Assembly: GCA_902789555.1 (NCBI GenBank)
Contig: CADAOF010000002.1
Span: 97,993-161,992 of the forward strand
Direction of reading: 5' to 3'
DNA from: an uncultured Lachnospiraceae bacterium
GTDB taxonomy: Bacteria > Bacillota > Clostridia > Lachnospirales > Lachnospiraceae
Length of the DNA: 64,000 bases
The notes beneath the pieces were generated by a model, which worked only from the letters and a program-made list of their open reading frames with translations, did not search any database and had not been told where the DNA came from. The position numbers and the translations under genes were made by a program. This document shows, in pieces, positions 1-64,000 of this stretch (the first letter of the stretch is position 1; every line of letters starts with the position of its first letter).

Positions 1-1
1 G

Positions 2-1108
2 CCTGTGATCGTACTTACCGGCGGCGGAAGCGCCGGACATGTGACCCCGAATCTCGCGCTCGTGCCCGAGCTGAAAAAGCGCGGCTACGACATCCACTAT
101 ATCGGTTCCTACGACGGGATCGAAAAAACACTCGCCGAGCAGGCCGGACTCCCTTACACCGGCATCGCCACCGGGAAGCTCCGCCGCTATTTCAGCCTGA
201 AGAACCTGACCGATCCCGCGCGGGTCCTTAAAGGCGCGAATCAGGCTGCCCGCGCGCTGAAGAAGATAAAGCCTGCGGCCGTCTTTTCCAAGGGCGGCTT
301 TGTCGGCGCACCCGTCGTCTGGGCGGCGCACCGCATGGGCATCCCCTGCGTGATCCACGAAGCGGACCTGACCCCGGGGCTCGCCAACAAGCTCTGCTTT
401 TCTTCGGCCGACCGCGTGCTCTGCAATTTCCCGGAGACGCTGCAGTACCTGCCGGAGGGCCGGTCCCTCGTCAGCGGCTGCCCCGTCCGCGCGGAGCTCT
501 TCACCGGAAATAAGCAGGCCGGACTGGATTTCCTCGGATTCGATGACACGAAACCTCTTCTCATGGTGGTCGGCGGAAGCCTCGGCGCGGTCGCCGTCAA
601 CGAGGCCGTTTGGAAAGCCCTGCCGGAACTGCTGAAGGACTTCAACGTCGTCCATCTGGTCGGGAAGGGCAAGGGGGATGAGAACGTAAAAGCCGACGGT
701 TACAGGCAGTTCGAATACATCAGCCGGGAGCTGCCGGACCTCTTTGCCGCCGCCGACCTTGTGGTCTCCCGCGCCGGCGCGAACGCGATTTTCGAGTTTG
801 TCGCCCTGAAGAAGCCCAACATCCTGATCCCGCTGTGGACCTCCGCCTCGCGCGGCGACCAGGTCCTGAACGCGGAATCCTTCAAAAAGCACGGCTACAG
901 CATGGTCCTTTCCCAGGAAGGTCTGACGCCGGAAATCCTCACCGAAGCCGTCCGCACGCTGCACGCAGATCCTTCGCCCTACATCGCCGCCATGTCGGCG
1001 AGTCCGCAGGCGAACGCGATCCCCACGATCTGCGACACGATCGAGCAGGTGATACGGGAGAAGAACCACGAACGCCCGGACAGAAAAAAAGATCCCGACG
1101 AAATGTAA
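2..1108 (+). CDS. murG: MurG, UDP-GlcNAc:lipid I N-acetylglucosaminyltransferase (5' partial)
   Basis: It transfers GlcNAc from UDP-GlcNAc to lipid I to make lipid II at the inner face of the membrane. The glycine-rich N-terminal loop (LTGGGSAGHV), the middle motif MVVGGSLGA and the C-terminal donor-site stretch VVSRAGANAIFEF are classic for the GT28/MurG family. The open frame continues to the window edge: a GTG codes at base 5, but family members usually have a few more residues before VLTGGG, so the true start is probably just outside. About 367 residues are present, a normal length. A 23-bp inverted repeat follows the stop. No cell-wall neighbours are visible on this side. Confidence 0.93.
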   Translation, partial: PVIVLTGGGSAGHVTPNLALVPELKKRGYDIHYIGSYDGIEKTLAEQAGLPYTGIATGKLRRYFSLKNLTDPARVLKGANQAARALKKIKPAAVFSKGGFVGAPVVWAAHRMGIPCVIHEADLTPGLANKLCFSSADRVLCNFPETLQYLPEGRSLVSGCPVRAELFTGNKQAGLDFLGFDDTKPLLMVVGGSLGAVAVNEAVWKALPELLKDFNVVHLVGKGKGDENVKADGYRQFEYISRELPDLFAAADLVVSRAGANAIFEFVALKKPNILIPLWTSASRGDQVLNAESFKKHGYSMVLSQEGLTPEILTEAVRTLHADPSPYIAAMSASPQANAIPTICDTIEQVIREKNHERPDRKKDPDEM

Positions 1109-1114
1109 GAGGGA

Positions 1115-1166
1115 CAACAGTAAGACAGAGGTCTGACACTTCCGTCAGGCCTCTGTCTTACTGTTG
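1115..1166. repeat. 23-bp inverted repeat / long hairpin between convergent genes
   Basis: The arm at 1115-1137 (starting CAACAGTAAGACAGAGG) pairs with 1144-1166 across a 6-base loop, with one mismatch that would be a U-G pair in RNA. It lies between the 3' ends of murG and the kinase gene. No T-run follows on either strand, so it is not a textbook terminator, although it could stop or protect both transcripts. The core AGACAGAGG recurs at 63892-63900 near the other end of the window. Confidence 0.8.
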
Positions 1167-1205
1167 GATATCCGAAAGCGCCGGTTAGCGCTCTATCCTG
1201 CCTGT

Positions 1206-2360
1206 TTACTCCGGAGGAATGACACCCATACGCATCAGCAGTGAACCGACCGCGATGTAGCCCAGCATAAATACGAGGGCAAGCGTCACGGCACACAGGA
1301 AGGCTGCCATCCTTCGCAGGAACGGCGAGTTTATCCTGTCGATATGCAGTTTCCCCCAAATACCGCGATAATCAAGAAGAAACAGCGCCAGGCCGAACCC
1401 GCCGATCAGCACTATGCCTGCCTGCCCGATATTGTCGAAAAGTGTTGAGCCTTCAGGCGGATCAGTCAGAAACGAGAGCGACAAGCTGACGACAAGAAGG
1501 TACCAAAGCCCGGCAAGGAGCATTTTCCAGACGCGGCCGCTGCGAAAGCCCGGCAGACGATTTTCTCTCCGATAGTCCCGCGAGGTCTCTTCATCCGATG
1601 CGGCGAACACGTTTTTCCCCGCCTGTGTCCGCGCCGCTGCGGCCTTCTGCTCCACCGCATGAAGCGCCGTGCTCAGCGCTTCGGCCGAGCAGAAACGTTC
1701 TCCGGGTTCCATTCGTGTGCATTCCCGGATCACGTCGGCAAGATCTTCGTCGGCAGGCGCTTCTGTTCCGGGGAAAGCCCCTGTGGACAGTACGTTCAGC
1801 ACAACGCCGACGGCATAGATATCCGTTGCAGGCGAAGAAGCTCCGAAGCCGTACTGTTCCGGCGCGGCAAAGCCCTGCGTCCCGATCAGTTTCGTATCGC
1901 GGTCTTCGTCAGGGCGGTAGACCTTTGCGGCATCTAGGTCCAGAAGCTTTACAACACCGTCCTCGGAAAGTATAATATTGGATAACTTGACATCCCGGTG
2001 AATGATCCCCCGCGCGTGCAGCACCGACAGGATGCCGCACAACTGCCTGCCGATGCGGCAGACCGAGAGGACTGGCATGAGCTCGCGCTCATCAAAAATG
2101 TCCTGCAGCGTTCTGCCGGCAAGATAAGTTTCTATGACAGTCAACCGGCCTTCATCCTCCACCGCCTCCACGATACGGGGCATGTTCGGAACCGGGTCCG
2201 CAATCAGCTGCCGGAAGATCTCCGGCTGATAGTTGACCAGTGTTTTCCGTACGAACAGCAGACCGCTCTCACTGTGCTGAACCAGTTTGACGTCATGTTC
2301 TGCGTTCAGCACGGCAAGTTCCCGGTAATATGAAAGTCTGCTTCGTTCTTCAAGTGTCAC
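1206..2360 (-). CDS. Membrane-anchored Ser/Thr protein kinase
   Basis: This is a Hanks-type kinase of 384 residues. Visible motifs are FVRK with the likely ATP-binding Lys39, the catalytic loop HRDVKLSN (121-128, Asp123), DLD (141-143) in place of the usual DFG, and APEQ (166-169) in the activation segment. No clear glycine-rich loop is seen. The C-terminal third carries about three hydrophobic segments (roughly 278-300, 313-335, 350-375), so the catalytic domain should face the cytoplasm. The GTG start is chosen because AAAGGAG lies 7 bases upstream. It is divergent from a small helical protein gene 59 bp away. It lacks the PASTA domains of PrkC, so its signal and targets are unknown. Confidence 0.85.
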   Translation of the reverse strand: MTLEERSRLSYYRELAVLNAEHDVKLVQHSESGLLFVRKTLVNYQPEIFRQLIADPVPNMPRIVEAVEDEGRLTVIETYLAGRTLQDIFDERELMPVLSVCRIGRQLCGILSVLHARGIIHRDVKLSNIILSEDGVVKLLDLDAAKVYRPDEDRDTKLIGTQGFAAPEQYGFGASSPATDIYAVGVVLNVLSTGAFPGTEAPADEDLADVIRECTRMEPGERFCSAEALSTALHAVEQKAAAARTQAGKNVFAASDEETSRDYRRENRLPGFRSGRVWKMLLAGLWYLLVVSLSLSFLTDPPEGSTLFDNIGQAGIVLIGGFGLALFLLDYRGIWGKLHIDRINSPFLRRMAAFLCAVTLALVFMLGYIAVGSLLMRMGVIPPE

Positions 2361-2419
2361 GGTCGGCTCCTTTGTCGTCGTTTATTCACACATCCCCCCG
2401 GTGAAAGACAGAATAATCC

Positions 2420-2890
2420 ATGAAAGATTCGAAAAATCTCCTGTCCACAGACAGCCTGCAGGAGATCCTGCAGAAGGCTAAGCCAGACGATATCCCTGCA
2501 TATTATGATGCACACAGAGACGATATGATTACGGGGCCCCGTCCGTTCATGAATTATATGAACGAACGGATCAAAGAGAAAGGCCTGTCCAAGCAGAAAG
2601 TAATCCTAGCCGCCGACCTTCCGGAGAAATACGGCTATAAGCTGCTTGATGAGGAAAAGCATACCCAGAAGCGTGACGTATATCTCCGTCTTTGTTACGG
2701 AGCACACCTAAGCCTGAAGGAGGCGCATAGAGCCCTCCGCCTGGCCGGGCAGGAACAACTTTATCCCCGCTTAAGGCGGGATTCCGCGCTGATCATCGGT
2801 TTTAATAACGGGCTCGGTGTGGACGAGGTCAACGAGATCCTGCTGGAATACGGGCTGGATCCGCTCATGCCCTGCGGAAACAGCGAGTGA
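2420..2890 (+). CDS. Small helical protein, possible HTH, paired with kinase
   Basis: I do not recognise the family with certainty. The product is 156 residues, soluble and rich in charged helices, without signal peptide or membrane segment. The region from about residue 45 to 110 (NERIKEKGLSKQKV ... LRLCYGAHLSLKEAH) has the look of an XRE-like helix-turn-helix or a related helical bundle, followed by a second helical part ending GLDPL. It starts 59 bp from the start of the Ser/Thr kinase on the other strand, so the two genes probably share a control region and may form a regulator/substrate pair. A strong terminator follows. Confidence 0.7.
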   Translation: MKDSKNLLSTDSLQEILQKAKPDDIPAYYDAHRDDMITGPRPFMNYMNERIKEKGLSKQKVILAADLPEKYGYKLLDEEKHTQKRDVYLRLCYGAHLSLKEAHRALRLAGQEQLYPRLRRDSALIIGFNNGLGVDEVNEILLEYGLDPLMPCGNSE

Positions 2891-2932
2891 ATTCCCCCTC
2901 TGCGGGGGGAACGGCTGAACCCGTGATATCGT

Positions 2933-2968
2933 AAAATAAGATCGGCTGCGGCCGGTCTTATTTTTTTT
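2933..2968. terminator. Rho-independent terminator between convergent genes
   Basis: A 12-bp stem (AATAAGATCGGC / GCCGGTCTTATT, one wobble) with a TGCG loop is followed by eight T on the plus strand. It ends the helical-protein gene. The stop codon of the opposing RHH gene (2958-2960) lies inside the stem. Confidence 0.85.
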
Positions 2969-3143
2969 CCTCAGTCTGACATCCGTCGGACGTTTCCCGT
3001 TCCAAAGCAGCCAGTCCGAGCCGGATCAGTTCAACGGTAGCTTCCGATCTGGTCTGAAATCTTCGGGAGAAACGAAAATCTTCAATTTGCTGAAACATTT
3101 CATGGTCAACGGATACGGTATAGCGCGGTCTGTCAGTAGACAT
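2958..3143 (-). CDS. Ribbon-helix-helix protein (61 aa)
   Basis: This is a short DNA-binding protein of the MetJ/Arc/CopG fold. The N-terminal strand RPRYTVSVDHEMFQQI is followed by two helices (FRFSRRFQTRSEATVELIRLGLAAL), the typical beta-alpha-alpha order. An RBS (GGATAAAG) precedes the ATG. Its promoter (TTTACA-N17-TAAAAT on minus) is overlapped by a perfect 8-bp inverted repeat, which suggests autoregulation. It is followed on the other strand by a second RHH gene. No toxin gene is adjacent, so an antitoxin role is not supported. Confidence 0.8.
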   Translation of the reverse strand: MSTDRPRYTVSVDHEMFQQIEDFRFSRRFQTRSEATVELIRLGLAALERETSDGCQTEEKK

Positions 3144-3164
3144 ATCTTTATCCTCCGAATTCGT

Positions 3165-3193
3165 ATTTTACATCAGTGAACCAGAGATGTAAA
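3165..3193 (-). promoter_or_regulatory. Promoter of RHH gene with overlapping inverted repeat
   Basis: On the minus strand the -35 is TTTACA (3188-3193), the spacer is 17 and the -10 is TAAAAT (3165-3170). A perfect inverted repeat TTTACATC-N11-GATGTAAA (3167-3193) covers both hexamers and would be a good dimer operator. Confidence 0.7.
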
Positions 3194-3264
3194 GAGGTCC
3201 AGTAGCCCGCAAAAAATACAAAGGCCATCATGGACGGTTTTCTGAAAAGACTGCCGCCAATAAC

Positions 3265-3294
3265 TTGACAAAGTAAAGGAGGCATCGGTATAAT
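3265..3294 (+). promoter_or_regulatory. Consensus sigma-A promoter of second RHH operon
   Basis: TTGACA (3265-3270), 18-base spacer and TATAAT (3289-3294): both hexamers are perfect. It drives the RHH gene and probably the two downstream membrane/lipoprotein genes. Confidence 0.85.
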
Positions 3295-3303
3295 GGACAG
3301 GTG

Positions 3304-3322
3304 CAGTGAACCACTGAACCAC
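3304..3322 (+). repeat. Tandem TGAACCAC operator-like repeats
   Basis: Two abutting copies of TGAACCAC (3307-3314 and 3315-3322) lie just downstream of the -10. CAGTGAACCA (3304-3313) is also found at 3174-3183 inside the spacer of the neighbouring RHH promoter. RHH dimers often bind such short repeats side by side. Confidence 0.55.
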
Positions 3323-3337
3323 AAAAAAGGAGAACCC

Positions 3338-3526
3338 ATGAGGAAGGAACCTAAGCGCTTCACGATCTCCGTATCAACAGATCTTTTTGAGCATCTGCGC
3401 ACCTTGCAAAAAGAGGAATATCCTGAGAAAAGCCGGAATGAAATGCTGGTCGATCTGATCCGCAAAGGGCTTACGGCTGCGGAAAGCGGCGTTTCTCCGA
3501 CCAAGATAAAAGAAGTAAAGGAGTAA
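3338..3526 (+). CDS. Ribbon-helix-helix protein (62 aa)
   Basis: The product begins MRKEPKRFTISVSTDLFEHL, a beta strand that would insert in the DNA major groove, followed by helices ending in MLVDLIRKGLTAAE. I place the start at 3338 because AAAGGAGA lies 5 bases upstream; an in-frame ATG at 3293 falls inside the -10 element and cannot be the start. It sits under a consensus promoter and two TGAACCAC repeats, so it probably represses itself and possibly its RHH neighbour on the opposite strand. The next gene begins 5 bp after its stop, so it is likely co-transcribed with the membrane protein and lipoprotein. Confidence 0.8.
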   Translation: MRKEPKRFTISVSTDLFEHLRTLQKEEYPEKSRNEMLVDLIRKGLTAAESGVSPTKIKEVKE

Positions 3527-3531
3527 AAAAG

Positions 3532-3906
3532 TTGGAAACGACAAAACTGGTATTAGGTATTCTGGGACTTGTTTTTTCAATCGTTATCATGTTTCAGTCT
3601 TGTGCTGCCAGCGTCGTAAATGCGCTGGACGATAACGGCGACGTCGGCGGATTTGCCGGATATCTTGTCGCGTTCCTGCTGATTGCCGGCAGCATCGTCA
3701 TGATTGCGACAAGAAACAGCACGAGAAAAGGCGGTTCGATCGCCGCGTTGGTCATTCTCGCGCTTGCCGGCATCATGGCAGTCACCAACGCCGGCGTGTA
3801 CAAGGACCTTACTCTCTGGGGCGCCCTCTGTTTCATCTACGCCGTCGTAAACCTGCTGTCCCTGATCGTGAAGAAAAAATCCCCTAAACTGCCGGAAGGG
3901 AAGTGA
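3532..3906 (+). CDS. Small four-helix membrane protein
   Basis: I do not recognise a named family. The 124-residue product has about four hydrophobic segments (roughly 4-28, 42-60, 68-86, 93-113) and a Lys-rich cytoplasmic tail. The start is TTG at 3532 with AAAGGAG 8 bases upstream, overlapping the tail of the RHH gene. It ends with a four-base overlap region with the lipoprotein gene, so the two are likely translationally coupled and may act together at the membrane. Confidence 0.75.
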   Translation: METTKLVLGILGLVFSIVIMFQSCAASVVNALDDNGDVGGFAGYLVAFLLIAGSIVMIATRNSTRKGGSIAALVILALAGIMAVTNAGVYKDLTLWGALCFIYAVVNLLSLIVKKKSPKLPEGK

Positions 3907-3911
3907 CCGGT

Positions 3912-4895
3912 TTGAAAAAGAAACTATTTACGGCCGCCTGTGCGCTTTTCATCTGTGCCGTTCTGTCTGCATGCGGCATCAGCAGCCCCGAACCGAGCAA
4001 GATCGGGACCGTAACAAGAGATGAGACACAGGGCAGCACTTCTGACGTGAAGCAAAGCACCGCAGCGTCAAAGACCACCGAAGCTCCGCTCAAGGACGTC
4101 TATTACGTCGGGGATATCGTGGAGGTCAAAGGCGTAAAGCTGGTCTATACGGCCTGCGGCGAGTATGTTTCATCCAATTCTTTCACAAAGCCGAATGACG
4201 GAAACAAATTTGTTTTCCTGGAATTCTATGCGGAAAACGTCGGAACCGGCACGGTCAGCGTATCATTTATCGATTTTAAGGGTTATGCCGACGGATACGC
4301 CGTCGACCAGAAATATTTTTCCGAAAATGCCATCGGCGGAAGCCTGTCTTCCGGACGCTGGGACTTCGGAAGGATCTATTTTGAAGTTCCCGCGAACGCT
4401 TCAGAGATCGAAGCGGAATACGAATATGACATGCTGAAGAGCAAGAAGCTGAAATTTGCCTATGAGGGGGAGAAGGATTCCGGCTTCGTGCCCGAGGCAA
4501 AGACAACGCCGTCTGAAAACGTTTTCAAGCCAGGCGACGTCATTGACGCCGGCAAGTTCCGCATCAGCTATCTCAGCTGTGATTACTTTGAATCCGACAA
4601 CAGGTTCATCCAGCCGGATGAGGGGAACGTCTTCGTCTATCTGGAACTCGAGTTTGAAAACACTTCCGATTCCGACCGGAGCGTGAACAGTCTCCTCTTT
4701 GAGTGCTACGCGGATGGAAGAGTATGCCAAATGACCGCCCTGAGGGATGACGATCTGAGCGCGTCTCTTTCCCCCGGCCGCAAGGCAAAAGGGACGGTCG
4801 CATTCCAGGTACCGAAGGATGCCTCTGTCATCGAAGTCGAGTTTAAGGATTCCCTGTTCGGCAGCGCCAAGACTGTGTTCGGTTTTGAAAAATAA
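3912..4895 (+). CDS. Lipoprotein with two DUF4352-like domains
   Basis: The product starts with Lys-rich residues, a hydrophobic stretch and the lipobox LSAC, giving a lipid-anchored extracytoplasmic protein after signal peptidase II cleavage. Two similar immunoglobulin-like modules follow a Ser/Thr linker, each opening with a phrase like VGDIVEVKGVKLVYTAC or PGDVIDAGKFRISYLSC and containing a conserved NGNKFVFLEF/EGNVFVYLELEF strand. This is the pattern of DUF4352. I chose TTG at 3912 because GGAAGGG is about 11 bases upstream and it gives a compact signal peptide; GTG at 3903, overlapping the previous stop, is the alternative. Its function is unknown. Confidence 0.8.
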   Translation: MKKKLFTAACALFICAVLSACGISSPEPSKIGTVTRDETQGSTSDVKQSTAASKTTEAPLKDVYYVGDIVEVKGVKLVYTACGEYVSSNSFTKPNDGNKFVFLEFYAENVGTGTVSVSFIDFKGYADGYAVDQKYFSENAIGGSLSSGRWDFGRIYFEVPANASEIEAEYEYDMLKSKKLKFAYEGEKDSGFVPEAKTTPSENVFKPGDVIDAGKFRISYLSCDYFESDNRFIQPDEGNVFVYLELEFENTSDSDRSVNSLLFECYADGRVCQMTALRDDDLSASLSPGRKAKGTVAFQVPKDASVIEVEFKDSLFGSAKTVFGFEK

Positions 4896-4919
4896 GCCTT
4901 GCGGCTGAACAAGCAGGAA

Positions 4920-4947
4920 GAGCCCGTCCTTTCGGACGGGCTCTTTT
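4920..4947. terminator. Bidirectional terminator
   Basis: A perfect 10-bp stem GAGCCCGTCC / GGACGGGCTC with a TTTC loop is followed by TTTT on plus. It separates the convergent lipoprotein and GAPDH genes. Confidence 0.85.
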
Positions 4948-4992
4948 CATGCCTTGCGGTCCACAGTTCCGCTTTCGCGGGGAGCCGCGTTT

Positions 4993-6057
4993 CTATCTCG
5001 GCGAGATGCCGCTGCGTTCGTCGGTGAAAATCTCGGTGGAGTGATCCACGGCGTACATGTACCGCATCAGATCGATCAGCTTGTTGGTGTAGCCCCATTC
5101 GTTGTCATACCAGGCGATCAGCTTGACAAAATCTTCGCCCAGCATGATGCCGGCCTGCTCGTCGAAGATACAGGTCTGCGGGAAGCCCGTCAGGTCGGTA
5201 GAAACGACAGGGTCCTTCGTGCAGGCAATGATGCCCTTCATGTTGCTCTTGGCCGCATCTTCCATGGCCTTGCAGACCTCTTCGTAAGTGGTCTTCGTCT
5301 TCAGTTTTGCGGTCAGATCGACCACGGAAACGTCAGCGGTCGGGACGCGGAAGCTCATGCCGGTCAGCTTGCCGTTCAGTTCGGGAATGACAAGGCCTAC
5401 GGCTTTCGCCGCACCCGTGGTGGACGGAATGATGTTGCCGAGAACGCTTCGGCCGGTGCGCCAGTCTCTGCCGCCGCGGGAGTCGACGGGTTTCTGCTTC
5501 GCCGTCGCGGCGTGGATGGTGCTCATCAGGCCTTCTTCAATGCCGAACTTATCGTGGATGACCTTGACCATCGGCGCCAGGCAGTTGGTCGTGCAGGACG
5601 CATTCGAGACAATGTCCATATCCGTTTTATAGGTCTCGTTGTTGACGCCCATGACGAAGGTCGGGGTGACCTTGTCCTTGGCCGGAGCAGAAAGAATGAC
5701 CTTCTTCGCGCCGTTCTTCAGGTGCGCGGAAGCCGATTCGGTCGTCAGGAAGGCGCCGGTCGATTCGATGATGTATTCGGCGTAGCAGTCATCCCACGGG
5801 ATGTCTTCGGCCTTATCGTAGCTGTACACGCGGATCTTCTGACCGTTGACGATCAGGTTCTTGCCGTCGTGTTCCACATTGCCCATGAAGGTACGGAAAA
5901 CGGAGTCGTATTTGACCTGGTAAACCATGAAGTCGAGGTCTGCGTTGCGAAGGTTGATGCCGCAGATGCGGTAGCTGTGGTTCCCGCGCTCGATCATGCT
6001 GCGGAGCGCGATACGGCCGATACGGCCGAAACCGTTGATGCCTACATTGATTGCCAT
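4993..6057 (-). CDS. gap: Glyceraldehyde-3-phosphate dehydrogenase, type I
   Basis: It oxidises glyceraldehyde 3-phosphate to 1,3-bisphosphoglycerate. The Rossmann start GINGFGRIGR (6-15), active-site SNASCTTNCLAP with Cys155, catalytic His182, and the substrate-binding STTGAAKAV and FRVPTADVSVVDLT stretches are all present. At 354 residues it is slightly longer than usual because of a C-terminal tail. Unusually, the Asp that normally follows Asn at the end of the second beta strand (the ND that holds the NAD ribose) is replaced: here it is Asn35-Leu36-Arg37. That change is associated with relaxed or NADP preference in some family members. It is monocistronic, with a strong promoter and its own RBS. 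Confidence 0.94.
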   Translation of the reverse strand: MAINVGINGFGRIGRIALRSMIERGNHSYRICGINLRNADLDFMVYQVKYDSVFRTFMGNVEHDGKNLIVNGQKIRVYSYDKAEDIPWDDCYAEYIIESTGAFLTTESASAHLKNGAKKVILSAPAKDKVTPTFVMGVNNETYKTDMDIVSNASCTTNCLAPMVKVIHDKFGIEEGLMSTIHAATAKQKPVDSRGGRDWRTGRSVLGNIIPSTTGAAKAVGLVIPELNGKLTGMSFRVPTADVSVVDLTAKLKTKTTYEEVCKAMEDAAKSNMKGIIACTKDPVVSTDLTGFPQTCIFDEQAGIMLGEDFVKLIAWYDNEWGYTNKLIDLMRYMYAVDHSTEIFTDERSGISPR

Positions 6058-6175
6058 GTTGTTTCTCCTCTGGTTTTTTGGGAACGATATGTTCAGAGAT
6101 CATGCGCAGCAGATGACGCTTTTTCCGCGCAGGAACGACCGGTCTGCAGTACTTTGCGGTTTCCGGTCTGATTTA

Positions 6176-6204
6176 ACTATACCCACGCAAAATAGCGTTG
6201 TCAA
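6176..6204 (-). promoter_or_regulatory. Strong sigma-A promoter for gap
   Basis: On minus: TTGACA (6199-6204), exactly 17 bases, TATAGT (6176-6181). The leader to the gap ATG is about 110 bases, with AGAGGAGA as the RBS. Confidence 0.85.
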
Positions 6205-6286
6205 TAAAGCGGAGGCCCGTTTCAAAAGTTAAGTTTTTGACAAATGAAGAAGGGCTGTTCTGCCGCGCATCCTGCCGTTTTCCCGT

Positions 6287-6697
6287 TCAGAGGAGTTCTT
6301 TCCGGATCGCTTCCGCAGCCTCGTTCATCTCTTCCGGCGTGGTCTGTCCGGGCTTCCAGAGGCCGACGGCGCCGTCGCCCGCCTTCCGCGGAATGACGTG
6401 CAGATGCAGATGGAAGACCGACTGTCCGGCCGCTTCCCCGTTGTTCTGGATCATGTTGAAACCGTCTGCGCCGAAGGCCTTCATCTGGGCTTCGCCGATG
6501 CTCGCGCCGACTGCCATGACGTGGCCGAGCAGTGCTTCCGGCGCCTCCGTCGAATCCTTAAAGTGTTCCTTCGGCAGCACCAGGGCGTGGCCCCGCGCCG
6601 CCGGACCAAGATCCAGGATGACCCGGACCAGATCGTCTTCGTATACCGTTGCCGACGGGATCTCCCCGTTTGCGATCCTGCAGAAAATGCAATCCAT
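6287..6697 (-). CDS. hit: HIT-family nucleotide hydrolase (Hint-like)
   Basis: A 136-residue member of the histidine triad superfamily, which hydrolyses nucleotide phosphoramidates or dinucleoside polyphosphates. The N-terminal CIFCRI (zinc-type cysteines), the fold motif RGHALVLPKEHF and the triad HLHLHVIPR near residue 100 are diagnostic. It begins with a good RBS and follows the VWA gene by about 20 bp, so it may be the last gene of the MoxR-VWA-HIT transcript. Its role is probably general nucleotide scavenging or repair. Confidence 0.92.
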   Translation of the reverse strand: MDCIFCRIANGEIPSATVYEDDLVRVILDLGPAARGHALVLPKEHFKDSTEAPEALLGHVMAVGASIGEAQMKAFGADGFNMIQNNGEAAGQSVFHLHLHVIPRKAGDGAVGLWKPGQTTPEEMNEAAEAIRKELL

Positions 6698-6718
6698 GAT
6701 GTTCCTCCTTGATATTCC

Positions 6719-7921
6719 TTATCTCGCTTTCACCAGTGCCTTCGTCGCCTGCTCGAGCCCCTCGACGGTCAGCTGGTACATCGGCAGCTCCCTGCGGATG
6801 TAATCGATCGTCTCGCTCCCGTAGCCGTGTTCCCAGCTCCAGGGGCTCAGGGGATTCAGCCATGCGATCTTCTTGTAGCGGTCCTTAAAGCGCCGGATCC
6901 AGGTGATTCCGGGCTCGTTGCTGCTCCCGTACCAGTAATAGATGTTTCCGCCGCGCGACAGAAGCTCCGACGGCGCCATGGATGCGTCCCCCACGATGAT
7001 CACCTTGTAGTCGCTGCCGAGATTCTTCAGCACCCACTCGGTATCGACCGAATGCGATTCGTAGCAGCCCGGCGTCGTATAAAGCTTGTCGTAGAAGCAG
7101 TTGTGGAAATAGTAGACCTTCAGGTCCTTGAAATGGTTTGCCTTGCTCACGGCCTGGAAAAGCGTCGTGCAGAGCGTCGAGTAAGGCCACATGGAGCCGC
7201 CCGAGTCAAAGAGCAGCAGGAGCTTGACCATGTTCCTGCGCTCCCGCGTAAAGACGAGTGACAGCTGCCCGGCATTGTCCGAGGTCTCCTTAATGGTCTC
7301 ATCCACGTCCAGCACGTCCTTCGGCCCGTCGTCCAGCGCCGAAAACTGCCGGAGGCGCCGGAGCGCGATCTGGAACTGCCGGAGATCCAGCGTATTGTCC
7401 TCGCGGAAATCGCGGAAATTCCGTTCCCCGGCGATCTGGATGGCGCTGCGGTTTCTTCCCGGTCCGCCGATGCGGATCCCCTTCGGGTTGTAGCCCGAGT
7501 GACCGAAAGGCGAGGTGCCGCCGGTCCCTATCCACTTGTTCCCGCCGTCGTGACGCTCATGCTGCTCGGCCAGGCGTTCCTCCAGCATGCGCTTTAAGTC
7601 CTCAAGCTCCAGCTCCGCCATCCTGCGGTCCACTTCATCCTTGTCGTAGTCCGCCTGCGGCGCCGGGTCCGACAGCCAGTCCAGCAGTTCCTTCGGCAGT
7701 TCTTCGATGTGTTCCACGCCCTTAAAATACTCGAGAAATGCCTGGTCGAAGCGGTCGTAGTCCGCTTCCGTCTTCACCAGGACCGCACGGGCAAGGTAAT
7801 AAAAGCCCGTGAGTGAAGCGTGCTCCAGGCCCTTGTCCAGGCCCTCCATGAGCGTCATCCACTCGTTCAGGCTTACCGGAAGGCCTTTATCCTTTAAGAG
7901 ATAGAAAAAGGCCGTAAACAT
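6719..7921 (-). CDS. VWA-domain protein, CoxE-like
   Basis: A 400-residue cytoplasmic protein whose C-terminal half is a von Willebrand A fold. The metal-binding site LLLFDSGGSM (about 235-244) and the strand VIIVGDASMAPSELL are visible; the N-terminal half is helical and charged. The gene overlaps the preceding MoxR-type ATPase gene (TGATG), the standard arrangement in which the ATPase and VWA partner act together as a metal-insertion or complex-assembly chaperone. No client enzyme with an obvious cofactor is next to them, so the target is unknown. Confidence 0.88.
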   Translation of the reverse strand: MFTAFFYLLKDKGLPVSLNEWMTLMEGLDKGLEHASLTGFYYLARAVLVKTEADYDRFDQAFLEYFKGVEHIEELPKELLDWLSDPAPQADYDKDEVDRRMAELELEDLKRMLEERLAEQHERHDGGNKWIGTGGTSPFGHSGYNPKGIRIGGPGRNRSAIQIAGERNFRDFREDNTLDLRQFQIALRRLRQFSALDDGPKDVLDVDETIKETSDNAGQLSLVFTRERRNMVKLLLLFDSGGSMWPYSTLCTTLFQAVSKANHFKDLKVYYFHNCFYDKLYTTPGCYESHSVDTEWVLKNLGSDYKVIIVGDASMAPSELLSRGGNIYYWYGSSNEPGITWIRRFKDRYKKIAWLNPLSPWSWEHGYGSETIDYIRRELPMYQLTVEGLEQATKALVKAR

Positions 7922-8745
7922 CAGATCCTCCCGCGGCTCTTCAGCGTCTGGGCGAGGACCGCCAGGTCTTCGTTTTTCTTTAACAGGACGCCTGCAAACG
8001 GCACGGTCCTGGAGATCTTCGCGGGATCGACGCCGCCGATCTGCAGCGCCTGCAGCCAGTCCAGGACCTCGCTCGTCGACGGCTTCTTCTGGAGGCCGCG
8101 CAGTTCCCTGATCGCGTAGAAGGTCACCAGGACCTCGTGCAGGAGCTTGTCGTCCAGCTTATCGAAATGCACGCGCACGATGCGCTCCATGGTCGCGGCG
8201 TCCGGGAAGGCGATGTAATGGAAGATGCAGCGGCGCAGGAAGGCGTCCGGCAGTTCCTTTTCCGCGTTCGAGGTGATGATCACGATGGGGCGCTGCTTTG
8301 CCTTCACGGTCTCTCCGGTCTCGGGGATGTAAAACTCCATGCGGTCGAGCTCCCACAGAAGGTCGTTCGGGAACTCGAGGTCGGCCTTGTCGATCTCGTC
8401 GATCAGCAGCACCACCTGGTCCTCGCGGCTGAAGGCTTCGCCCAGCTTGCCGAGCTTGATGTAGCGGCTGATGTCGTCCACGCCCGCAGTACCGAACTGG
8501 CTGTCATAAAGCCGCTGCACGGTATCGTACACGTACAGTCCGTCCTGCGCCTTGGTCGTCGACTTGATGTTCCAGATGATGAGTTCCTTCCCCAGGCTGT
8601 CCGCGACCGCCTGCGCGAGGACCGTCTTGCCGGTGCCCGGCTCGCCCTTGATGAGCAGCGGCTTCTCTAACGCCACTGCGATATTCACGCTCCGCATCAG
8701 TTCATCCGACGCGACGTAGTCTCTGCTTCCCTTAAAATCCTGCAT
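7921..8745 (-). CDS. MoxR-family AAA+ ATPase
   Basis: The product (about 274 residues) has a Walker A GEPGTGKT at about 34-41, a Walker B LLIDEIDKAD, sensor-1 IVIITSNAEKELPDAFLRRC and an Arg-finger region. This is the MoxR/RavA branch of AAA+ ATPases, hexameric chaperones that work with VWA proteins. I start it at the ATG at 8745, with GAGG 6 bases upstream; the ATG at 8757 has no RBS. It is translationally coupled to the VWA gene by a one-base stop/start overlap. Confidence 0.9.
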   Translation of the reverse strand: MQDFKGSRDYVASDELMRSVNIAVALEKPLLIKGEPGTGKTVLAQAVADSLGKELIIWNIKSTTKAQDGLYVYDTVQRLYDSQFGTAGVDDISRYIKLGKLGEAFSREDQVVLLIDEIDKADLEFPNDLLWELDRMEFYIPETGETVKAKQRPIVIITSNAEKELPDAFLRRCIFHYIAFPDAATMERIVRVHFDKLDDKLLHEVLVTFYAIRELRGLQKKPSTSEVLDWLQALQIGGVDPAKISRTVPFAGVLLKKNEDLAVLAQTLKSRGRI

Positions 8746-8805
8746 GTCATGCCTCATATCTCAGTAAAGTAATGAAAATACGGTATCAGTGTACACGTTC
8801 CGGAA

Positions 8806-8834
8806 AGAAAAAACAACTGCGGAAAGCAGTTGTT
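8806..8834 (-). terminator. Terminator after EEP lipoprotein gene
   Basis: On minus a perfect 9-bp stem AACAACTGC / GCAGTTGTT with a 5-base loop is followed by a T-run. It isolates the lipoprotein gene from the MoxR gene downstream. Confidence 0.8.
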
Positions 8835-8869
8835 TGGGATCGGTATTTCCCGCGGCTCCGCCTGTTTCC

Positions 8870-9832
8870 TCATTCCCCTTCCAGCCGGAAGACCGCCCAG
8901 AGGAGCTTGTGGTCGGAGCATTTCGTATCTGAAGCGCCGCTGGAAAGTTCCGTAAAGCCTTCGCTGACCGCGATGTTGTCCGGCGATGAATTGCGGTACT
9001 GGAAGGTCTGGTAGCGCCTCTCGGGGCGGTTGACGCAGTATGCGGCATCCAGATAGGCGACATCCTCGATGACAAAAGTGTTCAGGTCTCCGAGAAGGAT
9101 GTAGCGGCTGCATTCCTTCAGCCTCGCCGCGATGGTCTTCAGCTGCCCGATGCGGACGTCCCGATCTTCGAAGGAAAGGTGCGTGACGAAGACGTCGAGC
9201 CTTATGCCTTCGGCGTCGATGACTGCGTGTCCCAGAGCGCGCGGTTCGCCGTAGCCGGAATCAAGCGGCGTGACGTCAAAGGTTTCGATGGGGAAGCGCG
9301 ACAGCAGAGCCGTGCCGTACTCGCCGCTGCCGAGCGGAATGGCCCGCGCGAAAGCATGGTAGGGGTAGCCCGCAAGCCGTGCAAGCTCCGTCACCTCGTC
9401 CGCATATCCGGAGCGCTCGCAGAAGACGTCCACCTCCTGCAGGCCGACGATGTCCGGAGACAGTTCCCGGATCGCCGCGGCAATCGTTTCCAGCCCTTCC
9501 GCCCCGTGCTTGATGTTCAGGGAGACCAGGGTGATGTCCATGCTTGCGGGAACGTGCACCGTGCTTTCGGGCGCAGGCTCCGCGGTGACGGGGACCGCTT
9601 CGCTGCTTTCGGGAAGTGCCTCCGCACTCGCTGCCGGCTGTTCCGTACTCTGCGCAGTGCTCTGCTTACTGCCGGCAGCAGCGGTCCCGCCGGCGGTCTC
9701 CGCCGCAGAAGAACTTGCCGGGGCAGGTGTACTTTCCGGCGCAGGTCCGTTTTTTCCGCAGGCGCCGAGGACGCAGAGAAGCGCCAGCACTGCCGCGCAG
9801 AATATCCTTGTTTTGCCGATCCGCTTCTTCAT
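8870..9832 (-). CDS. Endonuclease/exonuclease/phosphatase-family lipoprotein
   Basis: The N-terminus is a signal peptide with lipobox VLGAC (Cys25), followed by a long low-complexity Ser/Ala/Pro/Glu linker to about residue 95. The catalytic domain then has the EEP motifs in order: SLNIKHG, LQEVD (metal Glu), THLSFEDRDVRIGQL, LLGDLNT (Asp/Asn pair) and a terminal SDHKLL. It is therefore a secreted, membrane-tethered metal-dependent phosphoesterase or nuclease. The start at 9832 has AAGGAGG 6 bases upstream; that RBS lies in the end of the YlmH-like gene, so the two are co-transcribed. The substrate could be DNA, a lipid or a sugar phosphate. Confidence 0.87.
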   Translation of the reverse strand: MKKRIGKTRIFCAAVLALLCVLGACGKNGPAPESTPAPASSSAAETAGGTAAAGSKQSTAQSTEQPAASAEALPESSEAVPVTAEPAPESTVHVPASMDITLVSLNIKHGAEGLETIAAAIRELSPDIVGLQEVDVFCERSGYADEVTELARLAGYPYHAFARAIPLGSGEYGTALLSRFPIETFDVTPLDSGYGEPRALGHAVIDAEGIRLDVFVTHLSFEDRDVRIGQLKTIAARLKECSRYILLGDLNTFVIEDVAYLDAAYCVNRPERRYQTFQYRNSSPDNIAVSEGFTELSSGASDTKCSDHKLLWAVFRLEGE

Positions 9833-9842
9833 GCTTCCTCCT

Positions 9843-10595
9843 TCATTCATAGCGCTGCACGCTCACGTAGTACCGTCCCTTTTTCGTCTCCTTCGCAATG
9901 CCGCCGTAGATGCCCTTGCCGAAACCGCGGACCGAGAAGACGTCGCCTTCCTTAAGCCGCCTGTCCCCGCGCTTTTCAGGCAGGCTGTTCACGAAGACCC
10001 GCTCGGCGGTAAAGAGTTCCTCCGCCTTTCCTCTCGCGAGGCCGCAGAAGGCAGCGATGACCGCGTCCAACCGTTCCGAGGCGACGTTCAGATGCTCTTC
10101 CTTCAGGACCGGCGCCAGGTCCGGGACCGGCCCCGTCCCGGCCGTCACCCGGACCGCCGTCCGCCGCACCTCGGTCAGATTCGCGCAGATATAGTCCGCG
10201 ATCTGCTCCAGGCAGAGGACGTACGCGCTCTTTTCCCGGACGATGATGTCCCCGACGAGCTCCCGTTCGATGCCCAGACCAAGGATCGCCCCCAGATAGT
10301 CCCGGTGGCTCAGCGTTTCCGCGAACTTCGCCGAAGCCGGCCTGACCGCCAGCACGGCGATCGGCGGTTCGGGCGGATAACCGAAGTCGTTTTCGCTCCC
10401 GAAGATGAGGATCCGTCTTTCCGCGGCCGGCGCACCGCCTTCAAAGGCATACGCGACAGTGCCCCGCGGCGGCGCCGCCAGAAAGGCAGCCTGCTCGGCG
10501 GGGCTGAGAAAGCCCGAGTACACATATGAATTCTGTTTTCCCGCCCGGCGGTACAGGTCAGTCAGGTGCCGCAGCGTTTCATTCATCATTTCCAT
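9843..10595 (-). CDS. ylmH: S4-domain RNA-binding protein, YlmH-like
   Basis: 250 residues. The C-terminal part (about 170-235) is an S4 RNA-binding module (ERLDAVIAAFCGLARGKAEELF ... KEGDVFSVRGFGKG split over two strands), preceded by the helical YlmH N-terminal domain with the conserved YLGAILGLGIERELVGDI region. The family is linked to cell division loci and to rescue of stalled ribosomal large subunits. Only a weak RBS is seen; the third in-frame ATG (MNETL) is an alternative start. The upstream sequence is occupied by a broken recombinase gene, so its original promoter may have been altered. Confidence 0.87.
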   Translation of the reverse strand: MEMMNETLRHLTDLYRRAGKQNSYVYSGFLSPAEQAAFLAAPPRGTVAYAFEGGAPAAERRILIFGSENDFGYPPEPPIAVLAVRPASAKFAETLSHRDYLGAILGLGIERELVGDIIVREKSAYVLCLEQIADYICANLTEVRRTAVRVTAGTGPVPDLAPVLKEEHLNVASERLDAVIAAFCGLARGKAEELFTAERVFVNSLPEKRGDRRLKEGDVFSVRGFGKGIYGGIAKETKKGRYYVSVQRYE

Positions 10596-10607
10596 ATGGG
10601 GATCATA

Positions 10608-10922
10608 TCACAAGAAAAGAAATAATACCAAGAGGTTTTGCTCGCACCATGCTGCCGTTTTCTCTTTGGTTATGTATTGCCATTGTGCAAGGATGTCATT
10701 ATAGTTCCGCCCCAGACGATCAATGCTTTTGACAATAAGCAAATCACCAGGGCAGATCTTTTTCATAAGCCTCTGATACTCCGGACGCTCAAAGTCTTTT
10801 CCAGACTGTCGATCGTAGAAGATTCTCTTTTTCGGAATCTCAAAGGCTTCAATCGCGGCAAGCTGCCTGTCAATTTTTTGTTCTTTTGTCGATACACGGA
10901 CATAAGCATAAGTCGTCATCAT
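10608..10922 (-). pseudogene. Truncated serine recombinase (resolvase/invertase N-terminus)
   Basis: The first 85 or so residues are a clear resolvase catalytic domain: YAYVRVSTKEQ with the nucleophilic Ser, then DRQSGKDFERPEYQRLM and IVKSIDRLGRNYNDI. After the stretch reading ITKEK the sequence loses all similarity and stops 13 bases before the ylmH start. The rest of the catalytic domain, the long E helix and the DNA-binding HTH are missing, so it should be inactive. A good RBS (AGGAG) and the double ATG at 10917-10922 mark the old start. It is a remnant of a mobile element or inversion system. Confidence 0.8.
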
Positions 10923-10941
10923 TTTCTCCTGATTCATTGAT

Positions 10942-11059
10942 TTGATATCAATATATATTAATAACGTTCCCTCTTCTCCGGGCAAGCGCACGAAGAAGGA
11001 ATGCGAAAATATCAAAGCAGCGATATATATCAGTTTATTCACTTACTTTTTTATTGATA
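10942..11059. other. AT-rich region with short palindromes
   Basis: The stretch upstream of the recombinase fragment is much more AT-rich than its surroundings and holds the palindrome TTGATATCAA (10942-10951), GATATATATC and a TTGATATATTT motif. It could hold recombination or operator sites for the lost recombinase, or only divergent promoters. Confidence 0.35.
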
Positions 11060-11081
11060 TATTTCCGAATTATGGTATACT
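11054..11081 (+). promoter_or_regulatory. Promoter of toxin-antitoxin remnant
   Basis: TTGATA (11054-11059), 16-base spacer, TATACT (11076-11081), with TG one base upstream of the -10 (extended -10). A near-palindrome around GTATACTATATAC could be the antitoxin operator. Confidence 0.65.
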
Positions 11082-11113
11082 ATATACAAAACGGGGAGAG
11101 GGAGTAAGAAAGA

Positions 11114-11455
11114 ATGGAGTCCATTGTGAGTGCAATAACCAAAACCATACCGATTTCCATGTTTAACCGCGGCTTAGCAGGAAAAATCTTTTCTGACGTT
11201 AAGGCGAACGGGGCCAAAGTCGTCATAAAAAACAACGCGGCCGAAGCGGTTCTTCTCTCGCCTGACGAATATATCCAAATGATGGATATGATAAACGACT
11301 ACCTTCTGCTGACAGCGGCAGCTGACAGAATGAGTCATTTTGACCCGAAGAAACTCATTTCCGAAGAAGAAATGGATCGCCGTTTAGGCATTGCTCCGGC
11401 GGATACGGAAAGCCGCTCGGACACAAAGGAAGCTCAAATCTCACCGGATTTCTGA
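11114..11455 (+). CDS. Phd/YefM-type antitoxin with foreign C-terminus
   Basis: The DNA-binding N-terminus fits the Phd/YefM antitoxin family: IPISMFNRGLAGKIFSDV, then VVIKNNAAEAVLLSPDEY, ending in a helix with MSHFDPKKLISEEEMDRRLGI. A GGGAG RBS precedes the ATG. From about residue 96 the frame runs out of register through what is, in another frame, RelE-type toxin sequence, so the C-terminal tail that would wrap the toxin has probably been replaced by a deletion. The protein may still bind its operator. Confidence 0.75.
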   Translation: MESIVSAITKTIPISMFNRGLAGKIFSDVKANGAKVVIKNNAAEAVLLSPDEYIQMMDMINDYLLLTAAADRMSHFDPKKLISEEEMDRRLGIAPADTESRSDTKEAQISPDF

Positions 11456-11601
11456 AGATCAAGCTCAAAAAAGAAGGGATCCGCGTCGTTTATCAGGTCA
11501 TGCGGACTGAAACCGTCATGCTGATCATTGTCATCGGCATTCGCGAAGACAACGCCGTATACGAGGCAGCGCGGAGGCGCATTGCCAAAAACAAAACCTG
11601 A
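11401..11601 (+). pseudogene. 5'-truncated RelE/StbE-type toxin remnant
   Basis: Read from base 11401 in the frame +2 relative to the antitoxin, the sequence gives YGKPLGHKGSSNLTGF, then KIKLKKEGIRVVYQV and VIGIREDNAVYEAARRR, which is the C-terminal half of a RelE/ParE-family mRNA interferase. The N-terminal 30-45 residues are absent and no start codon or RBS is available; the coding overlaps the antitoxin tail. This indicates an internal deletion joining the two genes near 11390-11400. The toxin cannot be made as an intact protein. Confidence 0.8.
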
Positions 11602-11657
11602 GAAGTGACTCATGATCATTCCGCCTCAGACGGTCAATGCCTGTTCCAAATAGCGGG

Positions 11658-11678
11658 CCGCCGGGGCGGAGTTTTTTT
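11658..11678 (+). terminator. Possible weak terminator after toxin remnant
   Basis: A short CCGC/GCGG stem with a CGGG loop is followed by eight T (11672-11679). It would separate the remnant from the ABC exporter operon. Confidence 0.4.
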
Positions 11679-11748
11679 TATGGATCTGATGCGTCGGCAG
11701 TTCAGGCCCCTTCCCGGTCCGCGGCGTCTCACCTTACGCATTCTCTAC

Positions 11749-11777
11749 TTGACGCTTCTTTCCTTTTTCTTTATAGT
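11749..11777 (+). promoter_or_regulatory. Promoter of ABC exporter operon
   Basis: TTGACG (11749-11754), 17-base spacer and TATAGT (11772-11777), about 28 bases upstream of the first exporter ATG. Confidence 0.8.
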
Positions 11778-11805
11778 AGAAACGTTACGAAAGGAGATTC
11801 TTCCC

Positions 11806-13557
11806 ATGATCTCTCTCATCAAGCGCATGAAGAGGCCGCAGGTCATTACCGCCGTTCTCTGCATGCTCGTGGTGACAGCCGGTTCCTATTTCGAACTGAA
11901 GCTGCCCGACTACATGAGCTCGCTGACGCTGCTCATCCAGGCCGGCGCCGAGGACGTTTCCGCGATCCTTCACATCGGTCTCGAGATGCTGCTGATCGTT
12001 GCGATCAGTGCAATGCTCACGGTTGCCTCCGGCTATCTTTCCGCGCGGACGGCAGCCGGCTATACGCGCACGCTCCGCGAAGAGCTCTTCCTGCATATCA
12101 CCGGCTTTGACCAGGAAAACATGCTGGGCTTTTCCGTGCCGTCCCTGATCACGCGCACGACCACCGACATCATGCAGGTGCAGAACTTCACCTCCGCCGG
12201 CCTCGGCCTCTGCGTGAAGGCACCGACCATGGCGGTCTGGGCCGTGATCAAGATCCTCGGCCGCAGCACGGAACTGTCCCTGGTGACCATGGTCTTCGTG
12301 ATCGCCCTCTGCCTGATGCAGTTCCTGATCGTCAGCCGCGTCATTCCGCGCATCCGCATCATTCAGAAGCTGACCGACGCCATCAACCGCGTCGCCCGCG
12401 AAAACATTTCCGGCATCGGCGTGGTCCACGCCTTCAATGCCGAGAAATACGAAGAGGACAAGTTCGATAAGGTCAACACCGACATGATGGACCTGCAGCT
12501 CCGGAACCAGCGCCTCTTCGCGGTCATGGGGCCGTCGATGGGCCTCGCGATGAGCGGGCTGTCCCTCTGCATCTACTGGATCGGTGCCGCGATCCTGACC
12601 GGCATGCCGGATACCGCGGAGCGCATCACCTTCTTCAGCAACGTCGTGGTCTTCTCGTCCTATGCGACCCACGTGGTCATTTCCTTCTCCCTGCTCGTCA
12701 TGATCTTCATGATGTACCCGATGGCGCAGGTCTCTGCGGAACGTATCAACGCCGTCTTCAACGCGAAGACCCGGATCGTTCCCGGCACGGAGACGGCCGG
12801 CGACGGCAGCGGCACCCTGGAGTTCAAAGACGTTTCCTTCCGCTACCCGGACGCCGGGGAGGACGCCCTGCAGCATATCTCCTTCCGAGTGAAAAAAGGT
12901 GAGACCCTCGCGATCATCGGCTCGACCGGCTGCGGCAAGACGAGCCTCGTGAACCTCATCACCCGCTTCTACGACGCCACCGGCGGCGAGGTGCTGCTGG
13001 ACGGCGTAAATGTACAGGATTATTCCTTCGAAGGCCTCTACAACAAACTCGGCTACATTGCCCAGAAGGCGGTCCTTTTCTCCGGCAGCATCCGCGAGAA
13101 CCTCTCCTTCGGGCTGAAGAACGGTGAATTCACCGAAGATCAGATCCGCGCCGCCGTGGATACCGCGCAGGCCGCGGAGTTCGTGGACAAGAGCGAAGGC
13201 GGGCTGGATTACACCCTGGCACAGGCCGGCAGGAACCTCTCCGGCGGCCAGAAGCAGCGCCTCTCCATCGCGAGAGCGCTCGCGAGAACGCCTGAAGTCC
13301 TCATCTTCGACGATTCCTTCTCCGCTCTCGACTACCGCACCGACGCGGACCTCCGCGCCGCGCTTGCGAAGAATTTTGCTGACACGATCCGCGTCATCGT
13401 CGCCCAGCGCATCGGCACCATCCGGAATGCCGAACAGATCCTGGTCCTTGACGAAGGCAAATGCGTGGGTCTCGGCACCCACGGCGAACTCATGAAGACC
13501 TGCCGGGTCTATCAGGAGATCGCCCGCTCCCAGCTCTCCGCTGCGGAGCTCATGTAA
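11806..13557 (+). CDS. Heterodimeric ABC exporter subunit, degenerate NBD
   Basis: 583 residues: an N-terminal six-helix transmembrane domain and a C-terminal ATPase domain. Walker A GSTGCGKT and signature LSGGQKQR are canonical, but the Walker B reads LIFDDS (Asp for the catalytic Glu) and the H-loop reads VAQRIGTI (Gln for His). That is the non-catalytic partner pattern of heterodimeric exporters such as TM287/288. The start at 11806 is set by AAAGGAG 8 bases upstream; the long upstream extension in the same frame crosses the promoter and is not coding. The partner gene follows after 14 bp. Substrates are probably drugs, lipids or peptides. Confidence 0.9.
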   Translation: MISLIKRMKRPQVITAVLCMLVVTAGSYFELKLPDYMSSLTLLIQAGAEDVSAILHIGLEMLLIVAISAMLTVASGYLSARTAAGYTRTLREELFLHITGFDQENMLGFSVPSLITRTTTDIMQVQNFTSAGLGLCVKAPTMAVWAVIKILGRSTELSLVTMVFVIALCLMQFLIVSRVIPRIRIIQKLTDAINRVARENISGIGVVHAFNAEKYEEDKFDKVNTDMMDLQLRNQRLFAVMGPSMGLAMSGLSLCIYWIGAAILTGMPDTAERITFFSNVVVFSSYATHVVISFSLLVMIFMMYPMAQVSAERINAVFNAKTRIVPGTETAGDGSGTLEFKDVSFRYPDAGEDALQHISFRVKKGETLAIIGSTGCGKTSLVNLITRFYDATGGEVLLDGVNVQDYSFEGLYNKLGYIAQKAVLFSGSIRENLSFGLKNGEFTEDQIRAAVDTAQAAEFVDKSEGGLDYTLAQAGRNLSGGQKQRLSIARALARTPEVLIFDDSFSALDYRTDADLRAALAKNFADTIRVIVAQRIGTIRNAEQILVLDEGKCVGLGTHGELMKTCRVYQEIARSQLSAAELM

Positions 13558-13571
13558 GGAGGTGACGGACA

Positions 13572-15371
13572 ATGCCCCCCATGAGAGACATGCGGCCGCT
13601 TGACCATTCCATCAAGATCGGACCGGCCCTCGGCAAGACCTTCCGCTACATGAAAAAATATCTGCCGTTCATCGTTTTCGCCATGGTCTGCGCCGCCGGC
13701 GCGACCGTGCTTTCCGTCGTCGGCCCGCGCCTCCTCGGCCACATGACCGACATCATGAAGGACGGCCTCATTTCCGGCATCGACATGGCCGCCATCGCGA
13801 GGATGGGCTTCTTCCTCCTTGCCGTCTACCTCGGCAGCGCCGCCCTCTCCATGCTGCAGCAGTACATGATGGCCGCAGCGACCCTCCGCATCTCCAAGCA
13901 AATGCGCGGCGACCTTGACACCAAGATCAACCGCGTGCCGATGGTGTATTTCTCCCGCAATACGCAGGGCGATATCCTGAGCCGCATCACGAACGACGTA
14001 TCGACCGTGCAGCAGGGCCTCGCGAACAGCCTGCCCGGCATGCTGAGCTCGCTCGTCCAGTTCGTCGGCTGCCTCGTGATGATGCTGGTCATCGAGATCC
14101 GCATGGCCGGCGCCCTAATCCTGCTCACCTTCCTCGGCTTTGCGATCACCATGATCCTCCTGAAGCGCAGCCAGAAGTACTTCGTGGCACGCCAGAAGAA
14201 CCTCGGCGCGCTGAACGGCTACATCGAAGAAATGTACACCTGCCACGAGATCATGCGCACCTCCCGCGCGGAGGGACAGGTCCGCGACCGTTTCGGCACG
14301 CTCAACGATGCGGTCTACGACGCCAACTGGAAGAGCCAGTTCATTTCCGGCGTCATGCAGCCCGTCATGATGGTCATCGGGAACCTCTCCTACGTGACCG
14401 TCTGCGTCCTCGGCGCGGTGCTCGTGCTGCGCGGCGAGATCAAGTTCGGCGTGATCGTTTCCTTCATCCTCTACACCCGCATGTTCACGCAGCCGCTTTC
14501 GCAGATCGCGCAGAGCATGACCGCCCTGCAGAGCGTAGCCGCAGCCGCGACCCGCATCTTCGATTTCCTTGAGAACGAAGAGCTTTCGGACGAAAGCGAT
14601 AAGCCCGCCCGCGAAGGCCGGCCCGTCGGCGCCGTCACCTTCGACCATGTGCGCTTCGCCTATCCGGACCATCCGGACCGCATCATCATCAAGGACTTCT
14701 GCGCCGACATCAAACCCGGTCAGAAGGTCGCCATCGTCGGCCCGACCGGCGCCGGCAAGACCACCATGGTGAACCTCCTCATGCGCTTCTACGAGATCAA
14801 CGAAGGCCGCATCCTGATCGACGGCGTGTCCACGAAGGACATGCGCCGCGAGGACATCCACGACATGTTCGGGATGGTGCTGCAGGATACCTGGATGTTC
14901 GAAGGGACCGTCCGCGAGAACCTCTGCTTCAACCTCGAAGGCGTAACGGAGGAGAAACTGGAACGGGTCGCGAAGGCCTGCGGCATCAGCCACTTCATTC
15001 ACTCGCTCCCGCAGGGCTTCGATACCGTCCTTTCGGAAAGCACCACCATTTCCGCCGGACAGAAGCAGCTATTCACCATCGCCCGCGCCATGCTGCAGGC
15101 GAACCCGATGATCATCCTCGACGAAGCCACGAGCTCCGTGGATACCCGTACCGAGCAGATCATCCAGGATACGATGGAGCGGCTCACGGTCGGCCGCACC
15201 TGCTTCATCATCGCGCACCGCCTGAGCACGATCAAAAACGCCGACCTCATCTTGGTCATGAACGAGGGCGACGTGATCGAGAAAGGCACACACGAGGAAC
15301 TGCTGGCGAAGGGCGGCTTCTACGCGAAGCTCTACAACGCGCAGTTCGAGCAGGCGGAAGCCCTGGCGTAA
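13572..15371 (+). CDS. Heterodimeric ABC exporter subunit, catalytic NBD
   Basis: 599 residues with six transmembrane helices and an ATPase domain. Walker A GPTGAGKT, Walker B MIILDEATSSVD with the catalytic Glu, and H-loop IIAHRLSTI are intact, while the signature is ISAGQKQ rather than LSGGQ. With the preceding subunit it forms one catalytic and one degenerate ATP site. AAGGAGGT lies 8 bases before the ATG. It is transcribed with the upstream subunit and probably with the 16-residue-repeat protein and GtrA genes downstream. Confidence 0.92.
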   Translation: MPPMRDMRPLDHSIKIGPALGKTFRYMKKYLPFIVFAMVCAAGATVLSVVGPRLLGHMTDIMKDGLISGIDMAAIARMGFFLLAVYLGSAALSMLQQYMMAAATLRISKQMRGDLDTKINRVPMVYFSRNTQGDILSRITNDVSTVQQGLANSLPGMLSSLVQFVGCLVMMLVIEIRMAGALILLTFLGFAITMILLKRSQKYFVARQKNLGALNGYIEEMYTCHEIMRTSRAEGQVRDRFGTLNDAVYDANWKSQFISGVMQPVMMVIGNLSYVTVCVLGAVLVLRGEIKFGVIVSFILYTRMFTQPLSQIAQSMTALQSVAAAATRIFDFLENEELSDESDKPAREGRPVGAVTFDHVRFAYPDHPDRIIIKDFCADIKPGQKVAIVGPTGAGKTTMVNLLMRFYEINEGRILIDGVSTKDMRREDIHDMFGMVLQDTWMFEGTVRENLCFNLEGVTEEKLERVAKACGISHFIHSLPQGFDTVLSESTTISAGQKQLFTIARAMLQANPMIILDEATSSVDTRTEQIIQDTMERLTVGRTCFIIAHRLSTIKNADLILVMNEGDVIEKGTHEELLAKGGFYAKLYNAQFEQAEALA

Positions 15372-15395
15372 CATATCACGGTAAAGGAGAAAAAC

Positions 15396-15743
15396 ATGTC
15401 AGCAACGATCAAACGTTTCGGCGGAGAAGTCGTTTTGAAATACGACGGCAGACGTTTCCGCAGCTTCAGCGGGGCGACCGTCTGCGAGCTTGACGGGAAT
15501 TACGTCAGGCGCTTCGGCGGCGGCGTCATGTATAAGCTTGACGGAGATCTGGTCCGAGATTTCTACGGAACGATCGTCTACCGCTTTGACGGCGAGCTGT
15601 TCAAGAACTTTAGCCACGAGATCCTGATGCGCCTCCGCGGTGATCAGATCTGCAGTTTTGCCGGCCAGATCCTGTACAAGGTCGAGGGATACCTGGACCA
15701 TGACGAAATGATGGCGCTGCTTGCAATTTTAGCGGTGGGGTGA
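15396..15743 (+). CDS. 16-residue-repeat beta protein, unknown function
   Basis: I do not recognise an established name. From residue 11 to 106 the 115-residue product is six consecutive 16-residue units with the pattern x-[VIT]-[VLM]-x-[KREL]-[YLFV]-[DER]-G-x-x-[VFIL]-x-x-F-x-G, for example GVMYKLDGDLVRDFYG and ATVCELDGNYVRRFGG. This exact period suggests a small beta-propeller or beta-flower-like ring. There is no signal peptide, so it should be cytoplasmic. It has its own AAAGGAG RBS and lies between the ABC exporter and GtrA genes, ending 3 bp before the GtrA start. Confidence 0.75.
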   Translation: MSATIKRFGGEVVLKYDGRRFRSFSGATVCELDGNYVRRFGGGVMYKLDGDLVRDFYGTIVYRFDGELFKNFSHEILMRLRGDQICSFAGQILYKVEGYLDHDEMMALLAILAVG

Positions 15744-15746
15744 ATC

Positions 15747-16220
15747 ATGGAAGAGAAAAACATTGTCCCCGGCTCCGTTCCCGCCGAAGGGCCGGAAACC
15801 GTTCCGGCTGCAAAAAGCAAAAACGCGGAGGTCATCCGCGTCATCAAGTTCGTCTTATTTTCCGCCAGTGCGGGGATCATCGAGATGGGCACCTTCGCCC
15901 TCCTGAACGAGACCCTGCATCTCGATTACTGGCTGAGCTATATGATCGCGCTCGTGCTGTCGGTCCTCTGGAACTTCACCCTGAACCGGAAGTTCACCTT
16001 CAAGTCGGCCGCGAACGTCCCCGTCGCCATGCTGAAGGTGGCCGCCTACTACCTGGTCTTTACGCCTCTCTCCTCCTGGCTGGAGCACGTTTACACCATG
16101 CAGCTCGGCTGGAACGAGTACCTCGCGACCGCTGCCAACATGATCCTGAACCTTGTCACGGAATTCCTCTACCAGCGCTTCTTCGTCTTCGGAAACAGCC
16201 TGGATACGCAGAAGAAATAA
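15747..16220 (+). CDS. GtrA-family membrane protein
   Basis: 157 residues with a disordered N-terminus and four transmembrane helices. The family motif LSVLWNFTLNRKFTFKS sits between the second and third helices, and the last helix ends in FLYQRFFVFGN. GtrA proteins are thought to flip or handle polyprenyl-phosphate sugars for cell-surface polysaccharide modification. It is the last gene before a strong terminator, four genes after the exporter promoter. Confidence 0.88.
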   Translation: MEEKNIVPGSVPAEGPETVPAAKSKNAEVIRVIKFVLFSASAGIIEMGTFALLNETLHLDYWLSYMIALVLSVLWNFTLNRKFTFKSAANVPVAMLKVAAYYLVFTPLSSWLEHVYTMQLGWNEYLATAANMILNLVTEFLYQRFFVFGNSLDTQKK

Positions 16221-16246
16221 GTTCCGAACGAACTGCCCACATAAAA

Positions 16247-16275
16247 AAACGCGGAGGTTTTCCCTCCGCGTTTTT
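16247..16275. terminator. Bidirectional terminator
   Basis: A stem CGCGGAGG / CCTCCGCG with TTTTC loop, flanked by an A-run and a T-run, lies between the convergent GtrA and XRE genes. Confidence 0.85.
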
Positions 16276-16291
16276 CATTGCGCTGCCGGTT

Positions 16292-17281
16292 TCAGCCCTT
16301 GCTCCGCATCATTCTTGCGACGCCGCTGACGATCCCGAAGGCGGCGCCGGCGATGGGCCAGACGATCCAGGTCCGGTGCCATTCCATGGTGAGGAAGCTC
16401 CAGCCGAGATAGCCGGCGGTGACGAGCGCCCAGTAGACGGACGCGATCGGCGCGATCTTCTTTTCCGCCGTTTTCTCGACGCGGCTGTAATCGTCCTCTT
16501 CAAGCAGGGCCTTGAAGCCGCCCCAGATGATCGAGGTACGGACGATCATCATCACGCCGACGGCAACGAGGACCAGCAGCACGCCGACGGCCAGGATCTC
16601 CGCCATCTCATTTTCCTCAAAGAAGAGTTCGGCAATGAAGATGGGGACGGCCGCGACCACGCAGAGGACGATCCCCGCGGTCAGCATGCGGGCGTTCACG
16701 GAGCGGTATCTTTCGCGGCGCTCCCTGGCCATGCCGGAAACGCCGTAGGCCGTGTCGATGATCTCTTCTTCCAGATATTCGAAGCGGCTGTGCCGGATGC
16801 CGCTGATCACGAAGAGCGCCACCGCCGCGCCGATCAGGAGAAAGAGAACGATGAGGCCGAGGCCTGCCGCCTGATTTTCCGTGAGGGCGATGCGTCCCGC
16901 CTCCTGCGCGCCGGTAAGGATGATCAGGAGCACGGGGGAGAGGATGCAGAGCATCACGCCGAGGGAAATGCGGCCCGCGGCCGTGTTCTTATGGTCAAGA
17001 TAGGCTGAAGCTTCCTCCATGCTGACGCTCCGCGCGGCGGTATCCTCCGCCTGCAGACCAAGTTCGGGCGCCCCGTCAAGTTCCAGCTCATCCTTTAAGA
17101 GAACGTCCGTGCTTACGCCGAAGATCTGCGAGAGCGCAAGGATGCGGTTCATGTCCGGGACCGACTGCGCGCCTTCCCATTTGGAGATGGACTGGCGGCT
17201 CACGTCCAGTTTTTCGGCCAATTCTTCCTGTGACCAGCCGTTTCTTTTTCTGAGTTCGATGATTTTGTCTGCAAGTATCAT
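16292..17281 (-). CDS. XRE-family regulator with membrane domain
   Basis: Residues 1-65 form a helix-turn-helix of the XRE family (GWSQEELAEKLDVSRQSISKWE and SVPDMNRILALSQIFGVSTD over two stretches). A Glu-rich linker leads to five or six hydrophobic segments in the remaining 230 residues. Such membrane-tied regulators are common in Clostridia and often sense envelope stress or antimicrobial peptides. AAAGGAG precedes the ATG. It is transcribed alone; its target genes are not apparent. Confidence 0.86.
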   Translation of the reverse strand: MILADKIIELRKRNGWSQEELAEKLDVSRQSISKWEGAQSVPDMNRILALSQIFGVSTDVLLKDELELDGAPELGLQAEDTAARSVSMEEASAYLDHKNTAAGRISLGVMLCILSPVLLIILTGAQEAGRIALTENQAAGLGLIVLFLLIGAAVALFVISGIRHSRFEYLEEEIIDTAYGVSGMARERRERYRSVNARMLTAGIVLCVVAAVPIFIAELFFEENEMAEILAVGVLLVLVAVGVMMIVRTSIIWGGFKALLEEDDYSRVEKTAEKKIAPIASVYWALVTAGYLGWSFLTMEWHRTWIVWPIAGAAFGIVSGVARMMRSKG

Positions 17282-17438
17282 GGTGTATCTCCTTTGCTTT
17301 CCTGCCGGTCACGTATCCGATCCGTGAGCCCGCGTCGCTTTCGTTTACGCCGCCATCATAGCGGTTTTCGCCGTTGCAGGCTATCAAACGGACCGTAAAC
17401 TTACGCAACCGGCAGTTGCAAAGCAGTGTTTTTTCGGT

Positions 17439-19118
17439 TTACCGGATGCTTTCCAGCAGTTTTTCGACCTTTCCGGCCACCTCGGCGAGGGCGCCGGGCG
17501 TAAACGGCGAGGCAAGGCCGGCTTCTTCAAGAAGCTGCGGCCACAGCTCGGTGCCGCCCTTCTTGGACAGGGCGATGTAGCGCCTGAAGGCGTCGTCGTA
17601 GTCCTCCTGCGAGGCCAGCAGGAATTCGAAGGCTGCGGTCTGCGCGAGCACATAGTCGATGTAGTAGAAGGGGCTCTCGTAAATGTGCATCTGATACTGC
17701 CAACGCGTGCCCTCTTCGATGTAAGGGATGCCCTTCGTGCTGATCCACGGACGGAATTTCGCCTCCAGCTCGTTCCAGCAGGCCTTGCGCTCCGCCGGCG
17801 TCATGTCCGGGTTCTCGTACACGAGGTGCTGGTAGTAGTCCACGATGGTGCCGTAGGGGATGAAGGTCAGGGCGTCCAGCGCATGCATGAAGCGGTAGTC
17901 CGCCGCCCTGTCGCCAAAGAACTTGTCCATGTACGGCCAGGCAAAGAATTCCATGCTCATGGAGTGGGTCTCCGCCGTCTCCATGCCCATCTGGGCTTCA
18001 AACGGCTCGTTGTCGAAGGTGAACCAGGCGTTCAGGGCGTGGCCGGCCTCGTGGGTCATGACGTCCACGTCGCCCGCGGTGCCGTTGAAATTCGCGAGGA
18101 TGAAGGGCTGCTTGTACAGTTCGAACGCGGTGCAGTAGCCGCCGCCCCATTTGTTCTTGCGGGAATCGACGTCGAAGGCTTCGGCTTCCATCATCATGTC
18201 GATGAAGCGGCCGGTCTCTTCGCCCATGGCGTGGTACATCTCTTTCGCAGCCTTGAAAATGGCTTCTTTGCCGAGGGGCTTCGGATCACCGCCGGGGATC
18301 ACGACGTCGTTATCGTAGATCATGAAATCGCCTTCGATGCCGAGCTTCTTCGCATTCTCCAGGCGGAGCTTCGCGACCACGGGGACGATGTCTTTCAGGA
18401 TGTTTTCGCGGAAGACCTTGATGTCTTCCTCGCCGTAGGCCAGACGGCCCATGCGGTAGTAGCCGAGCTCGACGAAGTTCTTGTAGCCCATCTTCTTCGC
18501 CATGCGGTCACGGATGTGCACCAGGCGGTCGAAGATGTCGTCCAGTTCGGCGGAGTGGGCGGCCAGGCCCCTGCCGAGCGCTTCGTAGCATTCCTTCCGG
18601 GTCGCGCGGTCTTCCGACTTCGCGAAGCCCATGAGGACGGAACGGGGCATCGTCTCGCCGCGGAACTCAAAGTCCATGCCGGCCATCAGCTTGCTGTATT
18701 CCATGACGACCTTGTTTTCCTCGACCATGTCTTCAATGATTGCGGGGGACATGCTCTTCAGCTCGATTTCCCACTGCCGGAACACCAACGTGCCAAGTTT
18801 TTCTTCCAGTTCGGGGCGGAACGGCGATTCCAGCATGGCCTTGGCATATTCCTGGGCCAGGGCCTGCGCCTCGGGACCGATCTCATCGTAATATTCATTC
18901 TCGGCCACGTAGAACTCGTCCACCGTGTTGATGGTATAGCGCATGGAAGCGAGCGAGGCGTTCGTATAGAAACGCTTCTGGAACGCCCGGTAGTCTTCAC
19001 GTGCGGCGAGGACCTCCTCCACGCTTTTCGCGCTGCGGATCCGTTCCACGAGCTGCGGGAGTTTTTCCTTTACTTCTTCAATAGTTACCCGTTCGTAGGG
19101 CAGTTCGGAAACCTTCAT
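17439..19118 (-). CDS. M3-family oligoendopeptidase (PepF-like)
   Basis: A 559-residue cytoplasmic zinc metallopeptidase that trims short peptides. The zinc site HEAGHALNAWF (HExxH at 356-360) and the second-helix ETHSMSMEFF with the likely third ligand Glu383 are intact, and the all-helical architecture fits the M3 family. Length is normal for the M3 oligoendopeptidase clade. Its start overlaps the stop of the EamA transporter gene (ATGA), so the two are coupled. Confidence 0.93.
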   Translation of the reverse strand: MKVSELPYERVTIEEVKEKLPQLVERIRSAKSVEEVLAAREDYRAFQKRFYTNASLASMRYTINTVDEFYVAENEYYDEIGPEAQALAQEYAKAMLESPFRPELEEKLGTLVFRQWEIELKSMSPAIIEDMVEENKVVMEYSKLMAGMDFEFRGETMPRSVLMGFAKSEDRATRKECYEALGRGLAAHSAELDDIFDRLVHIRDRMAKKMGYKNFVELGYYRMGRLAYGEEDIKVFRENILKDIVPVVAKLRLENAKKLGIEGDFMIYDNDVVIPGGDPKPLGKEAIFKAAKEMYHAMGEETGRFIDMMMEAEAFDVDSRKNKWGGGYCTAFELYKQPFILANFNGTAGDVDVMTHEAGHALNAWFTFDNEPFEAQMGMETAETHSMSMEFFAWPYMDKFFGDRAADYRFMHALDALTFIPYGTIVDYYQHLVYENPDMTPAERKACWNELEAKFRPWISTKGIPYIEEGTRWQYQMHIYESPFYYIDYVLAQTAAFEFLLASQEDYDDAFRRYIALSKKGGTELWPQLLEEAGLASPFTPGALAEVAGKVEKLLESIR

Positions 19119-20065
19119 GTTCTTCCTCCTGTATTGAAACGATTTGTTTTAATGCTTTTTTCTGTCCCGGCAGCGTGCTTTTTCGCCGGCAGCTGGGCCA
19201 GGATCACGGCCGAAAAGAGGACGGCACTGCCGATGATCTCGCGCCCCGTCATCCTCTCGTGCAGAACGATCAGCCCCGTCAGCGCCGAAAAGACCGCTTC
19301 CAGGCTCATGATAAGGGAAGCGATCGCGGGATCCGTGTATTTCTGACCGAGGATCTGCAGCGTGTAGCCGACCGCACCGCTCATGACGCCTGCGTAGAGG
19401 ATCGGGAGCGCTGCCGCCGAAATGTCCGCCCAGCGGGGCGTTTCGAAAAGGAGCATCCCTATGCCGCTGACGGCAGCCGTCGTCAGGAACTGCAGTCCGG
19501 CCAGAAGCAGCAGGTTGTCCGTCCCCTTCGAGAAACGGTCCACGCTCATGATCTGGAACGAGAAAATGACGGCGCAGAGGATCATCAGGGCGTCGCCCTT
19601 CCCGATCGCAAGGCCTTCCTTCACGCTGATGAGGTAGAGGCCGATGACGCCGAGGAGCGCGCAGAACCAGATCCGAAGACCCGGACGCCTCCCGAAAAAG
19701 AGACCGAGGAGCGGCACGCCCACAACGTAGAGCGCCGTGATGAAGCCGGCCTTGCCTGCCGTGGTCGTTTCGATCCCCACCTGCTGCGAGAGGCTCGCAA
19801 GCGCAAGAAATACGCCGCAGACCGCGCCGCCTGTCAGCACATGCTTGAACTCCGCCCGGCGAAGCGGCATTTTTCCGCCCTTCCGCCCCGCGATGAGTCC
19901 GAGCGGGATCAGGATCGCCGCCGACAGAACGTAGCGCGTGCAGACGAAAGTGCAGGCCTCAACATACTTCGTCCCCTCGCTCTGGGCAACAAAAGCAGCG
20001 CCCCAGATCATTGCGGCGAGGACCAGAAGCAGGCTCATCAGTTTGCCGGACGGTTTTTTCTCCAA
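19115..20065 (-). CDS. DMT-superfamily (EamA) transporter
   Basis: 316 residues with ten transmembrane helices in two EamA repeats; AAMIWGAAFVAQSEGTKY in helix 1 and ASLIMSLEAVFSALTGLIVL in helix 9 are typical of the drug/metabolite exporter family. The substrate is unknown, often amino acids or other small metabolites. It starts 12 bp after the YbjQ-like gene and overlaps the M3 peptidase gene, suggesting a peptide-degradation and amino-acid efflux unit. Confidence 0.9.
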   Translation of the reverse strand: MEKKPSGKLMSLLLVLAAMIWGAAFVAQSEGTKYVEACTFVCTRYVLSAAILIPLGLIAGRKGGKMPLRRAEFKHVLTGGAVCGVFLALASLSQQVGIETTTAGKAGFITALYVVGVPLLGLFFGRRPGLRIWFCALLGVIGLYLISVKEGLAIGKGDALMILCAVIFSFQIMSVDRFSKGTDNLLLLAGLQFLTTAAVSGIGMLLFETPRWADISAAALPILYAGVMSGAVGYTLQILGQKYTDPAIASLIMSLEAVFSALTGLIVLHERMTGREIIGSAVLFSAVILAQLPAKKHAAGTEKSIKTNRFNTGGRT

Positions 20066-20077
20066 TTATGATTCTTC

Positions 20078-20389
20078 TTACCTGAACTGCACCGCGGTGC
20101 CGTAGGCCATGACCTCAGCCGCACCCTGCGTCACGGAAGCAGAAGCATAGCGGACGCACACGATGGCGTCAGCACCGAGCGCTTCGGCTTCTTCGACCAT
20201 GCGCTTGGTCGCGAGAGCACGCGCGTTGTTCATCATCTCGTTGTATTTCGTCAGTTCGCCGCCGACCAGGGTCTTCAGACCGGCGCCGATGTCGCGGAAC
20301 GCGTTGACCGTCTGGATGGTGCTGCCCTTGACGAGGCCGAGGGTCTCGAAGTCTTTCCCGTTAATGGTTTCAGTAGTTGCTAAGATCAT
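20078..20389 (-). CDS. YbjQ/UPF0145 family protein
   Basis: 103 residues. The stretch TLGLVKGSTIQTVNAFRDIGAGLK, in two parts around residues 17-40, plus EEAEALGADAIVCVRYASA define the UPF0145 (YbjQ) family, a small pentameric fold sometimes labelled heavy-metal-binding. AAGGAGAAG precedes the ATG, and the gene overlaps the end of the upstream two-helix membrane protein by 20 bp, so the two products may work together at the membrane. Confidence 0.88.
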   Translation of the reverse strand: MILATTETINGKDFETLGLVKGSTIQTVNAFRDIGAGLKTLVGGELTKYNEMMNNARALATKRMVEEAEALGADAIVCVRYASASVTQGAAEVMAYGTAVQFR

Positions 20390-20603
20390 CTTCTTCTCCT
20401 TTGTCGATCTCCCGGATGCGGGTGATCAGTACCCAGATCATGCCGACGCCCAGCGCGGCGAGCGGAACGGCAAGCAGGATCAGCACCGGTGTCGTCGCTG
20501 CCGCCGCAAAGAACAGCAGCCAGAGATAAACGGCAAGATAGCCGACGAACAGGAAGGCGATGACGATCGGTGCGATCAGTTTCTTTCTGTGCTCTTTTTT
20601 CAT
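20370..20603 (-). CDS. Two-helix membrane protein
   Basis: 77 residues with a Lys/Arg-rich N-terminus and two hydrophobic helices (about 10-32 and 38-62), then an acidic tail. No named family is recognised. A strong GGGAGGTG RBS precedes the ATG, and its 3' end overlaps the YbjQ gene, an arrangement that points to co-expression. Confidence 0.75.
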   Translation of the reverse strand: MKKEHRKKLIAPIVIAFLFVGYLAVYLWLLFFAAAATTPVLILLAVPLAALGVGMIWVLITRIREIDKGEEDDLSNY

Positions 20604-20633
20604 GTCTGTTCACCTCCCGCCTCAAATATGCCA

Positions 20634-20679
20634 CAAAAAAAGGAAATGCGCAAGATACGTCCTGCCGTTTCCCTTTTTT
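20634..20679 (-). terminator. Possible terminator after UPF0316 gene
   Basis: On minus, GGGAAACG and CATTTCC can pair with one mismatch, extended by A and T runs, ending in seven T. The loop is long, so this is a weak call. Confidence 0.35.
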
Positions 20680-20712
20680 GCCCGTGGCCGTCCGCCCTGC
20701 GGCGCGGCGTAT

Positions 20713-21474
20713 TCATTTTCCTTTTCGCGGCGGCATGCTTTCCGCAGCGACCTGCGCCGCCCTCTTGTTCTTCTCCTCGGCAAGGCGGTCGTCATGCATG
20801 GCAAGCATGAGCTTGAAGGTATCGGCCCGCGTGATCCTGAACTGCTTCGCGTATTCGGCGACCAGATGGCGCTGCAGGCCGAAAATGCTCTTTTTCCGGC
20901 GCGCCAGATACATTTCGTAGGCCTTGCGATAGTCTTCGTTGCTCAGAATCTTCGCGCGGTCGTAGCCCCCCACGCGGCTGACCGTGCTCTGGATCATGAT
21001 CATGGCTTTCGGATCCACCCGCTCGATGTTTTCGCGGAAGATCCGGACCTGCTTGCGGTCGATCGTGGAGAGAATGAGATGCTTCGGCACGCCGTCGCGG
21101 CCGGCCTCCACGTTCAGCACGGTAAGACCGTAGCCAAAGGAACGGAGGTACGCAAGGATCTCCGGATCCCGGTGCGAGGTCACGACCTGCATGGTGACCT
21201 GACCGCTCACGAGGGCGCCGGCAAGCTTTCCGCCGACGAAGGTCCCCGTCGCGTAGCCGCCCGCGTAGGAGATCGCCGTGAGCAGCACGGGCGTATCGCC
21301 GGTCAGCGCATCCTTGACGATGATATACCAGATGAAGACTTCCATGAAGCCGATGATGGAAGACAGGAGCGTGCGTTCCTTGACCGTCAGGATCGTACGG
21401 ATCGTCCCGAGCGACACGTCGATGATCCTGCAGCAGAAGATCGTGAGGCAGCTGATGAGAATATGCATGTTCAT
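20713..21474 (-). CDS. UPF0316 (DUF5698/DUF2179) membrane protein
   Basis: 253 residues. Three N-terminal helices with FCCRIIDVSLGTIRTILTVKE and the loop GYATGTFVGGKLAGAL are characteristic of UPF0316; a cytoplasmic DUF2179-like domain follows (about 90-175), then a basic, Lys/Arg-rich C-terminal tail. The function of the family is unknown; related domains are suggested to bind small ligands. A TATAAT -10 lies about 40 bases upstream on minus. Confidence 0.85.
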   Translation of the reverse strand: MNMHILISCLTIFCCRIIDVSLGTIRTILTVKERTLLSSIIGFMEVFIWYIIVKDALTGDTPVLLTAISYAGGYATGTFVGGKLAGALVSGQVTMQVVTSHRDPEILAYLRSFGYGLTVLNVEAGRDGVPKHLILSTIDRKQVRIFRENIERVDPKAMIMIQSTVSRVGGYDRAKILSNEDYRKAYEMYLARRKKSIFGLQRHLVAEYAKQFRITRADTFKLMLAMHDDRLAEEKNKRAAQVAAESMPPRKGK

Positions 21475-21573
21475 GATGATCTTTCCTTTTCTGCGCGGCT
21501 TTTCCCGCGCGACGCCCTATTATAACAGATAAAATGCAAAACGCTACAGCAAAATGCATCTATTCTTCGGCTT

Positions 21574-22701
21574 TTACGCCTGTCCGAAAGGATCGGCTTC
21601 CCGGATCCTGCGGCGCGAAAGCCCGTTCAGGACGAGCCCCAGGATCACCAGGCAGAGTCCGATGACGGCAGCCGTCAGATTTCTCGTCTGATGGAATCCC
21701 AGGAAGGCATTGGAAACGGAACGCGCAAGATATTCCCCCTCCGTGAGATACCGCCGGAAGAGCTTGTCCAGCGGATGCAGAACTCCCGCCGCGGCCAGAG
21801 GTCCGCAGACAGTGAGGAGCAGTGCCCCGATGCCGATGAACGCGTCCCCGGGAATGTGCCGGTCAGCGACAAAGTACAGCAGGACCAGGACGGCGATGAT
21901 CCCGATCGCGGCATAGCCCGGCAGCGCGGAGAACGCGGTGCCGACGATCTTCTCCCCCTCGTCTTCCATTTCGCTCCGGAGATAGGCCGTGCTCAGTTTT
22001 CCCGTCACCTCATCCGTCAGCTTTTTTGCGATCTCATCCCTGTACATACCGGGAAACAGTTCCTTCGTCAGGAATTCGGTCAGAAGGTCCCTCTCTTTTT
22101 CTTCGACTGCTCCCGTCGCCTGAAACGTCCGGATCATCCCGTCATACTTTTTGGGCGGATCGTGTTTCTTCAGATAATCCCGAACGGTTTCCGCAAAGCC
22201 GGGATCCACCTCTCCGGCAACGACGGTGTCCACCGCCAGTGCAAGATCCTCTTCCGGCACGGAGGGGAGCAGGCCTTCAAACAGATGCCAGTTTTCCTCC
22301 ACGAAGGCGGAAAGTTCCTCCGCCGTGACGGAGGCGCGGCTCGTCCCGTTCTTCAGATCCTCAAAAATGTCTCCCGCCTCCCGGGCAATGAAGGCTTTGG
22401 CCGTGGAAACGTCGATCATTTCCTTCATGTCGTCTGCCGTAACCTTTTTCGAACCGAGCACCTTATTGACCGAATCGGCCATCCTGTCGAGAAGCGTCTC
22501 TCCCCTGCCGGTTCCGGCGCCGGAAATCTTTATTTCCTCCGGTTTGATGCTGTCAAGGCAGTATTCGATCCCCTTCTGCGAAAGAATGTCCCGCAGTTCC
22601 CACCAGAAGACCCCCAGGGTCAGAGGCGCAAGCAGCAGGATCGACAGAAAGACCGAAGCGATCACGGATCCTGCCGTTCTGCGTTTTTTCTGTCCGGGCA
22701 T
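21574..22701 (-). CDS. Membrane protein of unknown function
   Basis: I cannot assign a family. The 375-residue product has one N-terminal helix (about 12-32), a long charged extracytoplasmic helical domain (35-260) with several Asp/Glu-rich helices, and three C-terminal helices (about 265-283, 290-310, 345-362). There is no lipobox. It lies 66 bp downstream of the esterase gene on the same strand and may be in that operon. Confidence 0.7.
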   Translation of the reverse strand: MPGQKKRRTAGSVIASVFLSILLLAPLTLGVFWWELRDILSQKGIEYCLDSIKPEEIKISGAGTGRGETLLDRMADSVNKVLGSKKVTADDMKEMIDVSTAKAFIAREAGDIFEDLKNGTSRASVTAEELSAFVEENWHLFEGLLPSVPEEDLALAVDTVVAGEVDPGFAETVRDYLKKHDPPKKYDGMIRTFQATGAVEEKERDLLTEFLTKELFPGMYRDEIAKKLTDEVTGKLSTAYLRSEMEDEGEKIVGTAFSALPGYAAIGIIAVLVLLYFVADRHIPGDAFIGIGALLLTVCGPLAAAGVLHPLDKLFRRYLTEGEYLARSVSNAFLGFHQTRNLTAAVIGLCLVILGLVLNGLSRRRIREADPFGQA

Positions 22702-22767
22702 GATAAAACTCCTTCGTTTTCTTAATTGATTTTCACTCGGGCGGCAGTGCCTGCCCGGCGGCGTTTC

Positions 22768-23529
22768 TCAGTCCTTCGGATAAAGGTAATCCATGAAGAC
22801 CGGAATGCGTTTCTCCCAGGCAGCTTCGTTGTGTACGGCCCCCGGAACGACCCGGGCTGCCGTGTGTGCGCCGGCTCTGGAAAGGCGCGCTGCCGTGCGG
22901 AACATCTCCGCCCAGTGCCCTTTGCACTTTCCGTTCCACTCCGCGCTGCCGTAATCCATGTAAATGCGGGTCGGCTGGGCAAGCGGCGCCTTTTCCTTTA
23001 TGAGCGCCGCGACCTCGCGGGGAAGCAGGAAGAAGCAGGGCGAAAGGGCCGCCGCACGGGAGAAAACGTCATTGTAGGCAACTGCGGCATAGACGGTAAT
23101 GAGCCCGCCCATGGAACTGCCCGCGATCATGGTATGTTCGCGGTCCGGGAGCGTCCGGAACTCCGCGTCGACCGAGGATTTCAGGGTCTTTACGATCCAG
23201 TCCATCGTGACCTGCCCGCGGCCGGGAACGAAGCCCACCTCCCGGCGGGAAAAATCCCAGGGCGAATATTCCGAAAGCCGTTTTCCCTCCCGGTTGCTCT
23301 CGATCCCGACGACGATCAGCGGCAGTTTCGTCTTCTGCAGGTATTCCTTCATGCCCCAGCTCTTGCCGTAGGTCGCATGGCTGTTGTAGAAGACGTTATG
23401 GCCGTCGAACATGTAAAGCACGGGATAGCGGCGGTCCGAAACTTCGTAATCCTTCGGAAGATAGATGTAGAGCCTCCTCGGTTTCGCCGTTTCCAGTCCG
23501 GGGATCTGTATTTTCCTGACGATGATCAT
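22768..23529 (-). CDS. Alpha/beta-hydrolase, esterase D-like
   Basis: 253 residues of the putative-esterase (PF00756-like) fold. The nucleophile elbow GSSMGGLITVYAA follows the strand HTMIAG, the early strand reads RYPVLYMFDGHNVF, and a late His lies in VVPGAVHNEAAWEKR. There is no signal sequence, so it is cytoplasmic. It starts 15 bp after the aminotransferase gene. Candidate substrates include ferric-siderophore esters or acyl thioesters; I cannot choose between them. Confidence 0.87.
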   Translation of the reverse strand: MIIVRKIQIPGLETAKPRRLYIYLPKDYEVSDRRYPVLYMFDGHNVFYNSHATYGKSWGMKEYLQKTKLPLIVVGIESNREGKRLSEYSPWDFSRREVGFVPGRGQVTMDWIVKTLKSSVDAEFRTLPDREHTMIAGSSMGGLITVYAAVAYNDVFSRAAALSPCFFLLPREVAALIKEKAPLAQPTRIYMDYGSAEWNGKCKGHWAEMFRTAARLSRAGAHTAARVVPGAVHNEAAWEKRIPVFMDYLYPKD

Positions 23530-23544
23530 GGCGCATTCTCCTTA

Positions 23545-24762
23545 TCAGGCGTTGAAAACGTATTCGTCCATCCGCCGGAATGCTTCGCGGATGCGGTGCG
23601 TGGGTGAGGCAAGGTTCAGGCGGATGCATTCGGGCGCCTGGAAGAGCGCGCCGTCCTGCCAGCCGACGCCGTGATCCCAGCCTTTCTGCAGAAGTTCCCC
23701 GGGCGCCGTGCCGTGAGCCGCAAGCCACCTGCTGCAGTCGAGGAACATCATGTAGGTGCCCTCCGGACGGAAAACCGAAACGCCTTCGAAGCGGCTTTCC
23801 ACGCAGTCTGCGCCGAGGTTCGCGTTCTCCGTCAGCACCGGAAGCAGCTGGTCCAGCCAGTTTTCGCCCTCTGCGCCGTAAGCACCGATCAGGGCGTACT
23901 GCGAGAGCACGTTCATGGAATTGTAGATGACCTTGCTGCTGACGCTCTCGACCCGTTCGCGGAGCGTTCTGTCGTAAATGACGTGATAGCTGCCGATGAG
24001 CCCGGCCAGATTGAAGGTCTTGGACGGGGCGTAAAGTGCGACGGTGTGCGTCTTCGCCCAGCCGCTCACCGACTGCGCAGGGGTATATTTCGCCCCGCCG
24101 AGCAGAAGATCGGACCAGATCTCGTCGGAGATGACGCCCACGCCGTTCCGTTCATAGACCGCCATCGCTTCGGTGATCTCTTCCTTCGTCCAGACGCGCC
24201 CGCAGGGGTTGTGGGGATTGCAGAAGACCGCTGCGTGAATGTGATGCTCGCGGATCTTCCGTTCCATGTCCTCAAAATCCATGCGCCAGACACCGTCCGT
24301 GTTCCGTACGAGCGGACTGTGGACGATCTTAAAGCCGGCATCCTCCATGCTGTGCGTAAAGCCCATGTAGGTCGGGCTGTGCAGAAGGACTTTATCACCG
24401 GGTACGGCAAAGACCTTGAGAGCCGAGACCAGGCCGCCGAGCACGCCGTTTTCATACCCGATCACGGAGCGGTCCAGGTCGCTCACGCCCTTCCGGCGCG
24501 CATGCCATCCGATGATTGCCTGATAATATTCGTCCGAAGGGGAAAAGTAGCCGAAGGCCGGGTGTTCGATCCGTCTTATCATGGCCTCCTGCACCGACTT
24601 CGGCACGGGGAAATTCATGTCGGCGACCCACATCGGAATGCAGTCGAATCCTTCTTTCGGCGCGGTCGGCGCGAAGCCCTTCCAGTGCGGGTCTCCGACC
24701 GCATCCACGGCGATCGCATCATGCCCGCGGCGGTCCAGCAGCGTTTCAAAATCGTATTTCAC
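23545..24762 (-). CDS. patB: MalY/PatB-family PLP enzyme (C-S lyase/aminotransferase)
   Basis: A fold-type I PLP enzyme, about 405 residues. The N-terminus KYDFETLLDRRGHDAI, the substrate-loop MWVADMNFPVP, the CNPHNPCGRVW motif and the PLP lysine in YAPSKTFNLAGL (Lys248) are hallmarks of cystathionine beta-lyase-like MalY/PatB proteins. I choose the GTG at 24762 because AAGGAGA lies 6 bases upstream and family members start at this point; an upstream ATG at 24813 has no RBS. It probably cleaves cystathionine or cysteine conjugates. Confidence 0.9.
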   Translation of the reverse strand: MKYDFETLLDRRGHDAIAVDAVGDPHWKGFAPTAPKEGFDCIPMWVADMNFPVPKSVQEAMIRRIEHPAFGYFSPSDEYYQAIIGWHARRKGVSDLDRSVIGYENGVLGGLVSALKVFAVPGDKVLLHSPTYMGFTHSMEDAGFKIVHSPLVRNTDGVWRMDFEDMERKIREHHIHAAVFCNPHNPCGRVWTKEEITEAMAVYERNGVGVISDEIWSDLLLGGAKYTPAQSVSGWAKTHTVALYAPSKTFNLAGLIGSYHVIYDRTLRERVESVSSKVIYNSMNVLSQYALIGAYGAEGENWLDQLLPVLTENANLGADCVESRFEGVSVFRPEGTYMMFLDCSRWLAAHGTAPGELLQKGWDHGVGWQDGALFQAPECIRLNLASPTHRIREAFRRMDEYVFNA

Positions 24763-24810
24763 GACTTCTCTCCTTCCCTGCCCGAAGTTTTTCCTTCCGG
24801 GCAGCTTCAT

Positions 24811-24862
24811 CATAGCATATCCGCGGCAAAAACACTATCATAGTTCTGCCGGATATGCTATG
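24811..24862. repeat. 13-bp perfect inverted repeat between divergent genes
   Basis: CATAGCATATCCG (24811-24823) and CGGATATGCTATG (24850-24862) are separated by 26 bases. Each arm holds a TATGCT that could serve as the -10 of the promoter pointing outward from it, so the dyad may be a shared operator or two mirrored promoters for patB and the membrane-protein gene. Confidence 0.65.
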
Positions 24863-24912
24863 CTGAAACTGATCTCAGGCTGTCTGCCTGACCGACGGCA
24901 AGGAGGCCGCAA

Positions 24913-26397
24913 ATGACGTTCCCCGAAGAAACATCCGATAAAACCGAAGACCTGACAGCTGAAGCGCCTAAGGCCGGAGCGCCGGAAGACAGCGCTTCCG
25001 AAAGCCCGGAAGGCATTTCCGCGGAAGCGGTTCCGGAAGTTCCGCAGGCGCCGGAGGCGGCTGCCGAAGAAGTGTCCGAAGAAGCTGCAGAAGCTCCGGA
25101 AGAGGCTACCGGCAAAGAGACTCCGGCTCCGCCGAAGGATGCCCCGGAGACCGGTATCTTACCGTCCGCTCCGGCGCCGAAACCGAAGAAGGCCAAGGTA
25201 AAAAAAGTCTCGAAACTGCGTCGCCGGAAGCATAAGATCCTCGCACGCAGCGCCGAGAACGACATCCGCTACCGCGGGCCGCTTTCCTACCGCCACTTCC
25301 GCATATTCGCCTGGATCTGCCTCGCGCTCACCCAGGTCGTTCTTCTGATGGAGTTGGACCTGAAGCTCGCGCCGGAATATGCCGCGGTCTTCGATACTCC
25401 GATCGCCGTTCTCGGCTCGCTCTCTGCGCTCGCCCTGCCTCTCCTTCTGATCGCAAACTTTGCCGTTATCCTGGACGGCCGCGAAGGGTACGTCAGGCAG
25501 ACGCTGCGCTACGGCGCCCTGGCTGCGGTGACCGGCGCCGGCTGCTGCCTCTTCATCAACCGCTATCTGCTGGGCTCCCTGGGCGTTCTCCTTCAGGCGC
25601 CCGAAGAGGCGCCGCAGTTTCTGGATATGCTCATTACCCGCTTCCGGCCGCAGGGCTTTTTCGCCTTCAACATCTTCATTGACCTCTTTCTTTGCTCGCT
25701 GTTCATGTGCCTTGTCAACTGCCGGCCGAAGCGGGGCTTCACGGGGAAGCGCGTCCTGATCCTGCGCTTTCTTGCCGTCATCCCGGCCGCGTACGAGATC
25801 GGCTGCATCGTGCTGAAGATCATGGCTGCCAACGGCTGGCTGCGTCTTCCCGTCACGGTCTGGCCTTTCCTGACCACGAAGCCACCCATGACCTTCCTGG
25901 TCTTCATTTTCCTCGCCTTCTATGTCAAGCGGCGCGAACGCCTCTTCCGAAGACACGGCCGCACGCACGAGGAATTCATGGAGCACATGCAGACGAACTA
26001 CAATTCGCTGCGCTTTTCCCTCTTCACGGCCAAGATCTTCTTCCTCACCGCCCTGCTTGACGTCTTCGTGGTCTTCGTCCTGCCGCTCCTGATCCTTTTC
26101 ATCGGCGGGCAGGATCTGAGCGGCTATGCCGCACTCACGGACGCCATAATCGCCAGCGGCTTCGGCGGCAGCATCGAACTGCTCCCGATGATTCCCTTCA
26201 TGCTGCTCTTCTCCTATACGCGGACCCATAAGAACCGTGTCGTCGACGCAGTCCTGCCGCTCTTCGGCATCGCCCTCATCTTCATGGTCTGGATCGAGGG
26301 CGGCTATCAGGCCCTGCAGCTCTACGTCGGGACCCTTCCCGAAGGCTTCGGAGATATGATGAGGCTCCTGATCATCGGGCTGTCCGTCCAGCCGTAG
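24913..26397 (+). CDS. Polytopic membrane protein with acidic N-terminal tail
   Basis: I do not recognise the family. The first 90 residues are Glu/Ala/Pro-rich and disordered, followed by a Lys/Arg-rich patch (about 93-110) and then nine to ten hydrophobic helices to the C-terminus. The order of an acidic tail then a basic juxtamembrane segment suggests a cytoplasmic N-terminus. AAGGAGG sits 7 bases before the ATG. It is divergent from patB and has its own terminator. Confidence 0.75.
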   Translation: MTFPEETSDKTEDLTAEAPKAGAPEDSASESPEGISAEAVPEVPQAPEAAAEEVSEEAAEAPEEATGKETPAPPKDAPETGILPSAPAPKPKKAKVKKVSKLRRRKHKILARSAENDIRYRGPLSYRHFRIFAWICLALTQVVLLMELDLKLAPEYAAVFDTPIAVLGSLSALALPLLLIANFAVILDGREGYVRQTLRYGALAAVTGAGCCLFINRYLLGSLGVLLQAPEEAPQFLDMLITRFRPQGFFAFNIFIDLFLCSLFMCLVNCRPKRGFTGKRVLILRFLAVIPAAYEIGCIVLKIMAANGWLRLPVTVWPFLTTKPPMTFLVFIFLAFYVKRRERLFRRHGRTHEEFMEHMQTNYNSLRFSLFTAKIFFLTALLDVFVVFVLPLLILFIGGQDLSGYAALTDAIIASGFGGSIELLPMIPFMLLFSYTRTHKNRVVDAVLPLFGIALIFMVWIEGGYQALQLYVGTLPEGFGDMMRLLIIGLSVQP

Positions 26398-26412
26398 ACT
26401 GCCTGAACGGAC

Positions 26413-26453
26413 AAAAAAGAACGATCTCTCCTTTGGGAGGGACCGTTCTTTTC
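26413..26453. terminator. Bidirectional terminator
   Basis: An interrupted 14-bp stem starting AGAACG and ending CGTTCT with a TTT loop is flanked by A and T runs, between convergent genes. Confidence 0.8.
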
Positions 26454-26462
26454 GCGTTGTTC

Positions 26463-27176
26463 TCAGTTCCCGGCAGGGACGGCCGGCGTGTATTCCTGCC
26501 GATCCATCATCGCGCCGCCGTCGGCGCCGGTCTGCCGGTCCCTCCAGAAGCCTTCCGGACGGACCTCGAACCAGACCGCGTCACTCACGTAAGGATAGAA
26601 GGTGCACCAGTATCCCGCCTCCCGCAGAGCAGTCAGCATGGCATCGACCATGCCGTCATCCGGGTTGTATCCTTCTCCCGATACGGTGTCGACCTCCATG
26701 ATGAGCGGCTCGGTACCGGCGATCTTCAGCAGTTCTTCCACGCTGCCGGCGGCATGAAGGGACAGCGCCGGGTTCTCGGTCTTCATGAAACTGACCGACG
26801 CCCGGAGCATGAGGCCGCCCAGGGCTTTCTCGATCAGGGCATTGATCTTATCCTCCGCCTCCTGCCGCAGATAGAGGCAGTAATAATCGTCCGTCGCCGT
26901 ATCCTCTTCGCCGCGGCTGACCCAGACGGTAAAGTTCCCGCCGTAGGTCTTCGACGCGACCTTGAACGGAACAGACGCGGTCCTGTCCGAAAACTTCACC
27001 TTTTCATCGCTGAGCGTGAAGGTATCGGAAACGTCCGCGTGATGTGCCAGGCGGACAAGATGCGCCTGTGCTCGCTCCCGCAGTTTCTTCTCTTCTCCGG
27101 GCGTGCAGCCGGAAATCGCTCCGGCAAGCAGCGCAAGGACCAGCAGCACTGCCGTCAAACGGATCATCTTTTTCAT
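26463..27176 (-). CDS. Lipoprotein of unknown function
   Basis: 237 residues. A Lys/Arg start, hydrophobic core and AISGC lipobox mark it as a lipoprotein. The rest is a mixed alpha/beta domain with a central acidic region (EDTATDDYYCLYL) and no motif I recognise. The start at 27176 follows AAGGAGGTG; the in-frame extension upstream crosses an inverted repeat and is unlikely to be coding. Confidence 0.75.
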   Translation of the reverse strand: MKKMIRLTAVLLVLALLAGAISGCTPGEEKKLRERAQAHLVRLAHHADVSDTFTLSDEKVKFSDRTASVPFKVASKTYGGNFTVWVSRGEEDTATDDYYCLYLRQEAEDKINALIEKALGGLMLRASVSFMKTENPALSLHAAGSVEELLKIAGTEPLIMEVDTVSGEGYNPDDGMVDAMLTALREAGYWCTFYPYVSDAVWFEVRPEGFWRDRQTGADGGAMMDRQEYTPAVPAGN

Positions 27177-27210
27177 GCGGCACCTCCTTATCTGACGACC
27201 GCCGTCTGAG

Positions 27211-27231
27211 AGACCGGAACGCGGCCGGTCT
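27211..27231. repeat. Inverted repeat in lipoprotein leader
   Basis: AGACCGG-N7-CCGGTCT lies in the about 90-base leader between promoter and start codon of the lipoprotein gene. It could be an operator or an mRNA stem. Confidence 0.45.
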
Positions 27232-27273
27232 GTCCGTGCCCTCTCTTTCACGAAGGTCTTTGTCTTATATAAT

Positions 27274-27303
27274 ATTTTACCATCTGCAGGAGGTACCCGT
27301 CAA
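27274..27303 (-). promoter_or_regulatory. Promoter of lipoprotein gene
   Basis: On minus, TTGACG (27298-27303), 18-base spacer, TAAAAT (27274-27279). Confidence 0.5.
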
Positions 27304-27322
27304 CGGGGTATGCCCTGCAGTT

Positions 27323-27350
27323 AAAAAGAGGCGCCTTCGGGCGCCTCTTT
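27323..27350 (-). terminator. Terminator after EamA transporter gene
   Basis: Stem GAGGCGCC / GGCGCCTC with a four-base loop, followed on minus by CTTTTTAA, immediately after the stop of the transporter gene. Confidence 0.85.
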
Positions 27351-28214
27351 CTATGTTCCGGCTTCGGCCTGTTTCAGACGGATCAGGTTGTAGCCGATGA
27401 CGGAGAGGAAAACGATCGCTGCACCGACCAGGGACAGCGGCGTCAGCATCTCGCCGTAAAAGACCGCAACGAGAAGCGGATTCAGCACCGGCTCGATCCC
27501 GCTGATGAGGCTCGCGGTGACGGGCGGCGTGATCGCGAGGCCTTCCGTCAGGAAGACATAGGCAAGCCCCAGCTGGAAGATGCCCAGGATGAGGACTGGC
27601 CCCCAGACATCCATCCCCGCCGAAAACGGCTGCTCCCGGATGAGGAAGGGAAGGCCTGTCAGTACGTTCAGCACCATGCCGATGAGGACCGAGGACAGGC
27701 TGTCAGAATCCTCCCGCGCGTTCATCATGAAGACTCCCGCGTAGAAGATGCCCGAAAGCAAAGCGAGCAGGTCGCCGGCCAGATGCCCCGACGAGAGGCT
27801 GTCGATGAAAAAGCAGATGACGCCGGCAAAGACGAAAGCCGCCGCGATGAGGTCCAGCCGCCCCGGCTTCTTTTTCAGCAGAAGCGACGAGAAGACCATG
27901 ACCCAGATCGGCGCCGTGAACTGCAGGATGATGGTGTTGCCGGCAGTGGTCAGTTTGTTCGCAAGGCTGTAGAGGATGTTCGTCCCCACGATGGCAAGCG
28001 CACCGATGAGCACGGTGCGGTTGATGACGAGCTTATGGCGGCGGATCCGGAAGAACGCGGCCAGCACGAGGACCGAAAAGACGTTCCGCGCGCTGTTGAT
28101 CGCGAGCCCGTTCCAGGGGATCAGTTTCATGAAGAGGCCGCCGATACTGAAGAAAACCGCGGACAGAAAGACGAAGAGCGTTCCTTTTGCGGCTGCGGAT
28201 CGGTCGTTTTGCAT
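27351..28214 (-). CDS. DMT-superfamily (EamA) transporter
   Basis: 287 residues with ten transmembrane helices. FSIGGLFMKLIPWNGLAI in helix 1-2, TTAGNTIILQFTAPIWVM in helix 4 and SLISGIEPVLNPLLVAVFYGE in helix 9, in two stretches, are typical of the EamA family. It lies downstream of the YgjP-like and fRMsr genes on the same strand with a 13-bp gap, so it may be the last gene of that operon. The substrate is unknown. Confidence 0.9.
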   Translation of the reverse strand: MQNDRSAAAKGTLFVFLSAVFFSIGGLFMKLIPWNGLAINSARNVFSVLVLAAFFRIRRHKLVINRTVLIGALAIVGTNILYSLANKLTTAGNTIILQFTAPIWVMVFSSLLLKKKPGRLDLIAAAFVFAGVICFFIDSLSSGHLAGDLLALLSGIFYAGVFMMNAREDSDSLSSVLIGMVLNVLTGLPFLIREQPFSAGMDVWGPVLILGIFQLGLAYVFLTEGLAITPPVTASLISGIEPVLNPLLVAVFYGEMLTPLSLVGAAIVFLSVIGYNLIRLKQAEAGT

Positions 28215-28227
28215 CGTTTCCCTCCTC

Positions 28228-28671
28228 CTATCTGAAGAAAAAGAAGCGGCGGCGCTTTCGCTTCAGCGCCTCCTTCGGCAGCATCCGGATAAGTCCGGCG
28301 CCGTTTTTCTTCAGCCATTCCCGCGGCTCCTTATACGCCGGGTAAAAGCGTTTTAACTCAAAGTAAAAGTACTTCGAGTGGTTCATGTATTTCAGATGAC
28401 AGAGCTCGTGCACCACGACCATGTCCAGCGCCTCTGGCGGCGCGAGCAGGAGCAGGGCGTTGAAGTTGAGGTTTCCGTCTTTGGTACAGCTCCCCCAGCG
28501 TGTCTTCTGGGTGCGGACGGTGATGCGGCCCGACGTGACCTTCATGAGCGGTGCGTAATATGCCACCCGTTCCAGAAAGACGGGCCGCGCCCTCTTTACG
28601 AGCGCCTTCCGCTCCTCTTCGGTGAAGCGTTTGCCGTCCTTCGGGTAGAAAGAAAGATCCGGTTCATGCAC
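28228..28671 (-). CDS. YgjP-like zinc metallopeptidase (DUF45)
   Basis: About 147 residues. The sequence TQKTRWGSCTKDGNLNFN followed by VVVHELCHLKYMNHSKYFY, two adjoining stretches, is diagnostic of the YgjP-like/WLM-type metallopeptidase family, with HELCH plus a downstream His as zinc ligands. The GTG at 28671 (AAAGGAAG upstream, 8-bp overlap with the fRMsr stop) is the best start; an ATG-led extension further upstream lies within the fRMsr gene. Physiological substrates are not known. Confidence 0.85.
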   Translation of the reverse strand: MHEPDLSFYPKDGKRFTEEERKALVKRARPVFLERVAYYAPLMKVTSGRITVRTQKTRWGSCTKDGNLNFNALLLLAPPEALDMVVVHELCHLKYMNHSKYFYFELKRFYPAYKEPREWLKKNGAGLIRMLPKEALKRKRRRFFFFR

Positions 28672-29179
28672 GGCCGAACACTTCCTTTTCGAGGATCCGG
28701 GCAAAGGCTTCGAGGCCTTCCGCATCCGTTTCCGTAAAGCGGGCAGGCCGCGCCGAGTCAAGGTCGAGCACTCCGCTTACCTCGCCGCGCGCGTCAAACA
28801 GCGGCACCACGATCTCCGAACGGGAGGCGGCGTCGCAGGCGATGTGCCCCGGGAAGGCAAAAACGTCCGGAACGAGCTGGGTCCGGCGGGTCTTCGCCGC
28901 CGTTCCGCACACGCCCCGTCCCCAGGGGATCTCGATGCAGGCCGTCTTTCCCTGGAAGGGGCCGAGGACTAGCATCCTGCCCCGGTCCTCTTCCGGCAGA
29001 TCCTTTATTCCGCCTTCCGCAAGCGTCGGCGTTCCCTCTTCGGCAAGGTAAAAGCCTGCCCAGCTTACGTCCGGCAGTTCCTGATAAAGAAGGGCGGCCG
29101 CGTTCGCGAGGCTCGCCGTTTGATGCGGTACGCCTGCGGTCAGGCCTTCAAGGCACATGTTGATCTCATCGTATGTCAT
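28664..29179 (-). CDS. msrC: GAF-domain free methionine-R-sulfoxide reductase
   Basis: 171 residues of the fRMsr family, which reduces free methionine-R-sulfoxide with catalytic cysteines in a GAF fold. Visible signatures are DVSWAGFYLAEEG, GRGVCGTAAKTRRTQLVPDV, in two stretches, and HIACDAASRSEIVVPLF. The start at 29179 has an AGGAGAC RBS; upstream in-frame codons lack one. It is coupled to the YgjP-like gene by overlap. Likely role: oxidative damage repair in an anaerobe. Confidence 0.9.
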   Translation of the reverse strand: MTYDEINMCLEGLTAGVPHQTASLANAAALLYQELPDVSWAGFYLAEEGTPTLAEGGIKDLPEEDRGRMLVLGPFQGKTACIEIPWGRGVCGTAAKTRRTQLVPDVFAFPGHIACDAASRSEIVVPLFDARGEVSGVLDLDSARPARFTETDAEGLEAFARILEKEVFGRA

Positions 29180-29310
29180 GGCAAGTCTCCTGTCATCCTT
29201 CCCCTGCCCGTCATCGTGACGCCCGAAGGGCAGCCCCCCGGCAGCGGAGCGAAGGATCTTCTTAAGCATATCTTAAATCTATAAAATCTTCCAGCCCTTT
29301 TGCGATTTCT

Positions 29311-29339
29311 TTGACGAAAAGTTCTTTTCGTGCTATACT
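29311..29339 (+). promoter_or_regulatory. Promoter of cyclodeaminase gene
   Basis: TTGACG (29311-29316), 17-base spacer, TATACT (29334-29339), with the start codon about 45 bases downstream. Confidence 0.8.
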
Positions 29340-29384
29340 GTAAATGCAAGTTGTTCCCGGCAAATATCCACTTAAGGAATCGAT

Positions 29385-30032
29385 ATGAATGAAAAGCATT
29401 TAACGGAGAAAGACCTTCGGGCTTTCATCCGTCTTCTCGCAGGCGCCTCTCCCGCTCCGGGGGGAGGCGGCGGCAGCGCGCTCATCGGTGCGACGGGCGC
29501 CGCGCTCGGCGTCATGACTGCCGCTCTGACCGCCGGCAAGCCGAAATTCGCGGAGTTTGAGGAAGGCGCTCTGAAGGCGCAGGAACAGGGGATCCCCCTG
29601 ACCGCGGCCTTCCTGGATGCGGTGGACCGCGACGCGGAGGTGTGGAAACGCTCTCTGCGCGCGCTGCTCATGCCGCAGGGCGACCGGATCCAGGAAGAGA
29701 TCCGTCAGGATACGCTGGACCAGGCCGCGCGCGACTGCTCCCGGGTCCCGCTGGACGTCCTCAGGCTGTGCAAGGAAGCTGCCGACCTCCTGCTCGCGCT
29801 GGAGGGGCATGTGGATCCCGACTGCGCGGACGAGCTCGGCGTGGCCGCTGCGGCGCTTGCCGCATCCGCCAGAAGCTCCTGGCTGAACATCCTCAGCAGC
29901 CTGAAGAGCCTTTCGGGGCGGGACGATCCCTTTGTCATCTCGGCCTACGCGGAAGGAAAGCGCCTCACCGAATACGTCACTACCCGCTGCGACGCCATGT
30001 ACGAAAGGATCCTCGCAGTCTGCGACCTGTAA
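29385..30032 (+). CDS. Cyclodeaminase/cyclohydrolase family protein (FTCD C-terminal-like)
   Basis: 215 residues, all helical. The N-terminal segment ASPAPGGGGGSALIGATGAAL is the hallmark of formiminotetrahydrofolate cyclodeaminase and methenyl-THF cyclohydrolase (FchA) proteins, which make 5,10-methenyl-THF or open it in one-carbon metabolism. Length matches the stand-alone version. It has its own promoter and terminator. No histidine- or glycine-degradation genes are next to it. Confidence 0.9.
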   Translation: MNEKHLTEKDLRAFIRLLAGASPAPGGGGGSALIGATGAALGVMTAALTAGKPKFAEFEEGALKAQEQGIPLTAAFLDAVDRDAEVWKRSLRALLMPQGDRIQEEIRQDTLDQAARDCSRVPLDVLRLCKEAADLLLALEGHVDPDCADELGVAAAALAASARSSWLNILSSLKSLSGRDDPFVISAYAEGKRLTEYVTTRCDAMYERILAVCDL

Positions 30033-30062
30033 TAACTTAATGCAGCTCCTGTCTATAACCCC

Positions 30063-30095
30063 AAAAGGGCCTTGCAGTAATGCAAGGTCCTTTTT
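30063..30095 (+). terminator. Terminator after cyclodeaminase gene
   Basis: A 14-bp stem beginning AAAAGG and GTAA loop, ending in five T; it marks the left border of the AT-richer sigma-54 island. Confidence 0.85.
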
Positions 30096-30102
30096 GTACG
30101 TT

Positions 30103-30146
30103 GTTTGTTAAACATACTGAACATCTGAACACAATTGTGAACAAAC
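30103..30146 (+). promoter_or_regulatory. Candidate activator-binding sites upstream of racemase-like gene
   Basis: GTTTGTTAAA at 30103-30112 (inside TGTTTGTTAAACA) and its inverted near-copy TGTGAACAAAC at 30136-30146 lie 80-120 bp upstream of the -24 element. The identical ten bases occur at 37042-37051 upstream of the other sigma-54 promoter. This is the expected position for enhancer-binding protein sites; binding by the local activator is inference. Confidence 0.5.
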
Positions 30147-30222
30147 TAATATTCGCGCTGTAAAACATTATTGTTCTTTAGCTAAATCATCAGTTTACAG
30201 ATCTGTTTTCCGCGTCTAAAAC

Positions 30223-30238
30223 TGGCACTTTATTTGCT
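30223..30238 (+). promoter_or_regulatory. Sigma-54 (-24/-12) promoter
   Basis: TGGCAC-N5-TTGCT, a full match to the sigma-54 consensus, with the GG and GC pairs correctly spaced. The expected transcript starts near 30250, about 30 bases before the ATG at 30281. Confidence 0.85.
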
Positions 30239-30280
30239 ACTATTTTTATAGAATGATTTTTCTGCAGGAGGAAAGCATTT

Positions 30281-31411
30281 ATGAAAATCACCCGGATCAA
30301 TGTTCGGAATTTGCTGATTCCACTGAAAGTTCCTTACGCCTTACAAAAATCATACGGAGTCAAATCACACACATGCTGTGTCTTAGTTGCAGTCCATACT
30401 GACGAAGGTATTGTCGGATACGGCGAATGCAACCCTCAGCCCGGTTTCACTGACGAAAGTGCTGAAACCGCTAAGAGCGTGATTGGCAAAATACTAGCAC
30501 CAGCAATCACCGGTATGGATCCTACCGATGTTGCCGCCATCGACCGCCGCATGGATATCGTCTGCAAAAACAACAATCTCCCAAAAGCTGCCGTCAATAC
30601 GGCCTGTTATGATATCGCGGGAAAAGCAGCCGGCGTTCCGGTCTATAAACTGCTCGGAGGAAAACTGCAGTCATCGATCCCGATAATGCACGCAATTGGC
30701 AATATCAGCGCTGAAGAAGGTACAAAACTTGTCCTACAGCGCAAAAACGAAGGTTATCGTTCCGTCATGGTTAAATGCGGAATGGAGAGCGTCGAATATG
30801 ATGCAGAACGCATTTTTGCCATCCAGGATGCAGTAGGCAAAGACTACCCGCTCGTTGTCGACGTTAATCAGGGTTGGGATTACCACAAGGCACTTCGTTT
30901 TCTGCGTCTTACGGAGGGCTGCAATATCGTCTGCCTAGAACAACCCGTTCCTCATTGGGACATCGAATCCCTGATACGTCTGAAAGCCGCGAGTGATGTT
31001 CCGATTTCTGCAGACGAGAGCGTTTTCTCGATCCACGAAGCCGTTCAGGTCATCAAAAACCGGGCAGTCGACATCATCAGCTTAAAAGTGAATAAGCACG
31101 GCGGCATTCTGAAAGAAAAACAGATTGCCATCATGGCTCAGTATGCAGGGATCAAGCTGCTGATGAACTCCATGCTGGAAGAAGGCTTGGCGCAGGCAGC
31201 CAGCCTGCAGATCGGTGTTACCCTGCCGAATCTTGTGGATTTCGGCAGTGCTTATTTTTCTCCGCTGCGTCTCGACGACGACATCACAACATATTCCGAA
31301 CAAGTCCGAAACGGTTGGGTCCATATCAACGACAGACCCGGACTTGGCGTTGAAATTCGGGAGGATGTTGTTCAAAAATATTTACAAGATGAATTCTGGG
31401 CTGAAGCCTGA
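30281..31411 (+). CDS. Enolase-superfamily enzyme, MLE/dipeptide-epimerase-like
   Basis: 376 residues with capping domain and barrel. Barrel residues visible are VMVKCG (Lys165), VVDVNQGW (Asp194), LEQP (Glu220), ADES (Asp245) and SLKVNK (Lys269), which is the acid-base and Mg set of the muconate-lactonizing/racemase subgroup. The first Lys of the usual KxK is Met163, so the chemistry may be one-sided or altered. GGAGGAAAG precedes the ATG. It heads a sigma-54-driven operon with an opine-dehydrogenase-like gene 35 bp downstream, suggesting epimerisation or deprotonation of an amino-acid-derived substrate. Confidence 0.88.
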   Translation: MKITRINVRNLLIPLKVPYALQKSYGVKSHTCCVLVAVHTDEGIVGYGECNPQPGFTDESAETAKSVIGKILAPAITGMDPTDVAAIDRRMDIVCKNNNLPKAAVNTACYDIAGKAAGVPVYKLLGGKLQSSIPIMHAIGNISAEEGTKLVLQRKNEGYRSVMVKCGMESVEYDAERIFAIQDAVGKDYPLVVDVNQGWDYHKALRFLRLTEGCNIVCLEQPVPHWDIESLIRLKAASDVPISADESVFSIHEAVQVIKNRAVDIISLKVNKHGGILKEKQIAIMAQYAGIKLLMNSMLEEGLAQAASLQIGVTLPNLVDFGSAYFSPLRLDDDITTYSEQVRNGWVHINDRPGLGVEIREDVVQKYLQDEFWAEA

Positions 31412-31446
31412 TTTCTCCAATAAAAATAAAAAAGTGAGAAAAACGT

Positions 31447-32535
31447 ATGGAATCCAAAATAACCGTTATTGGTGCGGGCAACGGCGGAACAGCCATTGCC
31501 GCCCATCTGACCAGTCTTGGTGTCGAAGTCAGACTTTGCGACCTGTTTCCTTCCTACCTTGAAGGAATCATTGCTGAAGGCGGTATCATTCTTACTGAGA
31601 ATGGCACAACGAAAAAATATACTCCTTCCCTGGTTACAACAGATGTCGGCAAAGCTATCTCGGGTGTTCGTCTCATCATGGTCGTGACCCCGTCCTTTAC
31701 CCACAAAATGATTGCCGAAGCCTGCAGTCCGCATCTTGAAGGCGGTCAAATCGTTGTCCTGAATCCGGGCAGAACTGCTGGCGCGATTGATTTTCTGAAC
31801 ACAGTACGGAAAAACGGCTGTAAGACCGATATTATTATCGCTGAAGCACAGACCCTGATCTACGCCTGCCGTAAGTCAGGGCCGGCGTCCGTCGAGATCT
31901 TCGGTACAAAAAAACAGGTCTCTTTGGGCGTTTTCCCTGCCTCGCGCACGAGAGAAGTCCTGAAAGTCATCACCCCTTTATATCCGCAGTTTATTCCTGC
32001 AGCCAACTGTCTGGAGACGTCTCTTTCCAATATCGGCGCTCTCTTCCATCCAACGCCGGTCCTGCTCAACATCGGCCGTATTGAATCGGATCCCCATGAT
32101 TTTCGTTACTACATCGACGGGATTTCCCCTTCTGTTGCGCGCCTGATTCACAACATTGATCAGGAACGACTAGCTGTAGCCAAGGCTTACGGTGTGACGG
32201 TTCTGACTGCTGAGGAATGGATGCTGCAGTCCTACGAGACAAGCGGCAGCGATCTGTATGAACTGATCCAGAATAATCTTGCCTATCACGGTATCAAGGG
32301 TCCTCATGCGATAGATGTCCGTTATGTGACCGAAGATGTACCGATGAGTCTTGTTCCAATTTCGGAATTGGCCAGGATTGCCGGGGTTCCCACACCTAAT
32401 ATTGATGCCGTTATTCAGTTAGCTTCCACGATCTATGAACGCGATTTTCGTTCAGAAGGCCGAAGTGCGAAAAATCTTGGTCTGGAAGGCATGAGCATCA
32501 CTGACACGCTTCAATTCTTTGAAAACGGAGCATAA
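31447..32535 (+). CDS. Octopine/nopaline dehydrogenase family protein (first copy)
   Basis: 362 residues. The N-terminal Rossmann fold has TVIGAGNGGTAIAAHL (GxGxxG) for NAD(P), and the C-terminal helical domain carries DVRYVTEDVPMSLVPISELA, a motif shared with the second copy on the other strand. Family members form or oxidise opines, secondary amines of an amino acid and a 2-oxo acid. It is co-transcribed with the enolase-superfamily enzyme. An oxidising, catabolic direction is inferred from the adjoining uptake system. Confidence 0.88.
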   Translation: MESKITVIGAGNGGTAIAAHLTSLGVEVRLCDLFPSYLEGIIAEGGIILTENGTTKKYTPSLVTTDVGKAISGVRLIMVVTPSFTHKMIAEACSPHLEGGQIVVLNPGRTAGAIDFLNTVRKNGCKTDIIIAEAQTLIYACRKSGPASVEIFGTKKQVSLGVFPASRTREVLKVITPLYPQFIPAANCLETSLSNIGALFHPTPVLLNIGRIESDPHDFRYYIDGISPSVARLIHNIDQERLAVAKAYGVTVLTAEEWMLQSYETSGSDLYELIQNNLAYHGIKGPHAIDVRYVTEDVPMSLVPISELARIAGVPTPNIDAVIQLASTIYERDFRSEGRSAKNLGLEGMSITDTLQFFENGA

Positions 32536-32550
32536 TATCGAAAGAACATA

Positions 32551-32588
32551 AAGGAGTCCCGGAAGCTATCGCTTCCGGGGCTCCTTTT
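32551..32588. terminator. Bidirectional terminator between the two dehydrogenase genes
   Basis: A 15-16-bp stem from AAGGAG to CTCCTT with a TATC loop lies between the convergent dehydrogenase genes, ending in TTTT on plus. Confidence 0.88.
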
Positions 32589-32604
32589 GCTTGTTTTCCG
32601 AGTC

Positions 32605-33720
32605 TTAATTACCTTCTTCCAGGAAATGCATGAATTCTTCGGCATTCATCTTTTCAATGCCAAGTTCCTCCATGGTCCTGGCCTCCTTGTAAAAGTCACG
32701 GTTCATCACGAAACCAAGGATATCCGCAAGGGCCGTTATCGCTCTGTGTTCAAAGCCCATCTGATCCAGGAAAGCTGCTATCGGGATAAGGCCGAACGGA
32801 ACATCTTCCGTTACGTAGCGGTAATCCAGAGTTTTCGGCATCCTGCTCTCCATAAAGATCTTCGGAACCAGTGAATGCTGAATCTCGCTGAGGGTCGTGC
32901 CTTCACCGCCCTGATAAGCGTACCAGTCAAGCGTAATTTCCGGAATGGAACGTACACGCATGTTAGGCCATACATTGACCTGCATCCGGTCTTTATCAGT
33001 AGCTTCGATCAGGTTATCCAAAGACTTTGTTACGCATTCCGCATAAAACAGGCGATCTTCCTGATTGTCGATATTAGCGGCGTTCAACAGCATCAAAGAC
33101 GTGTGAAGCGTAGTATTGGTATTGCTCATACCTGTCTCCACGATGTTGTTATAACGGATAATATAAGGATAAATTCCTTTCAGACGTTCAAATGCCCCAT
33201 CACTGTTCTTATTCGGGAACATGGCAACGCCTAGATTGTGCTTGTAACCTCGGACATAGGAGCCAGCAGGGCCATCCTTGCGTGTTGCATACATCATGCA
33301 GGAAAACTCGGCAAACTGAACTCTGGTCTTGCATCCGATATCTCTGAGCACTTTATTAAAATAAAGCGAACCACCGAAGTTAGCTGGGCAAAGCGCAACG
33401 ATCTGACCATCTCTCAGAAAAGGAGCAGCCGTCTTCGCGATATTTGCCTGTGCATATGCCGGTGCAATAACAAAAACAATATCAGATTCTGCCAGCGCCT
33501 CTTCAATATCAGTTGTCACTTTATGAAGCTTAGCAAAACCACCCTGCAGACCATTGCTGGGAAGCGTGCGAAGCTTAATACCTCCTTGTTCAATGACCGG
33601 CTGCAGTCCGGCAGCAAATGCTGGTGAATCATACAGAGTAACCTGATGTCCGCGAATAGTAAGATCTGCCGCCGCGGCAAATCCACCGTTTCCTCCACCG
33701 ATTATTGTGATCTTTTCCAT
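32605..33720 (-). CDS. Octopine/nopaline dehydrogenase family protein (second copy)
   Basis: 371 residues with TIIGGGNGGFAAAADL as the nucleotide-binding loop and DYRYVTEDVPFGLIPIAAFL late in the C-terminal domain. It is clearly related to the plus-strand copy yet divergent over most of its length, so the two probably differ in substrate or stereochemistry. It starts 18 bp after the TRAP permease stop and is the last gene of the binding protein-permease-dehydrogenase operon. Confidence 0.88.
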   Translation of the reverse strand: MEKITIIGGGNGGFAAAADLTIRGHQVTLYDSPAFAAGLQPVIEQGGIKLRTLPSNGLQGGFAKLHKVTTDIEEALAESDIVFVIAPAYAQANIAKTAAPFLRDGQIVALCPANFGGSLYFNKVLRDIGCKTRVQFAEFSCMMYATRKDGPAGSYVRGYKHNLGVAMFPNKNSDGAFERLKGIYPYIIRYNNIVETGMSNTNTTLHTSLMLLNAANIDNQEDRLFYAECVTKSLDNLIEATDKDRMQVNVWPNMRVRSIPEITLDWYAYQGGEGTTLSEIQHSLVPKIFMESRMPKTLDYRYVTEDVPFGLIPIAAFLDQMGFEHRAITALADILGFVMNRDFYKEARTMEELGIEKMNAEEFMHFLEEGN

Positions 33721-33738
33721 TTTTATCCCCTCTTTTTA

Positions 33739-35760
33739 TTATGCTTGAGCGGCTTTGACCTTTTTAGCCTTTACCGCCTGCGTTATGAACAGCAGCAGGA
33801 TCATCCCGGCAGCAACCGCCAGCAAAATGCCGCGAAGCGCCCAGGATGAATCATTGAACATCATCGCATACAGCGACAGGAAGACGACCAGTCCAGCAAA
33901 ACGTTGGATCTGATTCAGCGGACCGTTGAAGTATTTCTCCGTAAAAGTTCCCAAGAAATAGATAGCAACAATCGCAAATACTGCAATAATGCACTGCTCA
34001 TACCATGTCCCGTTAATCAGCTGCGAGTAAACGAACAGTATCGGGACATAGTAGAAGGTGAATCCCAGTTTTAGCGCCGTGAAGCCCGTCTTCATTGGAT
34101 TTCCTCCGGCAATACCTGCTGCTGCGAAAGCAGTCATGCAGACTGGCGGTGTGATCGTAGCCAATTGCGTGAACCAGAAAATCGTCAGATGAGCAACCAG
34201 CATGTCCACTCCAAGCGCCACGAGTGCGGGGCCGCTGAGCGTTGCCAGAATGATATAGGAGGTGCTGATTGGAAGGCCCATACCGAGCAGGTAGCCGATT
34301 GCAGCAACGAGCAGCAGAGTGATCCAAAGCTTACCCTGAGAGAAGCTCAGGATAATCGCCGTCGTTTTCATCATCAATCCTGTCACGTTGATCATTGATA
34401 CGATGATCGATGCACAGAAGATCACACCGGCAATGGACATCAGTCCCTTGGCGCAGTTTTCCAACGCAAGAATCGTTTGCTTAAAGCTGATACGGGTACT
34501 TTTTCTGCTTTGCGCAAGTAAATAGATCAGCAACGTACAGCCAACGCCACTCAGGAAGGGCGTAAAGCCGCTGACTAACAAGCTAATCAGAATCAGGATC
34601 GGAAGGAAGAAAATTCCTCCGCTCTTCAATGTCTTTAAAAGATTCGGAATGTTGTCCGCAGGAAGCCCCTTCAAGCCTCTTTTTCTTGCCATCAGATCGA
34701 CCAGGAAATAGATTGCGATGTAAAAAAGTAATGCAGGTATGATCGACAGAATACAAACTTTGCCATATGCTACACCGACTGTTTCTGCCAGGATAAAAGC
34801 TCCTGTGCCCATGATCGGCGGCATAATCTGACCTCCCGTTGAAGCACAGGTCTCAATGGCACCTGCCTCCTCCGGGGTATAGCCTGTCTTCTTCATCATC
34901 GGAATGGTCAGAGTTCCGGTCGTTACTACATTGGCAATTGCGCTACCCGAGATAGTTCCCATTGCCGCAGACGAAATAACGGCGACTTTAGCCGGTCCGC
35001 CACGGCGTTTTCCAGCTAGGGCAATACAAATATTCATGAAATGCTTATCCGCACCAGTTGCCTGAAGGAAAGTCCCAAAAGCCAGAAATCCAAAGAGCAG
35101 CGAGGAAGCCATGCCACTCAGAGAACCGAACATCCCTTCTGTCGTGAGGAAGACTTGTTCAGTAAACTTATTCAGATTCAGACCTTTGTAATAGAACATC
35201 TTCGGCATATGCGGTCCTAAAAAAGCATATGCAATGAACAATCCGCAGATGACCGTTATCGACAGTCCCAGCGTTCGCCGACCAGCTTCCAAAAGCATGA
35301 ATACCAGGACGATTGCCACAACTTTGTCCATGGGCAAAACCTTGGACATAAAAGGGATGCGCGTCAGGATCCTCTCGTGATTGACCATGATATAGACCAA
35401 ACTTGCTATTGAGGCTGCAATCAGGATCCAGTCATAGAAAGCCACTTTATCCCGGTCAAACTTGCTCTTTTTCGTTGTCGGATACCAGAGAAAAGTCAGT
35501 GCCAGCATAGCACACAGCACAATGCCGCGCTGAATATGCGGCAGAAAAACACCGGCAAATGCGGTATAAAACACCAGCAGAGTAGTAGCGACTGCAATGA
35601 CCAATGCCAGATATCGAGGAAAGCCTTTCAGTCTTCTGTACTTACCGGTCGCTTTTTCCTGAAGTTCTTCTGAAACCTCAGCCTGTTCCATGGCTTCCGC
35701 CGAAAAGGTGCTTCCCGGAGTTTTTTGTTCTTCTTGATTCAAGGCTTCTTCTCCTTTCAT
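33739..35760 (-). CDS. TRAP transporter fused permease (DctQ-DctM type, TAXI)
   Basis: About 673 residues with an acidic cytoplasmic N-terminus and some 16-18 transmembrane helices. The large-subunit signatures AAMGTISGSAIANVVTTGTL, STGGQIMPPIMGTGAFILAE and LLGMGLPISTSYIILATL are intact, and a four-helix DctQ-like part precedes them, the fused form found with TAXI binding proteins. Uptake is driven by an ion gradient. I use the ATG at 35760; a GTG at 35787 lies within a hairpin that also covers the likely RBS. Confidence 0.92.
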   Translation of the reverse strand: MKGEEALNQEEQKTPGSTFSAEAMEQAEVSEELQEKATGKYRRLKGFPRYLALVIAVATTLLVFYTAFAGVFLPHIQRGIVLCAMLALTFLWYPTTKKSKFDRDKVAFYDWILIAASIASLVYIMVNHERILTRIPFMSKVLPMDKVVAIVLVFMLLEAGRRTLGLSITVICGLFIAYAFLGPHMPKMFYYKGLNLNKFTEQVFLTTEGMFGSLSGMASSLLFGFLAFGTFLQATGADKHFMNICIALAGKRRGGPAKVAVISSAAMGTISGSAIANVVTTGTLTIPMMKKTGYTPEEAGAIETCASTGGQIMPPIMGTGAFILAETVGVAYGKVCILSIIPALLFYIAIYFLVDLMARKRGLKGLPADNIPNLLKTLKSGGIFFLPILILISLLVSGFTPFLSGVGCTLLIYLLAQSRKSTRISFKQTILALENCAKGLMSIAGVIFCASIIVSMINVTGLMMKTTAIILSFSQGKLWITLLLVAAIGYLLGMGLPISTSYIILATLSGPALVALGVDMLVAHLTIFWFTQLATITPPVCMTAFAAAGIAGGNPMKTGFTALKLGFTFYYVPILFVYSQLINGTWYEQCIIAVFAIVAIYFLGTFTEKYFNGPLNQIQRFAGLVVFLSLYAMMFNDSSWALRGILLAVAAGMILLLFITQAVKAKKVKAAQA

Positions 35761-35765
35761 ATGAT

Positions 35766-35797
35766 ATCCCCCGCGGCAATCACTCACCGCGGGGGAT
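35766..35797 (-). promoter_or_regulatory. Intercistronic hairpin over the permease RBS
   Basis: ATCCCCCGCGG and CCGCGGGGGAT form a perfect 11-bp stem with a 10-base loop between binding-protein and permease genes. The GGGGGAT that would serve as the permease RBS is within the stem. There is no T-run, so it is more likely to stabilise the upstream message and lower permease translation than to terminate. Confidence 0.75.
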
Positions 35798-35826
35798 GCC
35801 GTTAACTGCAGGTTCTTATACAGGAC

Positions 35827-36894
35827 TTACTTTACTAATCCCACCTCTTTGTAGAATTTCAGAGCGCCAGGATGAATCTCAATAGCGGTACCTTCATTCA
35901 TGTGCTCAGGATCGAATTCGCCAAACGAGGCGTGAACGCCGAGGAAGTAGTCTTTGTTCTCATAAAGGGTCTTAGTGAAGGTGTAGACCGTGTCTTCATC
36001 TGCATCTGCGGCGCAGAAGAAAACAATCGGCAGACCTACGGTTTGGATGTCTTCTTTCTGTCCTTCATAAGTACCGGCCTTGATGGTATACTTGGCAAAT
36101 CCATACTTATCGCAAAGGGTTTGAATAACGTCTTCATCCAGGCTGACCAATTTGCCATCATTGCGGTTGACAAGAGCTTCTGTTACCGTGGAAGCCGGGA
36201 CGTTCAGCATCGGGCTCTGAATGTCGATGTGGCGGTCTTTCCAGGCATCTGCCAAGGAAGCGCCGTCAGCGTAATAAACAGAAGCGCCCCATTTTTCCAT
36301 GTCAGTAGGGTCATTCAGTCCATATGCTTGAAGGATCATGCTAACAATCAGAGTAGAGGCGTTGCCGACCGGGTACAAGCCGACCGTGCACTTCATCTGA
36401 TCTTTGATGAACTGACCGTAAGTCTGAATATCCAAAGTAGTCAGCGGCTGGATGACCGTGGGCTGCAGACAGGCAATCGAGCGAAGATTCTCATACTTTT
36501 CTTCGTAAGGGCTGGTGCCGGCCACGGCAGCTGCCAGGAACGGGCCGTAGCTCATACCAATCTCTGATTCACCGGACGAAATAACACCGATGTTGCCAAC
36601 GGAACCAGGCCCGGGAATCGCCGTCATCGGGAAGCCTTCATAACTTTCATTGAACTTATCCGCGATACCGGCGCCAATCGTATACCAGGAGCCAGTCGCT
36701 GAGCCGGTCAGAAGGTCAAGTGCCTCAATCTTCTTCTGACCTGCTTCGGTACTCTGTGCAGGAGCAGCCGTGCTGCCAGCAGGAGCCTGAGTACTAGCCT
36801 TCGGCGCTTCGGTGGTGGTCACAGGCTTCTCACCGCAGGCGGCAAGTCCCAAGACCAAAACGATTGCAATGACGAAACATAAAACTTTTTTCAT
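35827..36894 (-). CDS. TAXI-family TRAP solute-binding lipoprotein
   Basis: 355 residues. Signal peptide with lipobox LAAC (Cys20), Thr/Ala/Pro-rich linker to about 55, then a TAXI binding domain starting LLTGSATGSWYTIGAGIADKF and containing PGPGSVGNIGVISSGESEIG. TAXI proteins bind carboxylates such as glutamate or 2-oxoglutarate-like molecules. AAGGAG precedes the ATG. It is the first gene of the minus-strand operon, behind a sigma-54 promoter. Confidence 0.92.
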   Translation of the reverse strand: MKKVLCFVIAIVLVLGLAACGEKPVTTTEAPKASTQAPAGSTAAPAQSTEAGQKKIEALDLLTGSATGSWYTIGAGIADKFNESYEGFPMTAIPGPGSVGNIGVISSGESEIGMSYGPFLAAAVAGTSPYEEKYENLRSIACLQPTVIQPLTTLDIQTYGQFIKDQMKCTVGLYPVGNASTLIVSMILQAYGLNDPTDMEKWGASVYYADGASLADAWKDRHIDIQSPMLNVPASTVTEALVNRNDGKLVSLDEDVIQTLCDKYGFAKYTIKAGTYEGQKEDIQTVGLPIVFFCAADADEDTVYTFTKTLYENKDYFLGVHASFGEFDPEHMNEGTAIEIHPGALKFYKEVGLVK

Positions 36895-36948
36895 TTCCTT
36901 TCTCCTTTTTCACGTTATTGCTGACAAACCAGCTTACACATATTATAT

Positions 36949-36964
36949 AGCAAAGGTCATGCCA
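36949..36964 (-). promoter_or_regulatory. Sigma-54 (-24/-12) promoter for TRAP operon
   Basis: On minus: TGGCAT-N5-TTGCT (one base from TGGCAC), with correct GG-GC spacing, about 55 bases upstream of the binding-protein ATG. Confidence 0.8.
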
Positions 36965-37034
36965 AAATATGTATGCCGGAAATGGCTTTTTTCTTATTTT
37001 TTTTGTAAACTATTATGCACATTGCAATTTTTCC

Positions 37035-37075
37035 TTTACAGGTTTGTTAAAATATGTTAAATTATTTCAACAAAG
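37035..37075. promoter_or_regulatory. Candidate activator-binding array between TRAP operon and activator gene
   Basis: GTTTGTTAAA (37042-37051), ATGTTAAAT (from 37054) and an inverted TTTGTTGAAA (37065-37074 on the other strand) cluster 75-110 bp upstream of the minus sigma-54 promoter and just before the activator start, so the same sites could serve activation of the operon and autoregulation. Confidence 0.5.
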
Positions 37076-37096
37076 ATAGAAGGTGGCACTAATATA

Positions 37097-39079
37097 ATGA
37101 TCAATCTTGCAGTGGTTGGCTCTTCCGCTTTCGGACTCTATGTCAAAAATATCACAGCACTCCAACTCTTTCCTGACGTTATCCTGAATTACTGCGGGGA
37201 CACTTTAGCCGAGAGCATCCCAGTCATAGCACAGCGTGTTCTGGAGGCTAACAATCAGGTTCTGCTCATCGGTCCGAATGATTACATGAAAATCAAGGAC
37301 TATGTCCAGATCCCGTATTATATCGTCAGTCCAACGCTATATGACTTTCTAAACATCCATGAGAGCATAAGCGATTATTCCCGCACAGCCATTGTCATAA
37401 GACGTGCGCACAACCTGGATCTCACACTGTTGGAGAAAGCTCTCGGGATTCGATACAACAAATTCATCTACAATTACAATGACGATGTCTATGCCCTTCT
37501 CTGCCAGCTGAAGGAGCAGGGTTACCACACAATCGTCGGTGTTCAATTTGTTGTTCAGATGGCAGAGTCGCTCGGATTGAAAGCTATCTATTATTATACG
37601 CAGCCAAATCTTGAAATTGCTGTCGGTAATGCGATTCAAATCGCACAGAATATGGAAAAGGAACGGGACTATCTCGAAGAGATCCAGTCTATTTTGGAAA
37701 ATGCCATGTGCGGTGCTGTCTGTTTGAGCTACCCGGACCTGAATATCATCTACGCCAATCAAACAGCTGTTAATATGCTGCGCTGCAGCCCGCAGGACCT
37801 GATGCAAAGAAACATCAAGGATATGATCTCCAAGAGTTTTTATAAGACTATCAGTCTCGGTCAGGACGCGAGTGAGATCTCTCAGTTTGACTTTTATGGC
37901 GTTAATGTCGTGGGGAACGTTGTTCAATTAAAGCTTAGAGGCACTATTTCCCGACTTTGCATCCTCTTTGAAAACGCCTCGAACATTCTCGAATATGAGA
38001 CGATTATCCGTCAGGAGATCAAAAGAAAAAGTTTCGAAACACATTACACCTTCAAAGATATCCTGGGTCAGAGCGAGCAGATTAAGGAAGCGGTCATGCA
38101 AGCCCGCCAGTTTGCCAGAAGTCAGTCAACGATTCTGATCAACGGAGAGACCGGGGCCGGAAAGGAAGTCTTTGCGCAAAGCATTCACGAATTCAGCGTT
38201 CGCCGGAATTATCCTTTTGTTGCCATCAACTGTGCCGCCATGCCGGATACGCTGATTGAAAGCGAACTCTTCGGCTACATGCCCGGCTCCTTTACAGGAG
38301 CCAGCAAAAAAGGCAAGACCGGACTGATCGAGCTTGCCAATCATGGCACAATGTTCCTGGATGATATCGATGCCTTGTCACCTGGTTTCCAGGCTAAACT
38401 TCTGCGGGTTATGCAGGAGCATGAGATAATCCGCGTCGGCGGGGACTCCCCCATCCCTGTCGACGTCCGTTTCATCGTTGCGACAAACCGAAATCTTAAG
38501 CAGTTGGTTCGAGAGGGACAGTTCCGTAATGATCTTTATTTTCGCGTCAATGTTCTGCACCTCTTTATTCCACCGCTCAGACAGCGGAAAGAAGACATTC
38601 CCGTGCTCTTCTCCCATTATCTCCAACAATTCAGCAAAAGCATTCATGCCGCAGTAAATAATCAGATGGATGAATTGATGCTTCCCCTGTCTGCATATCC
38701 TTTCCCGGGAAACATACGTGAACTAATCAGCGTTACAGAACGATTCGCCACACTTTTCGATGAAACCAGGCTTAACGATCGTGATTATGTCCTTAAACTG
38801 CTTTCCTACTGTCTGGACAATGAAGACGAAGACCTTCCGCCTGAATCCATCGTATGCCGTACTCCTGCCGAATCAGAGGCCAAATTAGATAAAACTCAGG
38901 AACCACTGTTCGAAAAACCGCTTATCACTGGTGACTACAAGGCCGACCTGGCTGAGGCAGAAAACAAGATCCTGCAAATCTATTACCAGCAATTTAACGG
39001 CAACATGACTCAGCTAGCTCAAAAACTTGGAATCAGCAGGACCACATTGTATAATAAGATCAATAAGAAGCAACGCTGA
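37097..39079 (+). CDS. PrpR-type sigma-54-dependent transcriptional activator
   Basis: 660 residues: PrpR_N-like sensor domain (1-185), PAS-like domain (about 192-300), AAA+ domain (318-555) and a C-terminal Fis-type HTH (NMTQLAQKLGISRTTLYNKI). Walker A is GETGAGKE (350-357). The sigma-54-contacting loop reads GSFTGA (397-402) instead of GAFTGA, and Walker B reads MFLDDID, with Asp where Glu is usual. It is divergent from the TRAP operon and probably controls both metabolic units through the shared GTTTGTTAAA sites. rpoN follows 42 bp downstream. Confidence 0.93.
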   Translation: MINLAVVGSSAFGLYVKNITALQLFPDVILNYCGDTLAESIPVIAQRVLEANNQVLLIGPNDYMKIKDYVQIPYYIVSPTLYDFLNIHESISDYSRTAIVIRRAHNLDLTLLEKALGIRYNKFIYNYNDDVYALLCQLKEQGYHTIVGVQFVVQMAESLGLKAIYYYTQPNLEIAVGNAIQIAQNMEKERDYLEEIQSILENAMCGAVCLSYPDLNIIYANQTAVNMLRCSPQDLMQRNIKDMISKSFYKTISLGQDASEISQFDFYGVNVVGNVVQLKLRGTISRLCILFENASNILEYETIIRQEIKRKSFETHYTFKDILGQSEQIKEAVMQARQFARSQSTILINGETGAGKEVFAQSIHEFSVRRNYPFVAINCAAMPDTLIESELFGYMPGSFTGASKKGKTGLIELANHGTMFLDDIDALSPGFQAKLLRVMQEHEIIRVGGDSPIPVDVRFIVATNRNLKQLVREGQFRNDLYFRVNVLHLFIPPLRQRKEDIPVLFSHYLQQFSKSIHAAVNNQMDELMLPLSAYPFPGNIRELISVTERFATLFDETRLNDRDYVLKLLSYCLDNEDEDLPPESIVCRTPAESEAKLDKTQEPLFEKPLITGDYKADLAEAENKILQIYYQQFNGNMTQLAQKLGISRTTLYNKINKKQR

Positions 39080-39121
39080 GCCGACCAGCTTAGCAAGCAG
39101 AACCGCAGGTATGGAGACAAG

Positions 39122-40474
39122 ATGGAACTAAGCCAAAAGTTGGAATTGCAGCTGTCTCAGCAGCAGCTGATTAGCCTGCAGATCCTCCAGATGAATACGC
39201 TGGATCTTGCCGCTTATGTTGAAGAACAAGCACAATCTAATCCCGTCATTGAGCCTATCCACGAAACTGACGAGAGCCTTGTTTCCGTATCCGTAAAAGA
39301 CTGGGAAGACTGTTATGACTGCGACGTTCAAAACCGCTATTATTCTGAACAGCCTATAGACCCATACGATCCTGTCTCAAATATCGCTCATACCGGCGGC
39401 TTGGAGATGACCCTTCCCAATGCACTTTGTCTGCTGATAGAGTGCTTGCACAAGCCGGAACCTCTTCGCAGCCGTATGCGTTTCCTTGCACACTGCCTTG
39501 ATGAGGACGGTTATCTACGGATCAACCTCGAAGAACTTGCTGCCGAAGGAGGGTGCAGTACAGACGAAATTGCCGAAGCACTAAACGAACTGCAGCGAAC
39601 TGCACCGCCCGGTATAGGCGCCCGTAGTCTGAGCGAGTGTTTGGCTCTTCAGTTAAAGGCGCGACATGCAGATGAGCGGATCGTATGTCTCGCCCGGGAT
39701 CACCTGGAGGATCTTGCTGCTAGGCGTTATCAGTTGCTTTCCAGCCTGCTTGGTCTTTCCGAAGACGAACTCCACAAGGCAAAAAAACTTCTTTCCGAAC
39801 TCCAGCCCCGCCCCGGTGCTGCTTATGCCTCAACCGCTAAAGCCGAATATATCGTTCCTGAACTTTTCGTCGAACAAGAAAACGGCGATTTCATTCTCAG
39901 CATCCGCGGCAGAGAGAAGCGCTACTTTTCTCTCGATTCTTATTACTGCTCACTGCTGAACACGACCGACGATGAAGAAGTCCGCCAGTATCTGACAGAC
40001 AAAATCCAACAGGCAAAGCTCTTGCGCTGGAGGATCGAACAGCGCAGAAGCACGCTGGAACGCTGCGCAGAAGTCATCATTAAGCGACAGAAGGACTTTT
40101 TTACTATAGGACGCAGAGGACTGAAGCCCCTGTCTCTTGCGGATGTCGCTTCCGTTTTAGATCTGAACGTCTCCACGATCAGTCGAACGATCCGAAACAA
40201 ATACCTGGCTTATCCCGGGGGAGTCGTACCGCTTTCTTTCTTCTTTATCCGCAAAGTTGGTTCAGAAAATGCTGATCAATCAGATACCGGGAATGTTGCT
40301 ATTTGTGAGATCATCAAGGAGATCATTGCTGATGAAAACAAAAAACACCCCCTGTCCGACCAGACCATCTGCGAAAAACTGACTACACGAGGCATAAGAA
40401 TCGCGCGTAGAACTATTGCCAAATATCGCGACAAACTGAGGATTCCTCCAGCATCAGAACGCAGGGAAAAATAA
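39122..40474 (+). CDS. rpoN: RNA polymerase sigma-54 factor
   Basis: 450 residues. Region I is Gln/Leu-rich (QKLELQLSQQQLISLQILQM), the core-binding region contains YLRINLEELA and PPGIGARSLSECLALQL, and the HTH reads SLADVASVLDLNVSTISRTI. The C-terminal RpoN box is ARRTIAKYR (428-436), which reads the -24 element. The gene directly follows the activator gene and so appears dedicated to, or at least expressed with, this island. Whether the genome has another rpoN cannot be seen here. Confidence 0.95.
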   Translation: MELSQKLELQLSQQQLISLQILQMNTLDLAAYVEEQAQSNPVIEPIHETDESLVSVSVKDWEDCYDCDVQNRYYSEQPIDPYDPVSNIAHTGGLEMTLPNALCLLIECLHKPEPLRSRMRFLAHCLDEDGYLRINLEELAAEGGCSTDEIAEALNELQRTAPPGIGARSLSECLALQLKARHADERIVCLARDHLEDLAARRYQLLSSLLGLSEDELHKAKKLLSELQPRPGAAYASTAKAEYIVPELFVEQENGDFILSIRGREKRYFSLDSYYCSLLNTTDDEEVRQYLTDKIQQAKLLRWRIEQRRSTLERCAEVIIKRQKDFFTIGRRGLKPLSLADVASVLDLNVSTISRTIRNKYLAYPGGVVPLSFFFIRKVGSENADQSDTGNVAICEIIKEIIADENKKHPLSDQTICEKLTTRGIRIARRTIAKYRDKLRIPPASERREK

Positions 40475-40490
40475 ATTATTATATTATAAG

Positions 40491-40530
40491 AGAAACGGCA
40501 TGATTCAAGGACCATGCCGTTTCTTCTTTC
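40491..40530. terminator. Terminator after rpoN
   Basis: A 12-bp stem AGAAACGGCATG / CATGCCGTTTCT with a 10-base loop and T-rich tail, ending the island's plus-strand unit and also in place for the convergent repeat lipoprotein. Confidence 0.75.
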
Positions 40531-40603
40531 ATTCGGAAATTATTTCCCGAAAAATTCTTTTTGCCTCCGCAGAGGCTTTCTTTTTCTGTGTGTGTGTGCG
40601 AGC

Positions 40604-42724
40604 TTATTCGACCGGTTCCACCGCGAGCACGTGCGGATTCACGGCGTTGTACCAGTACAGGAAGCAGACAATGTCGACCTTGTCATCGACCTTCAGACCT
40701 TCCACTGCCTTGTAAACGTCAGTGTCCGGACCGGTCAGGAAGGATTCCACGCAGAAGCTGATCTTATCTGCTTCAACGGCAGCGTCAAAATAGAGATCCG
40801 GATCGCTGTCGCTGTTCTTTTTGCTGATGGCTTCTCCGTTATCCTGCGGACGGACGACCGCACCTTTGAAGACGACCTTGCGGTTCATGTACTTCATCAG
40901 TTCCTCACCGCCGATGCCGGTCACGTCCACCGGCGCCGCAATGTATTTGCCTTCCAGGATTTTTTCCAGTTTGCCTTTTTCACCGACTTCCTGTTCGCCG
41001 TTGTAGATATCCTTCTCACCCTTGACCCGGATCTTCGTGCCGATCTCCAGCTGATCGAATTCTTCCTGCGTCATGAGCAGCTTGTAGCAGTAATAAGCGC
41101 CGTCCGCATCGGCCAGATAGACGTTGGCCGTACCCTCGGCGGCATAGTAGGACTGTTTGCCCTGAACATAGGCTTCGATCGTGACTTCGTCGAGTTTTTC
41201 CGCTGCAAGGAATTCCTCATAGGTCATGGCGCCTTCGCCCTTATCGTTCACGTTGCCCTTCACCGCGACAGCCGTCACGTGCGGGTTCGGGTTGTTGTAC
41301 CAGTACAGGAAACCGCAGATATCGACGACGTCACCGACCTTCAGGGCGTCCGCAGCCTTGTAGGCTTCGCTGTCCGGACCGGTCAGATAGGATTCCACGC
41401 AGAATCCCACGCTGCCGTTTTCATTGCCGGCCGTGATGTAGATGTCGGGGTCGGAGTCGCTTTCCTTCCTGCCGAGTTCGGTAACGACCAGATCCTTGAA
41501 GATGACCTTCTGGTTCATCTTCTCAGCCAGAGCTTCGTCATCGCCGACCAGAGCGGTCACGTTTACGGGCGGGGCAATGTAGCTGCCGCTCATGATCGCT
41601 TCCAGCTTGCCGTTTGCAACTTCGATCTCACCGGCGTATTCGCCCATCTCGCCGCTGACCCGGACCTTGACGCCGATCTCCAGATTATCGAACTCTTCCT
41701 GCGTCATCTTGCAGCCGTAGCAGTAGTAGGCGCCGTCGGCATCCGCCAGGTACAGGTTAGCCGTTTCGTTTTTCGCATAGTAGCTCTGCTTGCCCTGGAC
41801 GTAGGCTTCGACGATGACCGGTTCCATCTTCTCGGTCGCAACATATTCCGCATAGGACAGGACCTCCTCGCCGCTCTTTTCATTGACGTTTCCGTAAAGG
41901 GAGATCTCCGTCACGTGCGGGTTCGCGCCGTTGTACCAGTACAGGAAGCCATATACGGAGATGTTGTCGCCGACCTTCAGGGCTTCCGCAGCCTTATAGG
42001 CTTCGGTGTCCGGGCCGGTCAGGTAGGATTCCACGCAGAAATCCACGATGCCGTACCGGTTGCCCGCACGGAAATACAGGTCGGGATCCGAATCGCTTTC
42101 CTTCTTGCTCACGGCAGAGCCGTCAGCCTGCGCAAGGACGACGAGATCGTCAAAATAGGCTTTCTGATTCATGAACTTCGCCAGTTCTTCGGTATTGCCG
42201 ATGAATTCGGCGACGTCCACTTGCGCGGTTTCGTTGTAGTCCGTGTCATCGATCGCTTCCAGCTTGCCGTTGCTGATCTCGATCTCGCCGGCATATTCGG
42301 CTTTCTCGCCGGAAACAAGGACCTTGATGCCGACTTCCAGCTTGTCGAACTGTTCCTGCGTCATCTTGCAGCCGTAGCAGTAGTAGGCGCCGTCTTCGTC
42401 AGCCAGATACAGGTTTGCCGTTTCGTTTTTCGCATAGTAGCTCTGCCAGCCCTGGACGTAGGCTTCGATCTCGACCGGTTCCATCAGCTCAGCTGCCATG
42501 AATTCCGCGTAGGTCATGCCCTTCGCAGCCGGTTCGGTGGGCGCTTCGGTAGGGGCTTCGGTCGGGGCCTCGGTAGGGGCCGCAGTCGGCGCCTCGGTGG
42601 TCGCCGGAACTTCCGTCGTCTTCGGCGGCTCGGTCGGAGCCGAAGTGGTCTCCTTCGGATTGCCGCATGCCGCGAGGCCGAGTACCATGGCCAGCGCCAG
42701 CACGATTGCTAAAAGTTTTTTCAT
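40604..42724 (-). CDS. Lipoprotein with three tandem ~212-residue repeats
   Basis: 706 residues. Lipobox LAAC (Cys20) is followed by a linker of APTE repeats to about residue 65, then three copies of a long module (about 70-277, 289-490, 500-706). Each copy begins with MTYAEFxAAE-like residues, then EAYVQGxQSYYA, LADADGAYYCY, GxKVxVSGE, and later SDSDPDLYF, FCVESYLTGPDTEAYKA and GFLYWYN-x-x-NPHVT. Strand patterns like EAYVQG and VSGE suggest OB-fold-type barrels, two per module. The copies are also alike at DNA level, at spacing of 634-648 bp. AAGGAG sets the start at 42724. It is surface-exposed; function unknown. Confidence 0.82.
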   Translation of the reverse strand: MKKLLAIVLALAMVLGLAACGNPKETTSAPTEPPKTTEVPATTEAPTAAPTEAPTEAPTEAPTEPAAKGMTYAEFMAAELMEPVEIEAYVQGWQSYYAKNETANLYLADEDGAYYCYGCKMTQEQFDKLEVGIKVLVSGEKAEYAGEIEISNGKLEAIDDTDYNETAQVDVAEFIGNTEELAKFMNQKAYFDDLVVLAQADGSAVSKKESDSDPDLYFRAGNRYGIVDFCVESYLTGPDTEAYKAAEALKVGDNISVYGFLYWYNGANPHVTEISLYGNVNEKSGEEVLSYAEYVATEKMEPVIVEAYVQGKQSYYAKNETANLYLADADGAYYCYGCKMTQEEFDNLEIGVKVRVSGEMGEYAGEIEVANGKLEAIMSGSYIAPPVNVTALVGDDEALAEKMNQKVIFKDLVVTELGRKESDSDPDIYITAGNENGSVGFCVESYLTGPDSEAYKAADALKVGDVVDICGFLYWYNNPNPHVTAVAVKGNVNDKGEGAMTYEEFLAAEKLDEVTIEAYVQGKQSYYAAEGTANVYLADADGAYYCYKLLMTQEEFDQLEIGTKIRVKGEKDIYNGEQEVGEKGKLEKILEGKYIAAPVDVTGIGGEELMKYMNRKVVFKGAVVRPQDNGEAISKKNSDSDPDLYFDAAVEADKISFCVESFLTGPDTDVYKAVEGLKVDDKVDIVCFLYWYNAVNPHVLAVEPVE

Positions 42725-42786
42725 GTTATTTCTCCTTTTAACTGTTAACGTCCCGTCCGGGAACATTACAAAAATGGAACATAAAT

Positions 42787-42814
42787 ATTATAGCGGAACA
42801 CGGGGAAAATTCAA
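42787..42814 (-). promoter_or_regulatory. Promoter of repeat lipoprotein gene
   Basis: On minus, TTGAAT (42809-42814), 16-base spacer and perfect TATAAT (42787-42792). Confidence 0.75.
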
Positions 42815-42851
42815 GGGTTTTCGGGTTCCGCCGGCGTCTGCCGCGATCCTC

Positions 42852-44615
42852 TCACCGCTTTTCGCGTTTTTCCTTTATGAGACGGATGATCCACGCCGCG
42901 GCAATGCCGACCCAGGCGATGACCAGGCAGTACAGCAGGCTCCTTGCGGTCTTCGGCAGCGGTTCGGGTCCCGAAGGAACGGGCTCCGGCGCCTCGGTAG
43001 GCGGCGTGACGGTCTCGCCGGCTTCGTCCGTCTCCGGCTCCGTCATCGGCGGGACCGAAGGATCCACGACCGCACTCTTATCCAGATGGTAGAGGGCGAT
43101 GGTCTTATCGTACAGCGCCATGATGAAGGCGTCGTCGGTCACCTTCTTCCGGTAGCCGTTCTTCACGGTCTCCTCCACGAGGGTCCCGGCGGCGTTCCGA
43201 AGCGATGCCGAGCCGTTGAATACCGGCGTGACGAAGCTCTTGTCCACGTTGTTGATCAGAAGCTCAGCCGCTTCGATCTTCACGTGATAGTAGGCGTCAT
43301 TGTCCTCGCCGGCACGGGACAGGTAGTCCTGATATTCAGCGGAGTTCTGCGCCTTCAGCGTGACCGGGACGTAGCCCTCGGTGCGCGAATAGGCGATCTG
43401 CACGTCGTTCGTGAGCAAAAACTGGGCGAAGAGCCAGCTCGCCAGGACCTCCTGCGGGTCGCTCTTGTTGAAGATGCAGACCGACGGGCCCTGGGAGATC
43501 ATCTTCATGTTCTCCGTGTCGAACTGCGGCACGGGCTGCACGGCGATCTCGAATTTCACCATCTGTTCCTTCGGGATGTCCTGGTTGTGAGCGTCGTGCC
43601 CCATCCAGGTCGCACCGGCGGTGGAGTCCACCGCGAAGATGCACTGTCCGGCGTTCAGGTAGTTGCCGGGATAGCTCGAGATCTTGAACGTGGAGAAGCT
43701 CCGGGTCTGCGCGTGGGCCGCGATCTCCTTAAGCAGCGCCGCCGTTTCATCGTTAAACAGCAGGATTTTCCCGTCTTCCGTGGAGTAGCCCGCGTCCCGT
43801 TGCCGAAGCATCTGGATCATCATGTTGTCCGTCGACTTGTAGATGAAGGGGATCAGCACCTTCTGGCCGTTGACCGCGAAGGTCCCGTCATCCCTTTTCT
43901 TCATGGCCGCCTCGGAGACTTTCCAGATGAAATCCCAGGTGCAGACTTCGGGCAGAGTGAAGCCGAGTTTCTCGACCATGGACTTGTTGATGTAGAGTGC
44001 CTCGGTCGAACGCATGAAGGGCAGGGCGTACTGGTGTCCCTGCAGGACGCCTTCTTCCAGGAACTTCGGCACGATCTCGTCCGTCTTCGGGCTGTCAAAA
44101 CGCAGGTCACTGCCGCCGAAGCCGTATTTCGGGTCAGCCATCAGATGATCCAGGCTGACCATCGTGTCCGCACCGGTAAGATAGGTCGCAATGTGGTCCG
44201 GGTAGGTGATGCAGACGTTCGGCGTGGTCTTCGTCGCGATGTTCGTGATGACGTCGTTGTAGATCTCGCCGTAGTCGGTGTACTTCTTCACCTTGAACGT
44301 GACGTTCGGATAGAGGGCGGTGAAATCGTCCATGGCCTTCTGGTAGATGGCCACCTGAGCGGAGTTGCTGTCGTTCTTGAGCCAGAAGGTCAGTTCGAAT
44401 TTCCGCGAGGTATCGAAGCTTTCCGGTACCTTGAAGGTCTTTCCGGAAGGGACCGCCTCCGTTTCCTTCGTTTCGCCGGGTTCCGCGCTCTCTTTCGTTC
44501 CGTCCGGCGCTTCAGTCTGCGCTGCCGTGGTATCCGGGACGAGCGTCCCGTGGCAGCCGCTGAGCGTTCCCGCGGCAAGGAGCAGGGCTAAAAGCAGGCA
44601 GATGATCTTTTTCAT
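42852..44615 (-). CDS. Carbohydrate ABC solute-binding lipoprotein with C-terminal helix
   Basis: 587 residues. Lipobox LSGC, acidic linker, then a family-1 sugar-binding fold (FELTFWLKNDSNSAQVAIYQKA at the start, in two parts, and EGVLQGHQYALPFMRSTEALY later). After an acidic Pro-rich tail there is one hydrophobic helix (LLYCLVIAWVGIAAAWIIRL) and a basic end, so the protein seems tied to the membrane at both ends, which is unusual. The start overlaps the permease stop (ATGA). It is the last gene of the ABC operon. Confidence 0.88.
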   Translation of the reverse strand: MKKIICLLLALLLAAGTLSGCHGTLVPDTTAAQTEAPDGTKESAEPGETKETEAVPSGKTFKVPESFDTSRKFELTFWLKNDSNSAQVAIYQKAMDDFTALYPNVTFKVKKYTDYGEIYNDVITNIATKTTPNVCITYPDHIATYLTGADTMVSLDHLMADPKYGFGGSDLRFDSPKTDEIVPKFLEEGVLQGHQYALPFMRSTEALYINKSMVEKLGFTLPEVCTWDFIWKVSEAAMKKRDDGTFAVNGQKVLIPFIYKSTDNMMIQMLRQRDAGYSTEDGKILLFNDETAALLKEIAAHAQTRSFSTFKISSYPGNYLNAGQCIFAVDSTAGATWMGHDAHNQDIPKEQMVKFEIAVQPVPQFDTENMKMISQGPSVCIFNKSDPQEVLASWLFAQFLLTNDVQIAYSRTEGYVPVTLKAQNSAEYQDYLSRAGEDNDAYYHVKIEAAELLINNVDKSFVTPVFNGSASLRNAAGTLVEETVKNGYRKKVTDDAFIMALYDKTIALYHLDKSAVVDPSVPPMTEPETDEAGETVTPPTEAPEPVPSGPEPLPKTARSLLYCLVIAWVGIAAAWIIRLIKEKREKR

Positions 44616-45496
44616 CCCTTTGTCCCTCCTCTCGATACGCCGGCCATGATCTTCTTGTGGAAGATCAGGAACAGCACGATGAGCGGCACGCTGATGACCA
44701 CGACCGCGGCCATCATGGCCGGGATGTTCTGGCGGCCGAAGCCGTGCTCGCGAATCTCCTGAATGCCGTTAGAGACCAGGAAGTAGTTCGGATCGTCCGT
44801 GATCAGGCGCGGCCACACGTAGGAGTTCCAGCACTCGATGACCTTCAGGATGATCACCGTGACGAGGGTCGGGGCGCTGATCGGGATCATGACCCTGGTC
44901 AGGTACTTGAAATCCGAGCAGCCGTCCACCTTGGCCGCCTTATAGAGTTCTTCGGGGATCTGCGCGAAGTTCTCCTTCAGCAGATAAATGTAGAAGACCG
45001 AGGTGACCGACGGCAGGATCAGACCCCAGAAAGTGTTGCGCATGCCCCAGTTGGTGATGGTGACGAAGTTGGTGATGATGACCAGTTCGTTCGGGATCAT
45101 CATCAGGGCAAGGAACAGGGTGAAGACCAGATTTTTCCCCTTGAACTCCAGGCGCGAAAACGCAAATGCGGCCAGCGTGACAACGATCAGCATGATCAGG
45201 GTGGTCGCCACCGTGAAGATCAAGGTGTTCAGGAAATATCTGGCCAGAGGAACCGTGGTGAAGGCCGCCCGGTAGTTCGCGAGGGTCGGCGCCGCCGTCC
45301 AGAATTTCGGCGTATATTCGGCGTTGTAGGCACTGTAGCTTTTCACCGAAGTCAGCAGCATCCAGTAGAACGGGAAAAGCACCAGGATGCCCCATACGGA
45401 CAGGAAGAAGTAGGTGAGGCTCTTGCCCGTCACGCGCTTCACCCGGGCTTTCCGCTCGATCTTCGCGAGCTCGGCCTGCGAATTTTGCATGGTCAT
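44612..45496 (-). CDS. Carbohydrate ABC permease (MalG/UgpE-like)
   Basis: 294 residues, six transmembrane helices. The EAA loop that docks the ATPase is ELYKAAKVDGCSDFKYLTRV, followed by IPISAPTLVTVIILKVIECWN. The start at 45496 has GGAGGAAG upstream; any longer reading in this frame runs through the other permease gene. It sits 14 bp after that gene and overlaps the binding-protein gene. Confidence 0.92.
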   Translation of the reverse strand: MTMQNSQAELAKIERKARVKRVTGKSLTYFFLSVWGILVLFPFYWMLLTSVKSYSAYNAEYTPKFWTAAPTLANYRAAFTTVPLARYFLNTLIFTVATTLIMLIVVTLAAFAFSRLEFKGKNLVFTLFLALMMIPNELVIITNFVTITNWGMRNTFWGLILPSVTSVFYIYLLKENFAQIPEELYKAAKVDGCSDFKYLTRVMIPISAPTLVTVIILKVIECWNSYVWPRLITDDPNYFLVSNGIQEIREHGFGRQNIPAMMAAVVVISVPLIVLFLIFHKKIMAGVSRGGTKG

Positions 45497-45510
45497 GGCT
45501 TCCTCCTCCC

Positions 45511-46401
45511 TTAATAATGCACGTTCTTCCGGCTCACCATCAGGTTGATGACCGTGATCGTCAGCACGATGACGAACAGGATGAGCGCTGCCGCGCTGGC
45601 GAACGACGGATAGCCGCCGGAATCGCCGTAGAGCATGTCGTAGACGTAGCCCACGATGGTATTCATGCCGGCGACGTTCAGGTCGGTGCCGAAGATGGCG
45701 ACTTCGTCCGAGTAGGCCTTGAACGCGCCGATGAAGCCCGTAATGACCAGGTAGAAGATCATCGGGGAGATCATGGGCAGGGTGATGCGCCGGAAGATGC
45801 GGCCTTTCGAGGTGCCGTCGATCTTCGCCGCCTTGTAATAGTCTTCGTTCACCGAGGCGAGAGCGCTCGTCAGGATCAGGATCTTGAAGGGCATGACCAC
45901 CCAGACGGTGTAGAAGCACATGACGAACATCTTCGCCCAGTAGGGACCGTCGATGAAGTCGATGCTCTCACTGCCGAACCAGTTAATGATCAGGTTGACG
46001 AGACCGTCGGTGTAGGCCGTCTTTTTGAAGAGGATCATGAAGACCAGGCCGACCGCAAGCGTATTCGTCACGTACGGCAGGAAATAGACAGTCTGGAAGA
46101 GGTTCTTTAACGGCTTGATCGAGTTCAGCCCCAGCGAGATCAGCAGGGCGAGGCCCGTGGAGACCGGCACCGTGATGATCACGATGATGAAGGTGTTCTT
46201 CACGGCCTGCAGGAAATAAGGATCGCGCAGGACGTAGGAGAAATTGTACCAGCCCACGCCCTTATAAGTCTGGGAGGCAAAATTGAATCCCTCCTGGAAG
46301 GCGTAGACGAAAACGTCCACGAGCGGATAGACCATAAAGATGCCCAGGAAGACGATCGCGGGCAGCAGGTACAGCCATCCTTTCAGTTTACTCTTTTTCA
46401 T
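45511..46401 (-). CDS. Carbohydrate ABC permease (MalF/UgpA-like)
   Basis: 296 residues, six helices, with the EAA loop DYYKAAKIDGTSKGRIFRRI followed by TLPMISPMIFY. It forms a heterodimer with the next permease. Its start is 15 bp after the ATPase gene stop. Confidence 0.93.
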   Translation of the reverse strand: MKKSKLKGWLYLLPAIVFLGIFMVYPLVDVFVYAFQEGFNFASQTYKGVGWYNFSYVLRDPYFLQAVKNTFIIVIITVPVSTGLALLISLGLNSIKPLKNLFQTVYFLPYVTNTLAVGLVFMILFKKTAYTDGLVNLIINWFGSESIDFIDGPYWAKMFVMCFYTVWVVMPFKILILTSALASVNEDYYKAAKIDGTSKGRIFRRITLPMISPMIFYLVITGFIGAFKAYSDEVAIFGTDLNVAGMNTIVGYVYDMLYGDSGGYPSFASAAALILFVIVLTITVINLMVSRKNVHY

Positions 46402-46416
46402 GGCAGCTCCTCCGGC

Positions 46417-47508
46417 TTAAAAGCGGATGCGTTCTTCGCTCTCCGCCGCGAAGAGGAAGACCTTCTTCGGCTTCAGGGAGAAGCGCACCTTCGCCGCCCC
46501 GGTATCCACCTCGTTTTCCGAACTGATGATGGCGCGCACCGAAGGGCTCTGCGCGAAGGGATGCGCCGCGACCACGCTCGTATCCCGGCCCATGACCTCG
46601 ACTCTCGTCAGGTCCAGGGTGAAGGGGCCGTTTTCGTCCAGGACGAAGCCCTCGGGACGAATGCCGACGAAGACCTCCTGATCCGGGACGCCGGGCGCGT
46701 CCAGAACGACTTCGCTGCCGATGTAGACGTGGCCGCCCTGCACTTCGCCCGTGAAGGTGTTGATGGCAGGAGTTCCCAGGAACTGCGCAACGAAAAGATT
46801 CACGGGGTCGTTGTAGACCTCCTGGGGCTTGCCGATCTGCTGCAGCACGCCCAGCTTCATGACCACGATCTCGTCGGAGATGCTCATGGCCTCTTCCTGG
46901 TCGTGGGTGACGAAGATGGTGGTGATGCCGGTCTCGCGCTGGATGCGGCGGATCTCCTCGCGGGTCTGAAGGCGGAGGCGCGCGTCCAGGTTGGACAGCG
47001 GTTCGTCAAGCAGCAGGACCCGCGGCATCTTGACCAGGGCTCTCGCAATGGCGACGCGCTGCTGCTGTCCGCCGGACATCTGCGAGGGCTTGCGGTCCAT
47101 CAGTGCCTCGATCTGGACCATGCGCGCGGCCTCATCGGCGCGGCGCAGCATTTCCTCCTTACTGAGCTTGTCCGCGCCTTTCAGGTTCTGCAGCGGGAAC
47201 ATGATGTTCTGGCGCACGGTGAGGTGCGGATAAAGGGCGTAGTTCTGGAAAACAAGGCCGACGCCGCGGTTTTCCGGTTCCAGATCTGTTACATCCGTCT
47301 CGCCGAAAAAGACCTTGCCGCTCGTGGGCTTTTCCAGGCCGCTGATGAGGTTCAGGCAGGTGGATTTTCCGCAGCCGGAGGGGCCGAGCAGGCCGATCAG
47401 CTTGCCGTCCGGGATCTCAAAGGTGAAATCGTTGACGGCGATCACGTCCGGCTCGCCTTTGGTGCGGTTCGGAAACCTTTTAGTCAGATGATCCAATACC
47501 ACTTTCAT
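46417..47508 (-). CDS. Carbohydrate ABC ATPase (UgpC/MsmK-like)
   Basis: 363 residues: Walker A GPSGCGKS, Q-loop VFQNYALYPHLTV, signature MSGGQQQRVAIARAL, Walker B LLLDEPLSNLD, H-loop THDQEEAM, and a C-terminal TOBE-like regulatory region from about 240. It energises the two permeases below. Having the ATPase first in a sugar ABC operon is less common than binding-protein-first order. Confidence 0.94.
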   Translation of the reverse strand: MKVVLDHLTKRFPNRTKGEPDVIAVNDFTFEIPDGKLIGLLGPSGCGKSTCLNLISGLEKPTSGKVFFGETDVTDLEPENRGVGLVFQNYALYPHLTVRQNIMFPLQNLKGADKLSKEEMLRRADEAARMVQIEALMDRKPSQMSGGQQQRVAIARALVKMPRVLLLDEPLSNLDARLRLQTREEIRRIQRETGITTIFVTHDQEEAMSISDEIVVMKLGVLQQIGKPQEVYNDPVNLFVAQFLGTPAINTFTGEVQGGHVYIGSEVVLDAPGVPDQEVFVGIRPEGFVLDENGPFTLDLTRVEVMGRDTSVVAAHPFAQSPSVRAIISSENEVDTGAAKVRFSLKPKKVFLFAAESEERIRF

Positions 47509-47591
47509 AACTTTTCTCGCAGGGCCCGCGGATTGAGCGCGGTACGGCCTCCTCCTGCCGCGCCGCCTGCTCCGGGCTTTTCTTATTTATC

Positions 47592-47620
47592 AATATAAAA
47601 CAGCGGACTGGGAAAGTCAA
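47592..47620 (-). promoter_or_regulatory. Promoter of sugar ABC operon
   Basis: On minus, TTGACT (47615-47620), 17-base spacer, TATATT (47592-47597). Confidence 0.75.
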
Positions 47621-47653
47621 ACGGGAGGGCTGCCGGACCGCCTCTTTTCGCGC

Positions 47654-47681
47654 AAAAAAAGAACCGTGAAAGCTTCACGGT
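47654..47681 (-). terminator. Terminator containing the stop codon of the AI-2E-family gene
   Basis: On minus, ACCGTGAA / TTCACGGT with a 3-base loop is followed by a T-run (seven T within 47654-47660). The TGA stop (47675-47677) is inside the stem. Confidence 0.85.
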
Positions 47682-48901
47682 CCTTTGGCTTCTTCCGCTT
47701 CCTGCGGCGCGGCGGCTTCCGCCTTCATCTTTTCTCTTCGCTCGAGGAAACGGTCGAAACGGATCTTCAGCAGCGCCATGGCGGGGATCGCGATCAGCAT
47801 GCCGACGATCCCGCCGACCGCGCCGCCCGCAATGAGGGCAACGATCACGAGCAGCGGATGGATCAGGATGCTGCGGTTCATCAGCTTGGGACAGATCCAG
47901 TAGGCGTCGGCCGTCTGGATGACCGTCAGGACGACAACGCCGATCCAGGCCTCGGAAAAGTTTCCGCCGACCAAGTAAGCAAGCAGCACGATCACATAGC
48001 CGATGACATAGCCGACGTAGGGGATCAGGTTGACCGCGCCGGTCAGGATGCCGACGATGAAGGCATAAGGCACGCCCGCGATCCGGTAGACGACGGCAAG
48101 AGCGGTCCCGAGGATGAGCGAGTCCAGGATCCTGCCGCGAAGGTACCCGGAAAAGACCCTGTCCGCGTCCTGCGCCAGCTGCTTCGTTTTCCGGACCGTG
48201 CTTTCCCGGCACAGTACGGTAAAGGCATGCCGCAGATAGTCGGCGACCCGTTTGCCGTCCAGCAGGAAGTAGACGGAAAAGACCGTCGCGAACAGGATAG
48301 TGCCCGCCGTTTTCGGGAGCCCCGCAATGACGTCCGAGATCCAGACGCCCACGTTTTCGATCAGATCGGAGAGAATGTTCTCCAGCCTGCCGGCCGGCAG
48401 CTCCAGTCCGGAGATCGTATCCTGAATGGCCTTGTAGAAGGCCGTCAGTTCATTTTTAACCGCTGTGATCAGGTTCCGGAGCTCCTCCAGGCTGATGGCC
48501 CGGATCCCCCGGTATACGAAGAGCGACAGCAGAAAGATCAGTCCGACCACGACAGCCAGGATCAGCAGGATGGTCAGGATCACCGCGACCGGCCTTACCC
48601 AGGACTTCGCTTCCTTATCCCTGCCGCTCAGCAGCCGGATCAGGCGGTCGGTGATGGGCGTCAGGAGGTAACAGATCACCGCGCCGATGATGATCGGTGT
48701 GAAAACGGTCTTGATAATGCTCCAGACGCCGGCAAAGAAGCTCTGGGACCGAAGCAGGAGCAGGCACAGGGCAAACGTCACTGCGACGGAGACCGCGGCA
48801 TAAACGCTGATCTTCAGATATTTGGGATCAATCCTGTCTTTTATGCGCTTTATCGGCCTTTCGGGCGCGGCGCCCCGTTTTTCGGCAGATTCATCCTTCA
48901 T
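47675..48901 (-). CDS. AI-2E-family transporter
   Basis: 408 residues with seven to eight helices in the AI-2E/YdbI/PerM pattern: FTPIIIGAVICYLLTPI near the start, a cytoplasmic helical region, then ILTGAVNLIPYVGYVIGYVI and MNRSILIHPLLVIVALIAGG. Members export quorum signals or act as cation/proton antiporters. Its ATG overlaps the stop of the NhaC gene (TAATG), which favours an ion-antiport role here. Confidence 0.9.
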   Translation of the reverse strand: MKDESAEKRGAAPERPIKRIKDRIDPKYLKISVYAAVSVAVTFALCLLLLRSQSFFAGVWSIIKTVFTPIIIGAVICYLLTPITDRLIRLLSGRDKEAKSWVRPVAVILTILLILAVVVGLIFLLSLFVYRGIRAISLEELRNLITAVKNELTAFYKAIQDTISGLELPAGRLENILSDLIENVGVWISDVIAGLPKTAGTILFATVFSVYFLLDGKRVADYLRHAFTVLCRESTVRKTKQLAQDADRVFSGYLRGRILDSLILGTALAVVYRIAGVPYAFIVGILTGAVNLIPYVGYVIGYVIVLLAYLVGGNFSEAWIGVVVLTVIQTADAYWICPKLMNRSILIHPLLVIVALIAGGAVGGIVGMLIAIPAMALLKIRFDRFLERREKMKAEAAAPQEAEEAKGP

Positions 48902-50442
48902 TACTTTTTCCTTTTCGCGATCGTCACCGCGCCGAAGAGGATGGCAAAGGCCACGGGGGTCCCGAGCAGGGCCGCGCCGGCGCCTGCCGTATAGGCCAGG
49001 ATCCCGGAGATCAGGAAGCCGGCTGCGGAAACGGCCGCCGTGGTGATGGCATAGGGCAGCTGCGTGGACACGTGCTCAACGTGGTTGCAGCCTGCGCCCG
49101 CGGAGCTCATGATGGTCGTATCAGAGATCGGGCTGCAGTGGTCGCCGCAGACAGCGCCGGAAAGACAGGCCGCGATCGAGACGAGGAGCATCGCCTCATT
49201 TTCCGGGAAGACGCCGCAGATGATCGGGATCAGGATCATGAAGGTGCCCCAGCTGGTCCCCGAGGCGAACGCCAGGAAGACCGAGATCAGGAAGATGATG
49301 ACCGGCAGGAACATCTGCAGGGACCCGGCCGAGGCTTCCACCACGTCGTGGATGTACGGCGCCGCGCCGAGCAGGCCCGTCATGCCGGACAGGTTCCAGG
49401 AGAGGATCAGGATGATCATGGGCGCGCACATGGTCCGAAGGCCGGCCGGGATCCCGCCCATGAAGGTCTTGAAATCCAGGATGCCGCGGAGCAGGAAGAA
49501 GATGCAGGTGAAAATCAGGGTGAAAAGGCTCCCCATGACCAGGGCGCGCGGCGAATCACAGTCGGCGAAGGCCATCTGCAGGGAGGCTCCCTCGAAGATG
49601 CCGCCGGTATAGGCCATACAGAAAACGCAGGTCACGATCAGCAGCACGACCGGCAGGATCAGGTCGACAGGCTTCGCCTTGCCCTGCATCCCCTTCGAAG
49701 GGGCGTCGGTCGAAAGCGCTTCGGAGGCACCCACGTCGCCGGCAAGCGCTTTTGCTTCAGACTTCTTCATGGGGCCGAAATCGACCTTCATGGTCACCAG
49801 AAGGACCATCATGAGCAGGGTCAGCAGCGCGTACAGGTTGTAAGGAATCAGCTTCACGAACATCGCGAAGCCGTTGATTCCCATGGATTCTGGAACGGAG
49901 CTCGTGACCGCGGCCGCCCAGCTGGAGATGGGCGCGATGATGCACACCGGCGCCGCCGTGGAGTCGATGATGTACGCGAGCTTGGCGCGGGAGATCTTCT
50001 GGCGGTCGGACAGAGGCCGCATCACGGAGCCGACGGTCATGCAGTTGAAGCCGTCGTCCACGAAGATCAGAACCCCCAGCAGGATGGCGGCGAGCTGCGT
50101 GCCCACGCGGGACTTGATCCTGGACGTGGCAAACTTCCCGAAGGCAGCCACCGCACCGGCGCGGTTCAGGATCTCCACCAGCATGAAAAGCAGGGCGCAG
50201 AAGACCAGAATGGACGCATGGGAAGTGTCCGCGATGTTGGGGATGAGGCCGCCTTCTTCGTTGAAAAGCAGGGTGTTGTAAGCCAGTTCAAGATTGCCGC
50301 CGGCATAGAGAAGGGCGCCGGCCACGATCCCGATGAACAGGGAACTGTAGACTTCCTTGGTGATGAGTGCCAGCGTGATGGCGAGCAGCGCGGGCAGCAG
50401 AGAGAAAAACGTGGAATAGAGTGCGGGTTCGTAAGTGTTCAT
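48901..50442 (-). CDS. NhaC-family Na+/H+ antiporter
   Basis: 513 residues, about 11-12 helices. The conserved SGAVCGDHCSPISDTTIMSS and AGAGCNHVEHVSTQLPYA stretches plus FVDDGFNCMTVGSVMRP identify the NhaC family. A cytoplasmic loop near 225-255 is rich in Ala/Ser/Lys. It is coupled to the AI-2E-family gene, so both probably serve pH or sodium homeostasis. Confidence 0.92.
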   Translation of the reverse strand: MNTYEPALYSTFFSLLPALLAITLALITKEVYSSLFIGIVAGALLYAGGNLELAYNTLLFNEEGGLIPNIADTSHASILVFCALLFMLVEILNRAGAVAAFGKFATSRIKSRVGTQLAAILLGVLIFVDDGFNCMTVGSVMRPLSDRQKISRAKLAYIIDSTAAPVCIIAPISSWAAAVTSSVPESMGINGFAMFVKLIPYNLYALLTLLMMVLLVTMKVDFGPMKKSEAKALAGDVGASEALSTDAPSKGMQGKAKPVDLILPVVLLIVTCVFCMAYTGGIFEGASLQMAFADCDSPRALVMGSLFTLIFTCIFFLLRGILDFKTFMGGIPAGLRTMCAPMIILILSWNLSGMTGLLGAAPYIHDVVEASAGSLQMFLPVIIFLISVFLAFASGTSWGTFMILIPIICGVFPENEAMLLVSIAACLSGAVCGDHCSPISDTTIMSSAGAGCNHVEHVSTQLPYAITTAAVSAAGFLISGILAYTAGAGAALLGTPVAFAILFGAVTIAKRKK

Positions 50443-50498
50443 TGAACTCTCCTCATGGATGCCGGTCTAAGGCAGGTGCAGCGTTTCATTATCAGATG

Positions 50499-50531
50499 AA
50501 AAACCTGCCGGATATCGCTCTTCCGGCAGGT
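50499..50531 (-). terminator. Terminator after FakA-C-like gene
   Basis: Stem ACCTGCCGGA / TCCGGCAGGT followed on minus by TTTTT. Confidence 0.85.
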
Positions 50532-50551
50532 CTTCCGCGGCAGTCGGCTTG

Positions 50552-50809
50552 TCAGCCCGGAAGGCCGTTAGCCTGGCGTTCCATGTCTTCGACGACGATA
50601 TCGTAGATTTCGCCGATGGAGGCGCCGTATTCCAGCACCTTCCAGGGTTCGTTGGTATGGAAATGGATCTTGATGAGTTCTTCGTCACCGACCGCCAGGA
50701 GGCAGTCACCCTTGAAGTTTTCGGTGATGTAATCGGTGATCTCGTCTTCGTCAAGGTCGCGGGTCGTTCTTTCGATCAAAAGCTGTGTGTCATAGCGGTA
50801 TTCCAGCAT
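50552..50809 (-). CDS. Stand-alone FakA/YloV C-terminal-like domain
   Basis: 85 residues. IKIHFHTNEPWKVLEYGASIGEIYDI, seen in two stretches, and the end VVEDMERQ match the last part of DAK-phosphatase/FakA (YloV) proteins, where the HxHTNxP element sits in the C-terminal domain. Here it is an independent gene with its own promoter, RBS (GGAGG) and terminator rather than a fragment. Such proteins are sometimes labelled kinase to dihydroxyacetone kinase; biochemical function is not known. Confidence 0.75.
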   Translation of the reverse strand: MLEYRYDTQLLIERTTRDLDEDEITDYITENFKGDCLLAVGDEELIKIHFHTNEPWKVLEYGASIGEIYDIVVEDMERQANGLPG

Positions 50810-50838
50810 GGTTTTGCCTCCAAGTTTGTTCTGGAAAT

Positions 50839-50867
50839 ATCATACTCGGGTTGAAAAGAAAATGCAA
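50839..50867 (-). promoter_or_regulatory. Promoter of FakA-C-like gene
   Basis: On minus, TTGCAT (50862-50867), 17-base spacer, TATGAT (50839-50844). Confidence 0.7.
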
Positions 50868-50922
50868 GTGTCACTGCCGGCGCGCTCGCTGCGAACGAAT
50901 GCCGGCATGCCGTCCGGAGCGG

Positions 50923-52104
50923 TCAGGCAGTGGTGATCCTGCGGTAATTCTCGGGGTCGGTGTCGCCCTCGGTGCTGACAAGCAGGAAGACGGAATCTTC
51001 GGTGACGCCGAAGAGTTTTCGCAGTTCGGCGTCGCGGGCGATGCGGGCGGCAAGGCCGAGGGTGACGGCGCCGGATTCGCCGGAAACGATCTTCGGATCG
51101 TTTCCGAGCGGCTGTGCATAAAGGCGCATGCCTTCCTCGGTGACTTCGTCGGCGAGGGCGCAGGCAAAGTCGGTCTCATCGCGGAGCACGGGCCAGGTGA
51201 CGCCGCAGGGCGTGCCGCAGTTAAGGCCGGCCATCTCGGTCTCCGGGTTGCCTTCCACGATGCGGATCTGCCCGTCCCCGGCTTCGAGCGAGCGGTAGAG
51301 GCAGTTTGCCTCGTCCGGCTCGGCCAGAATGAAGACCGGCCGCTTTTCGAAGGCATGGGCCAGGTAGTCGGTTAGGCCGCCGGCCATCGCGCCGACGCCC
51401 GCCTGCAGGATCACGTGGGTCGGAGCGGTCCCGGCAAGCTGCCGCACGGCTTCATTTCCCAAGGTGAGATAGCCCTGGACGATCCGGGCCGGGATCTCCT
51501 CGTAGCCTTCCCAGGAAGTATCCTGCACCAGGACCCAGCCGTTTTCCTCTGCAAGGCGCGCGGCGTGGGCGACCGCGCCGTCATAGTTGTAAGGCGTGAT
51601 CACGGCCTCGGCCTCAAAACCGACTTCCTCGATCGCCCGGCGGCGTGCTTCCGCACTGCCCGCCGGCATGAAAACGTGCGCCCGGCAGCCGAAAAGGCCG
51701 GCCGCCCAGGAGACGCCTCTCCCATGGTTTCCGTCCGTCGCGGTGGTGAATTCCACCGCGCGGCATTTCGTGCGGTACGGTTCCTGCAGAAGGTCTGCGA
51801 AGTCCGTCTTCCGCGGGTCAAACCCGAAACGTTCGCAGAGCAGCCTGAACAGCGCGTAACTGCCCCCGAGCCCCTTGAAGGCGTTCAGGCCGAAACGGCC
51901 GGATTCGTCCTTCACGAAGATCCCGCCGAGGCGAAGCGACTTCGCGAGCGCATCCAGGGAACACAGCGCCGATTCTCCGTAGGCGGGCAGGCTCCGGTGG
52001 AAACGGAGCGCCTCCTGCGCCTTTTCTTCAGTAAAAACGGCCTTCGGGCGTTCCTTCCTCTGCGGATTTTTCAGGATGCGGATCCCGTCTCTTCGTATTT
52101 CCAT
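50923..52104 (-). CDS. dpaL: Diaminopropionate ammonia-lyase
   Basis: 393 residues, fold-type II PLP enzyme that turns 2,3-diaminopropionate into pyruvate and two ammonia. The PLP lysine is in FGLNAFKGLGGSYA (Lys77), with TTATDGNHGRGVSWAA for phosphate/cofactor contacts, LQAGVGAMAGG as the glycine loop and the GLNCGTPCGVTWPVL segment specific to the YgeX/DpaL group. CAGGAGG precedes the ATG. It appears monocistronic with a structured leader. Confidence 0.93.
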   Translation of the reverse strand: MEIRRDGIRILKNPQRKERPKAVFTEEKAQEALRFHRSLPAYGESALCSLDALAKSLRLGGIFVKDESGRFGLNAFKGLGGSYALFRLLCERFGFDPRKTDFADLLQEPYRTKCRAVEFTTATDGNHGRGVSWAAGLFGCRAHVFMPAGSAEARRRAIEEVGFEAEAVITPYNYDGAVAHAARLAEENGWVLVQDTSWEGYEEIPARIVQGYLTLGNEAVRQLAGTAPTHVILQAGVGAMAGGLTDYLAHAFEKRPVFILAEPDEANCLYRSLEAGDGQIRIVEGNPETEMAGLNCGTPCGVTWPVLRDETDFACALADEVTEEGMRLYAQPLGNDPKIVSGESGAVTLGLAARIARDAELRKLFGVTEDSVFLLVSTEGDTDPENYRRITTA

Positions 52105-52122
52105 GTCGTCCTCCTGCAGAAA

Positions 52123-52145
52123 GGGCGCGGCGGAAAGCCGCGCCC
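52123..52145 (-). promoter_or_regulatory. Leader hairpin of dpaL
   Basis: GGGCGCGGC / GCCGCGCCC, a perfect 9-bp stem, occupies most of the leader between the transcription start and the RBS and is followed by TTTCT. It could protect the message or weakly attenuate it. Confidence 0.6.
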
Positions 52146-52160
52146 CGCATTTCTGCGTTC

Positions 52161-52169
52161 ATTATATCA
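52161..52169 (-). promoter_or_regulatory. Extended -10 promoter of dpaL
   Basis: On minus TGATATAAT: a consensus -10 with TGn just upstream; no good -35 is seen. Confidence 0.6.
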
Positions 52170-52203
52170 CATTTCCCGGAAACAGGCGATTCTCCGAAGT
52201 TCC

Positions 52204-53226
52204 TTATTCCACCACGGTCTGTTCGGTCTCGCTGATTGCGAAGACCGTGAGGAAGAGGGAATCGAGATCTTCCGTGTTCGTCCACACGCGGTAGTAGTAG
52301 CGGCCGATCGGAACGTTGACGCGGTGCTGTTCCGCTTCATCCTCGTGTACGTACATGCCGCTTGTTTCGATACGGGCCACGGGTGCGCCGTCCTTCGAGA
52401 GGTTGTAAACGAGGTTCGGGAACTTGCTGATAATGTCGGTCTCCAGGCGCAGGCCGCTTTCATGCAGCACGTCCCAGACGTTCTTTCCGTCAAACTTGAA
52501 CCAGGACTTCGCGGAGAAGAACTCGTTGTTGAAGGTCTGGGTCACGGTATGGCCCACCTCGTGCGGCTGCACGGCGCCGGTCACGTGGTTCCTGAACTCG
52601 AAGGGACGGGCGCCGACAAGGTTCTGCTTCAGCATCGTGCCTTCGTAGAGGATGTTCCTGTCTGCATCTTCCATGACATAGCCGGGCTTTAAGCTGTGGC
52701 CGTCGAAGCGGACGTAGTATTCGGTCACGCCGGGGGCGGTCTTGAAGCCCGCAAAATCGGCGCGGCTGGCCGCCGGCGCCTGCTGATCGAGCGCTTTGCT
52801 CTTCTTTGCGGCCTTCACCATCAGAAGGACGCCGAGCACGATCACGAGAGCGCCGCCGCCCATCATGGCCGGGGAGAAGAACTTGCTCACGCTGCTGTTG
52901 GAGTTCCGGTTGGGATCCGCAGGATCGTAAAGGACCTTGATATCCTCGCCGACCTTGGGCGCATTGGGGAGGTTCGGAAAAACGGTCTCGTAGGGCTTTC
53001 CGTCCGCCGTAAAGCTGACGGTTGCGTCGTACTGTTTTTCCTCTTTTCCGTCGATCACTTCACTGTGTTCTTCCACGGCGGTGACCTTACCGACAGTCTC
53101 CACGAAGTTTTCGGTATTGAAGCCGCGGGTCAGGAAACCGAAGACGATCAGGACGATCCCCAGAGGGATCAGGAAACGGGCCGGGCCACTGTTGCGCATG
53201 AAGCGCGCAAATTTGTTCTCAAACAT
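52204..53226 (-). CDS. DUF3592-like membrane protein with C-terminal soluble domain
   Basis: About 340 residues. Helix at about 20-38, an extracytoplasmic beta domain with VGKVTAVEEHSE and VKVLYDPADPNRNS-like strand (KVGEDIKVLYDPADPN) as in DUF3592, a second helix (about 125-143), then a 190-residue cytoplasmic-side domain of mostly strands that recalls tubby/LURP-one-like folds. The start at 53226 has AAAGGAG upstream. Function unknown. Confidence 0.75.
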   Translation of the reverse strand: MFENKFARFMRNSGPARFLIPLGIVLIVFGFLTRGFNTENFVETVGKVTAVEEHSEVIDGKEEKQYDATVSFTADGKPYETVFPNLPNAPKVGEDIKVLYDPADPNRNSNSSVSKFFSPAMMGGGALVIVLGVLLMVKAAKKSKALDQQAPAASRADFAGFKTAPGVTEYYVRFDGHSLKPGYVMEDADRNILYEGTMLKQNLVGARPFEFRNHVTGAVQPHEVGHTVTQTFNNEFFSAKSWFKFDGKNVWDVLHESGLRLETDIISKFPNLVYNLSKDGAPVARIETSGMYVHEDEAEQHRVNVPIGRYYYRVWTNTEDLDSLFLTVFAISETEQTVVE

Positions 53227-53308
53227 GTCTGTCTGCTCCTTTTGCATGTCTCATCTGCCGCTCTCCGTCCCGGGAAGCGGCGCATGCGGCATCTGCCGCA
53301 CAAAAATT

Positions 53309-53338
53309 ATTATCTCACGAAGTACCCTGCCGTGTCAA
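53309..53338 (-). promoter_or_regulatory. Promoter of DUF3592-like gene
   Basis: On minus TTGACA (53333-53338), 18-base spacer, GATAAT (53309-53314). Confidence 0.65.
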
Positions 53339-53392
53339 CGGCAAGACGTCTTTTTGACACTATTGCGGGTCCGTATCCGCTTAAAAAGCGGT

Positions 53393-54805
53393 TTACGCCT
53401 GCCTGCCGAGAACTTCTTCCTTCTGCATCTGCAGTTCGGCGATCTGCTTCTTGCCGAGCGGATAGACGAAGCGCAGGATGATGAAGACGAGAAGGAACAG
53501 GACCGCGGGGATCATCACGGAGGAGTTGTACATGCTCTTCAGGGCTTCCGCGGAAAGGCCTTCGGTCTTCAGCTCGCTGCCGTTGTAGCCGATCTTCAGG
53601 AGCGGGACGTTGATGAGCACGGTCGCGACAGTCTGGCCGAGCTTGCGCATGAAGGAATAGAAGGCGTAGCTCGTAGCCTCGTCGTTCAGCCCGTAGGTCA
53701 CCTTGTTGTAGTCGATCGCATCTGTCGCGAGCGCCCAGATCAGCAGGAAGATGAATGCCGTGCCGATGCCGCTCATGAGACAGGCCGCGAGATACAACCA
53801 GACGCTGGTGACGCCGAAGAGCGCCAGCACGAAGAGCAGGATATAGAAGGCTGCGGCGACCAGGATGCCGTAGGAGCAGACCTCTCTCCGGCCGAACTTA
53901 TTGCCGAGCTTCGTGGCAAAGAACATGACGACGGCCACGGGCAGGTACTGGAATACCGTAGGCAGCATGGTCAGGCCGGGCTTGCCGAAATAATGGTGGA
54001 ACAGATAGGTGTTGTAGCCCTGGCCGAACATCTGCGCGGCAAGGAAGAGCATGCTCGCGAGGCTGACCGCCATGAACGGGCGGCTCTTCACGAGGATCTT
54101 GATGACGCGCATCGTTTCGCCCTTCTGTCTGGGCGCGGGCTTCGATTCCACGCGTTCCTTCGTCCAGGCGTAGCAGAGCATGTAGGCGATGACGCTGAGC
54201 ACGGCGATGGCGGCTGCACCGATGAGGACCTTGTTCTGGCTCATCTGCCTGGTCCCGTCCGCGAGCTTCACGTAGCAGATGCTGGCAAGGACCATGGCGG
54301 GCATGGCGCCGAAGGTGGAACCGATGGAGCGGAACACGGACAGCGCAGAGCGCTCCTTATCGTCGGAGGTGATGACCTGCGCGAGAGATCCGTAGGGGAT
54401 GTTGATGCAGGTGTACAGCATGCCGAAGAAGATGTAGGTGACATAGATCCAGGCGAGCCTTCCGCCGGCACCAAAGCCCCTGACATCCAGGAACATCAGG
54501 ACCGCGGCGAGCGCGACCGGTACGGCGAAGATCTTGATCCATCTGCGGTAGCGGCCGTCCTTACCGGGCTTCGCACCGTCGATGAGGCGGCCCCAGATCG
54601 GGTCGTTGACCGCGTCCCAGATGCGGGCGATGATGGTCATGATCATGACGCTTAAAACGCTGATCTCCAGGACGTCGGTGTAGTACTTGTTCAGGACGCT
54701 CTGGGTCAGGCCAAAGACCAGGCAGGACGCCAGGTCACCCATGGCATAGCCGATCTTATCCTTTGCCTTGATCCCGCTCGTGCGGGAAATGTAAGATTGC
54801 TCCAC
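53393..54805 (-). CDS. GPH-family (MFS) glycoside:cation symporter
   Basis: 470 residues with twelve helices. KIGYAMGDLASCLVFGLTQS at the start, ARIWDAVNDPIWGRLIDGAK in the first cytoplasmic loop and DAIDYNKVTYGLNDEATSYA in the second half are family signatures of the melibiose/xyloside/glucuronide symporters. It lies 140 bp downstream of the GH31 glycosidase gene and is probably its transporter. The 140-bp gap holds a GC-rich, imperfectly repeated stretch and no gene. Confidence 0.9.
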   Translation of the reverse strand: MEQSYISRTSGIKAKDKIGYAMGDLASCLVFGLTQSVLNKYYTDVLEISVLSVMIMTIIARIWDAVNDPIWGRLIDGAKPGKDGRYRRWIKIFAVPVALAAVLMFLDVRGFGAGGRLAWIYVTYIFFGMLYTCINIPYGSLAQVITSDDKERSALSVFRSIGSTFGAMPAMVLASICYVKLADGTRQMSQNKVLIGAAAIAVLSVIAYMLCYAWTKERVESKPAPRQKGETMRVIKILVKSRPFMAVSLASMLFLAAQMFGQGYNTYLFHHYFGKPGLTMLPTVFQYLPVAVVMFFATKLGNKFGRREVCSYGILVAAAFYILLFVLALFGVTSVWLYLAACLMSGIGTAFIFLLIWALATDAIDYNKVTYGLNDEATSYAFYSFMRKLGQTVATVLINVPLLKIGYNGSELKTEGLSAEALKSMYNSSVMIPAVLFLLVFIILRFVYPLGKKQIAELQMQKEEVLGRQA

Positions 54806-54945
54806 GGTGATTCTCCTTTATGTGAAAATAATGAAGTGCTTATTCTTGCGGCCTCGCTGCCTCGGGTAAACTTTCTCAGCTCCGCTCCGCTTACGCTTCG
54901 AAGTCGCTTCGAAAGTTCACTCCGGGCGCGCTCGGCCGCTTTTTC

Positions 54946-56955
54946 TCAGCGTTTTTTCCGGCTCTGCGGGACGTCTCCGGTCTCTGCAGCCGCGCGGAAA
55001 ACTTCCGTAAATTCGCTGCCGGCGCGGTAAAAGACCGGTATCTTCCCGAGCGGCGCCTGCGCAGTGAAGGACAGCGGCCCGTAATGCGTCTTCCCGTCCC
55101 AGAGGCCGATCCATTTTCCTGCAGGCAGATGCACGCGGCGCCAGGTCTTCCTTTTTTCGATCACCGGGCAGACGAAAAGATCGTCGCCGAGGAAATAGGC
55201 GTAGGGATCGCGGCTCTCCTGAATGCTTCCGGCTTCCCAGAAGTCCGGACGCATGGCGGGGATGCCCTCCTTCGCGTCTTCCAGCAGCCGTTCGAGATAC
55301 GGGCGGAGCGCGGCGTGAACTTTCGACAGCATCACGGTATAGGGTGCGACGCCCTCGTCGTACGGCTGGGCATTCGTCCAGGGGCGGATCGCCTCGTGGC
55401 TGCGCATGAGCGGGGAGAAGGTCCCCATCTCCATCCAGCGGATGAAGAGTTCGGCATCGCGCTTCATCTTCCCGAAGGTGAAGAAGCCGCCGATGTCGCC
55501 GTGGACGAGCGGGACACCCGAGAAGCCGAGCGAGAAGCTGGCCGGCATCACGCAGGGCATGCCGTAGTCCTTCGTCAGGTCGGTGTGCTGGTCGCCGTTC
55601 CAGAGGATGGGCGCGTACGCCGCAATGCCCAGATAGCCGGAGCGCGAGAAGAACATCTCGTCGCCCGTACCGAATTCCTCAATGGCTTCGCGGTTCACCT
55701 TCGCCCACAGGACCGGCCAGACGTTGTGGAGCTTCGTCGGATCGCCGTCATGCAGGACGCAGTCGGTGGGCAGGTATTCGCCGAAGTCGGCCATCCAGCC
55801 CGAAATGCCGAGCGCGAGCATGTTGTCGCGGATGAGGGTCTCCTTGACGTATTTCACGACTTCGGGGTCGGTCAGGTCCAGCATGCCGGCGTCGAAGGTC
55901 GTCGATTTGATATGGTAGATGCTGCCGTCCGCGCGGCGGATGAGATAGCCCTTCTCCGCGCACTCCTCATAGAGGCGGCCGCCTTTCACGAGATACGGAT
56001 TGATGTAGGCGAGGAAGCGGATGCCCTTTTCGCGGAGCTTTGCGACCGCCTCCTTCAGACCGGGATAGAGTTCTTCGCTCACTTCCCAGTTCCACCAGAC
56101 CTGCTTGCCCATGACCGTGCGGTTCTCGCCGCACCAGTCCTGGCACCAGACGCCGGCGACCCGCGCACCGGCTTCCTGCAGGGCAAAGGCTTTTTCCAGC
56201 ACGCGTTCCGTACCGCCCTGTACGCCCACGATCATGCCGTCCAGGCACCAGTCGGGCAGGTACTGCCGCACCGGATGGAGCCGTGCGAGGCGCCTTGCCT
56301 GTTCGCGGAAGCTGTCCGCCTGCGAGAGGATCATCTCCTCCGGGCAGGCATCGAAGCCGAAACGGTAAAAGCTGCCGTCCAGGCTGCTCACGCCGTCGTA
56401 GGGTGTTTCGAAAAGCACCATGAGGCCTCTGTCCGATACAAAGACGGGCATCGGCGCGTAGCTGCCGATCTCCCTATGCGGTTTTTCCTGATAAAACGCG
56501 GCGGGCAGGAGCGTTTTTTCGATGATCGTCTTCGCCTTGATGTGTTCCGAGACGAAATTGACCACCGCTTCGCCCTTCAGATTGACCTGCCGGTACTGTT
56601 CGCCGCCGCCGAAGATGCCTTCCTCCGGATCGGCCGGCAGGGCAAATTCATAGCCCCAGCCTTCTTCGCCGCTGATCTTCAGACGCAGCATCCCTTCCCC
56701 GGGTTCGGAAAGGTTCACACGGACGAGACGGCCTTCCGCCGAAAAGAGGAGCGTTCCGTCTTCGTCCGTTTTCAGTTCGGTCAGGGCGATCCTGGCCTTT
56801 TCCACGATGGTCTCCTTCACGGTCCCGCGGTTCGACACATAGGTCTTTTCCTTCCGGATCGCGAAAATGAAGGGTTTTTCCGGCGAATGCATGGCGATGG
56901 TCCGGCCGCCGAGAGTCACGGTCCAGACACTGTTTTCAATATGGGGACGGTACAT
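54946..56955 (-). CDS. GH31 alpha-glycosidase of the YihQ clade
   Basis: 669 residues, cytoplasmic (no signal). GISGWMADFGEYLPTD carries the nucleophile Asp390 and LWNGDQHTD the acid/base Asp455; both contexts closely resemble E. coli YihQ sulfoquinovosidase. From memory of YihQ, sulfosugar recognition uses Gln262, Gln288, Arg301, Trp304 and Tyr508; the aligned residues here are Gln246, Gln272, Gln285, Trp288 and Phe491, so the Arg and Tyr are lost. It is likely an exo-alpha-glycosidase, but not clearly a sulfoquinovosidase. AAGGAG sets the start. It lies between the isomerase and symporter genes. Confidence 0.88.
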   Translation of the reverse strand: MYRPHIENSVWTVTLGGRTIAMHSPEKPFIFAIRKEKTYVSNRGTVKETIVEKARIALTELKTDEDGTLLFSAEGRLVRVNLSEPGEGMLRLKISGEEGWGYEFALPADPEEGIFGGGEQYRQVNLKGEAVVNFVSEHIKAKTIIEKTLLPAAFYQEKPHREIGSYAPMPVFVSDRGLMVLFETPYDGVSSLDGSFYRFGFDACPEEMILSQADSFREQARRLARLHPVRQYLPDWCLDGMIVGVQGGTERVLEKAFALQEAGARVAGVWCQDWCGENRTVMGKQVWWNWEVSEELYPGLKEAVAKLREKGIRFLAYINPYLVKGGRLYEECAEKGYLIRRADGSIYHIKSTTFDAGMLDLTDPEVVKYVKETLIRDNMLALGISGWMADFGEYLPTDCVLHDGDPTKLHNVWPVLWAKVNREAIEEFGTGDEMFFSRSGYLGIAAYAPILWNGDQHTDLTKDYGMPCVMPASFSLGFSGVPLVHGDIGGFFTFGKMKRDAELFIRWMEMGTFSPLMRSHEAIRPWTNAQPYDEGVAPYTVMLSKVHAALRPYLERLLEDAKEGIPAMRPDFWEAGSIQESRDPYAYFLGDDLFVCPVIEKRKTWRRVHLPAGKWIGLWDGKTHYGPLSFTAQAPLGKIPVFYRAGSEFTEVFRAAAETGDVPQSRKKR

Positions 56956-56992
56956 GTTTTCTCCTTTTCGGCAGATGCGGGCCCTCACCCGC

Positions 56993-58441
56993 TCAGTTCT
57001 GCCGGTCTCCCTCTTCCGGGAGAGGGTATTCGCAGACCTTGAAGCCGTACAGGCCGGCAAGCGCCTTCAGCGTTCCGGCGTGGCGGCCGTGAATCACGGC
57101 AAAGTGCGGTTCGAAACCCGCGGCGACGCTCTGTTCCACGAGGGCGCGGCTGTCCGCGTCGGTGCGGACGACGAGCGAGGTCCCGATGAACTGTTTCGGT
57201 CTGTCAAGCGCTTCGCCTTCCGCGATGAAGAAGCGGAAGCTGCCGTCCGGCTCGCGGCCGATGCGGAAGATGGTCGCCGAAGGGAAGCTCTCGCAGCCGA
57301 AATCCATGGCCGGGCCGATCTTCCGGTTCGGATGCACGCCCACCGCGGCGCCGGTATCCCTGCGCGCCAGCGAACAGGCAGCCATGCCGCAGTGCCAGAA
57401 GGTCAGAGTATTTTCTTCTTCATCAAGCGCGACGGGATCGCCGAAGAAGACCGGCCTTCCCGAAAGTTCCTGCCCGATCCACATGGACAGCGCGCCGTAA
57501 AGGTCGGCTTCGCAGGCCGCCGCGACGCCTTCGTCGTTCAGGAGCGAGAGCACCGTGCAGACGGGCGTGCCGAATTCGGTGAAGAGATCCGGCCAGCAGC
57601 GGGACGCGAGCGCGCCGATCCCGTTTTCGCGGACGAAATCCGTGTACGCCTTGTACAGGCGGGCGTGGTCCAGGCGGTTCTTCTCCGGCGTCTTCCCGAA
57701 GCCGCAGGTCGCTTCTTCCGTGCGCGCAAGGTATTCCGCACACTCTTCGTCGGCATAGCTCTTCGCCTTATTAATGAGTTCGCGGACTTCGACCGAGACC
57801 AGCTCTGCGCCAAAGTTGTGCATCATTTCGGCATCCAGCGCGCGGCCGAAACCGAAGCCCTGGGGCGTGTGGCCGACCGCGGCGATCTTCAGACTGCGCA
57901 TCTTGTCCCGGATCGAAGCCGCAAAGACTTCTTCGGGGGTCTTCTCCCGCTCTTCCGGCTTCTCATCAAGAAGCGACGTGACACATTCGTCCGCCGCAGC
58001 CCTGATCGCTTTCCGTACGGCTTCCCTGACGTTTTCCTCTTCGGGCGCACCGAAAACGTAGGAAAACGGCCGGTTCCCGAAGTTCCGCAGCGTGTGCGCC
58101 GCCGAATAGGCGCCGGTCAGGGAGTTCAGCTTCAGCCGCCCCCCGTCGCCCGCCGGCTCGCGCAGGGTCCAGAGAAGGACCGGGCCGTCGTAGCGGCGCA
58201 GGACCTCCGCCATATAGGCACCGTTCGCGAAAGTCAGGTCCTGAAAGATGACCAGACCGGGCCGAAGCGGCGCAAGAAAGTCCCGAAGAGCCTCCACCGA
58301 AAGCAGGGGCTTGTCCGGGACAACAACATCTCCGTCAATGCTTTTCAGGAGCCTGACGGAGCGTGCGAACTGATCGGCCGCCGTTTCCATGTGGAAAGTT
58401 CCGACGCCGACCGGCAGATATACGGTAATTAACGATTCCAT
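56993..58441 (-). CDS. L-fucose/L-arabinose isomerase-like protein
   Basis: 482 residues. N-terminal PVGVGTFHMETAADQFARSV, the middle segment GFGFGRALDAEMMHNFGAEL and the C-terminal GFEPHFAVIHGRHAGTLKAL fit the FucI/AraA-like superfamily of metal-dependent aldose-ketose isomerases. It likely isomerises the aldose freed by the downstream glycosidase. It opens the minus operon behind a consensus promoter with a dyad in the spacer; CGGAGGTG is the RBS. Confidence 0.82.
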   Translation of the reverse strand: MESLITVYLPVGVGTFHMETAADQFARSVRLLKSIDGDVVVPDKPLLSVEALRDFLAPLRPGLVIFQDLTFANGAYMAEVLRRYDGPVLLWTLREPAGDGGRLKLNSLTGAYSAAHTLRNFGNRPFSYVFGAPEEENVREAVRKAIRAAADECVTSLLDEKPEEREKTPEEVFAASIRDKMRSLKIAAVGHTPQGFGFGRALDAEMMHNFGAELVSVEVRELINKAKSYADEECAEYLARTEEATCGFGKTPEKNRLDHARLYKAYTDFVRENGIGALASRCWPDLFTEFGTPVCTVLSLLNDEGVAAACEADLYGALSMWIGQELSGRPVFFGDPVALDEEENTLTFWHCGMAACSLARRDTGAAVGVHPNRKIGPAMDFGCESFPSATIFRIGREPDGSFRFFIAEGEALDRPKQFIGTSLVVRTDADSRALVEQSVAAGFEPHFAVIHGRHAGTLKALAGLYGFKVCEYPLPEEGDRQN

Positions 58442-58474
58442 GGCACCTCCGGTGCATTTCTGAATTCTCTAGCA

Positions 58475-58503
58475 ATTTTATGCGCGATCGCATTTCATGT
58501 CAA
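58475..58503 (-). promoter_or_regulatory. Promoter of isomerase-glycosidase-symporter operon
   Basis: On minus TTGACA (58498-58503), 17-base spacer, TAAAAT (58475-58480). The spacer holds the dyad ATGCG-N4-CGCAT (58480-58493), a possible repressor site; the -35 overlaps the end of the neighbouring gene. Confidence 0.8.
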
Positions 58504-59615
58504 GGGGCGGGAGCCGTTTCGCCTTCGATCCAGTCCGTGATCACGGCAGTGACGTAGGCCTGTTCCTCTTCCGTCAGGACCTTGCCCGCCGGGATGTGAT
58601 GCCATTTTTCCAGGCAGGCACGGCAGCAGCAGGCAGTCGCGTGCTGGGCGATGAAGACCGGATGTCCCTTCATGGGCGTCTGTTTCCCGTCATTGTCGGG
58701 GTTTTCCGGCGCCAGGCGTTTCGCGACGATCTCCGCGGCGTGGCGGCGGACCGTCTCCATGCCTTTCTCCGCGACGTACTTTCTGTCCTCTTCGCTCAGG
58801 TGAAAGCGGCTCCGGAAGGCCGAGCGCCCGAGGGCTTCCCGCAGCGCCTCCCGCGGCGGCAGGCGGTAGACGACGGCCGCGCCGGAATTCTCCCCGGGAA
58901 CGTAGCTCCAGCCGGACTTCCGCGCCTGCGGGATCTGGTCCTTCCGCTCGATACGGTAGGTCCTGCCGTCCATGACGAAGACTGCCCCCGTCTGCTTGAA
59001 AGTAAAGGGCACACCCTGACGGATGCATTCCCGCCGGACCTCGCGGATCCATTTATCCTCACAGGGTCTGGCCTTCGGTCCCGACTCGCCGCCGCAGGTC
59101 ACATGCTCAATGAGGCCCGTCGCCAGATACTTCTCCATTTCCACGGGGCCGAGCATGGGCTCGCCGATCAGCTCTCGGTGCTTAAGCGGCAGATCCAGCA
59201 GGACCGGCAGGCGCAGGTCCGCCCGCGTCTGGTCTTCGCAGGTACTGCAGACCGTGACGTTGTCCCAGCCGTCTCCCCAGTCCGGCGGCGCACACTCCCT
59301 GAAGCGCCCGATCCGCTTGGTGATGATGAAAAAGTGCAGGTCCGTCCGCGCGCGGATCATGTCCCAGCACGCCGGCCGCCATGCATCCGCCTCGTCCAGG
59401 AAGAAATCCGAGGTCATGCAGGTGAAAACGGTTCCGCCCTCCGGCGTCAGCTTATATTTCCCCTTCCGGTCCTTCTTCAGCGGCAGGTCAAAATCGCCCG
59501 TCTTTGTCACGGCGGACGCGTCTTTTCCTATGCTTTCGTCCCGGCGGTAAACGTAGCAGTTCGCGCAGCCGGGACTGATCTTACGGCAGCCGTGCCAGGG
59601 ATTCCAGACAGACAT
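58500..59615 (-). CDS. DUF5131 (phage Gp37/Gp68-type) - DUF4186 fusion
   Basis: About 371 residues. The N-terminal part has WNPWHGCRKISPGCANCYVYRRD, in two stretches: a cysteine cluster (C-x7-C-x2-C type) that may hold an iron-sulfur site, and FFIITKRIGRFRE further on, as in DUF5131. The last 110 residues (HLSEEDRKYVAEKGMETVRRHA, again in parts, then APENPDNDGKQTPMKGHPVF and IAQHATACCCRACLEKWH) match DUF4186, normally a separate protein. It starts 2 bp after the acetyltransferase stop. No function is known for either part. Confidence 0.83.
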   Translation of the reverse strand: MSVWNPWHGCRKISPGCANCYVYRRDESIGKDASAVTKTGDFDLPLKKDRKGKYKLTPEGGTVFTCMTSDFFLDEADAWRPACWDMIRARTDLHFFIITKRIGRFRECAPPDWGDGWDNVTVCSTCEDQTRADLRLPVLLDLPLKHRELIGEPMLGPVEMEKYLATGLIEHVTCGGESGPKARPCEDKWIREVRRECIRQGVPFTFKQTGAVFVMDGRTYRIERKDQIPQARKSGWSYVPGENSGAAVVYRLPPREALREALGRSAFRSRFHLSEEDRKYVAEKGMETVRRHAAEIVAKRLAPENPDNDGKQTPMKGHPVFIAQHATACCCRACLEKWHHIPAGKVLTEEEQAYVTAVITDWIEGETAPAP

Positions 59616-59617
59616 GG

Positions 59618-60268
59618 TCAGTGAGCCCTCTTCGAAAGGGGCGGACGGTCGTTCACATAGGTCTCCCATACGCCGATCCGGTCGTTTTCGTCGAGTTTCC
59701 GGATCACGCGCGCGGGCACGCCGCCGACGATGCAGTCCGGCGGAACGTCCCTGGTCACCACGGCTCCTGCCGCAATGATGCTGTTCTCGCCGACGGTGAC
59801 GCCGCCGGAAATGATGACGCCCGAGCTGATCCAGCAGTTATTCCTGATCGTGATAGGCTTCGCGTATTCCAGATCGTGGACCCCGTCCGGGTATTCCCGG
59901 ATGATCCGTTCTTCGGCAAGGTAGGGATGCATGGGCGCCGCGAGCGTCACGTTCGCCCCGATCCAGACGTCGTCCCCCAGCGTGATGGGCGCGACGTCCA
60001 GGAAAGTGCAGCCGTAATTGACGAAGCAGTCTTTCCCCACGCTGATATTGACGCCGTATTCACAGTAAAACGGACCGAAAACGACCAGATCCTTCCCCGC
60101 GGACGAGGGGATCAGTTTTTCCAGCAGGCGCGCCTTTTTCCGGCGGCGCCTGAGCGGCGTCCTGTTGAAGCGGTCACAGAGTTCCATGCCCTGCCTGTGC
60201 CGCGGATCGATATCTTCCTTGCCGGGGTCGTAGAGCCGCCCCGTCGTCATCCGTTCCCATTCTGTCAT
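59618..60268 (-). CDS. Maltose/galactoside O-acetyltransferase-like protein
   Basis: 216 residues with a left-handed beta-helix of hexapeptide repeats: GKDLVVFGPFYCEYGVNISVG, read in two parts, DDVWIGANVTLAAPMHPY with the catalytic His, and the closing GVTVGENSIIAAGAVVTRDV. This fits the LacA/Maa family that acetylates sugars with acetyl-CoA. It is the first gene of a minus operon with the DUF5131-DUF4186 gene. Confidence 0.9.
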   Translation of the reverse strand: MTEWERMTTGRLYDPGKEDIDPRHRQGMELCDRFNRTPLRRRRKKARLLEKLIPSSAGKDLVVFGPFYCEYGVNISVGKDCFVNYGCTFLDVAPITLGDDVWIGANVTLAAPMHPYLAEERIIREYPDGVHDLEYAKPITIRNNCWISSGVIISGGVTVGENSIIAAGAVVTRDVPPDCIVGGVPARVIRKLDENDRIGVWETYVNDRPPLSKRAH

Positions 60269-60313
60269 TGTTTCGTCTCCTCCGGGTCCGCAGATCCTGA
60301 TCCCGATGCAGTC

Positions 60314-60322
60314 ATTATATCA
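60314..60322 (-). promoter_or_regulatory. Extended -10 promoter of acetyltransferase gene
   Basis: On minus TGATATAAT; no convincing -35. The same nine bases form the dpaL -10. Confidence 0.55.
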
Positions 60323-60376
60323 GCCGGAGCGGGAGATTTCCAGCAGAAAACAGGGTGGGACGGAGGCGCCTTTGCC

Positions 60377-60404
60377 TTGACATTCCCGCCGCCTGTGCTA
60401 TGCT
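60377..60404 (+). promoter_or_regulatory. Promoter of transketolase operon
   Basis: TTGACA (60377-60382), 16-base spacer, TATGCT (60399-60404) with TG one base before it (extended -10). Confidence 0.8.
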
Positions 60405-60436
60405 AATGGCGCATCAAATCATCCGGAGGCGACAAG

Positions 60437-61300
60437 TTGAATCCATCTCTCAAACAGCACTGTCTGGACATCCGCTGCGACACCCTGCGGGCCATCGGGC
60501 ACCTCGGCGTCGGCCACATCGGCGGCTGTCTGTCCGTCATCGAACTCCTCACCGTCTTATATTTTGAGGCCATGAACATCGATCCCGCGCAGCCGAAAAT
60601 GCCCGGCCGCGACCGTTTCATCTGCTCCAAGGGGCATGCCGGTCCGGCCGTATATGCGGCGCTCGCGAACCGCGGCTTTTTCCCGAAGGAAATGCTGCTG
60701 ACCCTGAACCAGGGCGGGACCGACCTCCCTTCGCACTGCGACATGAACCGGACGCCCGGCATCGACATGACTACCGGCTCGCTCGGCCAGGGCTTTTCCT
60801 GCGCCGTCGGCGCCGCCCTCGGTTCAAAACTTGAAGGCGACGGAGCCGTCATCTACACCCTGATCGGCGACGGCGAAAGCCAGGAAGGCCAGATCTGGGA
60901 AGCCGCCATGTTTGCGGCGGCAAAGCACCTGGATCACCTGATCGCCTTTACCGATTACAATAAACTGCAGATCGACGATACGGTGGCGAAGGTGAACGAC
61001 ATCGCGCCGCTTGCCGACAAATGGAAAGCCTTCGGCTGGAACGTCATCGACGTCGTGGACGGGAACGACCTCGCCGCCGTCTCGGCAGCCGTGGACAGGG
61101 CCCGCGCGAACACCGGTTCCGGCCGGCCGACCATGGTCATTCTGAACACGAAGAAGGGCTGCGGCGTGCCCGCCGTCGAAGCGATGGGCGCCGGCAACCA
61201 CAACTGCCCCTTCACCGAAGCCGAAGCGGACGAAGCCATCCGCGCGCTTCGGGAAGCCTTTGCCCGCGAAGAAGCCGGAAACGGCGGAAAGGAGGCCTGA
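60437..61300 (+). CDS. Transketolase, N-terminal (TPP-binding) subunit
   Basis: 287 residues. The thiamine-diphosphate site is GDGESQEGQIWEAAMFAA followed by FTDYNKLQIDD, with GLGVGHIGG-like HLGVGHIGGCLSVIE and FICSKGHAGPAVYAAL near the N-terminus. The TTG start at 60437 has GGAGGCGA upstream. The split N/C arrangement is common in anaerobes. It opens a four-gene operon and moves two-carbon ketol units between sugars. Confidence 0.93.
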   Translation: MNPSLKQHCLDIRCDTLRAIGHLGVGHIGGCLSVIELLTVLYFEAMNIDPAQPKMPGRDRFICSKGHAGPAVYAALANRGFFPKEMLLTLNQGGTDLPSHCDMNRTPGIDMTTGSLGQGFSCAVGAALGSKLEGDGAVIYTLIGDGESQEGQIWEAAMFAAAKHLDHLIAFTDYNKLQIDDTVAKVNDIAPLADKWKAFGWNVIDVVDGNDLAAVSAAVDRARANTGSGRPTMVILNTKKGCGVPAVEAMGAGNHNCPFTEAEADEAIRALREAFAREEAGNGGKEA

Positions 61301-61303
61301 GCC

Positions 61304-62230
61304 ATGGAAATGAGAGCAGCCTATGCCGAATGCCTGGCTGAAATGATGGCAAACGACCGTCACGTGGTCGTTCTGGACGCCGACCTTGCGAAGGCCAGCG
61401 GAACGAGGAAGCTGTACGAACGCTTCCCCGGGCAGATGTTTGACTGCGGCGTCGCCGAGCAGAACATGGCCTCCATCGCCGCGGGACTTGCCAGCTACGG
61501 CTTTACGCCCTGGATCGAGAGCTTCACGCCCTTCGCGACCCGCCGCATCTGCGACCAGGTCGCCATTTCGATCGCCTATGCGGGCATGAACGTCAAGATC
61601 GTGGGTACCGACCCCGGCATCTCCGCAGAACTGAACGGCGGGACGCACATGAGCATGGAAGACATCGGCGTCATGCGTTCCATCCCCGGGATGGTGATCG
61701 TGGAGCCGGTCGACGAGGTCCAGCTGCGCGCCGCGATGCCGGCCATTCAGGCCTACCGGGGCCCGCTGTACCTGCGGCTGTTCCGCAAGGAGACTCCCGC
61801 GGTCTTTAAGGCGGGTTACGCCTTCGACCTGATGAAGGCCGACCTCCTGCGGGAAGGCCGGGATCTTTCGATCTTCGTCAGCGGCCTGCCGACTGCGGAT
61901 ACGCTGGAGGCCGCCCGCACGCTGGCGGAAGAAGGGATCGAAGCCGAGGTCATCAACGTCCATACGATCAAGCCGATCGACCGGGAGACCGTCATCCGCT
62001 CGGCGAAAAAGACCGGCTGCGTTCTGACTGTCGAGAACCACAACATCATCGGCGGCCTGCACAGCGCCGTTGCCGAAGCTCTCGCCGCGGATCCCGTGCC
62101 CGCCTTTGCGCTCGGCATCCCGGACCGCTTCGGCGAGGTCGGAAAGCTCCCGTATCTGAAGAAGGTCATGGGACTCACGCCGGAGAACATCGTCCGCCGC
62201 GCGAAGGCAGCGCTCGCCGCGAAGGAATGA
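61304..62230 (+). CDS. Transketolase, C-terminal subunit
   Basis: 308 residues: pyrimidine-binding domain with the catalytic Glu in DCGVAEQNMASIAAGLA and the C-terminal regulatory domain ending IPDRFGEVG. It lies 3 bp after the N-terminal subunit, with GGAGG in the end of that gene. Confidence 0.93.
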   Translation: MEMRAAYAECLAEMMANDRHVVVLDADLAKASGTRKLYERFPGQMFDCGVAEQNMASIAAGLASYGFTPWIESFTPFATRRICDQVAISIAYAGMNVKIVGTDPGISAELNGGTHMSMEDIGVMRSIPGMVIVEPVDEVQLRAAMPAIQAYRGPLYLRLFRKETPAVFKAGYAFDLMKADLLREGRDLSIFVSGLPTADTLEAARTLAEEGIEAEVINVHTIKPIDRETVIRSAKKTGCVLTVENHNIIGGLHSAVAEALAADPVPAFALGIPDRFGEVGKLPYLKKVMGLTPENIVRRAKAALAAKE

Positions 62231-62312
62231 CGCATAAACAAACCGTTAACACGCATTAACAAAAAGTATATACAAAACCACATTTGCATTTCGTCAAAAC
62301 AGGAGGATCATC

Positions 62313-62789
62313 ATGAAGATCGCACTCGGAAGCGATAAGTCCGGCTTTAATGCCAAGGAAGCCGTCAAAGCCTGGCTCACGCAGGAAGGATATGAATTCG
62401 AAGACCTCGGCACGCTCGATCCCGAACAGCCGCAGCCCTACTATCAGGTCGCCGCGAAGGCTGCCCCGCTCGTCGCGGACGGGACCTTCGACCGCGCGGT
62501 GCTCATCTGCGGGACCGGCGCCGGCATGTGCATCGTATCGAACAAGTTCAAGGGCGTCCACGCCGTGGTCTGCGAAAGTCCCTACACCGCGAAGATGGCC
62601 CGTGCCATCAACAACGCGAAGATCCTTTGCATGGGCGGCTGGGTCGTCGGACCGGAGCTTGCCGTCGACATGACGAAGACCTTCCTGAACACCGAATGGT
62701 GCCAGGATCTCGAGGACTGGCGCGCCGCCAACATGCATAAGTTCGCTGCGCAGCTGGACGCCATCGAGGACAGAAACTATGGCAAATGA
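62313..62789 (+). CDS. Divergent RpiB/LacAB-family sugar isomerase
   Basis: 158 residues. KIALGSDKSGFNAKEAVKAW at the start and LICGTGAGMCIVSNKFKGVH with the active-site Cys are RpiB-like, but the His after the early Asp is Lys9, the ring-opening His of E. coli RpiB (SRQHND region) corresponds to Ile in ARAINNAK, and the phosphate Arg region is changed. It probably acts on a different sugar than ribose 5-phosphate. AGGAGG precedes it; an 82-bp gap rich in TTAAC separates it from the transketolase, and it overlaps the dehydrogenase by 11 bp. Confidence 0.87.
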   Translation: MKIALGSDKSGFNAKEAVKAWLTQEGYEFEDLGTLDPEQPQPYYQVAAKAAPLVADGTFDRAVLICGTGAGMCIVSNKFKGVHAVVCESPYTAKMARAINNAKILCMGGWVVGPELAVDMTKTFLNTEWCQDLEDWRAANMHKFAAQLDAIEDRNYGK

Positions 62790-63876
62790 TTTCATCTACG
62801 CCCAGCCGGTGAAGATCTTCTTCGGCGAAGGCAGTTTTGACCGTCTGGACGCGGTCCTTGACGAGCTGAAGGTCCGCCGGGCTGTTCTGGTCTGCGGCAG
62901 GCACTTTGCCGCGGAGGCTTCGCTGCTGCAAAAGAAGATCCCGCAGATCTGCGCCGTCTTCTCCGACGTGGAACCGAATCCGCAGCTTTCCGGCGCCGCC
63001 GAAGCAGCAGCGCTCGCCCGGAAGCACGAAGCGGACGCCGTCATCGGCGTCGGCGGCGGAAGCGCCATGGATACGGCCAAGTTCGCTGCGGCGATCGTCC
63101 CCGGGGACGCGCCTGCGGAGGCTTATTTCCGCGGAGAGAAGCCGCTTCCTTCGCAGGCACTTACCATCGTCTGCGTCCCCACCACAGCCGGCACCGGCAG
63201 CGAGGTCACGCAGGTCTCCGTCATCAGCCACGGCACGGAAAAGCGCACCATGAACCACCCGTCCTTCATGCCGAAGGCCGCGGTCGTGGATCCGCTGCTG
63301 ACGCTCACGGTCTCCCCGTACACCACCATGATCACCGGGCTCGACGCCATGGCGCACGCCCTGGAAGGCTGCTGGAGCAAAAACCATCAGCCCATTACCG
63401 ATCTTCTGGCTGCGGAAGCCGTCCGCCTGATCCTGGAGAACCTTTCCGCCGCTTACCGGGACGGCAGCGACCGGAGCGCTCGCGCCGCGCTTTCCTATGC
63501 CTCTCTCCTCGGCGGCCTTTCCTTCGCCATGCCGAAGACGGCCGGCTGCCACGCCTGCAGCTATCCCTTAAGCGAGAACTGGCACCTGCCGCACGGCGAA
63601 GCCTGCGCCTTTACCCTGGACAGTTTCGTGCGCATCAATGCCGATAAGCGCCTGGAGGAGCTCTGCCGCCGGGCAGGCCTTTCCGGCACGGACGAACTTG
63701 CGGAACGCATCCGTGCCTTCAAACAGGAAGCCGGTCTGAAAACGCGCCTTTCCGATCTCGGGGAAGTCGACATTCCCGCGCTGGCAAAAGCTGCGGCCGT
63801 GCATCCCCTCATGAAAAACAACCCCGTCCCGATGGATGAGGCAGCGCTGCGGGAGATGTTCGAAGCGCTGCGCTGA
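62779..63876 (+). CDS. Iron-containing alcohol dehydrogenase
   Basis: 365 residues. NAD-binding GVGGGSAMDTAKFAA, PTTAGTGSEVTQVSVIS, metal ligands in GLDAMAHALEG (Asp, His) and in CHACSYPLSENWHLPHGEA (two His). It reduces an aldehyde or oxidises an alcohol. As last gene of the transketolase-isomerase operon, it could reduce the aldehyde left after transketolase cleavage. The start is inside the isomerase gene. Confidence 0.92.
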   Translation: MANDFIYAQPVKIFFGEGSFDRLDAVLDELKVRRAVLVCGRHFAAEASLLQKKIPQICAVFSDVEPNPQLSGAAEAAALARKHEADAVIGVGGGSAMDTAKFAAAIVPGDAPAEAYFRGEKPLPSQALTIVCVPTTAGTGSEVTQVSVISHGTEKRTMNHPSFMPKAAVVDPLLTLTVSPYTTMITGLDAMAHALEGCWSKNHQPITDLLAAEAVRLILENLSAAYRDGSDRSARAALSYASLLGGLSFAMPKTAGCHACSYPLSENWHLPHGEACAFTLDSFVRINADKRLEELCRRAGLSGTDELAERIRAFKQEAGLKTRLSDLGEVDIPALAKAAAVHPLMKNNPVPMDEAALREMFEALR

Positions 63877-63891
63877 AGCCGCACAAAATAA

Positions 63892-63945
63892 AGACAGAGG
63901 ACGGTGATATGTACCCAGTTTTCTGGACACATTGAATTATGACTG
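63892..63945. repeat. Possible edge of a repeat or insertion element
   Basis: AGACAGAGGACGG (from 63892) resembles a family of palindromic repeats seen in Clostridia, and GTACCCAGTTTTCTGGAC (63911-63928) is a near-palindrome like the ends of some insertion sequences. No transposase is in the window, so this is tentative. Confidence 0.3.
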
Positions 63946-63956
63946 AGGCTTAACAG

Positions 63957-64000
63957 GTGGATGCCATTCTGTACTTTACAGGAGGCATCCACTTTGTTTT
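63957..64000 (+). terminator. Large hairpin with T-run, likely terminator of dehydrogenase operon
   Basis: GTGGATGCC / GGCATCCAC (perfect 9 bp) encloses a second stem CTGTA / TACAG, then TTTGTTTT. It may end the operon or belong to the element beginning at the window edge. Confidence 0.6.

Follow-up and report, generated by a model that had tools for sequence, protein, structure and literature searches.

Gene content of the block

The window (the whole 64,000-nucleotide stretch of DNA that was analysed) holds, at 30223–40474, a block of seven genes identified from open reading frames and Pfam/NCBIfam profiles, arranged as ENO–ODH1, TAXI/TRAP/ODH2 and EBP–rpoN. On the plus strand, the MLE-type enolase-superfamily enzyme ENO (30281–31411), a predicted opine epimerase/racemase, is followed by the octopine-dehydrogenase-family enzyme ODH1 (31447–32535). 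The minus strand encodes a TAXI-family TRAP solute-binding protein (35827–36894), a fused TRAP transporter permease (33739–35787) and a second octopine-dehydrogenase-family enzyme, ODH2 (32605–33720). The plus strand then resumes with the sigma-54 activator EBP (37097–39079) and rpoN, encoding sigma-54 (39122–40474). Outside the block lie an FTCD_C-family gene on the left (29385–30032, plus strand) and, on the right, a gene for a lipoprotein with OB-fold repeats (40604–42766, minus strand), assigned by profile and flank comparison. Every gene named in the original prediction is present, with the count corrected from six to seven, and the block is AT-richer than its surroundings as proposed there (GC 47.7%, versus 59.6% to the left and 58.8% to the right). 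The host is a gut bacterium whose relatives include rumen Lachnospiraceae.

Sigma-54, its activator and their promoters

RpoN matches all three sigma-54 domains (PF00309, AID; PF04963, core-binding; PF04552, DNA-binding), carries the RpoN box ARRTIAKYR and passes TIGR02395 (367 bits, cut-off 277). EBP has the features of a bEBP: a PrpR_N plus PAS sensor region, an AAA+ domain (PF00158, ~221–224.6 bits; Walker A GETGAGKE) and a Fis-type HTH, with a GSFTGA loop that is GAFTGA with A changed to S. It falls below the curated PrpR and PrdR equivalog cut-offs (TIGR02329, 348 of 499; NF041552, 335 of 795). A profile search of the source genome (2.26 Mb, 96.6% complete) returned a single rpoN, that of the block, and a single strong PF00158 match, EBP at 224.6 bits, the four others all scoring ≤33 bits. 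The check for a second rpoN that had been suggested thus found none, nor any further strong sigma-54 activator, and at this completeness a second rpoN is unlikely. Because the block holds the only rpoN and the only strong sigma-54 activator found in the genome, the pathway and the transcription apparatus that switches it on seem to move together.

Sigma-54 promoters had been proposed ahead of both metabolic units, and both were found. The –24/–12 promoter of ENO–ODH1 (TGGCACTTTATTTGCT, 30223–30238, plus strand) matches the consensus perfectly; that of TAXI–TRAP–ODH2 (TGGCATGACCTTTGCT, 36964–36949, minus strand) lies ~55 bp before TAXI and has a perfect consensus in the relatives G005 and G004. 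The exact pattern TGGCAYN5TTGCW occurs four times in the 2.26-Mb genome (reversed-pattern control, three), twice within the block. These two precede genes and the other two fall inside genes (for an FMN_bind protein and an FAD-dependent protein), leaving the block's pair as the only exact consensus sites outside genes in the whole genome. Scanning the window with up to two mismatches gave 14 sites against 25.4 expected, no enrichment, so we limited the analysis to exact sites.

G005 and G004 retain both sigma-54 promoters. The G005 sequence hardly differs from the window, so the informative comparison is that with G004. There, the DNA upstream of ENO is barely alignable except for the promoter and a TGAACA stretch. 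Three TGAACA repeats (30118–30143) are a tentative candidate for the activator-binding site of the ENO promoter. They end ~80 bp before the –24 element in the window and ~28 bp before it in G004, a spacing closer than is usual for an activator site that makes a firm assignment doubtful, and we saw no equivalent set at the second promoter. A sigma-70-like promoter picked out by eye (TTTACA-N17-TAAATT, 37035–37063, plus strand) would serve EBP–rpoN; G004 keeps TTTACA and has a changed second hexamer.

An enolase-superfamily clade beside opine-type oxidoreductases

We take the active-site positions of the MLE subgroup to be the metal ligands, a strand-6 lysine and a Lys-x-Lys on strand 2. ENO has the three acidic metal ligands (D194/E220/D245) and the strand-6 lysine (Lys269), which place it in this subgroup, whereas on strand 2 it reads Met163-x-Lys165. 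Met-x-Lys is present in 7/7 members of its clade and K-x-K in all seven other aligned sequences (six controls and S. medicae). ENO keeps the metal ligands and both lysines (K165 and K269) of the subgroup's racemases, of which 2p88, an entry listed simply as a family protein that we take to be an N-succinyl-Arg/Lys racemase, is the best PDB match; it departs from them in Met163 and in clade-specific residues around strands 6–8. With the first Lys of KxK missing, the ENO reaction may differ from those of known racemases. ENO scores below the cut-off in all 18 NCBIfam models listed (dipeptide epimerase, OSBS, N-acetyl-Glu racemase, hydroxyproline dehydratase and others).

The clade is small and well supported (100/98) within the enolase superfamily, and its gene rows show a partnership of ENO with opine-type oxidoreductases. 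All five clostridial members share a row with octopine-dehydrogenase-family (NAD-type) genes, and both proteobacterial members with three-subunit flavin opine-dehydrogenase-like genes. In G569, from another, distant order, ENO sits between two ODHs (ODH–ENO–ODH) with an SSF symporter; the G369 row reads LysR–ENO–SSF–ODH, and sigma-54 genes are absent from both rows. G569 and the two plasmids were found through ENO itself and are therefore free of selection for ODH; G369, G004 and G005 came from searches with ODH or rpoN, which in part preselects them for an ODH nearby. The six other ENO matches in the phylum sample (E limit 1e-75) have KxK and no ODH within the 17–18.5 kb examined.

An ENO match at 1e-40 was present in 151 plasmid records, of which four were examined. 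DAO, Fer2 and Pyr_redox subunit genes occur in the rows of the plasmid ENO relatives; none of these flavin opine dehydrogenase genes is among the seven of the block. On the Phyllobacterium plasmid, ENO lies between an LAO-type ABC importer and B–C–A oxidoreductase genes, followed by RidA and ornithine cyclodeaminase, and its OdhB shares 78% identity with the product of an A. tumefaciens gene that is annotated OoxB. In Paraburkholderia ~4–7 kb containing other genes separates the flavin-subunit genes from ENO, so this case is ambiguous.

ODH1 belongs to the octopine dehydrogenase family (PF02317 above cut-off), with catalytic His201/Asp297, presumably equivalent to H212/D329 of scallop OcDH; the dyad is conserved in all 24 aligned ODHs. 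ODH2 is assigned by the same family profile, its PDB match and its His/Asp alignment. For both, the best solved match is 1bg6, N-(1-D-carboxyethyl)-L-norvaline dehydrogenase (275 and 151 bits, nearly full length), compared with which the block has two paralogues beside an enolase-superfamily enzyme and a substrate that is predicted only. The ENO–ODH pairing is not general among ODH relatives: ENO is absent near ODH in 10 of the 11 other relatives in the order sample (six ORFs each side; E limit 1e-40), leaving one of 11 non-own ODH genomes with the pair, and in three of three Lawsonibacter/Oscillibacter-type contigs. A further homologue search used a limit of 1e-70. The tree was too weak (71/65) to assign the ODH2 type as the ancestral partner. 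The importer is a TAXI-TRAP transporter, its binding protein (TIGR02122, 164.5 bits, cut-off 84) and fused permease (TIGR02123, 593 bits, cut-off 321) both above cut-off.

Conservation and empty sites within the genus

The block was found in three genomes, all of one genus (16 genomes, with ENO searched in part of them). The seven-gene order is identical in L002/G005 and L003/G004, so the neighbourhood check proposed for these genes came out in favour of their conservation together. In G009 and G006 the FTCD_C-family and right flank genes are ~0.14 and 0.1 kb apart, versus 10.57 kb in the window; the block appears to have been gained or lost as one unit. No integrase or transposase is among the seven genes and no tRNA in the 64-kb window; a transposase end (rve_2, 1.3e-8) lies immediately left of the G004 copy. 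That copy, at the same right flank, has 59% GC, so low GC is not a fixed mark of the block and is weakened as proof of recent import.

Linkage of rpoN and activator across the order

Carrying rpoN with a pathway had been thought rare, a view that does not hold in this order: with one family set aside, rpoN has an activator no more than 10 kb away in at least 18 of the 27 genomes that carry it (eight activator candidates scored per genome; the place of G043 taken from the overlapping first sample). Family f17 gave 1/50 among the places listed, and four genomes (G221, G252, G277 and G298) have an activator and no rpoN match at the limit used. In the first sample, 20 of 98 genomes matched PF04552, reduced to 17 by dropping the partial or weak G019, G021 and G033; additional partial matches in G016, G030 and G036 were not counted. 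This sample overlaps the second rpoN/activator sample, and together they supplied the 44 genes of an rpoN tree (17 from the first and, from the second, 27 of the further genes, those with available loci). G013 groups there with the rpoN of the window (95/88); both are long branches, which leaves that grouping unsure, and with it how the rpoN genes of the genus descend from one another. At neighbouring rpoN loci the Pfam scan took in part of the ORFs.

Discussion

With moderate confidence, we read the block as a self-contained cassette that imports an opine-like acid, epimerizes it and cleaves it in an NAD(P)-dependent step, all under the control of a two-promoter sigma-54 regulon. In the scheme that we infer for effector, substrate, ENO reaction and ODH direction, EBP and rpoN would be co-expressed from an ordinary promoter, and the PrpR_N/PAS region of EBP would sense the compound or a product. 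EBP would then drive RpoN-polymerase at the promoters of ENO–ODH1 and TAXI–TRAP–ODH2. The TAXI-TRAP importer would bring in an acidic opine-like (N-carboxyalkyl) amino acid, ENO would epimerize the carbon adjacent to one carboxylate, and ODH1 and ODH2 would oxidize the C–N bond with NAD(P)+ to yield an amino acid and a 2-oxo acid, the whole being gained or lost as a single unit. From the original prediction, the self-contained sigma-54 unit, its kept order, its absence as a unit from two relatives and the opine-type class of substrate are supported at sequence level; the rarity of carrying rpoN is not.

The main competitor, which we consider unlikely but worth weighing, keeps the sigma-54 part and makes the substrate a (hydroxy)proline-like or other N-substituted, non-opine amino acid. 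ENO would be either a 2-epimerase or a dehydratase, and the ODHs would work as imine reductases. This reading would suit the second-best NCBIfam match of ENO (cis-3-hydroxyproline dehydratase, 183 bits, cut-off 500), the 335 bits of EBP to the PrdR model and an OCD-family gene that follows ODH1 in Oscillibacter. The flavin enzymes beside plasmid ENOs also have homology to D-hydroxyproline dehydrogenase, as have three-subunit flavin opine dehydrogenases in the available part of PMC4575208. However, the clostridial ENO partners are Octopine_DH-family proteins with the His/Asp dyad, the Phyllobacterium operon combines its OoxB-like subunit with arginine/ornithine-type genes, and no proline reductase or hydroxyproline gene is among the seven. 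That the ODHs instead serve to synthesize an opine, perhaps one that binds metal, is improbable. The crown gall NAD(P)H-dependent opine dehydrogenases are synthases (PMC4575208, in the part available), but against this reading the ODHs match Octopine_DH, and the seven genes of the block include a TRAP-type importer and neither an exporter nor an amino-group-adding enzyme. Still less credible, and close to refuted, is a chance neighbourhood of small units sharing a low-GC stretch, with rpoN serving other genes too. In L004–L006 the stretch examined does contain ODH1 but neither ENO nor sigma-54 genes, and the genome-wide site count rests on exact consensus matches; three genomes with identical seven-gene order, two clean empty sites and the lack of a further exact site outside genes in the genome argue against it.

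The favoured reading, an opine-degrading cassette, resembles occ/noc-type opine catabolism and OdhBCA/OoxAB, as far as the available part of PMC4575208 describes them, in joining an oxidoreductase for opine-type cleavage to a dedicated importer. The Phyllobacterium operon provides a tie to these systems: its layout is like that of the occ operon and OdhB-C-A, with an ENO-clade gene inside an OdhBCA/OoxAB-type operon. Unlike occ/noc in that account, the block uses octopine-dehydrogenase-family enzymes, TAXI-TRAP, sigma-54 control and ENO, and has no flavin subunits. Its regulation recalls the single-activator sigma-54 system of Lactobacillus plantarum, with one activator and a narrow regulon (PMC3162934, in the part available); by comparison, the rpoN of the block belongs to a cassette whose site is empty in two relatives. 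Our searches found no literature joining opine dehydrogenase with the enolase superfamily, on an opine racemase or epimerase, or on sigma 54, Lachnospiraceae and enhancer-binding protein together; opine, rumen and Lachnospiraceae together returned nothing on topic, as judged by the listing.

A wider proposal, which we put forward tentatively, is that in these gut Clostridia sigma-54 is often cassette cargo instead of a global factor: rpoN would move with a single activator and a single catabolic operon, and one genus would harbour different cassettes with different rpoN genes. ENO would be a new Met-x-Lys opine epimerase used both by anaerobes, in NAD-type opine pathways, and by aerobes, in flavin-type ones. 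The block would represent an alternative sigma factor apparently with a two-promoter regulon, gained or lost with its pathway, which makes the narrowness of the sigma-54 regulon directly testable. For an enolase-superfamily clade it provides a predicted function that is specific and can be checked, opine epimerization, and it suggests that gut anaerobes break down opines.

Layout and distribution of the block

The block opens with the promoter of the enolase-superfamily gene (ENO; 30223) and closes with the stop codon of rpoN (40474); re-examination bore out the seven genes, gene order and two promoters originally described. It comprises ENO with the octopine-dehydrogenase-family gene ODH1 on the + strand (35 bp gap), the TRAP solute-binding protein (TAXI), fused permease (TRAP) and ODH2 on the − strand (gaps of 39 and 18 bp), and a PrpR_N/PAS sigma-54 activator (EBP) with rpoN on the + strand (42 bp gap). 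Its GC content is 47.7% versus 59.6% to the left and 58.8% to the right, with third-position GC of 48–56% in the seven genes versus 79% and 74% in the genes on either side (FTCD, left; an OB-repeat lipoprotein, right). The copy in a relative, G004, has 59% GC, so low GC is no fixed property of the block.

Conservation of the neighbourhood, on which the original prediction depended, is seen in two relatives with the same gene order, G005 (nearly identical to the window) and G004 (not nearly identical); 4 of 16 genomes of the genus combine a full rpoN with a strong activator. FTCD and the lipoprotein are 10.57 kb apart in the window, versus ~0.14 kb in G009 and ~0.1 kb in G006, where only a terminator-like hairpin lies between them. 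A close FTCD (66% or more) is found in 5 of the 16 genomes: the block is present in G000 (which holds the window) and G005 and absent in G009 and G006, and the contig of the fifth, G014, ends just after FTCD. Where both flanks are visible the block is thus present or absent as one piece, and it was very probably gained or lost as a unit. The G004 contig starts with the C-terminal end of a transposase (L053:1–84; rve_2, E = 1.3e-8), just left of the block.

By sequence comparison of G000 with G004, RpoN (70% identity) is the fastest-changing block protein, versus 86–93% for the metabolic proteins (ODH2 93, ENO 92, TRAP 92, TAXI 90, ODH1 86%); EBP is at 82%. RpoN changes as if constraint were relaxed by serving just two promoters. 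The right-flank lipoprotein (40604–42766), built of repeated OB-fold units with ~60% mutual alignment, diverges strongly between relatives (59–75%); the neighbouring SBP gene holds at ~78–94%.

Enzymes and candidate substrate

Both ODHs belong to the Octopine_DH family, with 1bg6 the best solved match of each. The His and Asp that correspond to the catalytic residues His212 and Asp329 in scallop octopine dehydrogenase are conserved in 24 of 24 ODHs aligned. ENO has 2p88 as its best solved match (203 bits) and falls below the cut-off for all 18 listed NCBIfam models. Searching 391 genomes of the class (1e-70) gave one further ENO, 50% identical, in G569 from another order, where it is flanked by two ODHs (ODH-ENO-ODH-SSF symporter-GntR); a LysR-ENO-SSF-ODH row (ENO 47%) was located via its ODH in G369, from another family of the window's order. 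Neither row contains sigma-54 genes, so what recurs at the core is the set of enzymes, with importer and regulator varying. The seven ENOs of the clade, five clostridial and two from the plasmids described below, are set apart by one branch (100/98), and all carry Met-x-Lys on strand 2. ENO matches occur in 7 of 199 of the phylum sample, the window's own included; the other six, and the S. medicae ENO, have Lys-x-Lys, and no ODH lies within the stretches fetched around those six. Three of the six loci (L166, L168 and L170) have a sigma-54-activator-like gene, 31–37% identical to EBP, in the fetched 17 kb.

Two plasmid ENOs (36–37%) passed a 1e-60 limit, from Phyllobacterium zundukense and Paraburkholderia sprentiae. 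Both rows hold a RidA gene and a B-C-A series of DAO-, Fer2- and Pyr_redox/SoxA-type oxidoreductase genes. In Phyllobacterium this series follows ENO immediately; in Paraburkholderia it precedes ENO by ~4–7 kb, and a binding-protein gene and an MmgE/PrpD gene lie in between. In the Phyllobacterium row, an ABC importer with an LAO-type binding protein comes before ENO and the oxidoreductase trio, and RidA, ornithine cyclodeaminase, CtlX and a deiminase come after. The leading oxidoreductase shares 78% identity with an A. tumefaciens gene that carries the annotation opine oxidase subunit OoxB. The B-C-A order, ABC importer and ornithine cyclodeaminase are shared with flavin opine dehydrogenase genes, ordered B-C-A, and with the occ operon, which has an ABC permease and ornithine cyclodeaminase, as described in PMC4575208. 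That paper also gives D-hydroxyproline dehydrogenase as a homologue of flavin opine dehydrogenase, and the words racemase, mandelate and enolase are absent from its text. On balance we lean towards an opine-type substrate for the block.

Transporters, some of them for acidic solutes, adjoin further ODH relatives as well: Glt_symporter (L006 and, by similarity, L004), DcuC (L119), DctPQM (L117), SSF (L113 and, by annotation, L155) and an annotated p-aminobenzoyl-glutamate transporter (L156). At L115, L117 and L118, ODH relatives stand in a row with large SDH_alpha-domain proteins (by Pfam for L115 and L117) and TRAP genes and may mark a further opine-type pathway. On Aminobacter plasmids (L154, L157) an ODH relative belongs to a conserved gene row that also includes D-amino acid dehydrogenase, malate synthase G, amidohydrolase, tautomerase and RidA.

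In the proposed mechanism, the TAXI-TRAP importer would take in the compound and ENO would abstract and then restore the alpha proton at a carboxylate carbon, interconverting stereoisomers; the two ODHs would next oxidise the secondary amine to yield an amino acid and a 2-oxo acid. Opines have two carboxylate-bearing alpha carbons. ENO retains Lys165 and Lys269, positions presumably on opposite faces, judging from MLE structures, and we give an epimerase role even chances. It is a guess that each ODH could handle its own stereoisomer or chain type.

A probable sigma-54 mini-regulon

A second rpoN, a possibility raised by the original prediction, was not found: the genome (2.26 Mb, 38 contigs, 96.55% complete) has a single Sigma54_DBD match, the block's own. 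Among five PF00158 matches EBP scores 224.6 bits; the other four, at 24–33 bits, look like other AAA+ proteins. EBP has a GETGAGKE Walker A and a GSFTGA loop, and the RpoN box is present in the block's RpoN. Exact TGGCAYN5TTGCW occurs at four sites genome-wide, versus three for the reversed control pattern. Two are the block's promoters; the others are intragenic, one in an FMN_bind protein gene adjoining an NQR2/RnfD-type gene and one in a gene for an FAD-dependent protein. For Clostridium beijerinckii, PMC6510779 gives 57 consensus sites, 35 upstream of coding sequences, with a slightly looser pattern. Both block promoters are conserved in G005 and G004, the TAXI promoter with a perfect TGGCAC half in each. 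Three TGAACA repeats lie 80–105 bp upstream of the ENO promoter and are conserved in G004, where they end ~28 bp before it, which makes a role as activator sites doubtful; no equal set was seen at the TAXI-TRAP-ODH2 promoter. The block is very probably a sigma-54 mini-regulon of one sigma factor, one activator and two promoters.

rpoN and its activator across the order

The genes beside rpoN differ between genomes of the order, and among the ORFs scanned clear catabolic genes were found at five of seven loci inspected. These encode CoA-transferase, MaoC, SDR, thiolase and a Peripla_BP_4-type ABC importer with an activator (G013, contig C67, locus L039), a 2-oxoacid dehydrogenase complex with TRAP (G094), class II aldolase, ADH and TRAP (G096), dihydroxyacetone kinase (G093), and an aromatic amino acid lyase with a BCCT transporter (G043); none were clear at the G030 and G092 loci. 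G013 belongs to the window's genus and its rpoN is different (35% identity), making L039 a second, unrelated sigma-54 cassette within that genus. In the rpoN tree, a branch (92/92) sets family f17 apart, family f1 needs four changes, and the window's and G013's rpoN have long branches. An rpoN match with an in-frame stop (G403:C10:1100079–1100429), in a genome still holding one activator match, is possibly a decaying sigma-54 gene. The available parts of PMC3162934 and PMC12316311 discuss one-activator species and regulon trends, and nowhere describe rpoN as the cargo of a cassette.

A full rpoN domain was found in 17 of 98 relatives. Thirteen of these have exactly one strong activator, <10 kb from rpoN in 11 (three of which are copies of the block within the window's genus); of the four with several, a single genome has an activator that close. 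A larger sample of 392 genomes, which overlaps the first, includes 77 with rpoN, 50 of them in f17. At the score limit applied to this sample, that family shows two or more activators in 31 genomes, one in 12 and none in 7, with an activator within 10 kb of rpoN in 1 of 50 among the matches listed. The other 27 show exactly one activator in 18, two or more in 6 and none in 3. Carriage of rpoN with its pathway had been described as rare, a view that, for this order outside f17, does not survive the finding of an activator within 10 kb of rpoN in at least 18 of these 27 genomes: the pairing of rpoN with a nearby activator is general in this order.
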